Assembly: GCA_021821365.1 (NCBI GenBank)
Contig: JAKACN010000011.1
Span: forward strand, 1-44,364
Direction: 5' to 3'
From: Pseudomonadota bacterium
Lineage (GTDB): Bacteria; Pseudomonadota; Gammaproteobacteria; Burkholderiales; Burkholderiaceae_D
DNA length: 44,364 nucleotides
A program made the position numbers and the translations under genes. Shown here one piece after another: positions 1 through 44,364 of the stretch. Below the pieces are notes generated by a model. It did not search any database and was not told where the DNA came from. It saw only the letters and a program-made list of their open reading frames with translations. Position 1 is the stretch's first letter. Each line of letters starts with the position of its first letter.

Positions 1-54
1 ATACCGCCTCATTGAATTTGCCGGGGATGAATGTATAAGGCTAAAAGCTTCTGT

Positions 55-146
55 GTCCACAAAAAACACTCGGCGTGCCCCACGAAAGGCACGAAAAAGC
101 CCCGGAAAACACATTGGTTTTCGTGCGTTTCGTGTCTTTCGTGGAC
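55..146. repeat. Imperfect palindromic intergenic element, copy 1
   Basis: The element begins with GTCCAC (55-60) and ends with GTGGAC (141-146). Between them are short CACGAAA and TTTCGTG modules that can pair as an interrupted long hairpin. Copies with the same terminal hexamers lie at 4272-4343 and, in degraded form, at 14555-14717. It sits just downstream of the stop codon of the acyl-CoA dehydrogenase at 161-1312, outside any credible gene. The small ORF across it (31-246) looks like a chance reading of the repeat. Nothing else is seen in bases 1-54. Confidence 0.6.
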
Positions 147-160
147 AATAAAAGTGCACT

Positions 161-1312
161 TCAATAAGCGCTCAACCGCGCCCGGCGATCTGCGTGGTAA
201 TTCGTATCGCCGAGCAGTTCCTGCGCGACGCGCTGGCGTTTCATGAAGAAGCCGATTTCGAATTCGTCGGTCATGCCGATGCCGCCGTGCATCTGCACGC
301 CCTCTTGCACCGCAAGCGCGGCGGTTGCGCCGGCGCGCGCCTTGGCGGCGGATGCCATCGCTGATGCATTGTCGTTGCCTTTTCCGTTACCCTCATCCAG
401 CATCTGCTGGCTGCGCAAGATCAGTGCGCGGGTGATCTCGATTTCCGTGTAGAGATGCGCCGCGCGATGCTGCAATGCCTGGAATTCGCCGATGATCTTG
501 CCGAACTGCTTGCGCTCTTTCAGGTAATCAAGCGTCCGCGCGAACGCTTCATCCGCGATGCCGAGCAGTTCCGATGCCAGTGCGACGCGGCCGGCATCGA
601 GCGCCGCTTCGAGGATTGACCAGCCCTCGCCCTGCGCACCGATCAGCGCTGCGGCATCCAGGTCCACATCGGCAAAGAAAATGCGCGCCGCATTGTGCGC
701 GTCGACCATGGCCGTGCGCTCCACTGCCACGCCACGCGCGTTGCGGTCGATCAGGAACAGGCTGATGCCGTCCGAATCCCTCTCCTTGCCGGAAGTGCGC
801 GCAACAACGATCAGCGTGTCGGCAACATGGCCGTCGACCACGAAGGTCTTCGCGCCGTTGAGCCGAAAACCATTTCCATTCGGCGTTGCACGCAGGGCCT
901 GCTGTTCGGGGCGATGCTTGCTGCTCTCATCGAGCGCCAGCGTCATGACGATCTTGCCGGCGGCAATCGCCGGCAGGTATTTCTGCTTCTGTTCGTCCCT
1001 GCCATGGCGCGCAAGCAGGGACGCCGAGAGCACTGCCGTCGAAAAGAAAGGCACCGCGCCGAGATTGCGGCCGATCGCCTCCATGACGACACCAGCCTCG
1101 ACATGCCCCAGGCCGAGGCCGCCGTAGCTCTCCGGAATGAGTACGCCGGTGAATCCCATGTCGGCAAAGCCTTGCCAGAGTTCGCGTGAGAAACCCGCTT
1201 CGTCGCCGCTGTCGCGCAGCTTGCGCAACTGCGAAACCGGCGCATTCTCGCGAAGGAAAACCATCGCGCTGTCGCGCAGCATTTCCTGTTCCTGGTTCAA
1301 TAAGATAGCCAT
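161..1312 (-). CDS. Acyl-CoA dehydrogenase, PimD-like small subunit type
   Basis: This 383-residue protein is a flavoprotein of the acyl-CoA dehydrogenase family, which introduces a trans-2,3 double bond into an acyl-CoA and passes electrons to ETF. The N-terminal helical domain carries IPESYGGLGLG at about residues 58-68. The C-terminal domain has the KERKQFGK segment and QMHGGIGMTDEFEIGFF, which is typical of the smaller member of paired dehydrogenases such as PimC/PimD. It starts 28 bases after the stop of the larger partner at 1341-2525, so the two probably form one transcript and perhaps a heteromeric enzyme. The canonical catalytic glutamate context of MCAD-type enzymes is not obvious in it, so the partner may supply most of the activity. 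The start is ATG at 1312 with only a weak ribosome-binding site, consistent with translational coupling. The substrate cannot be read from the sequence. Confidence 0.88.
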   Translation of the reverse strand: MAILLNQEQEMLRDSAMVFLRENAPVSQLRKLRDSGDEAGFSRELWQGFADMGFTGVLIPESYGGLGLGHVEAGVVMEAIGRNLGAVPFFSTAVLSASLLARHGRDEQKQKYLPAIAAGKIVMTLALDESSKHRPEQQALRATPNGNGFRLNGAKTFVVDGHVADTLIVVARTSGKERDSDGISLFLIDRNARGVAVERTAMVDAHNAARIFFADVDLDAAALIGAQGEGWSILEAALDAGRVALASELLGIADEAFARTLDYLKERKQFGKIIGEFQALQHRAAHLYTEIEITRALILRSQQMLDEGNGKGNDNASAMASAAKARAGATAALAVQEGVQMHGGIGMTDEFEIGFFMKRQRVAQELLGDTNYHADRRARLSAY

Positions 1313-1340
1313 GTCAGATCCGTATCGGTGAGTGTCAGCC

Positions 1341-2525
1341 TCAAGCGTCCGGCAGGCCGAGGATGCGTTTCGCGATGATGTTCAGCTGCACCTCGCTGGT
1401 GCCGCCTTCGATGGAATTGGCTTTGGTCCGCAACCAGGCGCGCGCTTGTTCGCCGTCGCGACTGCGTTCGCCGTCCCATTCCAAGGCATCGGCGCCGCCA
1501 GCGGCCATCAGCAGTTCATGCCTGCGCTTGTTCAACTCGGCGCCGTAATACTTGAGGACCGAGGAAAACGCCGGATCACCGCGCCCTTGCCGCGCGAGAT
1601 CGCTGGTGCGTTCCAGCGTCAGGCGAAATGCGGCCTCGTCGATCTCGAACATCGCGACCTGGCTGCGCAGCATTGGTTCGTCGAGCCTGCCATTCGCATC
1701 AAGACCAATGGCCGCGCTGGCGAATGCGCCCAGCGGGCGGCTCACTGCACGATCGCCGACGGCGCCGATCATTTCGCGTTCGTGCGTCAGCAGGTATTTG
1801 GCGATCTCCCAACCGCCGTTCGGCTGGCCGACCAGATTTTCCTTCGGCACCTTCACGTTGTCGAAAAAGGTCTCGCAGAACGGCGACTTGCCGGAAATGA
1901 GCGTAATCGGGCGCGCCGAGACACCGGGCGACTCCATGTCGAACAGCAGGAAGCTGATGCCGGTGTGCTTCTTCGCACTGAAGTCGGTGCGCACGAGGCA
2001 GAAGATCCAGTCCGCCTTGTCGGCGTAGGATGTCCAGGTCTTTTGCCCATTGACGATGAAATGCTCGCCCTGCTCCTCCGCGCGGGTTTGCAGCGATGCC
2101 AGATCGGAACCGGCATTCGGCTCGGAATAGCCCTGGCACCAGCGGATTTCGCCGCGCGCAATTTCAGGCAGAAACCTGCGCTTCTGCTCCTCGGAGCCAT
2201 ACTTGAGCAAGGCTGGCCCAAGCATCCAGATGCCGAAGCTCTGCAAGGGCGCCCGGCAACCAAGGTCCTGCATCTCCTGGCGCAGGACCTTGCCCCGCTC
2301 CTTCGACAAGCCGCCACCGCCATATTCGCGTGGCCACTCCGGGACAGTCCAGCCGCGGTCCGCCATGCGCTGCATCCAGCTGCGCTGCGCTTCCGACCGG
2401 AACACGAACCTTCGCCCGCCCCAGCAAATGTCGTCCTCGCCCTGCACGGGCTGGCGCATCTCGCTCGGGCAATTCTCTTCGAGCCAGGCACGCACTTCCT
2501 TGCGAAACGCGTTCAGGTCTTCCAT
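1341..2525 (-). CDS. Acyl-CoA dehydrogenase, PimC-like large subunit type
   Basis: This 394-residue FAD-dependent acyl-CoA dehydrogenase starts at ATG 2525, preceded by a good AGGAGA ribosome-binding site. It shows the family signature YSEPNAGSDLASLQT in the middle domain and, near the C-terminus, NSIEGGTSEVQLN followed by AKRILGLPD, where the adenine and flavin contacts lie. The pattern matches the large subunit of PimC/PimD-type enzymes acting on dicarboxylyl or other unusual acyl-CoAs. It is the first gene of a two-gene unit with the dehydrogenase at 161-1312. A TetR-type regulator lies immediately upstream in the same direction, and a promoter-like sequence with an inverted repeat lies about 120 bases ahead of the start. 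No CoA ligase, hydratase or thiolase accompanies the pair in this window, so the pathway is open. Confidence 0.9.
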   Translation of the reverse strand: MEDLNAFRKEVRAWLEENCPSEMRQPVQGEDDICWGGRRFVFRSEAQRSWMQRMADRGWTVPEWPREYGGGGLSKERGKVLRQEMQDLGCRAPLQSFGIWMLGPALLKYGSEEQKRRFLPEIARGEIRWCQGYSEPNAGSDLASLQTRAEEQGEHFIVNGQKTWTSYADKADWIFCLVRTDFSAKKHTGISFLLFDMESPGVSARPITLISGKSPFCETFFDNVKVPKENLVGQPNGGWEIAKYLLTHEREMIGAVGDRAVSRPLGAFASAAIGLDANGRLDEPMLRSQVAMFEIDEAAFRLTLERTSDLARQGRGDPAFSSVLKYYGAELNKRRHELLMAAGGADALEWDGERSRDGEQARAWLRTKANSIEGGTSEVQLNIIAKRILGLPDA

Positions 2526-2641
2526 GGTTTTCTCCTGGTCAGGGACTTAGCCGCTCCTTTCGACATGCGCTTTCGCGCCAGCAGCCGAAAAACAAGCCGA
2601 TCTTTCGAAAACGAGTTGAAATCGTAGTGAAGCAACGCATT

Positions 2642-2695
2642 TTTATAGCGTGGAGATCGCGCAGATGTCAATACCGTTTTTACGAAAACTTGACA
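2642..2695 (-). promoter_or_regulatory. Candidate sigma-70 promoter overlapping an inverted repeat, upstream of the acyl-CoA dehydrogenase pair
   Basis: On the minus strand TTGACA (2671-2666) is followed after 18 bases by TATAAA (2647-2642), or after 17 bases by CTATAA. A second TTGACA, on the plus strand at 2690-2695, makes an inverted TGTCAA...TTGACA pair, with GTTTT and AAAAC inside it. The two half-site pairs do not share exactly the same centre, so the palindrome is imperfect. The site lies between the regulator gene and its likely target operon, which makes it a candidate TetR operator. This is by-eye inference. Confidence 0.45.
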
Positions 2696-2792
2696 CGAAC
2701 CAGATCGGCAAGCGACGCGCGAACTGACGCGCAACCGGCGCGAGACCCGCAGGAGAAATGCGAGACGTTGCGGCAGAAGAAAAAAGACGGAA

Positions 2793-4025
2793 TCAGTCCG
2801 CGAGGATTCCCAGGAACAGTGGACGCACAAAGAGCTCGACCGCGTTGTCTGCCGTGATGTCGGGCACCCAGCGGTCGAGAACGACGGACGCATTGATCAT
2901 GCCGCTGACCTGGTAGGCGGCAATCGTCTGGTCAAGGGGACGGATCGAACCGTCCTTCATGCCGTCGACGAGGAAACTGACGAAGCGCTGGCCGAGCTGG
3001 TTGATGGTCTTGAGCTTGTCCTCGCGGATGTCGTCCGGCAACTCGTTCCAGGCGGACATGCGCAGCAGCGGACCATGCTCCGAAAACTGGAATCGGACCA
3101 GCGCGCGCGACACGGCGCACAGCTTGTCCCAACCGTTGCCGGACGCCTTGAGCGCGATCATCTGCATGTGCCTTGTCACCGTGAAGGTGCGTTCAAAGCA
3201 GGCGGAAATCAGCTCTTCCTTGTTCGGATTATGGTGATAGAACGAGCCCTTGGTGACGTTCAGGCGAGCGGAAATGCGATCGACCGACGCTCCCCGGTAG
3301 CCGGCTTCGTTGATCAAACTCGTCGCTGCGCGGAGAAAGGCATCCTGTGTCGTGTCGGCGCCATCCGGTGCATGCGCCAGTTCCTCGTCCAGCGCCGTGG
3401 AACTCCAGCGCGAACCTGGCGCCGCCAGGCCGCCAATCAGCACGTCGCTCATGCGTTCGGCGATGAGTTCATGATCTGCCGGATCGTAGCGCGAACTCCA
3501 TCGCATGGCGCCGATCGTCAGCGTCAGCAGCAGGTGGCTGCGCGCGTTCAGCGCAATGCGGTTGGCGCGCCGCGCCGCATCGCTCGCCAGGAGTTTGCGT
3601 ACGCGACGAAACATGTCAGTATAAGCAGCGTACACCGCCTCGGCATGCGGGCTGGCCAGCATTTGCACGTCCCGGAAGGTCATCATTTCCGGCGCTTCTC
3701 CGGCCTGTATCCTTGCCAGCCTGGCAACGAACAGCCCGATGAACTGGCGGATGCGCTCCTCCGGCGAAGGCGCCGCGGCGGCCGACGAGATGATGTCGTT
3801 GATCACCTCGACCGAACGCAGCATGCAGGCCACCACCAGGTCTTCCTTCTTCTTGTAGTAGTAGGTGATGCTGTTCGTGCTCAGGCCCACACGCCCCGCG
3901 ACGTCCGACAGCGTCGCGCCTTTCATGCCATGCTGGTTGAACAGCTGGGCGGCGGCATGCAGGATGGCATCGCGCTTCCTCGCATAACGCTGTGTCATTC
4001 GGCCTGCCTGCGGTGCTTTGTCCAT
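2793..4025 (-). CDS. Tandem TetR/AcrR-family regulator with two DNA-binding domains
   Basis: This 410-residue protein is about twice the usual TetR length. The first helix-turn-helix domain lies at about residues 13-62 (DVAGRVGLSTNSITYYYKKKE) and the second at about 225-275 (DRISARLNVTKGSFYHHNPNK). Each is followed by a helical stretch of ligand-domain size, so this looks like a genuine head-to-tail fusion of two TetR modules in one frame. TetR proteins usually repress as dimers and release DNA on binding a small ligand, often an acyl-CoA or a drug. A monomer of this protein could mimic a dimer. It lies upstream of the acyl-CoA dehydrogenase pair on the same strand and probably controls it. 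The start at 4025 has no clear ribosome-binding site, and ATG 3998 is a possible alternative. Confidence 0.87.
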   Translation of the reverse strand: MDKAPQAGRMTQRYARKRDAILHAAAQLFNQHGMKGATLSDVAGRVGLSTNSITYYYKKKEDLVVACMLRSVEVINDIISSAAAAPSPEERIRQFIGLFVARLARIQAGEAPEMMTFRDVQMLASPHAEAVYAAYTDMFRRVRKLLASDAARRANRIALNARSHLLLTLTIGAMRWSSRYDPADHELIAERMSDVLIGGLAAPGSRWSSTALDEELAHAPDGADTTQDAFLRAATSLINEAGYRGASVDRISARLNVTKGSFYHHNPNKEELISACFERTFTVTRHMQMIALKASGNGWDKLCAVSRALVRFQFSEHGPLLRMSAWNELPDDIREDKLKTINQLGQRFVSFLVDGMKDGSIRPLDQTIAAYQVSGMINASVVLDRWVPDITADNAVELFVRPLFLGILAD

Positions 4026-4271
4026 GGATGAAATGCATTGAGCGTTGAAATGGTCGGCGGATTATACCGTTGCCGAACGACGGCACCGCCGGTTTCCGGT
4101 TCCGGCCAGCCTGCGCAGGGAGTTTCGCGCGCAGCGACATACCCATCTCTTCAAAAAAAACAACTGGGTGCAAGTCCGAGTTTCGGGCTCCACGAAATTC
4201 CAGGGGTTCGCGCAGATGAATTTTCGAAAGCGCTTCCCCGCCCCCCCTGTTACACCCAGAGCGATATGGGT
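4026..4271. other. Intergenic region between divergent TetR and MFS genes
   Basis: The gap between the regulator start (4025) and the MFS start (4501) is 475 bases. It contains the palindromic element at 4272-4343. An open frame runs from 4045 into the MFS gene, but its predicted residues before 4501 have no transporter character and cross the repeat, so I treat it as non-coding. No clear promoter could be singled out. Confidence 0.5.
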
Positions 4272-4343
4272 GTCCACGGAAAACACAAAACACGCAGAAA
4301 TAAATCTGCGAAGCCTTCCGAGCCTTTCGTGTTTTCCGTGGAC
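4272..4343. repeat. Palindromic intergenic element, copy 2 (best preserved)
   Basis: The left arm begins GTCCACGGAAAACACAAAA and the right arm is its near-perfect reverse complement ending GTGGAC (18 of 19 positions match). The centre holds a smaller perfect hairpin, CGCAGA-AATAAA-TCTGCG. The total span is 72 bases. Terminal hexamers and module words are shared with the copies at 55-146 and 14555-14717. It lies in the divergent spacer upstream of the MFS gene. Confidence 0.7.
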
Positions 4344-4500
4344 ATCATTATTCGACCGCGAATCAAATCTTCCGCCCCTTTTTCATCTCCCCGATACAGC
4401 GAGGTCATTATCGCTTTACGTGGTGAGTCCTATGTTAATATCGCATAGCCACTCAGCATACCGCTTTCACGAAAATTTCACAGAGGTTGAAGTAGCAGGC

Positions 4501-5817
4501 ATGAGCGCCAACGCATCATCTATCACCGGGCAGCCGGGCCTGCCGCCGGACGAAGCGGCGTTTCATGCACAGGTGCGCCGCGACCTGCCGCGCAATTTCG
4601 CGGCCAATCTCGTGCATGGCATGCTGGGCGTGACCGGTTTCCGTCTGGTGACCGCGCCCACCTTCGTGCCGGCCTATATCTATCTTCTGTCCGGCTCGAA
4701 AATCGCCGTCGGGCTTGCGCTCGGCGCGCAATATCTCGGCATGGCGCTGTCCTCGATCTGGGGTGCGACGCTGATCGAACACCGGCGCCGGGTGATGCGC
4801 GTCGTCTACAACGTGGGATGGCTGATGCGCGCACAAGTGCTCGGCCTTGCCCTGTCGGCCTACCTGCTGTCCGGCCGTATGGCCCTCGTGGCCGCCTGCC
4901 TGTTCCTTGCCCTGTTCGGATTCTTCAACGGCATGCAGAGCGTAACCTTCAGCTTCCTCATGTCCAAGGTCATTCCGGTGGAGCGGCGTGGGCAGTTGAC
5001 CGGCATGCGCAATTTCCTCGGCGGACTCATCGCCTCGGGCGTTGCCTATCTGGGCGGCCGTTACCTTGTGGAGGGAAACGTCCTCGGCAATGGCTATGCC
5101 ACAACCTTCCTGGCAGCCTTTGTGCTGACCAGCATCGGCATCTCGGCGCTGACCTTCGTGCGTGAGCCGGATACTCTGGCGGTCAATGCGCAATCCGACT
5201 TGTGGGAGCGCATGATGCAGGTACCGGCGATCCTGCGTGCCGATGTGCACTACACCCGTTTCTTCATTGCCCGCACGCTGGCGGCGCTTGGGGCGACGGC
5301 ACTACCCTTTTATGCCATCTATGCCGGAAGATCCGTCAACCTCTCCGGCGCCATGCTCGGCTACCTCTCACTCGCTTTCCTGCTGTCGCAGACCGTGAGC
5401 AATCTGGCTTGGGGTGCGATGGCTGACCGGCATGGCTATCGACGGGTCTTCCTGGTGAGCATGGTGCTGTGGACGGCCTCGACGATCGGGCTGATGCTCT
5501 CGCACGATCTGATAGGAATCCTGCTCGCATTCTGCGGGCTTGGCGCGGGTTTCGGCGGCTATTTCGTGGCGTCGCAAAACTTCGTGCTGGAATTCGGTGC
5601 GCTGCATGAGCGGCCGATGCTGATTGCCGTATCCGATACGGCCTCGCACCTGATGATGGCGACCGGCCCGCTGCTGGGCGGGATGATCGCGCAAGGCTTC
5701 GATTTCATCTATGTGTTTTGGCTTGCCGTCGCCGTCAAGGGATTGTCGATCCTGGCGATTCTGCGCGTGGAGGAGCCGCGCTACCGCCTGCAGCGCGTCC
5801 ATACCGAGGACGACTGA
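4501..5817 (+). CDS. Major facilitator superfamily transporter
   Basis: This 438-residue protein is almost entirely hydrophobic, with about twelve predicted membrane segments split by a cytoplasmic loop near residues 215-235, as expected for an MFS permease. A loop between segments 2 and 3 carries the basic stretch EHRRRVMR, and the second half has WGAMADRHGYRRVF, a clear version of the MFS loop motif GxxxDRxGRR. The start at ATG 4501 is chosen because the hydrophilic N-terminus (SANASSITGQPG) begins there after an AGAGG-like ribosome-binding site. The open frame continues upstream but lacks transporter character. It stands alone, facing away from the TetR regulator. The substrate is unknown, and an efflux role under TetR control is possible but not shown. 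Confidence 0.85.
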   Translation: MSANASSITGQPGLPPDEAAFHAQVRRDLPRNFAANLVHGMLGVTGFRLVTAPTFVPAYIYLLSGSKIAVGLALGAQYLGMALSSIWGATLIEHRRRVMRVVYNVGWLMRAQVLGLALSAYLLSGRMALVAACLFLALFGFFNGMQSVTFSFLMSKVIPVERRGQLTGMRNFLGGLIASGVAYLGGRYLVEGNVLGNGYATTFLAAFVLTSIGISALTFVREPDTLAVNAQSDLWERMMQVPAILRADVHYTRFFIARTLAALGATALPFYAIYAGRSVNLSGAMLGYLSLAFLLSQTVSNLAWGAMADRHGYRRVFLVSMVLWTASTIGLMLSHDLIGILLAFCGLGAGFGGYFVASQNFVLEFGALHERPMLIAVSDTASHLMMATGPLLGGMIAQGFDFIYVFWLAVAVKGLSILAILRVEEPRYRLQRVHTEDD

Positions 5818-5845
5818 GGCGCGCGGCGCGTGTCGGGAAAGATTT

Positions 5846-6592
5846 TTACCAGGACTGGGCTGGCGCGCGGTCGGCGAATGATTTTCTCAGCTCGCCGGCG
5901 GCGGCTTGCGCCGTCTGCATGACATCCTCGTAGTAACCCGAACCCGGCGTGGACGTTCTCGGCAAGGCAGCCTGCACCGCAGCGATGCGTTGCGCCTGCT
6001 CCTTCTTGCCAAGCCCAGTATCGGCCGCAATGCGCGCAATCTCGATGGAGGCACGCGCCTCGGCTTCCTTCGCGCCGAACAGCGCATCGGCATCCCTGCC
6101 GAAGAACTCGCGCCGAACGCTGCTGATCCGCCTGAACATGTCGGCAGCATCGATGACATCCTCGCCACGCCGCTCGGCAAGCAAGGCCGCCTCGGTGTCG
6201 CGATACGCGAGGTAGGTCCGCAACAGCTGCCCCGCCCGATCCGCGGCATGCGCCGACAGGCCCGTCTGCACGGCCTGTTCGACGCGGCTCAGCTCATCGT
6301 CGCGGTAGTCCGGGGGAAGCGCCCGCAGCACGACGTCCAGCTTGTCGGTCGTACGCGCATCGATCTCGACGTCGCCGTTCCCTGTTTCGCGGAAGATGGC
6401 GCGGTTGTACTGTGAGGTAATCAGGTTTTCCTGCGGCGCGGCGGGTGCCACCGACGCGCGCGCCAGGCGCTCCAGGCGGGCCATTGCCTGGTCCGGCGCG
6501 TCATATTGCAGTTGAAGGGGATAAAAGTAGACGACACCGGCCATCCAGGCCAGGGGCAGTGCGATAACGATGGATCTGGAAGTGACTCTCAT
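5846..6592 (-). CDS. Orphan lipase chaperone-like protein (LifO family)
   Basis: The predicted product is 248 residues from ATG 6592. An N-terminal membrane anchor (SIVIALPLAWMAGVVYF) is followed by a helical domain. Residues such as RTYLAYRDTEAAL, RREFFGRDADALFGAKEAEAR and the TGLGKKEQAQRIAAVQAALP-like segment match the periplasmic lipase-specific foldases (Lif/LimK), which hold secreted lipases during folding. Family members are usually about 330-350 residues. This one is short, and the conserved RxxFDY motif of the first mini-domain is not recognisable (the equivalent stretch reads LRALPPDYRDDELS). No lipase gene is adjacent. The start overlaps the stop of a 29-codon ORF by ATGA, the arrangement expected between a lipase gene and its foldase. 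It may be a relic, or a foldase for a lipase encoded elsewhere. Confidence 0.7.
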   Translation of the reverse strand: MRVTSRSIVIALPLAWMAGVVYFYPLQLQYDAPDQAMARLERLARASVAPAAPQENLITSQYNRAIFRETGNGDVEIDARTTDKLDVVLRALPPDYRDDELSRVEQAVQTGLSAHAADRAGQLLRTYLAYRDTEAALLAERRGEDVIDAADMFRRISSVRREFFGRDADALFGAKEAEARASIEIARIAADTGLGKKEQAQRIAAVQAALPRTSTPGSGYYEDVMQTAQAAAGELRKSFADRAPAQSW

Positions 6593-6678
6593 GACTTCCT
6601 CACCGTCCGGCATGTTCCGAACCAGCATTGCCGCGGCGCGGCAAGCATTCCCAAACCAGTGACCCTATGCTTCAACAT
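6589..6678 (-). pseudogene. 29-codon ORF ahead of the lipase chaperone gene, possible lipase remnant
   Basis: On the minus strand GGGGAGAACC precedes ATG 6678, a strong ribosome-binding site. The reading frame begins MLKHRVTGLGMLAA, like the start of a signal peptide, and stops at TGA 6591-6589. That stop overlaps the chaperone start (ATGA). A lipase gene normally sits exactly here. The simplest reading is that the body of the lipase gene was deleted, leaving its first codons fused to its end. A translated leader ORF is the alternative. It is too short to prove homology. Confidence 0.35.
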
Positions 6679-6880
6679 GGTTCTCCCCCAGTAAGAACTT
6701 CGCTCATCGGACCCGCCAGCGGCATGGAGCGGCGGCAACATCGAGAGGTGAATCGTATCCAGGACGGACGGGGATGCTACGTGACGTGGAACACCATGCT
6801 TGTCTCCTTGTCGCTTTTTATTGACGTCTGCCGGTGCAGGATGGCTGTAGGATTAAAAGCATCGGTCAGCGTTACGCTTA
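6679..6880. other. Non-coding leader region upstream of the chaperone unit
   Basis: Together with the promoter candidate at 6881-6910 and the spacer to 7052, this makes a gap of about 370 bases. On the minus strand a six-codon ORF starting at 6797 follows a good AAGGAGA site and ends almost at once. A plus-strand frame at 6628-6960 has poor codon use and no recognisable protein. Nothing else is seen. Confidence 0.4.
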
Positions 6881-6910
6881 ATAATATATACATAAGGAAT
6901 GTTTTTGCAA
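6881..6910 (-). promoter_or_regulatory. Candidate sigma-70 promoter for the lipase chaperone unit
   Basis: On the minus strand TTGCAA (6910-6905) is followed after 18 bases by TATTAT (6886-6881), inside the most AT-rich patch of this spacer. It points toward the 29-codon ORF and chaperone gene, about 200 bases downstream. By-eye prediction only. Confidence 0.35.
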
Positions 6911-7052
6911 GCAGAGAGCGCAAGGACTGCGGTTCTGCGCAAACAGCTTGTAACTATTGATTAAAACTCTCCTGACCTCCGTCGCAAAGCACATCGCCCC
7001 GCGATCGGCATGACCGCCGAGCGATGTTATTTCCGATTCGCACTTGATCCAG

Positions 7053-8510
7053 TCACCGCACAGCGCTCGCCGTCAGCGCCGCCGCATCCGGCTTGAACTG
7101 GAGTGACTTGTACTCCAGGAATTCTTCCAGTCCATATGGACCCATTTCGCGGCCGCCGCCCGACTGCTTGTAGCCGCCAAAGGGCGCGCCGAGGTTGAAC
7201 GCGCCGCCGTTGATGTCGACCTGCCCGGTGCGCATGCGCCGCGCGAACTTCAATGCGTGTTCATCGCTGCCCGACCAGACCCCGCCGGCGAGGCCATACG
7301 CCGTGCCGTTGGCAATCTTCACTGCATCGTCTTCATCGCGATAAGTGATGATCGACAGCACCGGCCCGAAGATCTCCTCCTGTGCAATGGTGCTGTCGGG
7401 CTTCACGCGCCCGAAGATCGTCGGCTTCACGTAATAGCCCTTCGGCAATCCATCAGGCGCCTCGGGTCCGCCGCACAGCAGCTCCGCGCCCTCCTCGATG
7501 CCCTTGCGGATATAGTTGCGCACCCGCTCGCGTTGCGCCCCCGAGACCAGCGGCCCCAGCTTGGCGCTGCCGCCGAAGGGATCGCCGACGGTGAAGTTCT
7601 TCGCCGTCTCCATCGCCAGTTTCGCCACTTCTTCATAGCGCGATTCCGGTACCAGCATGCGCGTGTGCGCCGAGCAGGTCTGGCCGCTGTTGAGGAAGCA
7701 GGCATTGACCGTGCCCTTGACTGCCGCCGGCAGGTCGGCGTCATCGAGAATGACCGATGCGGATTTGCCGCCGAGTTCCAGCGCCACGCGCTTGACGCCG
7801 GCCGACGCCACTTCCGAGATGCGCTTGCCGGCACGGGTCGATCCGGTGAACGAAATCATATCCACCTCCGGATGGCGCACCAGCGCTTCACCGATCACCG
7901 GGCCGGTGCCGGTGACGAGATTGAACACGCCCGCCGGCAGTCCCACGGAATCGATCACATCAGCCAGCACGAACGCGTTCAGCGGCGCGACCTCCGATGG
8001 CTTGAGGACCACCGTGCAGCCGGCCGCCAGCGCGGCAGCGACCTTCGCGGCGATCTGGTGCAAGGGATAGTTCCACGGCGTGATGCACACCACGACGCCG
8101 ACCGGCTCGCGCACTACCAGCGAATTGCCGGTGACCTCCTGCCACTGGAAGGCATTCACCAGCTTTGCGTAGATACCGAAATTGGCGACGGGTGAGCCGA
8201 CCTGGATCATGGCCGACAGTTTCAGCGGCATGCCGACTTCACCCGCGATGATCTTCGCGAGTTCCTCGCTGCGCGCTTTCAATCCTTCCTGGATCTTGCG
8301 CAGGTAGTCGCCGCGCATCGCCGGCGTGGTCGTGCTCCAGCTGTCAAATGCCGCGCGCGCCGCGGCCACGGCGGCATTGGCATCCTTCTCGTCGCCGTCA
8401 GGTATGGTCGCCATCACTTCCTCGGTCGATGCGTTGATGACCTCGATCCTGGTTTTGCCGGAGGCGGGAACCCACTTGCCGTTGATGTAAAAGCTGTCTC
8501 TGCTTTGCAT
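7053..8510 (-). CDS. NAD(P)-dependent aldehyde dehydrogenase
   Basis: This 485-residue enzyme of the ALDH superfamily oxidises an aldehyde to a carboxylic acid. Visible motifs are PWNYPL at residues 145-150 (cofactor fold), FTGSTRAGK at 221-229, the general base Glu245 in LELGGKS, and the nucleophile Cys279 in NSGQTCS. A C-terminal [15 protein letters not shown] segment completes the fold. The open frame extends upstream to 8855, but that part lies inside the alcohol dehydrogenase gene. ATG 8510 gives the standard N-terminus. It starts 17 bases after the alcohol dehydrogenase stop, so the pair converts an alcohol through an aldehyde to an acid. The genes follow an ABC importer on the same strand. 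The substrate is unknown, and an aryl or alkyl alcohol is plausible. Confidence 0.93.
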
Positions 8511-8527
8511 GTCGTTTCCTTGATGAT

Positions 8528-9640
8528 TTACTCGAAAATGATGACGCCGCGCGCATTGCGCCCCGCCTGCATGTCGGCGAATGCCTGCGGTGCCTGGTCG
8601 ATGGAATAAGTGTGAGTGATCAGCTCGTCGAGCTTGAGGCGATGCGCGCGATACAGGCCGATCAGGCGCGGAAAATCCTCGCGCGGACGGGCAGAGCCGA
8701 AGTAGCTGCCGGTCAGCGTCTTTTCGCCGAAGGTCAGCGACGCCGTGCGGATCGTGGTCATGTCCTTCGGTCCCGCCACGCCGACGACGACCGCAGTGCC
8801 GCCCTTGCGCAATACGCCATAGGCCTGCGCGACGATCTCGCCGAGGCCAACGCATTCGAAGGCATAGTCCGCCCCGCCCTCGGTCAGCTTGAGGATGGAC
8901 TTGACGACATTCTCCTCGTTCCTGCTGTTGACGACGTGCGTCGCGCCGAACTGCCGTGCCATCTCCAGCTTGCCGTCATTGGTATCGACCGCGACGATCA
9001 TGCGCGCGCCGGCAATGGCCGCGCCCTGAATCGTATTCAATCCGACGCCGCCGCAGCCGAACACCACCGCGATCGAGCCGGGATCGACCTTGGCCGTATT
9101 GACCGCCGCCCCCACGCCGGTCATCACGCCACAACCGATCAGCGCCGCCTTGTCGAGCGGCATCTGTTCATCGACCTTGACCACGTTGTCGATGTGCAGC
9201 GTGGCGTACTCCGCCATCACGCCGCAACCGGAAAAGATATTGAGCGGATTGCCGGCCAGATCGCGCGTGCGCAACGTGCCGTCCGGCAGCGTGGTAGCCG
9301 CCTTGCCGGCCTGGTCGCAGAGCTGCGGGCGGCCGGTCTGGCAGTAACGGCATTTGCCGCACATGCTGACGAAGGAGCTGACGACGTGATCGCCCACCTT
9401 GTAATCCGTCACACCCTCACCCACCGCGACCACCCTGCCCGCACCTTCGTGGCCGAGGATGACGGGCGGCGGAAACGGAATCGTGCCATTGGTCGCCGAC
9501 AGGTCGCTGTGGCACACGCCGCAGGCCGCCAGCTTGATCATCACCTCGCCGCGCCGCGGCGCTTCGACCAGGATTTCTTCCACCACCACCGGCTGGTTGA
9601 TTTCGCGGCAGATCACTGCCTTCGCTTTTTGTTGTTCCAT
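8528..9640 (-). CDS. Zinc-dependent alcohol dehydrogenase (MDR family)
   Basis: This 370-residue medium-chain dehydrogenase oxidises an alcohol to an aldehyde with NAD(P). Catalytic zinc ligands are apparent at Cys43 in CGVCHSD and at His64-Glu65 in GHEGAG, and the structural zinc site is [15 protein letters not shown] with Cys94, 97, 100 and 108. A Rossmann motif ([16 protein letters not shown]) lies near residue 190. The start at ATG 9640 is chosen because GGAGC precedes it and the protein then begins at the normal place; an upstream ATG at 9703 would add 21 residues that cross a hairpin. The layout resembles benzyl-alcohol or NDMA-dependent type enzymes, but this cannot be settled here. 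It is likely cotranscribed with the aldehyde dehydrogenase downstream. Confidence 0.92.
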
Positions 9641-9662
9641 GTTGTGCTCCGGTCCATGAATG

Positions 9663-9688
9663 CAAGAAGCCGGCACGCAAGCCGGCTT
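9663..9688 (-). terminator. Hairpin between the ABC importer operon and the alcohol dehydrogenase
   Basis: AAGCCGGC (9667-9674) and GCCGGCTT (9681-9688) form a perfect 8-bp stem with a 6-base loop in the 97-base gap. On the minus strand it is followed by CTTGCATT, a poor U-tract. It may partly terminate or attenuate transcription from the liv genes into the dehydrogenases, or stabilise the upstream message. Confidence 0.45.
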
Positions 9689-9737
9689 GCCAGAATCCGC
9701 CATGCGCGCATAGCGGGTTCACGGAATATCAGTTCGT

Positions 9738-10922
9738 TTACTTCGCGGCAGCGTTGAGACTGCGCAGGTTAAGCTGCTTCACCTTGCCGCCGTCGACATA
9801 ACCGACAAATGTATCCGCCAGCGTTCCGCCGACCTCGTTGAGGCCATCGAAGTCATTCGGATTGTATTCCGCCGGCAGGCTCTTGAACGCGTTCCCCATC
9901 TGCGCGCGAATGGCCGTCGGGTCGGATACGGTGCCGGCGAGCTTCATCGCGATCGCCGTTGCATGTACTGCCGTGTAATTCAGCGCGATCTCCGAGCTGG
10001 GGTCCTTCCCGGGATTAAGCTTGCGATAACGCTCGACGAACGCCTTCGCATTCGGCCTGTCGTCATTCACCATCGGCAGCACGCCGATGGCGCCCTCGAG
10101 CGGCGCAAAGCCGCCGGTCACTTTCGCCATTTCGTCCAGCTTGGCCTGGTCGAGCACGATGAAACCACCCTTGAAGCCGAGTTCGCGCGCCTGCTTGACC
10201 ACGAGGCCGGTCGGCTCGGACGGGCCGCCGATGAACAGCACGTCGGGCTTGGACTGCAGCACGCGGCTCACGCCGCTGTAGAAGTCGGTCGATTTGTTGT
10301 AAGACATCGGATTCTCGGCGACCACCTTGCCGCCCGCTGCTTCCCAGGCAGGCTTGAATGCGGCGATCCATGTTTTTGCATAGTCATGGTCGGCGCAGGC
10401 GATCGCGACGTTCTTGCCGAACTTCGACATCTCGGTCTTGATGAACGGATTGATGTAGCCCGTGATCTCCGGCGGGATGCGGATCGTCATCTTGTTGCCG
10501 CGCGCCGTCACCTGCGCAAGGCTGGTGTAGGCGAGCAGCAGGATCTTCGATTTCTCATTGAAGGCCTGCACTGCGAACACACCGCCGGAATGCGGCACCA
10601 GCACCGCCGGCGTCTTGTACTGCTGAATCATGCGTTGCACGTTGATGCCGGTTTCGCTCGGGTTGTACTTGTCGTCCAGCGCAACGATTTCCACCTTGTA
10701 CTTCTTGCCGCCCACTTCGAGGCCCTTGGCATTGATTTCATTGGCGGCCATTTCCATGCCGGTCAGCACGTTCTTGCCATAGAGCGCGGCGCCGCCCGAG
10801 AGCGGTCCCGAATAGCCGATCTTGACGACATCCTCCGCAAACGCGGCGCCGCTTCCCATCACCGCGCCGACGGCCAGCGCCACCGACAGTTTCGTCAGCC
10901 TCCTGCGAATCTGCATTTTCAT
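9738..10922 (-). CDS. Branched-chain amino acid type ABC transporter substrate-binding protein
   Basis: This 394-residue periplasmic binding protein belongs to the Leu/Ile/Val family (peripla_BP_6). Residues 1-29 form a signal peptide ending AFA, and the mature protein begins EDVVKIGYSGPLSGGAALYGKN, the standard first strand and ligand loop. ATG 10922 is the start because GAGGAG precedes it with proper spacing; the longer frame from 10964 is less likely. It captures the substrate for the LivHMGF-type importer encoded upstream. Members of this family bind many ligands besides amino acids, including aromatic acids and amides. The alcohol and aldehyde dehydrogenases that follow suggest a non-amino-acid ligand. 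This is inference. Confidence 0.92.
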   Translation of the reverse strand: MKMQIRRRLTKLSVALAVGAVMGSGAAFAEDVVKIGYSGPLSGGAALYGKNVLTGMEMAANEINAKGLEVGGKKYKVEIVALDDKYNPSETGINVQRMIQQYKTPAVLVPHSGGVFAVQAFNEKSKILLLAYTSLAQVTARGNKMTIRIPPEITGYINPFIKTEMSKFGKNVAIACADHDYAKTWIAAFKPAWEAAGGKVVAENPMSYNKSTDFYSGVSRVLQSKPDVLFIGGPSEPTGLVVKQARELGFKGGFIVLDQAKLDEMAKVTGGFAPLEGAIGVLPMVNDDRPNAKAFVERYRKLNPGKDPSSEIALNYTAVHATAIAMKLAGTVSDPTAIRAQMGNAFKSLPAEYNPNDFDGLNEVGGTLADTFVGYVDGGKVKQLNLRSLNAAAK

Positions 10923-10976
10923 CCTCTGCTCCTCGTTGATGTGTTCAACCCGTGATGACTTCACCCGTTATGCCGA

Positions 10977-11684
10977 TCAGGCGCCGATGTAGGCCTTGCG
11001 CACCTGTTCGTTATTCAGCAATTCGTCGCGCGAACCTTCCAGCACGATGTGGCCGTTTTCGATGACGTACGCGCGGTTGGCGATCCTGAGCGCGGCGTAG
11101 GCGTTCTGTTCGGCCAGCAACACGGTGGTACCCGTGCGGTTGATCTTTTCGATCACCTCGAACATCTGCTTGACCACCAGCGGCGCGAGGCCGAGCGAAG
11201 GTTCGTCGAGCAGCAGCGCCCTGGGACGCCCCATCAGCGCGCGGCCGATGGCCACCATCTGCTGCTGCCCGCCGGACAGCGAGCCCGCGTTGGCCTCGCG
11301 CCGCTCGTGCAGGATCGGAAACAGTTCGAACACTTCATCCAGCGATTTCTGGATGCCCTTCTTGTCGCGACGGTGCACATAGGCACCGAGCGTGAGATTC
11401 TTCAGCACCGACATGCCGGGGAACAGCTTGCGCCCTTCGGGGCAATGCACCACCCCGTCATGCACGATCTGCGACGGCTTCATGCCGACCAGTTCCTTGC
11501 TGCGGAAGCGGATGCTGCCGGTGGCCGCCTTGTTCAGACCGCTCACGGTCAGGAAAATCGAGCTTTTGCCGGCACCGTTGGCACCGAGCAGCACCACCAG
11601 TTCGCCCTCTTTCGCATGGATGCTGACCTTGTCCAGCGCCCGGAAACTGCCGTAATTCACCGAGACGTTTTCAAGCTGCAGCAT
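10977..11684 (-). CDS. livF: ABC transporter ATP-binding protein LivF
   Basis: This 235-residue ATPase subunit of a branched-chain amino acid type (HAAT) importer drives transport at the inner membrane as a partner of LivG. Walker A GANGAGKS is at about residues 34-41, the signature LSGGQQQM at about 136, and Walker B LLLDEPS at about 159, followed by the switch-His region in which LLAEQNA is typical of LivF. The gene overlaps the end of livG by 14 bases and is followed 54 bases later by the binding-protein gene. The amino-acid name reflects family only, and the true substrate is unknown. Confidence 0.93.
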   Translation of the reverse strand: MLQLENVSVNYGSFRALDKVSIHAKEGELVVLLGANGAGKSSIFLTVSGLNKAATGSIRFRSKELVGMKPSQIVHDGVVHCPEGRKLFPGMSVLKNLTLGAYVHRRDKKGIQKSLDEVFELFPILHERREANAGSLSGGQQQMVAIGRALMGRPRALLLDEPSLGLAPLVVKQMFEVIEKINRTGTTVLLAEQNAYAALRIANRAYVIENGHIVLEGSRDELLNNEQVRKAYIGA

Positions 11685-12435
11685 GTTCGCTCCCGAGATA
11701 GGCTTCGATAACGACCGGATTGGACTGGATCTCAGCCGGCGTGCCTTCCGCGATCTTCTCCCCGTAGTTCAGCACCAGGATCTTGTCCGCCAGGTTCATG
11801 ATCATGCTCATCTTGTGTTCGATCAGGCAGACCGTCAGGCCGGCTTTCACCATCTTGCGGATCAGCTCCGCGAGGCCGACGGTTTCTTCCGGATTCACGC
11901 CGCCCGCCGGTTCGTCCAGCAGCACCAGCGAGGGATTGGTCGCCAGCGCCAGGGCGAACGCGACACGCTTGCGTTCTTCCTGCGTGATGTCGGCGGCGAT
12001 TCTGTTTTCGATATGCGAGAGGCCGACGAAGTCCAGCGCAGCGCGCGCCTTGTCGCGGCATTCGCGCTCCTCGTCCTTCAGCCGCCGCGTGCCGAGCAGC
12101 ACGTCGAGCAGACCCGATTTGGTGCGCAGGCGATGGCCGACGATCAGGTTGTCCAGCACGGTCGCGCTGTCGAACAGGTGCGTGGTCTGGAAGGTGCGGG
12201 AAACGCCCAGCCGTGCCATCTCGTCCGCGCGATGACTGGTGACGTCGTGCCCCTCGAAAACGATGCGGCCCTCGGTCGGCTGGAACACGCCGCTGATCAG
12301 GTTGAAGAACGTCGTCTTGCCGGCACCATTGGGCCCGATAATGGCATTGATCTTGCCGCGTTCGATGGTCGTGGAGACATTACGCACTGCGGTAAGGCCG
12401 CCGAAGCGTTTGGTCAGCGACTGGATTTCAAGCAT
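11671..12435 (-). CDS. livG: ABC transporter ATP-binding protein LivG
   Basis: This 254-residue ATPase subunit has Walker A GPNGAGKTT at about residues 35-43, Walker B LVLLDEPAGG at about 173, and the LivG-typical LIEHKMSMIM switch region. The usual signature loop (LSYGQQR) is replaced by ITQEERKRVAFA, lacking the S-G-G core. Some LivG subfamilies carry such divergent signatures, so the protein may still work with an asymmetric ATP site. The start at ATG 12435 overlaps livM by 8 bases; the open frame extends upstream only through livM in another register. It is part of the livHMGF operon. Confidence 0.92.
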   Translation of the reverse strand: MLEIQSLTKRFGGLTAVRNVSTTIERGKINAIIGPNGAGKTTFFNLISGVFQPTEGRIVFEGHDVTSHRADEMARLGVSRTFQTTHLFDSATVLDNLIVGHRLRTKSGLLDVLLGTRRLKDEERECRDKARAALDFVGLSHIENRIAADITQEERKRVAFALALATNPSLVLLDEPAGGVNPEETVGLAELIRKMVKAGLTVCLIEHKMSMIMNLADKILVLNYGEKIAEGTPAEIQSNPVVIEAYLGSEHAAA

Positions 12436-13444
12436 GGCTGCCCTCCTGCTGCTGCACGATGGGGACAGCCTGCTTGCGCTGCATTCCGGGCGAAGCGGTG
12501 CGCGAAGCCGCGCGCGCCTTCCACGCCAGCCAGGTGCCGACAATGCCGTTGGGCAGAAAGATCACCAGCAGTACAAGGATCGGGCCGAAGACGAGGAAAC
12601 GGTAGTCCTGCAGGAACTGCAGATACTGCGTCAGCCACGGCATGGACACCGAACCCAGCAACGGGCCGAGCATCGTGCCTGTGCCGCCGACCAGCATATA
12701 CATTGTCATGTCGAATGTTTGCTCCACGCCTGCGAGCGCGGGGCCAAGGAAGCGCACCGACCCGGCATACAGGCCGCCAGACAGTCCCGCATAGAAGACC
12801 GACAGCATGAACGCGAGCACCTTGTTGCGCATCAGGTTGATGCCGAGCGCTTCGGCCAGGTCGTCGCCGTTGCGGATCGCCATGAAGGTCCGCCCCAGCA
12901 GCGAACTCACGATGCGATGCATGATCCAGACGCTCGCGACCAGGAAGAACAGCACCAGGTAGTACTGGGCACGAGGACTTTCGAAATCGATGCCGAACAC
13001 CGACGGTGCCGCCGGGATGCCGATGATGCCCACGGTGCCGTGCGTCAGGCTTTCCCATTTCTCGATCAGCAGGTACATGATGTAGCCGACGCACAGCGTG
13101 AAGATCGAGAAGAAGTGACCTTTCAGGCGCAGGGACAGGATGCCGACGAAGAAGCCGATGCCCGCGGCGACGAATCCCGACAGCGCGAAGGCGACCCAGA
13201 ACGGCACCTGGTAATCGACCGTCAGGATACCCACGGTGTAGGCGCCGACCGCCATGAAGCCGCTGTGCGCGAGATTGTACTGCCCGGTGTAGCCGGTGAT
13301 CAGGTTCAGCCCCACGGTCGCAATCGCATAGATATACGCGAGCGACATCACGGTCAGGTAGTAGTCATTGCCGGCCAGGTAGGGAAAGGCGATGGCGAGC
13401 GCGACCAGCAGCAGCCAGCCGATTTTGCTTTCGAGAGCTTTCAT
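12428..13444 (-). CDS. livM: ABC transporter permease LivM
   Basis: This 338-residue inner-membrane permease has about nine or ten hydrophobic segments. It carries the family landmarks GLNLITGYTGQYNLAHSGFMAVGAY near residues 46-70 and a cytoplasmic coupling segment around FMAIRNGDDLAEALGI (about residue 190). It forms the translocation channel together with LivH. It starts 2 bases after the livH stop codon and its end overlaps the livG start, so translation is probably coupled. The hydrophilic tail (about 30 residues after WLAWKARAA) is slightly long. Confidence 0.93.
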   Translation of the reverse strand: MKALESKIGWLLLVALAIAFPYLAGNDYYLTVMSLAYIYAIATVGLNLITGYTGQYNLAHSGFMAVGAYTVGILTVDYQVPFWVAFALSGFVAAGIGFFVGILSLRLKGHFFSIFTLCVGYIMYLLIEKWESLTHGTVGIIGIPAAPSVFGIDFESPRAQYYLVLFFLVASVWIMHRIVSSLLGRTFMAIRNGDDLAEALGINLMRNKVLAFMLSVFYAGLSGGLYAGSVRFLGPALAGVEQTFDMTMYMLVGGTGTMLGPLLGSVSMPWLTQYLQFLQDYRFLVFGPILVLLVIFLPNGIVGTWLAWKARAASRTASPGMQRKQAVPIVQQQEGSHA

Positions 13445-13446
13445 TC

Positions 13447-14310
13447 TCAGCGCACCCCTTTAGTGAACAGCCCCTCGGGGCGAATCGACAGAATGGCGAC
13501 CAGCAATACGAAGGCGATGATGTCCTTGTAATCGGTAGAGATGTAGAAGGCGCCGAAGGCCTCCGCGAAGCCGATGATCAGGCCACCGACGATGGCACCA
13601 GGAACGCTGCCCATGCCGCCGAGCACGATGATCACGAAGGCCTTGGTGATGACCAGGTTGCCCATACCCGGGTAGACGAGGTTGATCGGCGCGTAGAGCG
13701 CGGCAGCGACGGCCGCCAGCACGCCGGAGATCGCGAAGGTCAGCATGGCCACCCGGTTCGGATCGATGCCGACCAGCGCGGCGCCGTCCCGGTTCTGCGC
13801 CATGGCAATGATGGTGGCGCCGGTGACGGTCTTTTTCAGGAAGAAATGCAATGCCGCGACCAGCGCGAATGCCGCGACGATGATCAGCAGGCGCTGCTCC
13901 GGCAGCACCAACCCTGCGAAATTGATGATGCCGTCGAACGGGCTCTGCATGCGGTTGAAATCGGCACCCCAGAGAGCCTGCGCGCCGGATTCCAGAAAAA
14001 GCAGTATCCCGATGGCGGCAATCATGTGGTGCAGACCGGGAGCATGTCGCAATGGGTGAAATACCAGCCGCTCTGCGATCACCGCAAGCAACGCAACGGC
14101 TGCCGCCGCCCCCGCCATTGCCAGCCAGTAATTCAATCCCATGGCACTGATCAGATAGAAGGCGACATAAGCGCCAGCCATATAAAACGCCCCGTGCGCG
14201 AAATTCGGAACCTGCAGGATCCCGTAGACGAGGGTCAGACCGAGCGCCACCAGGCTGTACACGCCGCCCAGCGTCAGTCCATTCAGAATCTGCTGAAGAA
14301 TCAAGTCCAA
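13447..14310 (-). CDS. livH: ABC transporter permease LivH (TTG start)
   Basis: This 287-residue inner-membrane permease is the first gene of the importer operon. Family landmarks are LGGVYSLVALGLTLVYGILQVPNFAHGAFYM at the N-terminus and the coupling segment MAQNRDGAALVGID near residue 170, followed by VIIVLGGMGSVPGA. The reading frame begins with TTG at 14310, preceded by GGAG at 8 bases; no ATG lies at a suitable position. A weak TTG start on the leading gene may hold expression of the whole transporter down. The promoter should lie in 14311-14554 but is not obvious. Confidence 0.92.
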   Translation of the reverse strand: MDLILQQILNGLTLGGVYSLVALGLTLVYGILQVPNFAHGAFYMAGAYVAFYLISAMGLNYWLAMAGAAAAVALLAVIAERLVFHPLRHAPGLHHMIAAIGILLFLESGAQALWGADFNRMQSPFDGIINFAGLVLPEQRLLIIVAAFALVAALHFFLKKTVTGATIIAMAQNRDGAALVGIDPNRVAMLTFAISGVLAAVAAALYAPINLVYPGMGNLVITKAFVIIVLGGMGSVPGAIVGGLIIGFAEAFGAFYISTDYKDIIAFVLLVAILSIRPEGLFTKGVR

Positions 14311-14554
14311 AACGTAGTCTCCTGCAATGGCTCAATTGACGCCAATCAATTTTTTAGAAATATTGGTTTGTTCGTCGTGGCGTTTTAAGCAAGTTACCGA
14401 CACCTGCGGATTCTGTCAACAAATTTGGAACATAGTTTTGCAGAACAAAACTATCCGCGCAAACGTCTTCTTTCCACGAAGGATTTTTCTTGGGAATTTG
14501 CGGCGAATCGGGCTTGGCGTGGGATGGGCGAAGCATCATGCTTCGCTTTGTTTT
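14311..14554 (-). other. Upstream region of the liv operon
   Basis: Nothing coding is supported here. The spacer to the next gene (stop at 14773) is 462 bases and also contains the degraded palindrome at 14555-14717 and a terminator at 14721-14750. Frames across it are short and read through repeat sequence. The liv promoter is expected here; no convincing -35/-10 pair was found by eye. Confidence 0.4.
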
Positions 14555-14717
14555 GTCCACGAAAAACACAAAAAACACGAAAAGGGAAATTGGTCACAAA
14601 CGTCGCCGCTCGACTCAGCCGTCGTTAATCGCAACCGCGGGTACTGGCGGAATGGCTAGTTCCCGGAATTTCTGAAGAGGCAATCTTTTTGTGCTTTTTG
14701 TGTTTTTTTTTGTGGCC
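14555..14717. repeat. Degraded palindromic intergenic element, copy 3
   Basis: It begins GTCCACGAAAAACACAAAAA (14555 on) and ends with a T-rich counterpart, GTGTTTTTTTTTGTGGCC, at about 14700-14717. The arms can pair imperfectly around roughly 100 bases of interior, longer than in the other copies. Shared terminal GTCCAC and CACGAAA-type words link it to the elements at 55-146 and 4272-4343. The final hexamer has drifted from GTGGAC to GTGGCC. Confidence 0.5.
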
Positions 14718-14720
14718 AAA

Positions 14721-14750
14721 ATAAAAAGGCCCGCGATTCCTGCGGGCCTT
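14721..14750 (-). terminator. Rho-independent terminator of the BMP importer operon
   Basis: AAGGCCCGC (14726-14734) and GCGGGCCTT (14742-14750) form a perfect 9-bp stem with a 7-base loop. On the minus strand the stem is followed by TTTTTATTTT, a good U-tract. It lies 22 bases beyond the stop of the binding-protein gene, the last gene of the operon. Confidence 0.85.
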
Positions 14751-14772
14751 GGCTAGAGAGTCGGAAGCGCGA

Positions 14773-15861
14773 TCACTTGCCCGGCAACTTGCCGGCGACG
14801 CCTTCGACGTAGAAGTCCATCTTGTTGAGCGCGGCGTCGGACATCGGGCCTTTGTCCTGGCGCACCTTGCCTTCGTTGTCCTTGACCGGGCCGTCGAACG
14901 GGGTCATCTTGCCGGAGACGATATCCTTTTCGACGGCGGCGACGGTCTGCTTCACGTCATTCGGCACGACCGGATTGATGTCTTCCAGCGTCACGAAGCC
15001 GTCCTTGATGCCGCCCCAGATGCTGGTCGGTTTCCAGGTACCGTTCAGCACGTCCTGCGCAGCCTTGGTGTAGTACTTGCCCCAATGGTGCGTCACGGCG
15101 GCGAGCTGTGCCTTCGGACCGAACTTCTTCATGTCGGAGTGGTACGCGACCGCATACTTGCCCTTCTCTTCCGCAGCCTGTACGACGGCGTGCGAATCGG
15201 TGTGATGCGTCACGATGTCGGCGCCCTGGCCCATCAGGGTGATGGCCGCGTCGCGTTCCTTGCCCGGGTCATACCAGCTATTGACCCAGATGACGCGCAC
15301 TTCCGCCTTCGGATTCACGCTGCGCATGCCGCGGGTGAACGCGTTGATGCCTTGCAGGACTTCGGGGATCGGAAATGCGCCGACATAGCCGACGACGTTC
15401 GACTTGGTCATCTTGCCGGCGAGGACGCCTGCGAGGTAACGGCCTTCGTAGAAGCGCGCATTCAGCGTGGCGACGTTGGATGCGGTCTTGTAGCCGGTCA
15501 GGTGCACGAACTTGACGTCGGGGAATTGCTTCGCGACCTTCAGCGTCGGATTCATGAAACCGAACGAGGTCGTGAAGATCAGTTTGTTGCCCTGTTGCGC
15601 GAGGTCGCGGATCACGCGCTCGGCATCAGCGCCTTCGGGGACATTTTCCACGAACTTGGTCTTGACCTTGTTGCCGAGGTTCTTTTCCAGTTCCTTGCGG
15701 CCCATGTCGTGCTGGTAGGTCCAGCCGGCTTCCCCGATCGGGCTGACATAGACAAAGCCGACATTGAGCGGAGCGGAATCTGCGGCCATTGCGGGAGCCA
15801 GCGCAATCGCCGGCAGTACTGCGATCGCGGACAAGGCTCCGCGCATGAAGCTTTTCGACAT
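14773..15861 (-). CDS. BMP-family ABC transporter substrate-binding protein (purine/nucleoside type)
   Basis: This periplasmic binding protein of the basic membrane protein (BMP/PnrA/Med) family is 362 residues from ATG 15861, which has AAGGA at good spacing; ATG 15876 is an alternative adding five residues. A signal peptide ends near PAMA-ADS. The mature part shows NVGFVYVSPIGEAGWTYQHD, the usual ligand-loop region with an aromatic residue, and LIFTTSFGFMNP near residue 90. Family members bind nucleosides or purine bases. It is the last gene of an importer operon next to hiuH and xdhABC, so a purine such as xanthine, hypoxanthine or a nucleoside is the likely ligand. A good terminator follows. 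Confidence 0.9.
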   Translation of the reverse strand: MSKSFMRGALSAIAVLPAIALAPAMAADSAPLNVGFVYVSPIGEAGWTYQHDMGRKELEKNLGNKVKTKFVENVPEGADAERVIRDLAQQGNKLIFTTSFGFMNPTLKVAKQFPDVKFVHLTGYKTASNVATLNARFYEGRYLAGVLAGKMTKSNVVGYVGAFPIPEVLQGINAFTRGMRSVNPKAEVRVIWVNSWYDPGKERDAAITLMGQGADIVTHHTDSHAVVQAAEEKGKYAVAYHSDMKKFGPKAQLAAVTHHWGKYYTKAAQDVLNGTWKPTSIWGGIKDGFVTLEDINPVVPNDVKQTVAAVEKDIVSGKMTPFDGPVKDNEGKVRQDKGPMSDAALNKMDFYVEGVAGKLPGK

Positions 15862-15968
15862 GGTTTTCCTTTTCATGTAATTCCCGCTGGTTGATCAATG
15901 AATGTCCAACCGCGCCGAGCGGGTACAACGGCGCGGTTTCCCGCACTGCATGCAGTCAGGTGACGGCA

Positions 15969-16898
15969 TCAATGCGGATGAAAGTTCTTGCCGAGCGAAG
16001 CCGGCATGTTGAGCTTGATCCAGTTCGCATTGTTCGAAATCAGCACCAGCACGACGATGGTCGCGAGATACGGCAGCATCGACAGCCATTGCGACGCAAT
16101 CGACACCCCGAGTCCCTGCACATGGAAGGTCAGGATCGTCACGCCGCCGAACAGATAGGCGCCGACCAGCACGCGCGCGGGACGCCAGGTCGCGAACGTG
16201 GTCAACGCCAGTGCGATCCACCCACGCCCCGCCACCATGCCCTCGACCCACATCGGCGTGTATACCAGCGACATGAATGCGCCCGCAAGCCCGCAACAGG
16301 CACCGCCGAACAGCAAGGCCGCGAGCCGGATGATGCGCACGTTGTAGCCAAGCGCGTGGGCCGAGGACGGCGATTCACCCACGGCGCGCAGCACCAGCCC
16401 GGCGCGGCTGCGATACAGGAACCAGATCACGCCGCCGCACAGCAGGAGCGAGAGATAGACCATCGGGTGCTGCCTGAACAAGGCGGTGCCGAGGAACGGG
16501 ATATCGGACAGCCAGGGCAAGGCGAACTTCGGATTTTCCAGGCTGTGGCCGACATAATCCATGCCGATATAGGCCGATGCACCGCTGCCGAACAGCGCCA
16601 GCGCCAGACCGGTTGCATACTGATTGGTGCCCAGCCATACAGTGAGCAAGGCGAAGAATCCTGCCAGCAGCATGCCGGCGCCGGCGGCGGCAAGGAATCC
16701 GATCGTGACGCTTCCGGTGTTGACCGCTGTGGCGAATCCCACCACGGCGGCCACCAGCATCATGCCTTCCGCGCCGAGGTTGACCACGCCCGATTTCTCG
16801 TTGATCAGCAGGCCGAGCGCGGCCAGCATCAGGGGCGTGCCGGCGTTGATGGAGGCCGCAATCAGCGGCGCGATGTCTGAGGTCAGCGAGGCATCCAT
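15969..16898 (-). CDS. ABC transporter permease, second subunit of BMP-type importer
   Basis: This 309-residue inner-membrane permease (BPD_transp_2 family, NupQ/YufQ-like) has about eight to ten hydrophobic segments. It carries the landmark GVVNLGAEGMMLVAAVVGF near residue 40 and a coupling segment AVGESPSSAHALGYNVRIIRL near 170-190. The start is ATG 16898, sharing one base with the TAA stop of the preceding permease gene (TAATG), which marks translational coupling. An open frame extends upstream to 17321 but only through that gene. With its partner it forms the pore for the purine substrate. Confidence 0.92.
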   Translation of the reverse strand: MDASLTSDIAPLIAASINAGTPLMLAALGLLINEKSGVVNLGAEGMMLVAAVVGFATAVNTGSVTIGFLAAAGAGMLLAGFFALLTVWLGTNQYATGLALALFGSGASAYIGMDYVGHSLENPKFALPWLSDIPFLGTALFRQHPMVYLSLLLCGGVIWFLYRSRAGLVLRAVGESPSSAHALGYNVRIIRLAALLFGGACCGLAGAFMSLVYTPMWVEGMVAGRGWIALALTTFATWRPARVLVGAYLFGGVTILTFHVQGLGVSIASQWLSMLPYLATIVVLVLISNNANWIKLNMPASLGKNFHPH

Positions 16899-17959
16899 TA
16901 TTTTCCCCAACGCGGTTTGTAGTGGATCAGGACATCGCACGCCAGCAGCGAAAAGAGCAGGATGCCCTGGAACACGCCGGTGATCGCGCTCGGCATGCCA
17001 AGCCGCGTTTGCGACAGTTCGCCCCCGATGTAGAACAAGGCCATGATGAAGCTTGAAAACACCACGCCGACCGGATGCAGGCGCCCGACGAAGGCGACAA
17101 TGATGGCGGCGAAGCCGTAACCCGGCGACACCGAAGGCGTGAGCTGTCCGATCGGGCCCATGACTTCCGCGACACCCGCGATGCCGGCCAGGGCGCCGCA
17201 CACCAGCATCGAGGTCCACAGCGATTTGCGCGATGAAAAACCTGCATAACGCGCAGCAGCGGGCGCCATGCCGCCGACCTGCAGTCGATAGCCGCCGAAG
17301 CTGCGTGACAAGTAGAGCCAACCAAGAGCCGACGCGAGCAGCGCCAGCACGATGCCGAGATGCAGCCGTGTACCCGCCAGGACGATCGGCATCAGGAAAC
17401 CGTCGGACAGCATACGCGATTGCGGAAAATTGAAGCCTTCCGGGTCGCGCAGCGGGCCGTTCACCATCAGGCTCAACAGCAATTGCGCGACATAGACCAG
17501 CATCAGCGACACCAGGATTTCATTGGCGTTGAAGCGGTCGCGCAGGAAGGCGGTGATTGCCGCCCACGCCATGCCGCCGGCCATCCCGGCCAGCAGCATC
17601 AACGTGATCATCATCGCGCCGCCGCCCTCGCCGTGGTCGAAATACAATCCGACCGCGCCGCCGGCGATGGCACCGACGACAAGCTGCCCTTCCGCGCCGA
17701 TGTTGAATACATTCGCCCTGAAACAGATCGCCAGCCCGACGGCGATCAACAGCAACGGCGCGACTTTTACGCCGACTTCCGACCAGCCACGTAGATCCTT
17801 GACCGGTTCGATAAAAAATACGGAGAGCCCCGCGAGCGGGTCCTTGCCGAGCGCGGCGAACACGATGATGCCGAACATGACGGTCAGGATCACTGCGAAC
17901 ACCGGCGACATCCAGGACATCAGCGTCGACGGGCTGGGTCGTTTTTCCAGCTTAAGCAT
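16898..17959 (-). CDS. ABC transporter permease, first subunit of BMP-type importer
   Basis: This 353-residue inner-membrane permease (NupP/YufP-like) has a short basic N-terminus and about nine hydrophobic segments. The landmark FNIGAEGQLVVGAIAGG lies near residues 88-104, and the coupling region GGMAPAAARYAGFSSRKSLW near 225-245. It overlaps the ATPase gene by 8 bases at its start and the second permease by one base at its end. In this family the two permeases differ from each other and form a heterodimer with one double-domain ATPase. Confidence 0.92.
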   Translation of the reverse strand: MLKLEKRPSPSTLMSWMSPVFAVILTVMFGIIVFAALGKDPLAGLSVFFIEPVKDLRGWSEVGVKVAPLLLIAVGLAICFRANVFNIGAEGQLVVGAIAGGAVGLYFDHGEGGGAMMITLMLLAGMAGGMAWAAITAFLRDRFNANEILVSLMLVYVAQLLLSLMVNGPLRDPEGFNFPQSRMLSDGFLMPIVLAGTRLHLGIVLALLASALGWLYLSRSFGGYRLQVGGMAPAAARYAGFSSRKSLWTSMLVCGALAGIAGVAEVMGPIGQLTPSVSPGYGFAAIIVAFVGRLHPVGVVFSSFIMALFYIGGELSQTRLGMPSAITGVFQGILLFSLLACDVLIHYKPRWGK

Positions 17960-19481
17960 TGGCCGCCTCCCGCCGTATGGATTCGTTATCCCACATGCCG
18001 CTCATCCACTGCCCGATCAGGTCGACCGATGCCTCCGCGCACCTGATCGATGGCGAAAGCCGTCCCTTGGCGATCACGACAAGGCGATCGGATATTTCAA
18101 ACAGTTCATCGAGTTCTTCCGATACGATCAGCAGCGCGCAGCCGGCATCGCGCAAGGCGACCAGCTCCGCGCGGATCTGGGCTGCCGCGCCGACATCCAC
18201 GCCCCAGGTCGGCTGCGCGACGATCAGCACTTTCGGATCGCGCATCACCTCGCGCCCGACGATGTATTTCTGCAGGTTGCCGCCCGACAGGCTGCCTGCT
18301 GTGGCGTGCGGGCCGGGAGCCTTGACCTTGAAGCGATCAATGATGGCCGTCGCAAGCGCGTTGATCGCGCCGAAGTTGATCAGTCCGTGCCGTATCGTCG
18401 TCTTGTTCTGGTGCGACAGCAGAGTGTTATGCGCCAGCGAAAGATCGGGCACCGCGCCGCGCCCGAGCCGCTCCTCCGGCACGAAGCCGAGTCCGCGCCG
18501 GCGCCGGCGCGCGGCATTCATCCGCCCTACCGCCTCGCCGTTGAGCACGATGGCATCCGGCCGGGCACGCGGATCTTCGCCCGACAGCGCGGCGAGCAAT
18601 TCCTGCTGTCCGTTGCCGGATACGCCGGCGATGCCGACGATCTCGCCTGCGTGCACGTCGAGGTTGATGTTGCCGAGTTCGGTGCCGAACGGATGACTCC
18701 TGGGCAGCGACAGATTGCGCAGGGAGAGCATCTTTTCTCCCGGAGCGCGCGCCGCGGCGCGAATCGCCGGCGGTTCCGATCCGATCATCATGCGCGACAG
18801 GCTCGCCGCCGTCTCCTGCATCGGATCGCAGATGCCGGTCACCTTCCCCCCGCGCATCACGGTGCACTTGTGGCAGAGGGAACGGATCTCATCCAGTTTG
18901 TGGCTGATATAAAGAATGCTGCAGCCTTCGGACGCGAGCTGGCGCAAGGTTTCGAACAGCTTCTCGACCGCCTGCGGCGTCAGCACCGAAGTCGGCTCGT
19001 CAAGAATCAGGAGCTGGGGTTTCGCGAGCAGCGCGCGCACGATCTCGACGCGCTGGCATTCGCCGACGGACAGCGTATGCACGTGGCGCTGCGGCTCCAG
19101 CTCCAGGCCGTACTGATGCGCGGTATTCTCGATACGCTTGCTCAGTTCATGCAGGTCGGTGTCTTTCGGCAAACCGAGCGCGATGTTCTCGGCGACGGTC
19201 AGCGTGTCGAACAAGGAGAAATGCTGGAACACCATCGCGATCCCAAGCTTGCGCGCTTCGGCCGGATTGGCGATATGCACCTCCTTGCCGTTCCAGAAGA
19301 TCTGTCCTGCATCCGGCTTGACGGCGCCGTAGATGATCTTCATCAGCGTGGATTTTCCGGCGCCGTTCTCGCCAAGAATGGAATGAATCTCGCCCGGGAG
19401 AACCTCCAGATCGACGCCGTCGTTCGCAACCACGGAAGGATAGCTTTTCGTGATCCTGCTCAAGCGTAGGCGGGTGTCCAT
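17952..19481 (-). CDS. ABC transporter ATP-binding protein with two ABC domains (BMP-type importer)
   Basis: This 509-residue ATPase carries two nucleotide-binding domains in one chain. Domain 1 has an intact Walker A GENGAGKS (residues 37-44), signature LSVGECQRVEI and Walker B LILDEPTSVL. Domain 2 has a degenerate Walker A GVSGNGQQ, an intact signature LSGGNLQK, and VLIVAQPTWGVDVG at Walker B. This asymmetry is normal for nucleoside and sugar importers of the NupO/YufO kind. It is the first gene of the operon, starting at ATG 19481 after an AGGAAGAG-type site. A small perfect hairpin directly precedes that site. The product energises import of the ligand held by the BMP protein. Confidence 0.93.
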   Translation of the reverse strand: MDTRLRLSRITKSYPSVVANDGVDLEVLPGEIHSILGENGAGKSTLMKIIYGAVKPDAGQIFWNGKEVHIANPAEARKLGIAMVFQHFSLFDTLTVAENIALGLPKDTDLHELSKRIENTAHQYGLELEPQRHVHTLSVGECQRVEIVRALLAKPQLLILDEPTSVLTPQAVEKLFETLRQLASEGCSILYISHKLDEIRSLCHKCTVMRGGKVTGICDPMQETAASLSRMMIGSEPPAIRAAARAPGEKMLSLRNLSLPRSHPFGTELGNINLDVHAGEIVGIAGVSGNGQQELLAALSGEDPRARPDAIVLNGEAVGRMNAARRRRRGLGFVPEERLGRGAVPDLSLAHNTLLSHQNKTTIRHGLINFGAINALATAIIDRFKVKAPGPHATAGSLSGGNLQKYIVGREVMRDPKVLIVAQPTWGVDVGAAAQIRAELVALRDAGCALLIVSEELDELFEISDRLVVIAKGRLSPSIRCAEASVDLIGQWMSGMWDNESIRREAANA

Positions 19482-19495
19482 ATCTCACTCTTCCT

Positions 19496-19518
19496 GGAGC
19501 CGTCACGGTCGCGGCTCC
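19496..19518 (-). promoter_or_regulatory. Hairpin next to the ribosome-binding site of the purine importer
   Basis: GGAGCCG (19496-19502) and CGGCTCC (19512-19518) form a perfect 7-bp stem with a 9-base loop. It is the last structure before the ribosome-binding site of the ATPase gene (start 19481). Such placement suits translational control, possibly by a purine-sensing RNA, but no riboswitch consensus was recognised. It could also be a chance hairpin. Confidence 0.35.
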
Positions 19519-19641
19519 GGTGTTGGAATTTTCTTTTAATTGCTGAAATTACAGGAAATATCCCGAGGCGATATACCTCTGTCTGCATGAGGCCTATAGA
19601 TGATCGGATATGGGAAGGACGGAATCGGTCTGTCTTTTTGG

Positions 19642-19691
19642 AGCCTGTCATCAACTGTTTCAAGCGGCGCGGAAACAGTTGATGACAGGCT
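19642..19691. repeat. 20-bp perfect inverted repeat with 10-base spacer
   Basis: The arms at 19642-19661 and 19672-19691 are exact reverse complements (core words CCTGTCATCAACTGTTTC and its complement). No U-tract follows on either strand, so it does not look like a standard terminator. It lies in the 394-base spacer between hiuH (stop 19876) and the importer ATPase (start 19481). The rest of that spacer (19692-19875) shows nothing recognisable. Candidates are an operator, a processed RNA hairpin or a REP-like element. Confidence 0.7.
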
Positions 19692-19875
19692 TCAGGCACA
19701 AGCAGGACATGCATCGGTCATACGCAATGAATGAAAACGGCAGGTGTTGATCAAGCGGGCCACAATTGTCTCATGCCGCAAGGAAAGCTTGCGCATGCTG
19801 CATCAAAAATATTGCCCACAACATGTTCATGGTCAAGTGCCGCGCGATCCGCCACGTAGCGCATCCCGCAGCCGG

Positions 19876-20229
19876 TCAGCTTCCTCGATACGTCGAATAC
19901 GCCCAGGGCGAGACGGCCAGCGGCACATGGAAATTCTCGTCGGGATCGGCGATGCCGAACGCGACGATCACCCGATCCAGGAAGCGTGGCTGCGGAACGA
20001 CAAGGCCATGGCCGGCGAAATATTCACCGATACCGAACACGAGTTCGTACTGGCCCGCGCGCATGTCTTCGCCTTGCAGCAGCGGCGCGCCGCAACGTCC
20101 GTCGTGGTTGGTGGTCGTGCTGCACAGCAGACTTCGCTGGGTCGCCTTCACTTCATACAGTTCCACCTCCACGCCCGCCGCCGGTTTGCCGTGGGCAATG
20201 TCGAGCACATGGGTCGTCAGTTTTCCCAT
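19876..20229 (-). CDS. hiuH: 5-hydroxyisourate hydrolase
   Basis: This 117-residue transthyretin-like protein hydrolyses 5-hydroxyisourate, the product of urate oxidase, to OHCU in the urate-to-allantoin route. It has the family start LTTHVLDIAHGKPAAGV, a central TNHDGRC segment and the diagnostic C-terminus YSTYRGS, in which the YRGS tetrapeptide lines the active site. Length is normal. The start ATG 20229 has a CAGGAGA site. It is divergent from xdhA and shares a 196-base control region with it. It precedes the BMP importer on the same strand but is separated by 394 bases and a long inverted repeat, so cotranscription is uncertain. No urate oxidase or OHCU decarboxylase gene is in the window. 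Confidence 0.93.
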   Translation of the reverse strand: MGKLTTHVLDIAHGKPAAGVEVELYEVKATQRSLLCSTTTNHDGRCGAPLLQGEDMRAGQYELVFGIGEYFAGHGLVVPQPRFLDRVIVAFGIADPDENFHVPLAVSPWAYSTYRGS

Positions 20230-20425
20230 CGCATTCTCCTGTCGAATGGATTGCCGTACCGATAGTTACTATCCAATGTTTCGCCTACACCCTGCATGAT
20301 AAAACGGTTCAAGGGCCGCTGGACTGGTTATATCTTCCGTATACATACCCGGCATCGCATTTCGGATATGACCGATCGCCGGACGGATGCTAACCTTGGC
20401 ATGAGAATAATTCTGACGAGACAGC
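20230..20425. promoter_or_regulatory. Divergent hiuH / xdhA control region with small palindromes
   Basis: These 196 bases must hold the promoters of both hiuH and xdhA. GATAG-TTA-CTATC (20261-20273) is a perfect 13-base palindrome near hiuH, and CCGTATAC (about 20337-20344) contains another 6-base palindrome. Either could bind a purine-responsive regulator, but no regulator gene is adjacent. By-eye inference. Confidence 0.4.
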
Positions 20426-21901
20426 ATGTCGCATCCCATTCGTTTCTTTTATCGCGGGCAGGTCCACACGGTATCCGATGTGCCGCCAACCCGCACCATC
20501 CTGCAGCACGTGCGCGAGGACCATCGCTGCACCGGCACCAAGGAAGGCTGTGCCGAGGGCGACTGCGGCGCGTGCACGGTAGTGGTCGCCGAACTGAAAG
20601 GCGATGCGGTCGACATGAAGCCGGTCAATGCCTGCATCCAGTTTCTGCCCACCCTGGACGGCAAAGCCTTGTTCACCGTCGAAGACCTGAAACAGCCGGA
20701 TGGCAGCCTGCATCCCGTACAACAGGCAATGGTGGACTGCCATGGTTCGCAATGCGGTTTCTGCACGCCGGGTTTCATCATGTCGCTGTGGAGCCTGTAC
20801 CTGATGCAGGAGGGGAAAACCACGCCGTTGGACCGCAAGGAAATCGACGACACGCTGTCCGGCAACCTGTGCCGCTGCACCGGCTATCGGCCCATCATCG
20901 ACGCCGCGCATCGCATGCTCGAACTGCCGCGCGCAAACTTCGATCACAAAACGCTGGCAGCGACATTGAAGGATATCCGGCGCACCGACATGCTGACCTA
21001 TGCAGGCGAAGGCCGATCCTTCCATGTGCCCTTGTCGCTCCAGCAATTGATCGATCTGCGCGCGGAGAACCCGTCCGCCACCCTTCTCTCGGGATCGACC
21101 GATGTCGGTCTGTGGGTGACCAAGCAGATGCGCGAACTCGGCGACATCATCCACATCAACCAGGTTGCGGAGTTGCAGTGCATGGTCGAAAAGGATGGCA
21201 AGCTCGAGATCGGCGCGGCCGTCACGCTCAACGACGCGTATGCAGCGCTGTGCAGACATTATCCGCAGGAGCTGTCGGAGCTGTGGCAGCGCTTCGCCTC
21301 GCAACCGATCCGCCATGCCGGTACACTGGTCGGCAACGTCGCCAACGGTTCGCCGATCGGCGATTCCGCCCCATGGCTGATCGCCCTCGGCAGCGACATC
21401 GTGCTGTGCGGCAGGAATGGCCAACGCGTGATGCCGCTTGAAAATTTCTATCTCGATTACCAGAAAAAGGACCTGCGTCCGGACGAGTTCGTCGAATCCG
21501 TGCGCGTGCCGCTGCCGCACCCGGGCCTGCGCTTCCGCACCTACAAACTTTCCAAACGTTTTGATCAGGACATTTCGTCGGTATGCGCCGCCTTCGCCCT
21601 CACACTCGATGGGGATGTCGTGCAAGCCGCGCGCATTGCCTTCGGCGGCATGGCGGCAACGTCGCGACGCGCACCGAAAGCCGAAGCCGCGCTGACAGGC
21701 CGTACCTGGGATGAAGCGGCGCTTGCCGATGCCGTGCAGGCGCTCGCCGACGATTACGCTCCGCTCACCGACATGCGCGCCAGCGGCACCTATCGCAGCA
21801 AGGCGGCGCAGAACCTGTTGCGCCGCTTCTGGCTGGAGACGCGGCCGGATGCACCGCTCCCCTCCTGCGCAGTCAACGCATTCGCGGATGCCCGACCATG
21901 A
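20426..21901 (+). CDS. xdhA: Xanthine dehydrogenase small subunit (2Fe-2S and FAD)
   Basis: This 491-residue subunit carries the electron-transfer cofactors of xanthine dehydrogenase, which oxidises hypoxanthine to xanthine and urate using NAD. The first iron-sulfur cluster is bound by Cys42, 47, 50 and 70 (GCAEGDCGAC...C) and the second by Cys110, 113, 149 and 151 (CGFC and CRC). The FAD domain follows, with LLSGSTDVGLWVT near residue 220 and the GTLVGNVANGSPIGD motif near 305. The C-terminal CO-dehydrogenase flavoprotein-type domain completes it. The start ATG 20426 has only a weak GAG site. The last four bases overlap xdhB (ATGA), so the subunits are translationally coupled. Confidence 0.96.
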   Translation: MSHPIRFFYRGQVHTVSDVPPTRTILQHVREDHRCTGTKEGCAEGDCGACTVVVAELKGDAVDMKPVNACIQFLPTLDGKALFTVEDLKQPDGSLHPVQQAMVDCHGSQCGFCTPGFIMSLWSLYLMQEGKTTPLDRKEIDDTLSGNLCRCTGYRPIIDAAHRMLELPRANFDHKTLAATLKDIRRTDMLTYAGEGRSFHVPLSLQQLIDLRAENPSATLLSGSTDVGLWVTKQMRELGDIIHINQVAELQCMVEKDGKLEIGAAVTLNDAYAALCRHYPQELSELWQRFASQPIRHAGTLVGNVANGSPIGDSAPWLIALGSDIVLCGRNGQRVMPLENFYLDYQKKDLRPDEFVESVRVPLPHPGLRFRTYKLSKRFDQDISSVCAAFALTLDGDVVQAARIAFGGMAATSRRAPKAEAALTGRTWDEAALADAVQALADDYAPLTDMRASGTYRSKAAQNLLRRFWLETRPDAPLPSCAVNAFADARP

Positions 21902-24258
21902 ACAAGCAAACCGAAACCATCCTGAAGCCGGACGCCACCGCGCAATGGACGGCAGTCGGCGTGCCGCAACCGCATGAATCGGCGCGGCTGCATGTGCTGG
22001 GCGAGGCCACCTACACCGATGACATTCCCGAGTTGCAGGGCACCTTGCACGCCGCACTCGGTCTCTCCCGGAAGGCGCATGCGAAGGTCAAGTCGATCGA
22101 CCTCGCCGACGTGCGGAAGTCGCGCGGCGTCGTGGCTGTCTACACCGCAAACGACATTCCCGGCCTCAACGACTGCGGACCGATCGTCCACGACGACCCG
22201 ATCCTGGCCGACCGACTCGTGCAGTATGTGGGCCAGCCGATGTTCCTGGTCGTTGCCGACACGCATGACAATGCGCGCCGCGCCGCCCGCCTGGCCAGGA
22301 TCGATTATGAAGAACTGCCCGCCATCCTGACGGCGCAGGATGCCAAACGCGCGCAATCCTGGGTGCTGCCGCCGATGCATCTCGCGCGTGGCGATGTCAG
22401 GCAGGCATTCGAACAGGCGCCGCACCGGATCAAGGGCGAATTCCATGTCGGCGGACAGGAGCAGTTCTACCTCGAAGGGCAGATTTCTTACGCCATTCCG
22501 AAGGAAGACCGAGGCATGCTGGTCTACTGCTCGACGCAGCATCCTTCGGAAATGCAGCATGTGATCGCGCAGGCGCTCGGGCTGCATTCGCACAATGTCA
22601 CGGTCGAATGCCGGCGCATGGGTGGCGGCTTCGGCGGCAAGGAATCGCAGTCGGCGCTGTGGGCCGCCGCCGCATCGGTGGCCGCAGCGCGGCTGAACTG
22701 CCCGGTCAAGCTGCGCGCGGACCGCGACGACGACATGATGGTGACCGGCAAGCGCCACGACTTCCATTATGAGTACGAGGTCGGCTACGACAGCGACGGC
22801 CGCATCCTCGCGGCGAAAGTCGAAATGGTTGCGCGCGCGGGCTACTCTGCCGACTTGTCCGGCCCGGTCGCGACGCGCGCCGTTTGCCATTTCGACAATG
22901 CCTACTACCTGCCCGCCGTCGACATCGTCGCCCTGTGCGGCAAGACGCATACGCAATCCAATACCGCCTTCCGCGGTTTCGGCGGGCCGCAGGGCGCCAT
23001 CGCGATCGAGGTTGTGATCGACGAGATCGCGCGCAATCTCGGCAAGGATCCGCTGGATGTGCGCAAGCTGAATTTCTATGGCCGAAATGACGCGGAAGGC
23101 CGCAACATCACCCCATACGGACAGAAGGTGTCCGACAACATCATCCATGAACTCGTGGCGCAACTGGAGGCCGACAGCGACTACCGCGAACGCCGCACCA
23201 AGCTGCGAGCCTTCAATGCCGCCAGTCCGGTGTTGAAGAAAGGCATTGCCTTCACGCCGGTCAAGTTCGGCATCGCCTTCAATCTCACCCACCTGAACCA
23301 GGCCGGCGCGCTGGTGCATGTTTATGTCGACGGCTCCGTGCTGGTCAACCATGGCGGCACCGAGATGGGCCAGGGCGTGAACACCAAGGTGGCGCAGATC
23401 GTGGCGCACGAACTCGGGCTGGACACGTCGCACGTGCGCATTGCCGCGACCGATACCAGCAAGGTGGCCAACACCTCCGCCACCGCCGCTTCGACCGGCG
23501 CCGACCTGAACGGCAAGGCGGCGCAGGACGCGGCCCGCCAGATCCGCGAGCGACTTGCCGTCTTCGCGGCGCAATCGGCCAATGTCGAACCGTCGGCGGT
23601 AAGTTTCGCGGACAACCATGTCTATGTGAGCGGTGTACCGGAAAGCTTCGGGTCCCTGGTGCGGCGCGCCTACAACGCGCGCATCCAGCTATGGTCTGAC
23701 GGTTTCTACGCCACGCCCGGCCTGCACTGGGATGCGCAGACAATGACCGGCCATCCCTTCTTCTATTTCGCCTATGGCGCCGCCGTATCGGAGGTCATCG
23801 TCGACACGCTGACCGGCGAATGGAAGCTGCTGCGCGTCGACGCGCTGTACGATGCCGGCAACTCGCTCAACCCGGCGATCGATATCGGCCAGGTCGAGGG
23901 CGGCTTCATTCAGGGCATGGGCTGGCTGACAACCGAGGAACTGTGGTGGGACAAGGCGGGCACGCTGATGACCCATGCACCGTCGACGTACAAGATTCCC
24001 GCAATTTCAGACTGTCCGCGCGATTTCCGAGTGATGCTGTTCAAGAACCGCAATGCTGCGGACAGCATCCATCGCTCAAAGGCCGTGGGCGAACCGCCGC
24101 TGCTGCTGTCCTTCTCCGTATTTTTCGCGCTCCGCGATGCGATCGCCGGCGTGGGCGATGACAAGGTGCATCCGCCCTTGCGCGCACCGGCGACCGGCGA
24201 AACCATCCTGAATGCCATCGAGGCGGTGCGCGCGGCCGCTGGCCCTGCAACGCCATGA
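21898..24258 (+). CDS. xdhB: Xanthine dehydrogenase large subunit (molybdopterin)
   Basis: This 786-residue molybdenum subunit is the site of purine hydroxylation. Landmarks by comparison with xanthine oxidase are GGGFGGKE at residues 242-249, FRGFGGPQ at 358-365 (containing the substrate-binding arginine), GGTEMGQGVNTK near 485, QVEGGFIQGMGW near 665, and KAVGEPPLLL with Glu732, the expected catalytic glutamate. All are intact, so the enzyme should be active on xanthine. It overlaps xdhA and xdhC by four bases each. It works as a heterotetramer with XdhA in the cytoplasm. Confidence 0.96.
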   Translation: MNKQTETILKPDATAQWTAVGVPQPHESARLHVLGEATYTDDIPELQGTLHAALGLSRKAHAKVKSIDLADVRKSRGVVAVYTANDIPGLNDCGPIVHDDPILADRLVQYVGQPMFLVVADTHDNARRAARLARIDYEELPAILTAQDAKRAQSWVLPPMHLARGDVRQAFEQAPHRIKGEFHVGGQEQFYLEGQISYAIPKEDRGMLVYCSTQHPSEMQHVIAQALGLHSHNVTVECRRMGGGFGGKESQSALWAAAASVAAARLNCPVKLRADRDDDMMVTGKRHDFHYEYEVGYDSDGRILAAKVEMVARAGYSADLSGPVATRAVCHFDNAYYLPAVDIVALCGKTHTQSNTAFRGFGGPQGAIAIEVVIDEIARNLGKDPLDVRKLNFYGRNDAEGRNITPYGQKVSDNIIHELVAQLEADSDYRERRTKLRAFNAASPVLKKGIAFTPVKFGIAFNLTHLNQAGALVHVYVDGSVLVNHGGTEMGQGVNTKVAQIVAHELGLDTSHVRIAATDTSKVANTSATAASTGADLNGKAAQDAARQIRERLAVFAAQSANVEPSAVSFADNHVYVSGVPESFGSLVRRAYNARIQLWSDGFYATPGLHWDAQTMTGHPFFYFAYGAAVSEVIVDTLTGEWKLLRVDALYDAGNSLNPAIDIGQVEGGFIQGMGWLTTEELWWDKAGTLMTHAPSTYKIPAISDCPRDFRVMLFKNRNAADSIHRSKAVGEPPLLLSFSVFFALRDAIAGVGDDKVHPPLRAPATGETILNAIEAVRAAAGPATP

Positions 24259-25307
24259 ACGACTGGCATTCCGCACTCTTCTCCGCCGCGGCAGACGGGG
24301 AACCCGCCGTGCTGGTTACGATCGCCTCGGTGCAGGGTTCCAGCCCGCGCGAACCGGGTGCGAAGATGGTGGTGACCGCACATGCGCAAATCGGCACCGT
24401 CGGCGGCGGACACCTGGAGATGCGTGCCTGCGACATCGCGCGCGACATGCTCGCCGCACCGCCGACCTCCGTCGCCGCGATCCGGCGCATCGAACGCTTT
24501 TCGCTCGGTCCCAGCCTCGGCCAATGCTGTGGCGGCGTGGTTTTTCTCGCCTTCGAGCGCATCCGGGAGAACGACCGCGCCGCGCTCGATTGCATCGATG
24601 CATGCTGGCGCAATCGTGAGGACATCACCCGCCTGGTTGCGCTCGATGCGACATGGCCGCCGGTCGTGGTCGACGGCGCCGGGTTTCCGCGCATGGGGGC
24701 GATTCCACGCATCGTGCCGCGCCCCGATCATCTGGATGCATGCCACCTGATCAAGGATGCCGAAGGCGGGCGATGGCTGGTCGATCCCCTCCTCGTCCGC
24801 AGGCCGCTGCTGGTCCTGTTCGGCGCCGGCCATGTCGGCGCCGCCACCATTCGCGCCCTCGCTGACCTGCCCTGCGACGTGATCTGGGTGGACGAACGCG
24901 AAAACATGTTTCCGGAGAGCGTGCCGCCGAACGTGAAGATCGAAGTGACCGATACGCCGGCGGCGGTGGTCGATGACGTCCCCGCCGCCACGAGCTATCT
25001 CGTCATGACGCACAGTCATGCGCTCGACCAGCTTCTCGCGGAAGCCATCCTGCGCCGCGTCGACGCGGGATGGTTCGGCCTGATCGGATCGAAGACCAAG
25101 CGCATGCAGTTCGAGCATCGCCTGCTGGAGCGCGGCATTGCCCGAATGCGCCTGTCGAACATGGTGTGCCCGGTCGGCATACCCGGCATCGGCGGCAAAT
25201 CGCCCGCTGTGATTGCCGCCTCCGTGTGCGCGCAGTTGCTGCAGGTGTGGGAAACAGAGGAACGCACACGCATGCAGTCGGTACCGGATTCACCTTCTGT
25301 CCCATAA
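24255..25307 (+). CDS. xdhC: Xanthine dehydrogenase accessory protein XdhC
   Basis: This 350-residue protein binds the molybdenum cofactor, helps its sulfuration and inserts it into XdhB. The N-terminal XdhC/CoxI domain has QGSSPREPGAKMVV near residue 28 and GQCCGGVV near 92, and the C-terminal Rossmann-like domain has LFGAGHVGAATIRALADL near 190. The later LIGSKTKRMQFEHRL and GIPGIGGKSPAVIAASV segments are also typical. It starts inside the xdhB stop (ATGA). The gene stops at 25305-25307 and is followed without a gap by the guanine deaminase remnant, in the same reading frame. Confidence 0.94.
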   Translation: MNDWHSALFSAAADGEPAVLVTIASVQGSSPREPGAKMVVTAHAQIGTVGGGHLEMRACDIARDMLAAPPTSVAAIRRIERFSLGPSLGQCCGGVVFLAFERIRENDRAALDCIDACWRNREDITRLVALDATWPPVVVDGAGFPRMGAIPRIVPRPDHLDACHLIKDAEGGRWLVDPLLVRRPLLVLFGAGHVGAATIRALADLPCDVIWVDERENMFPESVPPNVKIEVTDTPAAVVDDVPAATSYLVMTHSHALDQLLAEAILRRVDAGWFGLIGSKTKRMQFEHRLLERGIARMRLSNMVCPVGIPGIGGKSPAVIAASVCAQLLQVWETEERTRMQSVPDSPSVP

Positions 25308-25475
25308 GTCCGCACGGATTTTGTTGTATTGGACCCACACGCGGCACCCTTGCCGGAACGCCGCACAGCCCATGCTGAATCGCTCGACGAGCTCCTGTTT
25401 GCGCTCGCCATGCCGGGCGACGATCGCACGGTCGCGGCGACGTATGCCGCAGGAAGACTCGTTCATGCGCGTGGA
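25308..25475 (+). pseudogene. guaD: C-terminal remnant of guanine deaminase
   Basis: Directly after the xdhC stop, 56 codons read TDFVVLDPHAAPLPERRT, then AESLDELLFALAMPGDDR, then TVAATYAAGRLVH. This matches my recollection of the C-terminus of guanine deaminase (amidohydrolase family, guanine to xanthine), whose members end with ADFVVLD...TPL and SLEELLFALMxLGDDR-xxxATYVAGR blocks. In Burkholderiales guaD commonly follows xdhC. Here about 380 N-terminal residues, including all metal ligands, are missing, no start codon or ribosome-binding site is present, and the original stop is lost (the frame runs on to 25730 with non-homologous sequence). The gene therefore looks inactivated by a large deletion whose left edge abuts the xdhC stop. 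Confidence 0.75.
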
Positions 25476-25705
25476 GTAATGTTTGCCGAGGGCACTGCTG
25501 CAAATGTCCCTGCCCGGAACATGGCTTGGCGCGATGTCGCCCGCGCACCGCGATTCGTCGCTCGTCCCTCTTTCGCGGATGCAGCAATGGAAAGTAAAAT
25601 AATTGCCGTTCAGAAATCTGGACGCGTCGCATCAATCTCTACGCAGGTATTGACCGTACGGCGAGGCTTCCCGGTTTCATTCATCGCATCTGACCAGGAG
25701 AATAC
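25476..25705. other. Intergenic region before the porin gene
   Basis: Beyond the guaD remnant the open frame continues but shows no recognisable protein. The last 100 bases become more AT-rich and should contain the porin promoter. No clear consensus was found. Confidence 0.35.
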
Positions 25706-26803
25706 ATGCAACAACTCAAGACCGGATTGAAACAGGTCGCCTTCGCCGCGGCCATCCTCGCCGCAGCCGCGCCTGCCGCCATGGCGCAGACCAATGTTTC
25801 CGTGAGCGGGCTCGTCGATGTCTTCGCAGGCAAACTGCGCAATGCGGGCGACGCCAACAGCCGTTCCGTCGTCAACAGCGGCGGCATGACCACCTCCTGG
25901 TTCGGCTTCAAGGGTTCCGAAGACCTCGGCGACGGCCTGAAGGCGAACTTCCAGCTGACCAGCTTCATCCAGGCCGATACGGGCACGCAGGGTCGGTTCC
26001 CGGGCGACACGCTGTTCTCGCGCGACGCGAACGTCGGCCTGTCCGGCAGCTTCGGTGCATTCTCTCTCGGGCGCGAACTGGCGCCGAACTTCCTGCCCAC
26101 CATCCTGTTCAATCCGTTCGGCGATTCCTTCACCTTCTCGCCGCTGATCCTGCACACGGACGTGCCGCTCTTCAACGGTTCGAGCTGGACCAACTCGGTG
26201 GCCAGCGACACCGGCTGGAGCAACTCGATCCGCTACACCACGCCGAATTTCGGCGGCCTGACCGCGAACCTGCATTACCAGTTCGGCGAGGTTGCCGGCA
26301 GCAACGGCAAGAACAACGTCGGCCTGAACCTGCTCTACTTCGGCGGCCCGCTGGCCCTGACGGCCTTCTATCACAACGCGGAAATCAACAATCCGCTCAA
26401 CGTCCCGGTGGGCAACGTGCAGCCTGCAGGCAACCTGCCGCTTCCGTCCGGCCTCTCGGCTGCGCGCCAGACGGCATGGATGGTCGGCGGAAGCTATGAC
26501 CTGAAGGCGGCAAAACTGTTTGCCACCTACGGCCAGACCTCGCACGACATCGATCTTGACGACAAGACGACGTCGCTCGGCGCGACCGTACCCGCCGGCC
26601 CGGGCAAGTTCCTCGCTGCGTGGGCGCAGACCAAGCGCAGCGGCACCGCGATTGGCGCGGACCAGAAGCGCAATACCACGTCGATCGGATACGACTACGA
26701 CATGTCCAGGCGCACCGACCTGTATGCCGTGTTCATGAACGATCGCATCACCGCCCAGAACAACGGCAACAGCTTCGGCGTCGGCATCCGTCACCGCTTC
26801 TGA
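25706..26803 (+). CDS. Outer-membrane porin (Gram-negative general diffusion type)
   Basis: This 365-residue trimeric beta-barrel porin is of the betaproteobacterial OmpC-like (porin_4) family. It has a signal peptide of about 28 residues ending AMA-QTN. It then has the first strand VSVSGLVDVFAG and the typical WFGFKGSEDLGDGLKANFQL block, alternating strands and a C-terminal aromatic residue (SFGVGIRHRF) needed for barrel assembly. ATG 25706 follows an AGGAG site. It is a single-gene unit with its own terminator at 26901-26927. Its place after the purine genes suggests, but does not show, a role in purine entry. Confidence 0.93.
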   Translation: MQQLKTGLKQVAFAAAILAAAAPAAMAQTNVSVSGLVDVFAGKLRNAGDANSRSVVNSGGMTTSWFGFKGSEDLGDGLKANFQLTSFIQADTGTQGRFPGDTLFSRDANVGLSGSFGAFSLGRELAPNFLPTILFNPFGDSFTFSPLILHTDVPLFNGSSWTNSVASDTGWSNSIRYTTPNFGGLTANLHYQFGEVAGSNGKNNVGLNLLYFGGPLALTAFYHNAEINNPLNVPVGNVQPAGNLPLPSGLSAARQTAWMVGGSYDLKAAKLFATYGQTSHDIDLDDKTTSLGATVPAGPGKFLAAWAQTKRSGTAIGADQKRNTTSIGYDYDMSRRTDLYAVFMNDRITAQNNGNSFGVGIRHRF

Positions 26804-26900
26804 TTCTGAATCGGGCGGAAGCAAACGCTCCCGCCTGCACACGCCGCCGGCCACAAGCCCACGGCGCACGATTGATCGATTCGCTTCGATTCGTCACCCT

Positions 26901-26927
26901 GGCCCGGCAGATCGCCGGGCCTTTTTT
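26901..26927 (+). terminator. Rho-independent terminator of the porin gene
   Basis: GGCCCGGC (26901-26908), a 5-base loop and GCCGGGCC (26914-26921) are followed by six T residues. It lies about 100 bases after the porin stop. The rest of the 495-base gap (26804-27298) holds the palindrome at 27074-27174 and the LysR leader; the remainder appears empty. Confidence 0.9.
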
Positions 26928-27073
26928 CATTCCGGGCCGGCGATCCGCGATGGCGGCAACGTGTAGCCGCCTCGACAATCTAGCCTGTGACACTGGCCTG
27001 AGAATCACCCACATGTTTATGAACAGTCGGGCTCGTCAGCAGAATTTGTTGGGGTGCGCAGAGAGACGAAGTC

Positions 27074-27174
27074 TGCTCTCGCCAAGACGCCAGGAACGCC
27101 AAGGGATTACTTCTCTTTCAGCCGATGAACGATGCGTCCATTCCCTTGGCGTTCCTGGCGCCTTGGCGAGAGCA
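27074..27174. repeat. 101-bp palindromic intergenic element of a second family
   Basis: Two 33-base arms (27074-27106 and 27142-27174) are reverse complements with a single mismatch, around a 35-base loop. The arm words are CTCTCGCCAAGACGCCAGG and CTTGGCGTTCCTGGCGCC. The build resembles the GTCCAC...GTGGAC elements (long arms made of short repeated words, intergenic position), but the sequence is different. It lies between the porin terminator and the LysR gene. The frame starting at 27125 is extended by the repeat and should not be used for the LysR start. Confidence 0.8.
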
Positions 27175-27298
27175 AAAAATGCTGTTCCGAAACAAGGATG
27201 CGGGTAATCATCAGGGCACTGGCTGGGGATATCGAATCCGGAAACGGGCATTGCGCATCCGGTATATTGCTCGTAGATTCAAACAGAAGGGAGACACC

Positions 27299-28240
27299 AT
27301 GGCGGGATTGCCCGATCACCTGGACATCCATCTCATACGCATCCTGTACCTGCTGCTGTCCGAGAAGAACGTGTCGCGCGTCGCGCTCAAGCTCAACCAG
27401 CCCCAGCCATCCATTTCCGCTTCGCTGCGCAAGCTGCGCGAACTGACCGGCGATCCGCTGCTGGTGCGCGGCACACGCGGCATGGTGGCGACGCAATACG
27501 GCGAAAGCCTGCTCCTGCCGGCCAAACGCATCCTTGACGAAACCGAGAAACTGTTCGCGTGCAAAACGGCGTTTTCGCCCCAGCACGAAGCCCGCACCTT
27601 CCATATCGCCGCGCCGGACTACCTCGACATCCAGTTCCTGCCGAACATTGTCGCCAGCGTGCGGCGCGAGTCGCCGAACAGTCGCGTCGTCCTGCACGGC
27701 AAGGGCCCGGAAAACGATTACCTGAAACTGCTGTCCGACGGCGAGCTCGACATCGTGATCGCCAACTGGGACGAACCGCCCGCGCATCTCCATCTGTCCA
27801 AACTGTTCGAGGACGAGATTGCCTGCATGATGCGCGCCGACTGTCCCTATGCCTTGCGCACCGGCCCGGAGGAGATGACGATCGACGATTACCTTTCTCT
27901 GCCGCACGTCGCGCCGTCGCAAATGCTGCCCGGCTATTCCGGCGTGATCGAATCCTTCCTCGCGACACAGAACCTGCATCGCAATGTCGTGGTGGAATCC
28001 GCCTATTTCGGGTTGATCCCGCACATGCTCACGCACAGCGATCTGGTGCTGACCACCGGGCGGCAATTCATGCGTTTCTACGAGCGGAATCTTCCGCTCA
28101 AGGTCTTCACCGTGCCGATCAGGTTTCCCGCCATGCGTTTTTATCAGCTCTGGCACGAGCGCGTACATCATGCGCCGGAGCACAAGTGGCTCCGCGAACT
28201 GATCACGTCCACCGCAAAGGCGCTGACACAGAACCTTTAG
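27299..28240 (+). CDS. LysR-family transcriptional regulator
   Basis: This 313-residue regulator has an N-terminal winged helix-turn-helix at about residues 5-65 (SEKNVSRVALKLNQPQPSISASLRKLRE, of the NodD/LeuO-like subgroup) and a C-terminal ligand-binding domain. ATG 27299 follows AAGGGAG and gives the usual LysR N-terminus, while the longer frame from 27125 runs through the palindrome. LysR proteins activate or repress a nearby target in response to a small molecule. It is convergent with the glycerate kinase gene and follows the porin, so its target is not evident. Confidence 0.92.
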   Translation: MAGLPDHLDIHLIRILYLLLSEKNVSRVALKLNQPQPSISASLRKLRELTGDPLLVRGTRGMVATQYGESLLLPAKRILDETEKLFACKTAFSPQHEARTFHIAAPDYLDIQFLPNIVASVRRESPNSRVVLHGKGPENDYLKLLSDGELDIVIANWDEPPAHLHLSKLFEDEIACMMRADCPYALRTGPEEMTIDDYLSLPHVAPSQMLPGYSGVIESFLATQNLHRNVVVESAYFGLIPHMLTHSDLVLTTGRQFMRFYERNLPLKVFTVPIRFPAMRFYQLWHERVHHAPEHKWLRELITSTAKALTQNL

Positions 28241-28299
28241 ATCGTCCGCTCGTGGGAAAAGGAATCGTGCGGCAGCCCGGCATGCGGCCCGGCCAGGAA

Positions 28300-29568
28300 T
28301 TACAGGATCAGGATCGCGCGGAAGTCGTTCACGTTGGTGCGGGTCGGACCGCTCACCACGAGGTCGCCGAGCGCGCTGAAAAAACCGTAACCGTCGTTGT
28401 TGTCGAGCATCGCCCGCGCGCGCACGCCCAGCGCATCCGCGCGCGCCACAGAGTCCGGTGCGTAGAGCGCCCCCGCATTGTCTTCGGAGCCGTCGATGCC
28501 GTCGGTGTCGCAGGCAATGGCATGGACGCCGTCTAGCCCGTTCAAGACCGTCGCCAGGCTCAGCAGGAATTCCGCATTGCGCCCGCCGCGCCCCTTGCCG
28601 CGGACCGTCACCGTCGTTTCACCGCCGGAGATCAGCACACAAGGCCGCTGGAACGGCTGGTTGCGCAAGGCGACCTGGCGTGCCAGCGCGGCATGCACCA
28701 GGCCGACGTCGCGCGCCTCGCCCTCGATCTCGTCGGAAAGAACATAGGGGGTAATGCCCGCTGAACGTGCAACCTGCGCGGCCGCTTCCAGCGCCTGCTG
28801 CGCGGTGGCGATGACGTGATGTTCATTGCGCGCGAAACGCGCGTCGACCGGCTTCGGCGTTTCGCCGGCACCGGATGCAAGATGCTGCCTCACGTTGTCG
28901 GGAATTGCGATCGCGTACTTGGCAAGAATGGCGAGCGCCTGTTCGCAGGTCGTCGGATCAGGCAGGGTCGGGCCGCTGGCGATCACGCCGGGGTCATCGC
29001 CGGGCACGTCCGAGATCAGCAGCGTTACCACGCGCGCCGGCGCGCATGCCAGCGCGAGGCGTCCGCCCTTGATCGCGGACAGGTGCTTGCGCACGCAGTT
29101 GATTTCCGAAATGGTCGCACCGCTTTTCAAGAGCGCCTTGTTGACCGCCTGCTTCTGCTCCAGCGTGATGCCTTCGGCCGGCAAGGCGAGCAGGGCGGAT
29201 CCCCCGCCGGAAATCAGGCACAGCACGAGGTCGTTTTCGGTGAGGCCGTGCACCATCTCCATCATGCGTCCCGCCGCACGGCGGCCGGCTTCGTCCGGGA
29301 CCGGATGCGCTGCTTCGACCACTTCAATGCGTTTGCAGTCCGTGCCATGGCCGTAGCGCGTCACGACCAGCCCGGCGAGATCGCCTTGCCAGTGCTGTTC
29401 CACCACGCTGGCCATCGCCGCCGCCCCCTTGCCCGCTCCGATCACGAACGTGCGGCCTTGCGGCGAAGGTTTCGGCAGGAAGGCCGGCAGGCATTTCTCG
29501 GCACTTACCGCGCCGACAGCGCCGTTGTACATGTCGAGCAGAAGTTGGCGGGCTTTCGATGCTTGCAT
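28300..29568 (-). CDS. Glycerate 2-kinase, MOFRL family
   Basis: This 422-residue protein is of the GckA/TtuD type, which phosphorylates D-glycerate to 2-phosphoglycerate with ATP; older annotations call it hydroxypyruvate reductase. The N-terminal domain has FVIGAGKGAAAMA near residue 40, the CLISGGGSALLALP loop near 117, and KHLSAIKGGRLA near 160. The C-terminal MOFRL domain has LISGGETTVTVRGKGRGGRN (about 312-331) and ACDTDGIDGSEDNAGA. All are intact. It is the last gene of a minus-strand run beginning at 34231, starting 62 bases after the ThDP-enzyme stop. It implies that glycerate is an end product of the local pathway. Confidence 0.92.
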   Translation of the reverse strand: MQASKARQLLLDMYNGAVGAVSAEKCLPAFLPKPSPQGRTFVIGAGKGAAAMASVVEQHWQGDLAGLVVTRYGHGTDCKRIEVVEAAHPVPDEAGRRAAGRMMEMVHGLTENDLVLCLISGGGSALLALPAEGITLEQKQAVNKALLKSGATISEINCVRKHLSAIKGGRLALACAPARVVTLLISDVPGDDPGVIASGPTLPDPTTCEQALAILAKYAIAIPDNVRQHLASGAGETPKPVDARFARNEHHVIATAQQALEAAAQVARSAGITPYVLSDEIEGEARDVGLVHAALARQVALRNQPFQRPCVLISGGETTVTVRGKGRGGRNAEFLLSLATVLNGLDGVHAIACDTDGIDGSEDNAGALYAPDSVARADALGVRARAMLDNNDGYGFFSALGDLVVSGPTRTNVNDFRAILIL

Positions 29569-29630
29569 GATGCTGTGAATGTGCGTTGACGATGCCCGCT
29601 ATTCTAGTGGCGTTCTCAACACTCCGCTTG

Positions 29631-31364
29631 CTAGCCGGTCACCTTGCGCACCAGCGCCCGCCCCGCGAACCGCATCCGCTGCGACAACGGGAAGCGCTTG
29701 AAGGTGGATTTCGCCGTGCCGCTGGTGAATGCGGTGCGCTTCGAATAATCGATGTCCACGTCAACGATGACCGGCCGCCCTTCCCGCGCCACGCGCCGCG
29801 CCTCCTCGATCGCGCCGGCGATGGTCTCCTGGTTCTGCATGCGGACATAGGCCGCGCCGGTCGCCATGGCAATGCCTTCGACATTCGGGCCGGCCAGCTC
29901 CGTGCAGGGTTTGCGGTTGTAGGGAATCTGCTGCGCCTGCGCGATCTGCGACAGTTCGCCGTCATGGAACACGAAGTAGATCACCCCAAGGCCACGCGAT
30001 GCGGCGGTCACGATTTCCATGCAGGTCATCATGAAACAGCCGTCGCCGACGATGGCGAACACTTCCCTGTCAGGCTGCGCCAGCTTGGCGCCAATTGCCG
30101 CCGGCACCGCATAACCCATCGCATTGAAATCGGTCGGCGTCAACAGCTTGCCGCCGCGATGGATGGGGAACAGCTCCGCCGTGAGAAAAGTATGGTTGCC
30201 GTCGTCCAGCACGGTCACCGCGTCAGACGGCATCTGCCGCCGCAATTCATCGAAGAAGCGCGCCGGGTTGACGCGCCCCTTGCTGTCGTGCGCATGCCAT
30301 TCTTCGCGATATGCCTGTTTGTCGCGCACGATCTGCGCCAGTAGTTCCGTATCCGCCGCACGGCCGCCGCGCGAGCGCAACTCTGCCAGCAGCGCGGCCA
30401 TCACCACGCGCGCATCGCCGGCGATGCGGACCTGGCTCGGATAATTCGCATCGAACACCTGCGGATTGATATCGACGTGCACCAGCGCCGGCGGCACTGC
30501 CGCGCTGAAGCTGCCGGTCGGGATCTCGCCGAAACGCGCGCCGACGGCAAGCATGGCGTCGCATCCCTGGAAGGCATTGCGCGCCGCCGGCACCGCCGAT
30601 GGACTGAAGCCGAATCCGGCATGCAGCGGATGATCGGCGGGAAACGCGGCCAGCCCCTGCAGCGTCGTGCTGACTGGCGCCTGCAGCAATTCGGCAATGG
30701 CGGCGATCTCATCCGTTGCCATGCGTGCGCCCCAGCCGACGAACAGCCCCGGCTTGCGCGCACCGAGCAGGATGTCGGCGGCGCGCCGGATCAGCGCCGG
30801 GTCTGGCGTGCTCAGTCCGTTATGCCGCTCCCACCGCGGCAGGTCGCCCACCTCCCCCGGAAACAGTTGCAGGTTGACCGGCAGCTCGATGAGCACCGGC
30901 CCCGGCTCATTGCTCGTTGCAATCCGGTAGGCTTCGAAGATCGTCGGCACCACATCCTCGTGGCGCGTGATGCGGAACGCGGCCTTGGTCAGCGGCTTGG
31001 CCAGCGCGAGCTGGTCGATGTCATGCAGCTGATAGCGTCGTCCGGTATCGGTGCGGATGCCGCCGGAAAACACCAGCATCGGAATGCCATCCAGCAGCGC
31101 TTCGCCGATGCCGCTCGATGCATGGGTGAAACCGGCGGCGGGCACGATGGCCAGCGCGCCGATGGTATCGTCCGCCGCGCGGCTCACGCCGTCGGCCATG
31201 AAGGCAGCGCCGCCTTCGTGCGTGACCAGGATCGGCGTCACTTTCTCCGAGTTGTTCAATTCGTCGTACAACTCGGTGTTGTGCACCCCGGGTATGCCGA
31301 AAGTGAACTTGATGCCGAGCTGTTCCATGGCATAGACAGCCAGCCAGGCTGCGGTTTTCTTCAT
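29631..31364 (-). CDS. Thiamine diphosphate-dependent enzyme, acetolactate synthase-like
   Basis: This 577-residue ThDP enzyme has the three domains of the acetohydroxyacid synthase family. The activating glutamate is Glu50 in VTHEGGAAFMADG, and the ThDP-binding motif starts GDG at residues 440-442 and continues into FHDGELSQIAQAQQ, which replaces the usual NN. Retention of Glu50 argues against glyoxylate carboligase, which has valine there. The His70 region of benzoylformate decarboxylase is also not matched (VPAAGFTHA instead). No small regulatory subunit is nearby, so a branched-chain biosynthetic role is unlikely. It starts at ATG 31364 after AAGGAG, 19 bases downstream of an FAD dehydrogenase gene. 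Neighbours suggest action on a 2-oxo acid. Confidence 0.88.
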   Translation of the reverse strand: MKKTAAWLAVYAMEQLGIKFTFGIPGVHNTELYDELNNSEKVTPILVTHEGGAAFMADGVSRAADDTIGALAIVPAAGFTHASSGIGEALLDGIPMLVFSGGIRTDTGRRYQLHDIDQLALAKPLTKAAFRITRHEDVVPTIFEAYRIATSNEPGPVLIELPVNLQLFPGEVGDLPRWERHNGLSTPDPALIRRAADILLGARKPGLFVGWGARMATDEIAAIAELLQAPVSTTLQGLAAFPADHPLHAGFGFSPSAVPAARNAFQGCDAMLAVGARFGEIPTGSFSAAVPPALVHVDINPQVFDANYPSQVRIAGDARVVMAALLAELRSRGGRAADTELLAQIVRDKQAYREEWHAHDSKGRVNPARFFDELRRQMPSDAVTVLDDGNHTFLTAELFPIHRGGKLLTPTDFNAMGYAVPAAIGAKLAQPDREVFAIVGDGCFMMTCMEIVTAASRGLGVIYFVFHDGELSQIAQAQQIPYNRKPCTELAGPNVEGIAMATGAAYVRMQNQETIAGAIEEARRVAREGRPVIVDVDIDYSKRTAFTSGTAKSTFKRFPLSQRMRFAGRALVRKVTG

Positions 31365-31383
31365 GCTTGTCTCCTTGATGTTC

Positions 31384-32994
31384 TTATCTCATTGCCCTCG
31401 CCGCGCGCCGCGCGCCGTAAATACAACCGCCGAGGAAAGTCCCTTCCAGCCCGCGCAGGCCGTTCATGCCGCCGCCGCCGAAACCCGCGGCCTCCCCCGC
31501 CGAATACAGGCCCGGAATTGGCATGCCTTCCTTGTCGAGCACGCGGCAATCGAGGTCGGTCTGGATGCCGCCCAGGCTCTTGCGGCTGATGATGAACTCG
31601 CGGATCGCGATCAGGGGCATCGCCCCCTGGTCAAGGATCTTCTGGAACTTGCAGGTGCGCATGCGGTCGCCGCGCCATTTGCGCAGGTGGGCGATGCGCC
31701 GCAATTGCTCGTCGTTGTGGAAAGTCGGCCCGCGTTCGATTTCCGCGTCATACCGCGCAACCACGCTGCGCACCGTCGACAGATCGACCGCGCCGTCGCC
31801 CTGCAGGGCATTCATCTTCTCCACCAGTTCCGGCAGCGAATCCGCCACCACCACATCCTTGCAGTTGTCCGTCATCTGTTCCAGCAGCCAGTGGTTGCCG
31901 AGCAAGGCGTCCTTCAGGAAGCCGACGATGTTCTTGTCGCGGATCGACGGATTGAATTCTGCGCCCGAGACGGCAAGTTCCTTCAGCGCGATCTTCCGGT
32001 TGAGCAGTTGCCAGGAGTACTGCTTTTCCTGGCGGCAGATCTGTGTGACCAGTTCGCGCGTATCGAAGCCGCTCACCAGCGGTTGCGGTCCGATGCGCTC
32101 GCCGCGCCAGTTCAGCCACAAGGCCGAGCGCGGCGGCACCAGCGAAAGGCCATGCCCTGGTTTGCGCGGCCGCCAGTGGTGGACGCCGGCCGCGTAATTC
32201 CACATGCGGTCGAGAAAAGTCAGGTTGCCGCCAGCCGATTCCACGGCATCGTGCAAGCGCCCGTCGGCGAACTTGTGCGAGCCGTTCAGGATGGTTTCCG
32301 GCGGACGCGTCCATTCCGGATGCCAATGCGCGCGGACACGCTCGATGTTGCCATTGATCCCGCCGCTGGCGACCAGCACCGCGCCGGCTTCGGCAACAAA
32401 CTCTTCCCCGCTGTCTTCCGTCACGCCGCGACAGCCGGTGATGCTGCCGTTCTGCGACGTCAACGCATCCACACGGTGATTGAACTTCAGGGTCAGCGCC
32501 TGCCGCCGCGGATGCGCCTGCAGGACACGGATCAGTTGCGTCGCCAGTCCGTGCCCGGTGCCCCACGTCACATGCCAGCGCGGCACGGAATTGCCGCCAC
32601 TGAACTGGCCCCGCTCGACCCATAAAGGCAAGGGCAGGAAACGCACGCCACGCTCGCGCAGCCAGCAATAGATGTCGCCATGGCTGTCGTTGACATACGC
32701 CTCCGCCCAGCGGCGCGGCCACAATTCCGCCGCCTCGTCCTGCCCGAACGCGCCGAAGGCGAGCCAGTCCTGCAAGGCCAGTTCCGGCGTGTCGCGGACG
32801 CCGGAACGCCGCTGCTCGGGGGTGCCGACCAGGAAGATGCCGCCGAAGCTCTCCTTCGCCAGCCCGCCGAAATTTTCCTCGACGTCGCGGTCCAGCAGCG
32901 TCACGCGCTTGCCGGCGGACAGCAGCTCGATCGCCGCGACGATCCCGGCCAGGCCGCCGCCGATGACGACGACGTCACTTTGATATGTCTGCAT
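31384..32994 (-). CDS. FAD-binding dehydrogenase (fumarate reductase / ketosteroid dehydrogenase-like)
   Basis: This 536-residue predicted oxidoreductase has an N-terminal dinucleotide motif GGGLAGIVAAIELLSAG (residues 12-28), a middle substrate domain and a C-terminal GLYSAGEAAGFGGGGMNGLRGLEGT flavin-contact block. The layout fits the FAD-binding dehydrogenase group COG3573, whose substrates are mostly unknown. ATG 32994 is chosen because GGTGGA precedes it and the motif then falls at the normal distance; the upstream extension lies in the previous gene. Its first 20 bases overlap the end of the 2-hydroxyacid dehydrogenase gene, a sign of tight coupling. No signal peptide is visible, so it is probably cytoplasmic. 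Confidence 0.88.
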   Translation of the reverse strand: MQTYQSDVVVIGGGLAGIVAAIELLSAGKRVTLLDRDVEENFGGLAKESFGGIFLVGTPEQRRSGVRDTPELALQDWLAFGAFGQDEAAELWPRRWAEAYVNDSHGDIYCWLRERGVRFLPLPLWVERGQFSGGNSVPRWHVTWGTGHGLATQLIRVLQAHPRRQALTLKFNHRVDALTSQNGSITGCRGVTEDSGEEFVAEAGAVLVASGGINGNIERVRAHWHPEWTRPPETILNGSHKFADGRLHDAVESAGGNLTFLDRMWNYAAGVHHWRPRKPGHGLSLVPPRSALWLNWRGERIGPQPLVSGFDTRELVTQICRQEKQYSWQLLNRKIALKELAVSGAEFNPSIRDKNIVGFLKDALLGNHWLLEQMTDNCKDVVVADSLPELVEKMNALQGDGAVDLSTVRSVVARYDAEIERGPTFHNDEQLRRIAHLRKWRGDRMRTCKFQKILDQGAMPLIAIREFIISRKSLGGIQTDLDCRVLDKEGMPIPGLYSAGEAAGFGGGGMNGLRGLEGTFLGGCIYGARRAARAMR

Positions 32995-34231
32995 AATCCA
33001 CCCGCGATGCCAGCCTTCCGACGACATCCTTGCCTGTTTGGGATGGTGCCTGCACCGCAGGTCCGGCCGGCACAAGGATCGTGCGGTCGATTTCGTGCAG
33101 GCCGGTGCAGGCCGTCAAGGCCATCGCCACTTCCATCTCCTTGCGCAGGATGTGCAGCACATGGGCGACGCCCCGGCCACCATCCCCTGCCAGTGCATAG
33201 GCCCATGCCCGCCCCACGATGCACGCCTTCGCGCCGAGCGCCAGCGCCTTCACCACATCGAGACCGCTGCGCACGCCGCCATCCATCAACACGTCAACAC
33301 GGTCCCCGACCGCATCCACGATGGCCGGCAAGGCCGAGACAGACGAAGGCACGCCATCGAGCTGCCGCCCGCCGTGGTTGGAAACGACGACGCCGTCGAA
33401 TCCGATATCCGCGGCGGTGCGCGCGTCGTCCGCGTCGAGGATGCCTTTCACCACGATCTTCCCGGGCCAGTTCTCGCGCAGCCATGCCAGGTCTTTCCAG
33501 GTCACGGCGGGGTCGAACTGCGCATTGACCCAGGCGCGGAACGCGGGCAGGCTCTGCGCTTGCGGCAGCGCGTTGACGAGGTTACCGAATACGAGCGGCT
33601 TGCCCTGCAAGGCCATACCCAACGCCCAGGAGGGATGGGAGACGAAGTCCCAGGCCTTGGCCAGCTTGCCGAGGGGGCCGCGAACGCCGGTCATGCCGTT
33701 GCGCACGTCGCGATAGCGCGCGCCGACCACGGCAAGATCGACCGTGAAAACAAGCACCGGGCACGCTGCCGCCTGCGCCCGCTGCAGCAGCTCGCGCGCA
33801 TAACCGCGATCCCGCATCACGTAGAGCTGGTACCAGAACGGCGCAGTCGTTTTTGCGCGCACTTCCTCAATGGAGCAGATGGAAACCGTCGATTCGCAGA
33901 ACGGAACACCGGCCGCTTCGGCCGCCTGCGCCGCCTGGACTTCACCGCGCGGCGCGAACATGCCGGCCAGGCCGACCGGGCCGAGTATCACCGGCATCGC
34001 GAGCTTCTGCCCCAGTACTTCGGCGCGCAGGTCGATGTTCGATATGTCGCGCAGCACCCGTTGCCGCAACAGGACCTTGCGAAAATCCTCGACGTTGCCG
34101 CGCATGGTGGCCTCGTCATAGGCGCCGCCGTCGAGGTAATCGAAGAACTGTCGCGGCAGGCGACGCCTGGCCAGTTCACGATAGTCGCCGGCACAGGCCG
34201 GCTGAAGGAAAAGCGGTCGGTCCGCTGACAT
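32975..34231 (-). CDS. FMN-dependent 2-hydroxyacid dehydrogenase (LldD/MdlB family)
   Basis: This 418-residue TIM-barrel flavoprotein of the L-lactate dehydrogenase/glycolate oxidase/mandelate dehydrogenase family oxidises a 2-hydroxy acid to the 2-oxo acid. The catalytic histidine lies in GVVVSNHGGRQLDG. DGGVRSGLDVVKALALGAKACIVGR and the C-terminal EVAMALTACTGLHEID complete the FMN and phosphate sites. The lid loop after residue 180 is of average length. It is the first gene of the minus-strand operon, at ATG 34231 after GGGGAG, and is divergent from a LysR gene with a candidate operator between them. The exact substrate (lactate, glycolate, mandelate-like) cannot be read out. Confidence 0.93.
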   Translation of the reverse strand: MSADRPLFLQPACAGDYRELARRRLPRQFFDYLDGGAYDEATMRGNVEDFRKVLLRQRVLRDISNIDLRAEVLGQKLAMPVILGPVGLAGMFAPRGEVQAAQAAEAAGVPFCESTVSICSIEEVRAKTTAPFWYQLYVMRDRGYARELLQRAQAAACPVLVFTVDLAVVGARYRDVRNGMTGVRGPLGKLAKAWDFVSHPSWALGMALQGKPLVFGNLVNALPQAQSLPAFRAWVNAQFDPAVTWKDLAWLRENWPGKIVVKGILDADDARTAADIGFDGVVVSNHGGRQLDGVPSSVSALPAIVDAVGDRVDVLMDGGVRSGLDVVKALALGAKACIVGRAWAYALAGDGGRGVAHVLHILRKEMEVAMALTACTGLHEIDRTILVPAGPAVQAPSQTGKDVVGRLASRVDYADISK

Positions 34232-34311
34232 GGCTTGTCTCCCCGGTTAGGATTATTCTTTGCGGGCTGGATGCTGCGTCCATGACGCGCAGGCGCCACG
34301 GGCCACTCGTA

Positions 34312-34332
34312 GTATCCGGTATAGCCCGATAC
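34312..34332. promoter_or_regulatory. Candidate LysR operator GTATC-N11-GATAC
   Basis: GTATC (34312-34316) and GATAC (34328-34332) form a perfect interrupted palindrome with an 11-base spacer. It sits in the 150-base region between the divergent 2-hydroxyacid dehydrogenase and LysR genes. This is the classic place and size for a LysR-type recognition site, although the strict T-N11-A spacing is not met. A further ATATC/GATAT pair lies near the LysR start. Confidence 0.5.
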
Positions 34333-34381
34333 ATGGTCTAATGACTTTTTTTCCGCCGAGTGATATCCGAAAGTTATCGAT

Positions 34382-35320
34382 ATGAACCTGAAGCAGTTGC
34401 AGCACTTCGTGGCGCTGGCGGAATCGGGCAACGTGCACAAGGCGAGCGCGAGGCTGTCCATTTCGCAGCCGGCGCTCTCGAAGAGCATACGGATCCTGGA
34501 GGAAGATCTCGATGTCGTGCTGTTCGACCGTTCCCCGCGCGGGGTTCGCCTGACGCCGGTCGGGCAATGGCTGCTGTCGCGCTCCTTCTCGCTGTTGTCC
34601 GACATCCAGCAGTTGCACACGGAAATCGACATGATCAAGCGGCAGGCCAACGGTTCCGTGCGCATTGCCGTCGGGACCGTCCTGTGCTCGTCGCTGATTC
34701 CGCATTGCCTCGCCCGATTGCGCGAAGTGGCCGCCAATATCGACATTGCCGTAGAGTCCGGCTACTGGGATGACCACAAGCACCGGCTCCTGAACCGTGA
34801 GATCGATTTCCTGGTTGCGGATTCGCGCGAACTGGAAGACATCACCGACTTTGATATTGCGCAGTTGCCGCCCGAGCCGATCTGCGTATATGTGCGGTAC
34901 GGGCATACGTTATTGAAAAAGAAGAGACCGAGCGCCGATGACCTGCAGAAATACCCTTTTTCGGGTCTGACGAAGATCCCGAAGGAACTGGAAAAAATCT
35001 TGAAGATGCATCCGGAATTACTCCCGGGCAGGCTGTCCGCCAGCGCGGTGTCGAGCAACGATTTCGGCTTGCTGCGGACCAGTGCCGCGCTGACCGACGT
35101 GCTGTTCTTTTCGCCGCCGAGCGCGGTGCGGGAGCAAGTCCGGCGCAAGGAGCTGGTCAGACTGAACCTGGCACTGCCGCCGCAGCTGCAGACCCATTTT
35201 GCAATCGTCTGGCTGAAGGATCGCAAGCTGTCGACCTCGGCGGAGCTGATGAAGCATACAATCATGGAGTGTGCCGTGCAGCAGTTCCAGGCTGGCACGC
35301 CGGAATCACTCAGACAATAA
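34382..35320 (+). CDS. LysR-family transcriptional regulator, divergent from the 2-hydroxyacid operon
   Basis: This 312-residue regulator has a standard LysR helix-turn-helix at residues 1-65 (LKQLQHFVALAESGNVHKASARLSISQPALSKSIRILEE pattern) followed by a substrate-binding domain. The start ATG 34382 has no clear ribosome-binding site, suggesting low expression. It faces away from the 2-hydroxyacid dehydrogenase operon and precedes an aldehyde dehydrogenase gene by 28 bases, so it probably controls both units and itself. Confidence 0.93.
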   Translation: MNLKQLQHFVALAESGNVHKASARLSISQPALSKSIRILEEDLDVVLFDRSPRGVRLTPVGQWLLSRSFSLLSDIQQLHTEIDMIKRQANGSVRIAVGTVLCSSLIPHCLARLREVAANIDIAVESGYWDDHKHRLLNREIDFLVADSRELEDITDFDIAQLPPEPICVYVRYGHTLLKKKRPSADDLQKYPFSGLTKIPKELEKILKMHPELLPGRLSASAVSSNDFGLLRTSAALTDVLFFSPPSAVREQVRRKELVRLNLALPPQLQTHFAIVWLKDRKLSTSAELMKHTIMECAVQQFQAGTPESLRQ

Positions 35321-35348
35321 GAACCAGAATTTCAATGTGGAGATGAAC

Positions 35349-36827
35349 ATGAGCACGAACCCGTCCATGCAGGCGTTTACACCGGTCGCGCCACTGGTCG
35401 AAAGCGATCCGGCGCGCATCAGGGAAGTGTTTGCGAGCCAGCTCGAAACAGCCTTGCGCTGGCGCGTCTCGACAGCGCACGAACGCATTGCCCGCATCAG
35501 GAAGCTGCGCGACGCCATGATGGCCCAGCGCGAGGCGTTCTATGAGGCGTTCATGCAGGATTACCGCAAGTCGCCCGCCGAGGTGGAGGCGTCCGAATTC
35601 CTGCCCGTCATGGACGAAATGCGGCATGCCATCGGGCGCATCAAGCGCTGGATGAAGCCGCACAAGGTGTGGCCCACCAGCACGATGCTGGGCACGTCCG
35701 GCTGGGTGCAGTACCAGCCGCGCGGCCGCGTGCTGGTCGTCGCCCCCTGGAATTATCCCCTGAGCCTATGCTTCGGGCCGCTGGTTTCCGCGCTCGCGGC
35801 GGGCAACACGGTCATGATCAAGCCGTCGGAAATGACGCCGGCCGTGTCCACATTGATGGGACGCGTGATCGGCGAAGTTTTTCCGCAATCGGAAGTCGCC
35901 CTGTTCGAAGGCGGCACCGCCACCGCGCAGGCGCTGCTCGACCTGCCCTTCGACCATATCTTCTTCACCGGCTCACCGGCCGTCGGCAAGGTCGTCATGG
36001 CGGCGGCTGCCAAGCATCTCACCAGCGTCACCCTGGAACTCGGCGGCAAATCCCCGACCATCGTCGGCCCCTCCGCCGACATCAAGCTGGCCGCCGAGAC
36101 CCTGATGTGGGGAAAATTCCTGAACGGCGGCCAGACCTGCGTCGCGCCGGACTATGTCTATGTCCATGAATCGGTCAAGGATGCCTTCGTCGCCGAATGC
36201 CGCAGGATCATCCAGGCGCGTTACGGGGCAAGCGCGCACGAACAGAAACACACGTCGGACCTGACGCGCGTCATCAACCAGCGCCACACCCAGCGCGTCG
36301 CGTCCCTGATGTACGATGCGCTCACCCGCGGCGCGGCGATCCAGGCTGGCGGCGAGGTGGATGTCGCGCAATGCTATATCGCGCCGACCCTGATCGACCA
36401 CGTTCCGGCCGGGTCGCAGATCCTGGAAGACGAAATCTTCGGCCCGGTGCTGCCCATCCTTCCTTATACGCAGCTCGATGCGGTCATTGCCGACATCAAT
36501 GCGCGCCCGAAACCACTGGCGCTGTATGTCTGGAGCCGCGACCGGAAGGAAGTCGACAACATCCTGACGCGCACCAGCTCCGGCGGCGCCTGCATCAACC
36601 ATTGCGTGATGCAGTTCGCGCATGGCGAGCTGCCGTTCGGCGGCGTCAACAATTCCGGCATCGGTAATGCCCACGGCTATTACGGCTTCAAGGCGTTTTC
36701 CCACGAGCGCGCCGTATTGCGCTCGACGCCGCTGATGCTGGTGAAGATGTTCTATCCGCCCTACACCGAGGCCCGCCGCCGCATCATCCGCAAGGTCGTC
36801 GACATGCTGCGCATGCCGATGCTGTAA
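35349..36827 (+). CDS. Class 3 aldehyde dehydrogenase (coniferyl/benzaldehyde dehydrogenase-like)
   Basis: This 492-residue aldehyde dehydrogenase belongs to the class 3 branch, with members such as coniferyl aldehyde and benzaldehyde dehydrogenases. It shows VVAPWNYPLSL, FTGSPAVGKVVM, the base glutamate in LELGGKSPTIV, the nucleophile in NGGQTCVAPDYV and the class-3 ending YYGFKAFSHERAVL. The C-terminal basic hydrophobic tail (MLVKMFYPPYTEARRRIIRKV) may touch a membrane. ATG 35349 is chosen because GGAG lies six bases before it; ATG 35343 abuts that site and is less likely. It follows the LysR gene on the same strand, and a terminator at 36844-36884 ends the unit. Confidence 0.92.
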   Translation: MSTNPSMQAFTPVAPLVESDPARIREVFASQLETALRWRVSTAHERIARIRKLRDAMMAQREAFYEAFMQDYRKSPAEVEASEFLPVMDEMRHAIGRIKRWMKPHKVWPTSTMLGTSGWVQYQPRGRVLVVAPWNYPLSLCFGPLVSALAAGNTVMIKPSEMTPAVSTLMGRVIGEVFPQSEVALFEGGTATAQALLDLPFDHIFFTGSPAVGKVVMAAAAKHLTSVTLELGGKSPTIVGPSADIKLAAETLMWGKFLNGGQTCVAPDYVYVHESVKDAFVAECRRIIQARYGASAHEQKHTSDLTRVINQRHTQRVASLMYDALTRGAAIQAGGEVDVAQCYIAPTLIDHVPAGSQILEDEIFGPVLPILPYTQLDAVIADINARPKPLALYVWSRDRKEVDNILTRTSSGGACINHCVMQFAHGELPFGGVNNSGIGNAHGYYGFKAFSHERAVLRSTPLMLVKMFYPPYTEARRRIIRKVVDMLRMPML

Positions 36828-36843
36828 GGCTGTAAGCATCCCT

Positions 36844-36884
36844 GCCCGGCGAGATGGATGGTGCCCGCCGGGCGGAACGTTTTT
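36844..36884 (+). terminator. Terminator after the LysR / aldehyde dehydrogenase unit
   Basis: GCCCGGCG (36844-36851) and CGCCGGGC (36866-36873) form a perfect 8-bp stem around a 14-base loop, followed six bases later by five T residues. It lies 17 bases after the stop codon. Confidence 0.7.
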
Positions 36885-37057
36885 CCTCCTCCGTTGCGCA
36901 AAATCCACTGGTGCCGGCGGGTGTGCCCACGGCGCGGGGAGGCGTCGTGCGCTTGCATGTCGCCTTGCGTATAATTGACCGCGAGCAACTTCCAGAGCCG
37001 TCTATCCAGGCGGTGTTCGACCCAGCCGCGCAACCCGAAGCAAAGAGGCATTCGTTC

Positions 37058-39139
37058 ATGTCATTCGATCTGCCGATCTCGAAGATCATCAGGCGCGAGC
37101 TCCTGCAATGCCCGCCGCACATGCCGATCTGTGAAGCAGCCGACCTCATGAACGCCAACCGGTGCGGCTCGATTCTCGTCATGGATCAAGGCAATGTGCT
37201 CGGCATCTGGACCAGGGCGGATGCGCTGCGCGTCGACCTGAAAGACCGCCATGCCATGAACGCTCCCGTCTCCACCGCCATGACTGCGGCGGTGAAGACA
37301 CTGAGGGAAGACACGCCGATTTCCGCGGCATCGCATTTTTTCATCCAGCATCGCATCCGGCATGCGCTCGTTGTCGACGTTTCCGGCCGTCCGGTCGGAA
37401 TGATCAGCCAGTCGGACGTCGTCAGCCTTCCCAGCCTGGAACTCGATGTCACGCTGAAGGCGGTCGGCTCGCTGCTCGGCGGCCCCGCCCTGATCGTGCC
37501 GCATGACCTCGCACTGGCCGATGCGGCGCGATCGATGGCCATCAATGGGCGAGATGCCGCCGTGGTCGACTTTCAGGGCGAATACGGCATCCTCACCGAA
37601 CTGGATGTACTGCGCGCACTCGGCCAACAGGCAACCGGCACGCCTGTCGGACAGCGAGCAACCCGCCCGCTCATCAGCGTCCATGCGGACACCAGCCTTT
37701 TTTTGGCGCGCGCACTATGCCAGGAGAAGGGCATACGGCACCTCGGCGTCATCACCGGGAACGGCACCCTGCTCGGCATCCTTTCGCAATCCGAAGTGCT
37801 GGCCGGCTACGAGCGCGACTACCTCGAACACCTCCAACACGCGCTTGACGAACACAAGCAACGGCTGGCAAAGGCCGATCAGGAATTGCTGCTTGCCCGC
37901 CAGGTTTTCGATGCGACCGGCGAAGGCATCATGATTACCGGTCCGGAGGGCGTGATCCAGACCGTCAACCCGGCGTTCTCTCGGATCACGGGCTACTCGC
38001 GCGACGAGGCGATCGGGCAGACACCGCGCATGCTGCGCTCCGGCCGCCACTCCGATGGGTTCTACGCCGACATGTGGACAGCCATCAAGTCCACCGGCCT
38101 CTGGGAGGGCGAAATCTGGGACCGGCGCAAGAGCGGCGAGGATTTTCCCAAATGGCTGTCGATTCGCGCGCTGACCGACAAGGACGGCAAGGTCACGTCC
38201 TACATCGGGACATTTTCGGACGTGACCGAAAAGAAGCGTGCGGAGGAGGCGTTGCGCGAACGTGAAGAACGCTACCGCGCCCTGTTCAACGCCAGCAGCG
38301 ACGCGATCTTCGTGTGCCTGCTGACGCCGGAAGGGCTTACCGGCATCGTCGAGGTCAATGATGTCGCCTGCTGGCGGCTTGGCTACTCGCGCGATGAATT
38401 GCTCCATCTCACGGCGAGCAATATTGACGCCACTGGCAGCCTGGGCGACTTTCCGCTGATCGCCGAACGCCTGCTGGCCAAGGGCGAAGCCATGTTCGTC
38501 ACCGAGCACCGCACGAAGAGCGGCCGCATCATCCCGGTGGAAATCAGCGTGCGAGCCTTCGAACTGAAAGGCAGCCGTTACGCGCTCTGCATTGCGCGCG
38601 ACATCACGGAACGGCAGGCGGCGGAAGAAGAATTGCGCCGGCGCGCCCACTCCGACAGCCTGACGCAACTGCCGAACCGCTCCTTCCTGCTCGAACTGAC
38701 CAAGCGGACGCTGGCCGCCGCCACCCGCAACGGGCTTCAGTTCGCCCTGCTGTTTCTTGACCTGGACGGTTTCAAGCAGATCAACGACACCCATGGCCAC
38801 GAGGCCGGCGACCTGGTGCTGAAGACGGTGGGCGAGAGGATGCTCAACGCGGTGCGCGCCTGCGACATCGTGTCCCGCCTCGGCGGCGACGAGTTCGTGA
38901 TCGTCCTGACGGAAATCGCCAACGCGGACGACGCCGCCACGGTTGCGCGCAAGGTGGAGGACGCGGTCAGCCAGCCAGTAACGTTCGGCGAACTGAAGCT
39001 GGACGTCCGGACCAGCATCGGCATCGCAGTGTATCCCCGTGACGGACTGGATATTCCGTCCCTGATGCGATTCGCCGACCGCGAGATGTATGACTGCAAG
39101 GCACAACATCGTGCCCGGCGTCGGCTGGAATGCAAGTAG
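37058..39139 (+). CDS. Diguanylate cyclase with four CBS and two PAS domains
   Basis: This 693-residue signalling protein makes cyclic di-GMP. Two CBS pairs occupy about residues 1-265, binding adenosyl ligands in other proteins. A coiled stretch (about 268-285) leads to PAS domain 1 (about 285-400) and PAS domain 2 (about 405-520), and a GGDEF domain fills the C-terminus. GGDEF is intact at 609-613, and an RxxD inhibitory site (RACD, 600-603) lies five residues before it, so product feedback is expected. No EAL domain and no membrane segment are seen. ATG 37058 is used because the first CBS begins there; the frame to 36854 crosses a terminator. TATAAT at 36970-36975 is a possible -10 box. 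It lies between catabolic genes, perhaps linking nucleotide status to behaviour. Confidence 0.92.
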   Translation: MSFDLPISKIIRRELLQCPPHMPICEAADLMNANRCGSILVMDQGNVLGIWTRADALRVDLKDRHAMNAPVSTAMTAAVKTLREDTPISAASHFFIQHRIRHALVVDVSGRPVGMISQSDVVSLPSLELDVTLKAVGSLLGGPALIVPHDLALADAARSMAINGRDAAVVDFQGEYGILTELDVLRALGQQATGTPVGQRATRPLISVHADTSLFLARALCQEKGIRHLGVITGNGTLLGILSQSEVLAGYERDYLEHLQHALDEHKQRLAKADQELLLARQVFDATGEGIMITGPEGVIQTVNPAFSRITGYSRDEAIGQTPRMLRSGRHSDGFYADMWTAIKSTGLWEGEIWDRRKSGEDFPKWLSIRALTDKDGKVTSYIGTFSDVTEKKRAEEALREREERYRALFNASSDAIFVCLLTPEGLTGIVEVNDVACWRLGYSRDELLHLTASNIDATGSLGDFPLIAERLLAKGEAMFVTEHRTKSGRIIPVEISVRAFELKGSRYALCIARDITERQAAEEELRRRAHSDSLTQLPNRSFLLELTKRTLAAATRNGLQFALLFLDLDGFKQINDTHGHEAGDLVLKTVGERMLNAVRACDIVSRLGGDEFVIVLTEIANADDAATVARKVEDAVSQPVTFGELKLDVRTSIGIAVYPRDGLDIPSLMRFADREMYDCKAQHRARRRLECK

Positions 39140-39346
39140 ACCATGCATTTCGCGGTACGAGACCAGGATGGCATCGGCTCCGCTCACACGCCGCGGCCCG
39201 AAGCACACGGCACATTCGATGGCCCGGCAAGGAAATTATTTGGATCAAATGCAATCTCTAGCTGAACAGGAGCAGGTACGCTCGGCCGGTTCTCGGCGGC
39301 AACTCAAGCGTTTGTCCCTCATTTCAACCTCAACAAGGCATGCAGA

Positions 39347-40075
39347 ATGACTACCGAATCCCTTCCCCTCGATCCTGAAGTCGCACGTACGCTGTCAACC
39401 ATTTCCACCGCCACACTCACGACCGTCCTGCTCAAGAAAGGACTGCGCAATGTCTGGATGCGCGGCACGACACCGATGGATGGCAAGCAGGCGCGCCAGG
39501 TAGGTCGCGCCTTCACCTTGCGCTTCGTGCCGGCCCGCGAAGATCTGGCCACGCCGGAATCCTGGTCGTCGCCCATCTCCACGCGGGCGGCGATCGAGGC
39601 GATGCCGGCCGGCTGCATTGCGGTGGTGGACGCGATGGGCGTTACCGATGCCGGCATTTTCGGCGATATCCTGTGCTCGCGCATGAAGAAGCGAGGTGTT
39701 GCCGCGCTTGTCACGGATGGCGTAGTGCGTGACATCAAGGGGGTGTCGGAAACCGGCCTGCCGGTCTGGTGCCGGGGCGTGGCCGCGCCGCCGTCAGTCG
39801 CGGGCCTGACTTTCGTCGGCTGGCAGGAACCGGTCGGCTGCGGCGGCGTGGCCGTGTTCCCCAACGACGTCGTGGTGGCCGATGCCGACGGCGCAGTGCT
39901 CATCCCGGCAAAGCTGCTTGACGAAGTGGTGGCGCAGGCAACGGAACAGGAACAACTGGAAAACTGGATCATGTCGGAAGTGGAAAAAGGCGCCGCGCTG
40001 CCCGGCCTCTACCCGCCGAATGCGGAGAACAAGGCACGCTATGAAGCGTTCAGGTCTGCTGCAAAAAAGGCCTGA
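39347..40075 (+). CDS. RraA / HMG-aldolase-fold protein
   Basis: This 242-residue protein of the RraA-like family includes class II 4-hydroxy-4-methyl-2-oxoglutarate (HMG/CHA) aldolases and the RNase E inhibitor RraA. The segment from GDILCSRM to VVRD contains the D-x20-R-D motif of the pyruvate aldolases of this fold, so aldolase or oxaloacetate decarboxylase chemistry is likely. It is longer than E. coli RraA (161 residues). The start ATG 39347 has a weak AAGG site. It precedes a DapA-like gene by 29 bases on the same strand. The pair could cleave an oxo-acid intermediate of an aromatic or sugar-acid route, substrate unknown. Confidence 0.88.
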   Translation: MTTESLPLDPEVARTLSTISTATLTTVLLKKGLRNVWMRGTTPMDGKQARQVGRAFTLRFVPAREDLATPESWSSPISTRAAIEAMPAGCIAVVDAMGVTDAGIFGDILCSRMKKRGVAALVTDGVVRDIKGVSETGLPVWCRGVAAPPSVAGLTFVGWQEPVGCGGVAVFPNDVVVADADGAVLIPAKLLDEVVAQATEQEQLENWIMSEVEKGAALPGLYPPNAENKARYEAFRSAAKKA

Positions 40076-40104
40076 AACCTGCAACCGAACATGGAGACGC
40101 AAAA

Positions 40105-41046
40105 ATGAAAAAGCTGGATGCCAACGCCAAGGGCGTATACCTGATCGCCGTCACACCCTTCGCGGACGACGGCGCGCTCGACCTCGCCAGTACCGACCGC
40201 ATGGTCGATTTCTACCTGGAGCATGGTGCGAACGGACTCACCATCCTCGGCATCATGGGCGAAGCGACCAAGCTGACCGCCGAGGAATCGCGCATCTTCA
40301 CGAAACAGGTACTCAAGCGCGTCAACGGACGGGTGCCGGTCGTGGTCGGCGCCTCTTCCGCCGGCTTCGCGCCGATGAAGGAACTTGCCCAGAGCGTCAT
40401 GGACATGGGCGCCTCCGGCGTGATGATCGCCCCTGCATCGAGCGTACGCACCGACGAGCAGATCCTCGCCTATTTCGACATGGTCAACGAAACGCTCGGG
40501 CCGGATGTTCCCTGGGTTTTGCAGGACCATCCGGTGTCAACCGGGGTGAAGCTGTCGAATGCAGTACTGTTGAGCATCCTAAAAAATTCACCGAACTGCG
40601 TCATGCTCAAACATGAGGATTGTCCGGGCCTCGGGAAACTTTCCGCCATCCGCGCAGCCAGTGACCGGGGCGAAGTGAAACGGGTATCGATCCTCACCGG
40701 CAATGGCGGTGGACTGTTCCTCCCCGAAGAACTGACGCGCGGCGCCGATGGCGCGATGACGGGCTTCGCCTACCCGGAAATGATGGTCGGCGTCTGCAAC
40801 GCACATGCGGCCGGCGACATCGAACGGGCGCACGACATCTTCGATGCCTATCTGCCGCTGGCCCGCTACGAACAGCAACCGGTCGCCGGCCTCGCGGTGC
40901 GCAAGCACATCATGGCGGCACGGGGCGCGATAGCGTCGGCCGCGGTCCGGAAGCCGGGACCAAAGCTGTCGGTCGCCGATATCGCCGACATTGATCGACT
41001 GACAAGAAGGCAAGCCAAGCGCTTGAAAGAACTCGGTCTTGAGTAG
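40105..41046 (+). CDS. DapA-superfamily aldolase with atypical active site
   Basis: This 313-residue TIM-barrel protein of the dihydrodipicolinate synthase/N-acetylneuraminate lyase family forms a Schiff base with a pyruvate-like substrate. The expected catalytic Lys169 is present in CVMLKHED. The usual YNxPxRT motif reads QDHPVST (140-146), so the proton-relay tyrosine is replaced by Gln140. The GTTGE motif reads GIMGE. It is therefore not a true lysine-pathway DapA. ATG 40105 follows GGAGA. It is probably cotranscribed with the RraA-like gene and followed by a terminator. It may act on a 2-keto-3-deoxy acid or be a decarboxylase; unknown. Confidence 0.9.
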   Translation: MKKLDANAKGVYLIAVTPFADDGALDLASTDRMVDFYLEHGANGLTILGIMGEATKLTAEESRIFTKQVLKRVNGRVPVVVGASSAGFAPMKELAQSVMDMGASGVMIAPASSVRTDEQILAYFDMVNETLGPDVPWVLQDHPVSTGVKLSNAVLLSILKNSPNCVMLKHEDCPGLGKLSAIRAASDRGEVKRVSILTGNGGGLFLPEELTRGADGAMTGFAYPEMMVGVCNAHAAGDIERAHDIFDAYLPLARYEQQPVAGLAVRKHIMAARGAIASAAVRKPGPKLSVADIADIDRLTRRQAKRLKELGLE

Positions 41047-41065
41047 ATAGACGGATCAACAGGGA

Positions 41066-41091
41066 GGGGGCAACCGCCCCCCCACGCTTTT
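41066..41091 (+). terminator. Terminator after the RraA-like / DapA-like unit
   Basis: GGGGGC (41066-41071), AACC loop and GCCCCC (41076-41081) form a strong 6-bp GC stem, followed by ACGCTTTTG, a short U-tract. It lies 20 bases after the stop codon. Confidence 0.6.
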
Positions 41092-41355
41092 GCTGCAATT
41101 ATTTTGGAAGGCAATATCGTGGCATGTCCCGGAGTCGGCGGGAAGCTCCTTGAAAACCCCGCAACAACCGTGATGCCTTGCGCTCGGCATGCGGAGTTCT
41201 GCGAATGAAAAGCGCCGGAATAAATTCCAGAAAACACTTTAAATATCATCAATAAATATCTGATTTATAATATTTTTCATCGAAACTTAAAGCACTTTCC
41301 CAAATCACGGAGAGATGGTGCTTATACTGGATAGAATCATTCTCGATGAACTGCC
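41092..41355. other. AT-rich intergenic region
   Basis: No gene is seen in this part of the 309-base gap. An unusually AT-rich patch (about 41230-41290) includes TATAAT at 41266-41271, about 85 bases before the next ORF, but no matching -35 box at the right distance. It stands out against the GC-rich surroundings. Confidence 0.4.
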
Positions 41356-41785
41356 ATGCCCTTGAATCTGCTCTATCCTCCGGGCCCGCTCTACGCACAG
41401 TACCGTGCCGTCGAGGAGGCACTGAATTTTCTGGATGGCCTGCATGCCCGGCAAACGGGCCTGAAATCCTTGCATCCGGACCTGTATGACGTTGACGTCC
41501 ATATATATCTGCGCGCTGGCATTCAACCTGCGCGTAGTCGGGCGAAAAATCGACACCCTCGTGTCCGCATTCCGCGCCGCCATCCAACCCGGCCATACCG
41601 GCGGCCTGTCAACGCGCAGCATCGACCTGCAGGCGGCTTTGCAGGCCTATAACGCCAGCGTCGCCGCGACCGATCCGTGGGATAACCCGTTTTATGCCGT
41701 GGTCAATGCCGTCGGGCTTGCCTTCGATTACCTGCGCTCGGTCGAAGAGGATATCCAGTTATTCGAGCAGCAAAACCCGCCTTGA
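41356..41785 (+). pseudogene. Small hypothetical gene split by a frameshift at an AT repeat
   Basis: Two overlapping frames both show strong coding character. The first begins at ATG 41356 (MPLNLLYPPGPLYAQYRAVE) and codes well until about 41500. The second runs from there to the stop at 41785 (ICALAFNLRVVGRKIDTLVS, ending SVEEDIQLFEQQNPP); its first in-frame ATG is 41486, with no ribosome-binding site. The switch falls at (AT)4, 41501-41508. Adding one AT unit would join them into one protein of 143 residues reading HIYICALAFNL across the junction. The family is not recognised; the product looks helical and soluble. It may be a real mutation, slipped-strand phase variation, or a sequencing error. 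If annotated separately, the C-terminal half is 41486-41785. Confidence 0.6.
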
Positions 41786-41790
41786 CGCAG

Positions 41791-41828
41791 CGAGTGATTC
41801 TCAGAGTTCACTTCAAGTAAATCACTCG
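41791..41828. terminator. Inverted repeat between convergent small genes
   Basis: CGAGTGATT (41791-41799) and AATCACTCG (41820-41828) are perfect 9-base arms with a 20-base loop, in the 102-base gap between convergent genes. A terminator serving either side is plausible, but no U-tract follows. Confidence 0.35.
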
Positions 41829-41887
41829 AAGAAGTGGTAGCAAGCGTCTGAATTTCCGCGACTGTCGCACCAAAATCGTGCCACCTC

Positions 41888-42112
41888 TTATCTTGCTCTG
41901 GACAAGATCACCAGCCAGCGACGAAACATCAGCAGCTCAAGATGCCCCGCCTCGATCCCGGTACTGACATCGATGAGCGGGTTGACGCTGTAATAGCGCT
42001 TGCGGAAATCGCGGCACACGAAAATCTCGCGCCGCCCCAGGCGCAGCAGAAATGAGGTGGGAGCATATTCGAGGCCGAATCGCGACCCGAAGGAATTGTT
42101 CATGTGGATCAT
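41888..42112 (-). CDS. Small hypothetical protein, 74 residues
   Basis: I do not recognise this protein. It has normal codon use for the window and a strong AAGGAGA ribosome-binding site ahead of ATG 42112; an internal ATG (codon 4) is also possible. The product is basic and rich in Arg, Phe and Leu (RFGLEYAPTSFLLRLGRREIF, then VCRDFRKRYYSVNPL), with no signal peptide or membrane segment. It is divergent from the response-regulator diguanylate cyclase at 42406-44010 and convergent with the frameshifted gene. The shared 293-base upstream region contains CTTTAC...GTAAAG (42155-42195), enclosing ACTGT...ACAGT, a possible operator. Confidence 0.6.
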   Translation of the reverse strand: MIHMNNSFGSRFGLEYAPTSFLLRLGRREIFVCRDFRKRYYSVNPLIDVSTGIEAGHLELLMFRRWLVILSRAR

Positions 42113-42405
42113 GGCGCGTCTCCTTTTCTGAATACTGCGATGAATGAAAGCTTACTTTACCACAACCACTGTACGAATAAACAGTAAAAAGTAAAGGCGA
42201 AATTTCCACCTGCGCGATGCTTTTGTTGTCATTTTTGCCTCAAAAAAGATTGCCTGGGATGCGTCAATCCGTGATAATGCGGCATCATTTCTGTCCGGCA
42301 GCAGCGGACCAGCGGTGCGGGAGGCCCAAAGCCGCGAACCATCCCCGGTTCGATTTTCTGCAGTCCGCGCACCAACGAGAACTTCACGACCCGACTTGCC
42401 GATTC

Positions 42406-44010
42406 ATGCCGACGCCTTCCGCCAATACGATCGAAGACAGGCTTTATGTCCTGCGAACGCGCTGGGAACATTATGTTGCCCACGGACGTTTCGAGCAGTT
42501 CATCGAATTCGCCGTTGCGGTTAACAGTCTCGCGGAGTACTTCAATCGGCTGCGACTGCCAGGCCTGGTTCGTCTTTGCGAAGGCCTGGAAAATGCCGCG
42601 TTGGCCAGGCTGGGCGACGTTTCCACCCACCCGATCGCAATGCAGGACACTGCTTCGCTGCAGCGCCAGCTGGATACCCTGCTCGGCTCGGTCGCGACCT
42701 CGCGTTCATCGGGTGCTAACCGGCGTGTTCAGGAACCATTCGTCGCCGCGCCGGAAATTGACTGGATCAAGCCGCGTTCGATCTGGATGATCGCCGCGCG
42801 CGAAAAGCGCGGCATGGCGGATGCGTTGCGCCGCCAGTTGCAGTTTTTCGGTTTCAAGGTCTACGAGATCGACTGGGGCGGCGAACACCTGCCTGAGGAC
42901 AGGCCGCTTGCCGTACTGTTTATTCCGGCCGGTGACGCTGCCAGGCCGAGCGAGTTCAAGTTCATTTCCGCGATCCGCGAGAGCTGCCAGGCGAGCCAGC
43001 TGTTTTACCTCGGCGGGCAATCGGCCATCGAGCCGATCGTCGACCTGATGCGCGCCGGAATCGATGTCACCGTTCCATCCGAAGACCAGCCGTCGATGGT
43101 GCTGACTTGCGTGCTCGACCTGGTGCAGACCAACGAGCAGGAGCAGTACCGCGTGCTCGTGGTGGAGGACTCCCGGGTGGCGGTGGCGCTGATCCAGCGC
43201 ACGCTGGCGCAGCATGGCATCGACACGCGGGCCATCAACGACCCGGGCAAGCTGCTGGATGCGCTGGAGTTCTACCGACCCGACCTGGTGCTGATGGATA
43301 TGTACATGCCGCGCTTCAATGGCGTAGAAGCCACGCGGGTCTTGCGGCAGATGACCGCCTACAGTTCGCTGCCGATCGTCTACCTGTCCGGCGAATCCGA
43401 TGTTGGCATGCAGGTCGAAGCCTTGCGCCTGGGTGGCGACCAGTTCCTCATCAAGCCGTTCAATCCGGTATTGCTGGCAGCGGTGGTCAAGACGCGGATC
43501 GAGCGCTTCCGCGAAACGCGCCGGTCCACCCGTCTCGACGGATTGACCGGTCTGTTGAATCACACGGCCGCCAAATCGCATCTCAATGCCATGGTTCAGG
43601 ACAGCGACCATCGCGGCCTGACCGTGGCCATGATCGATATCGACCATTTCAAGTCCATCAACGATACGTATGGACATCCCGTCGGCGACCAGGTGATCCG
43701 CAGCCTCGCCTGGCTGCTCAAGGGACGGCTGCGCTCGATCGACCTGATCGGACGCTACGGCGGCGAAGAATTCATGATCGCCCTGCCCGGCATCAGCCTG
43801 GATCAGGCCAGCCTGGTGATCGATCGTATCCGCGCGGATTTCTCGGGACTGCCCCACGCCCATCCGGGCGGCGCCCTGTATGCCACGTTCAGTGCAGGCG
43901 TGTCGTCCTACCCGCAGGTCGACACGGCTGCCCATCTGACGGAGATCGCGGACCAGGCGCTGCTGCAGGCCAAACGCCTGGGGCGAAACCGCGTCGAATG
44001 CCATCGCTGA
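42406..44010 (+). CDS. Response regulator diguanylate cyclase (pseudo-receiver, receiver, GGDEF)
   Basis: This 534-residue cytoplasmic signalling protein has four parts. Residues 1-100 form a helical region of HPt size without an obvious phospho-histidine. Residues 123-240 resemble a receiver fold but lack the acceptor aspartate (LAVLFIPAGD). Residues 247-365 form a genuine receiver with Glu254-Asp255, phospho-acceptor Asp298 in LVLMDMYMP and Lys350. Residues 375-530 form a GGDEF domain with an intact GGEEF (452-456) and the RxxD inhibitory site RSID (443-446). It should synthesise cyclic di-GMP when phosphorylated. ATG 42406 is the start that keeps the helical domain; the frame from 42217 adds sequence of poor coding quality. 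No histidine kinase is adjacent. Confidence 0.91.
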   Translation: MPTPSANTIEDRLYVLRTRWEHYVAHGRFEQFIEFAVAVNSLAEYFNRLRLPGLVRLCEGLENAALARLGDVSTHPIAMQDTASLQRQLDTLLGSVATSRSSGANRRVQEPFVAAPEIDWIKPRSIWMIAAREKRGMADALRRQLQFFGFKVYEIDWGGEHLPEDRPLAVLFIPAGDAARPSEFKFISAIRESCQASQLFYLGGQSAIEPIVDLMRAGIDVTVPSEDQPSMVLTCVLDLVQTNEQEQYRVLVVEDSRVAVALIQRTLAQHGIDTRAINDPGKLLDALEFYRPDLVLMDMYMPRFNGVEATRVLRQMTAYSSLPIVYLSGESDVGMQVEALRLGGDQFLIKPFNPVLLAAVVKTRIERFRETRRSTRLDGLTGLLNHTAAKSHLNAMVQDSDHRGLTVAMIDIDHFKSINDTYGHPVGDQVIRSLAWLLKGRLRSIDLIGRYGGEEFMIALPGISLDQASLVIDRIRADFSGLPHAHPGGALYATFSAGVSSYPQVDTAAHLTEIADQALLQAKRLGRNRVECHR

Positions 44011-44064
44011 GCCGCCGTTTCATCGCGCTGCCAAGGAGTCTGCGCGGCAGATGACGTCCAGCCA

Positions 44065-44364
44065 TTACTGGCCGCCCCGATAAGTCATGTCGTTCGGCGC
44101 TTGTCTTGCAGGTTCCGCACGGCGCGGAGCCGGCCCGGAATTGCCGAACAGGCGATCCCAGAAACTCCGGATCGGATCGACGCCAATCGAGCGCACCGCA
44201 TCCCCGTGCGAATTCTCCTCGTACATCCAGTCGCCGTCGACCTGCACCAGGCCCGCCGGAACCGCCCGCTGGAACGCCCCCTTGCCGCGCAACGCTTCCC
44301 GCATGTAATCGGTCCATATCGGCAGTGCGACCGTCGCGCCGAACTCGCGCCCGCCCAGCGATTT
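44065..44364 (-). CDS. Class A penicillin-binding protein (PBP1A-like), C-terminus, partial
   Basis: The last 99 codons of a gene that enters from the right edge of the window. The visible part begins KSLGGREFGATVALPIWTDYMREAL, matching the end of the transpeptidase domain and C-terminal tail of bifunctional PBP1A peptidoglycan synthases. The tail continues through VPAGLVQVDGDWMYEEN and ends at TAA 44067-44065. The catalytic serine and the glycosyltransferase domain lie outside. It is convergent with the diguanylate cyclase gene, 54 bases apart, with no obvious terminator between them. Confidence 0.85.
   Translation of the reverse strand, partial: KSLGGREFGATVALPIWTDYMREALRGKGAFQRAVPAGLVQVDGDWMYEENSHGDAVRSIGVDPIRSFWDRLFGNSGPAPRRAEPARQAPNDMTYRGGQ

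Follow-up and report, generated by a model that had tools for sequence, protein, structure and literature searches.

PMC11651626 places xdhABC upstream of guaD1 in Pseudomonas aeruginosa and describes two guaD loci there, one behind xdhABC and the other without it; its authors suggest that the second guaD was acquired with its own xdhABC, which was then lost through redundancy. The purine catabolism cluster of Betaproteobacteria likewise has guaD downstream of xdhABC, and the gene described here has the same position and order as in that cluster and as guaD1. Unlike the guaD of that cluster, however, it is cut to its last ∼54 codons. The likeness to P. aeruginosa guaD1/guaD2 extends to the presence of two copies and a loss through redundancy; P. 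aeruginosa keeps both guaD genes (PMC11651626), whereas our genome lost the xdh-linked copy and kept the distant one. In the accessible parts of the literature on guaD pseudogenes with xanthine dehydrogenase and on the Herbaspirillum group, there was nothing on the present case.

The best explanation as a whole, to which we give a probability of roughly 0.88, is that a pseudogene remnant was left by a deletion of ∼1.16 kb that was tolerated through a second guaD. The event is an ordinary gene loss in the presence of another copy. The remnant itself is most likely a pseudogene leftover, judged from its sequence.

The xdh locus and the guaD remnant

The window, that is, the whole analysed stretch of 44,364 nt, is contig C336 of a draft assembly (5.27 Mb, 419 contigs, 97.43% complete, 3.72% estimated contamination). 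We designate this genome G000 and the most similar genus genome in the comparison G004. The features of the locus are as follows.

19876..20229, minus strand: hydroxyisourate hydrolase gene (uraH), divergent from xdhA (TIGR02962, 126.8 bits, cut-off 87.45)
20426..21901, plus strand: xdhA, small subunit, intact (TIGR02963, 663.9 bits, cut-off 467)
21898..24258, plus strand: xdhB, molybdopterin-binding subunit, intact (TIGR02965, 1286.1 bits, cut-off 849.5)
24255..25307, plus strand: xdhC, xanthine dehydrogenase accessory protein, intact, stop codon TAA at 25305-25307 (TIGR02964, 296.5 bits, cut-off 161.6; alignment)
25305..25316, plus strand: deletion junction, the xdhC stop codon and 9 nt before clear guaD homology (∼1.16 kb fewer bases than G004)
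25311..25475, plus strand: guaD remnant, most likely a pseudogene, comprising the final ∼54 codons of a gene for guanine deaminase, with clear DNA homology from 25317 (NF006679; tblastn; blastn to the operon guaD of G004)
25476..25705, plus strand: what was once the guaD 3' end, plus the porin leader (remnant frame open to 25730; judged by eye in the alignment, roughly the final 140 nt are similar to the leader of the G004 porin)
25706..26803, plus strand: porin gene (PF13609), in place (Pfam; synteny)

The three xdh genes were each scored against NCBIfam equivalog cut-offs, and all lie above them. We also noticed an inverted repeat (27074-27174), flanked by the porin gene and a LysR-type gene; its 33-nt arms are 97% complementary and 35 nt apart.

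Directly 3' of the xdhC stop codon and in the xdhC frame, 25308-25475 is an open stretch of 56 codons, which an initial annotation made from the letters alone had taken for the C-terminus of guanine deaminase; it proposed a family search, a comparison of the xdhABC locus with related genomes and a search for another guaD in the rest of the genome. The family search agrees with that assignment: the 56-residue translation matches NF006679 at positions 380-432 of 433 (E 2.7e–13) and TIGR02967 at positions 355-401 of 401 (E 2.6e–10), and outside these two guanine deaminase families there was no NCBIfam match at E up to 1. Among solved structures it best matches 6ohb, a guanine deaminase of 439 residues, at residues 386-438 (E 6.5e–8); Pfam gave no match at E up to 0.01. 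At 49.5 bits against the NF006679 cut-off of 351 the fragment falls below full-length membership, and what the NF006679 and 6ohb matches establish is homology to the guanine deaminase C-terminus. By homology, then, the identity of the remnant as a guanine deaminase tail is confirmed and far from chance. In tblastn it found matches in 17 of the 18 loci compared, including L066 of its own genome.

In blastn the DNA resembles the G004 operon guaD from 25317 onward, beginning with 27 identical bases. Earlier parts of guaD are absent at the junction, because 9 nt separate the xdhC stop from this point, so that guaD is indeed reduced to its C-terminus, as had been claimed. The metal-binding and catalytic residues of guanine deaminase presumably belong to the lost part. 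At its other end the remnant frame overruns the usual guaD end and reaches 25730, 25 nt inside the porin gene.

Gene order in relatives and the missing DNA

Of the 14 genomes of the genus that were compared, nine (G002, G004, G005, G007-G011 and G013) have a full guaD as the next gene after xdhC. The same porin follows guaD in seven of these nine; it was not found in the stretches compared of G011 and G013. As to the remaining genus genomes, G001, G003 and G014 have a full GuaD and an absent or weak XdhC match, G006 has xdhAB without a close xdhC and guaD elsewhere, and G012 has an xdhC broken by a contig end, with no full GuaD found.

A scan of named relatives covered the best 80 of 527 confirmed xdhC places; four of these 80 (L085-L087, L156) sit on contigs of genus genomes already counted. 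In 79 of these best 80 loci a full guaD, defined as more than 380 query residues aligned, is present in the 6 kb that follow xdhC. It is directly behind xdhC in 63 (62 loci with a guaD start less than 600 bp behind xdhC and one with a 12-base overlap) and 1.2-2.8 kb downstream in 16. The one locus of the 80 without guaD within 6 kb belongs to a gammaproteobacterial MAG, and a truncated guaD was found in none of them in the 6 kb downstream of xdhC. Relatives in which guaD stands behind xdhC and ahead of the same porin show what the ancestral order is likely to have been.

The DNA of G004 aligns with the window in xdhC almost to its end and then again from 25317 through the porin. From the xdhC stop to the homologue of 25317 there are 1168 nt in G004 versus 9 nt in the window, with both flanks aligned, and therefore ∼1.16 kb was lost in place. 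This bears out the proposal that a deletion took most of guaD and spared xdhABC, all three genes of which score above their cut-offs. Around the junction we found short, imperfect repeat matches only. Such a search says little about the cause, because one copy of any causal repeat could have gone with the deletion.

The second guaD, guanine use and competing explanations

The search of the rest of the genome with NF006679 yielded a full GuaD at C6:3066-4346. It lies above both guanine deaminase cut-offs (NF006679, 662.7 bits versus 351; TIGR02967, 578.5 versus 375.4) and scores 455 bits against 6ohb, with which its DTHIHYPQ, TH, FAHC and TD-GT blocks align; we take these blocks to hold the metal ligands of guanine deaminase. 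Besides this gene, NF006679 detected the remnant in the assembly, as well as two weak matches on C78 that score below the cut-off (35.2 and 22.5 bits). The likely ATG of this gene, guaD2 (L066 3036), is 50 bp behind a PF00860 (Xan_ur_permease) gene, which received no NCBIfam name at E 1e–5. A large hybrid histidine kinase is encoded nearby (L066 4975-7824, on C6 of G000). As a source of the remnant the C6 copy is ruled out by 67% protein identity and by the synteny of the remnant with the xdh operon.

We propose an ancestor with the order xdhA-xdhB-xdhC-guaD-porin. As the comparison with relatives shows, a deletion of ∼1.16 kb took out the spacer between xdhC and guaD together with the start of guaD and its first 380 or so codons, sparing xdhC and the porin. 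The leftover tail bears signs of drift, namely changes at conserved positions and a frame that continues beyond the usual end. The loss would have been tolerated because of the second full-length guaD elsewhere in the genome, directly behind a purine-family permease; the product of this guaD is a predicted guanine deaminase that we infer to be a back-up for the lost operon copy. Guanine might enter via the permease, be converted to xanthine by GuaD2 and be oxidized by XdhABC. Most likely the operon guaD became dispensable once the second copy existed.

Changes at conserved positions are indeed seen in the remnant. Of its 22 positions with a conservation of 95% or more across 91 intact sequences, four are changed; the intact sequences themselves, counted by leave-one-out, have no change in 75 cases, one in 12 and two in four. 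With the genus plus G028, six of 27 conserved positions are changed in the remnant, two of them from leucine to proline, versus none in 14 and one in two of the 16 intact sequences. One of the four changes, and two of the six counted with the genus, adjoin the junction and may be junction sequence rather than decay. The replacement distance to G006-G010 is 0.15-0.21 for the remnant versus 0.07-0.09 for the operon copy of G004, while the distances of the two to G001, G003, G005, G014 and G028 are about equal. Mean pN/pS is not raised either (0.284 for the remnant in 15 comparisons versus 0.280 for 105 intact pairs). Since overall pN/pS is not raised and the distances to the farther sequences are about equal, the decay signal is modest and the loss of guaD may be recent, 52 codons being too few for dating.

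A collapse or misjoin during assembly could give the appearance of a deletion that the organism does not have, and a draft in 419 contigs with two guaD-like places invites the suspicion. We consider it very unlikely: the remnant does not stem from the C6 copy and runs into the expected porin, and changed conserved positions together with a frame past the usual end are not products of a collapse. The source of C6 is a related matter. Its GC content is close to that of the window (0.626 versus 0.621), and its tetranucleotide correlation with it is 0.985; but G004 contigs correlate with the window equally well (0.989, 0.982), and in a draft with some estimated contamination C6 might derive from a close relative in the sample.

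Still less probable is that the strain has lost guanine use altogether, as the initial annotation predicted from the disappearance of the operon guaD. This prediction is not supported, since a full copy with an adjoining permease is present in the same assembly; what applies instead is the caveat attached to it, namely, unless another deaminase exists. Going by the C6 gene, the loss of the operon guaD need not cost the bacterium guanine use. The least credible option is that the tail was retained for a function, as a short peptide or a porin leader. The tail is open for 56 codons and onward to 25730, and over its whole stretch its pN/pS is that of intact pairs; against this, it has more changed conserved positions than any intact sequence, including the two leucine to proline replacements, no start site is shown for it and Pfam found nothing in the frame 25329-25727. 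We therefore retain the reading of a pseudogene left by deletion. The locus offers a clean example of operon erosion with a second gene copy, in which the relative G004 is still at the two-copy stage, and it warns against inferring trait loss from a damaged pathway gene in a single stretch of DNA while the remainder of the genome is unsearched.

Distribution and origin of the permease-guaD2 block

G004 has both the operon guaD and the permease-guaD2 pair, and it is the only one among 60 genomes searched with two separate full GuaDs. G010 has a second GuaD match above the cut-off, which is partial and sits at a contig start seemingly repeating the far end. There, C2:1-4000 (L083) carries a frame-broken copy of the end of xdhB, xdhC, guaD and the porin, similar to the opposite end of this contig, and it looks like an unpolished overlap of a circular replicon, not a second cluster.

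The block common to G000 and G004 is syntenic over ∼10 kb, with 77-83% DNA identity in its main pieces. When 58 candidates per genome were scored, the hybrid histidine kinase was matched in G000 and G004 only of the 15 genus genomes including our own (E 1e–150). In the GuaD tree the guaD2 copy on C6 of G000 is sister to that on C38 of G004 with support 100/99, and this pair is separated, with fork support of 92/93 and 93/95, from a ten-member group that includes the majority of operon copies. A tree that joins both guaD2 copies with the operon copy of G004 is not rejected (p-AU 0.062). On these trees guaD2 may have arisen by duplication within the lineage or may have an older or foreign source.

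The permease adjoins guaD2 in G000 and G004. In G002, G007, G008, G009 and G010 it is instead upstream of xdhA, at a distance of 0.4-1.5 kb, which grows to ∼4 kb in G006 and to 6 kb in G013. In neither the window nor the 15 kb preceding xdhA of G004 did we find a copy. This placement fits a purine cluster that underwent duplication or a split in the lineage of G000 and G004, with reciprocal loss under way: permease-guaD2 without xdhABC on one side and xdhABC without the permease, and in our genome also without guaD, on the other. We hold this scenario to be tentative and rather doubtful. If true, guanine deamination would move under the control of purine uptake and away from the xdh operon.

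A different arrangement was seen in G006, where xdhA-xdhB (C1 ∼3725-3729 kb, L190 3025-6844) has no xdhC in the 9 kb behind it. XdhC-like matches are weak genome-wide (best 8.1e–10), and guaD-porin lies at C1:2590011-2591291 (L071), more than 1 Mb from xdhA-xdhB. G006 possibly has a split cluster whose maturation factor is missing or replaced.
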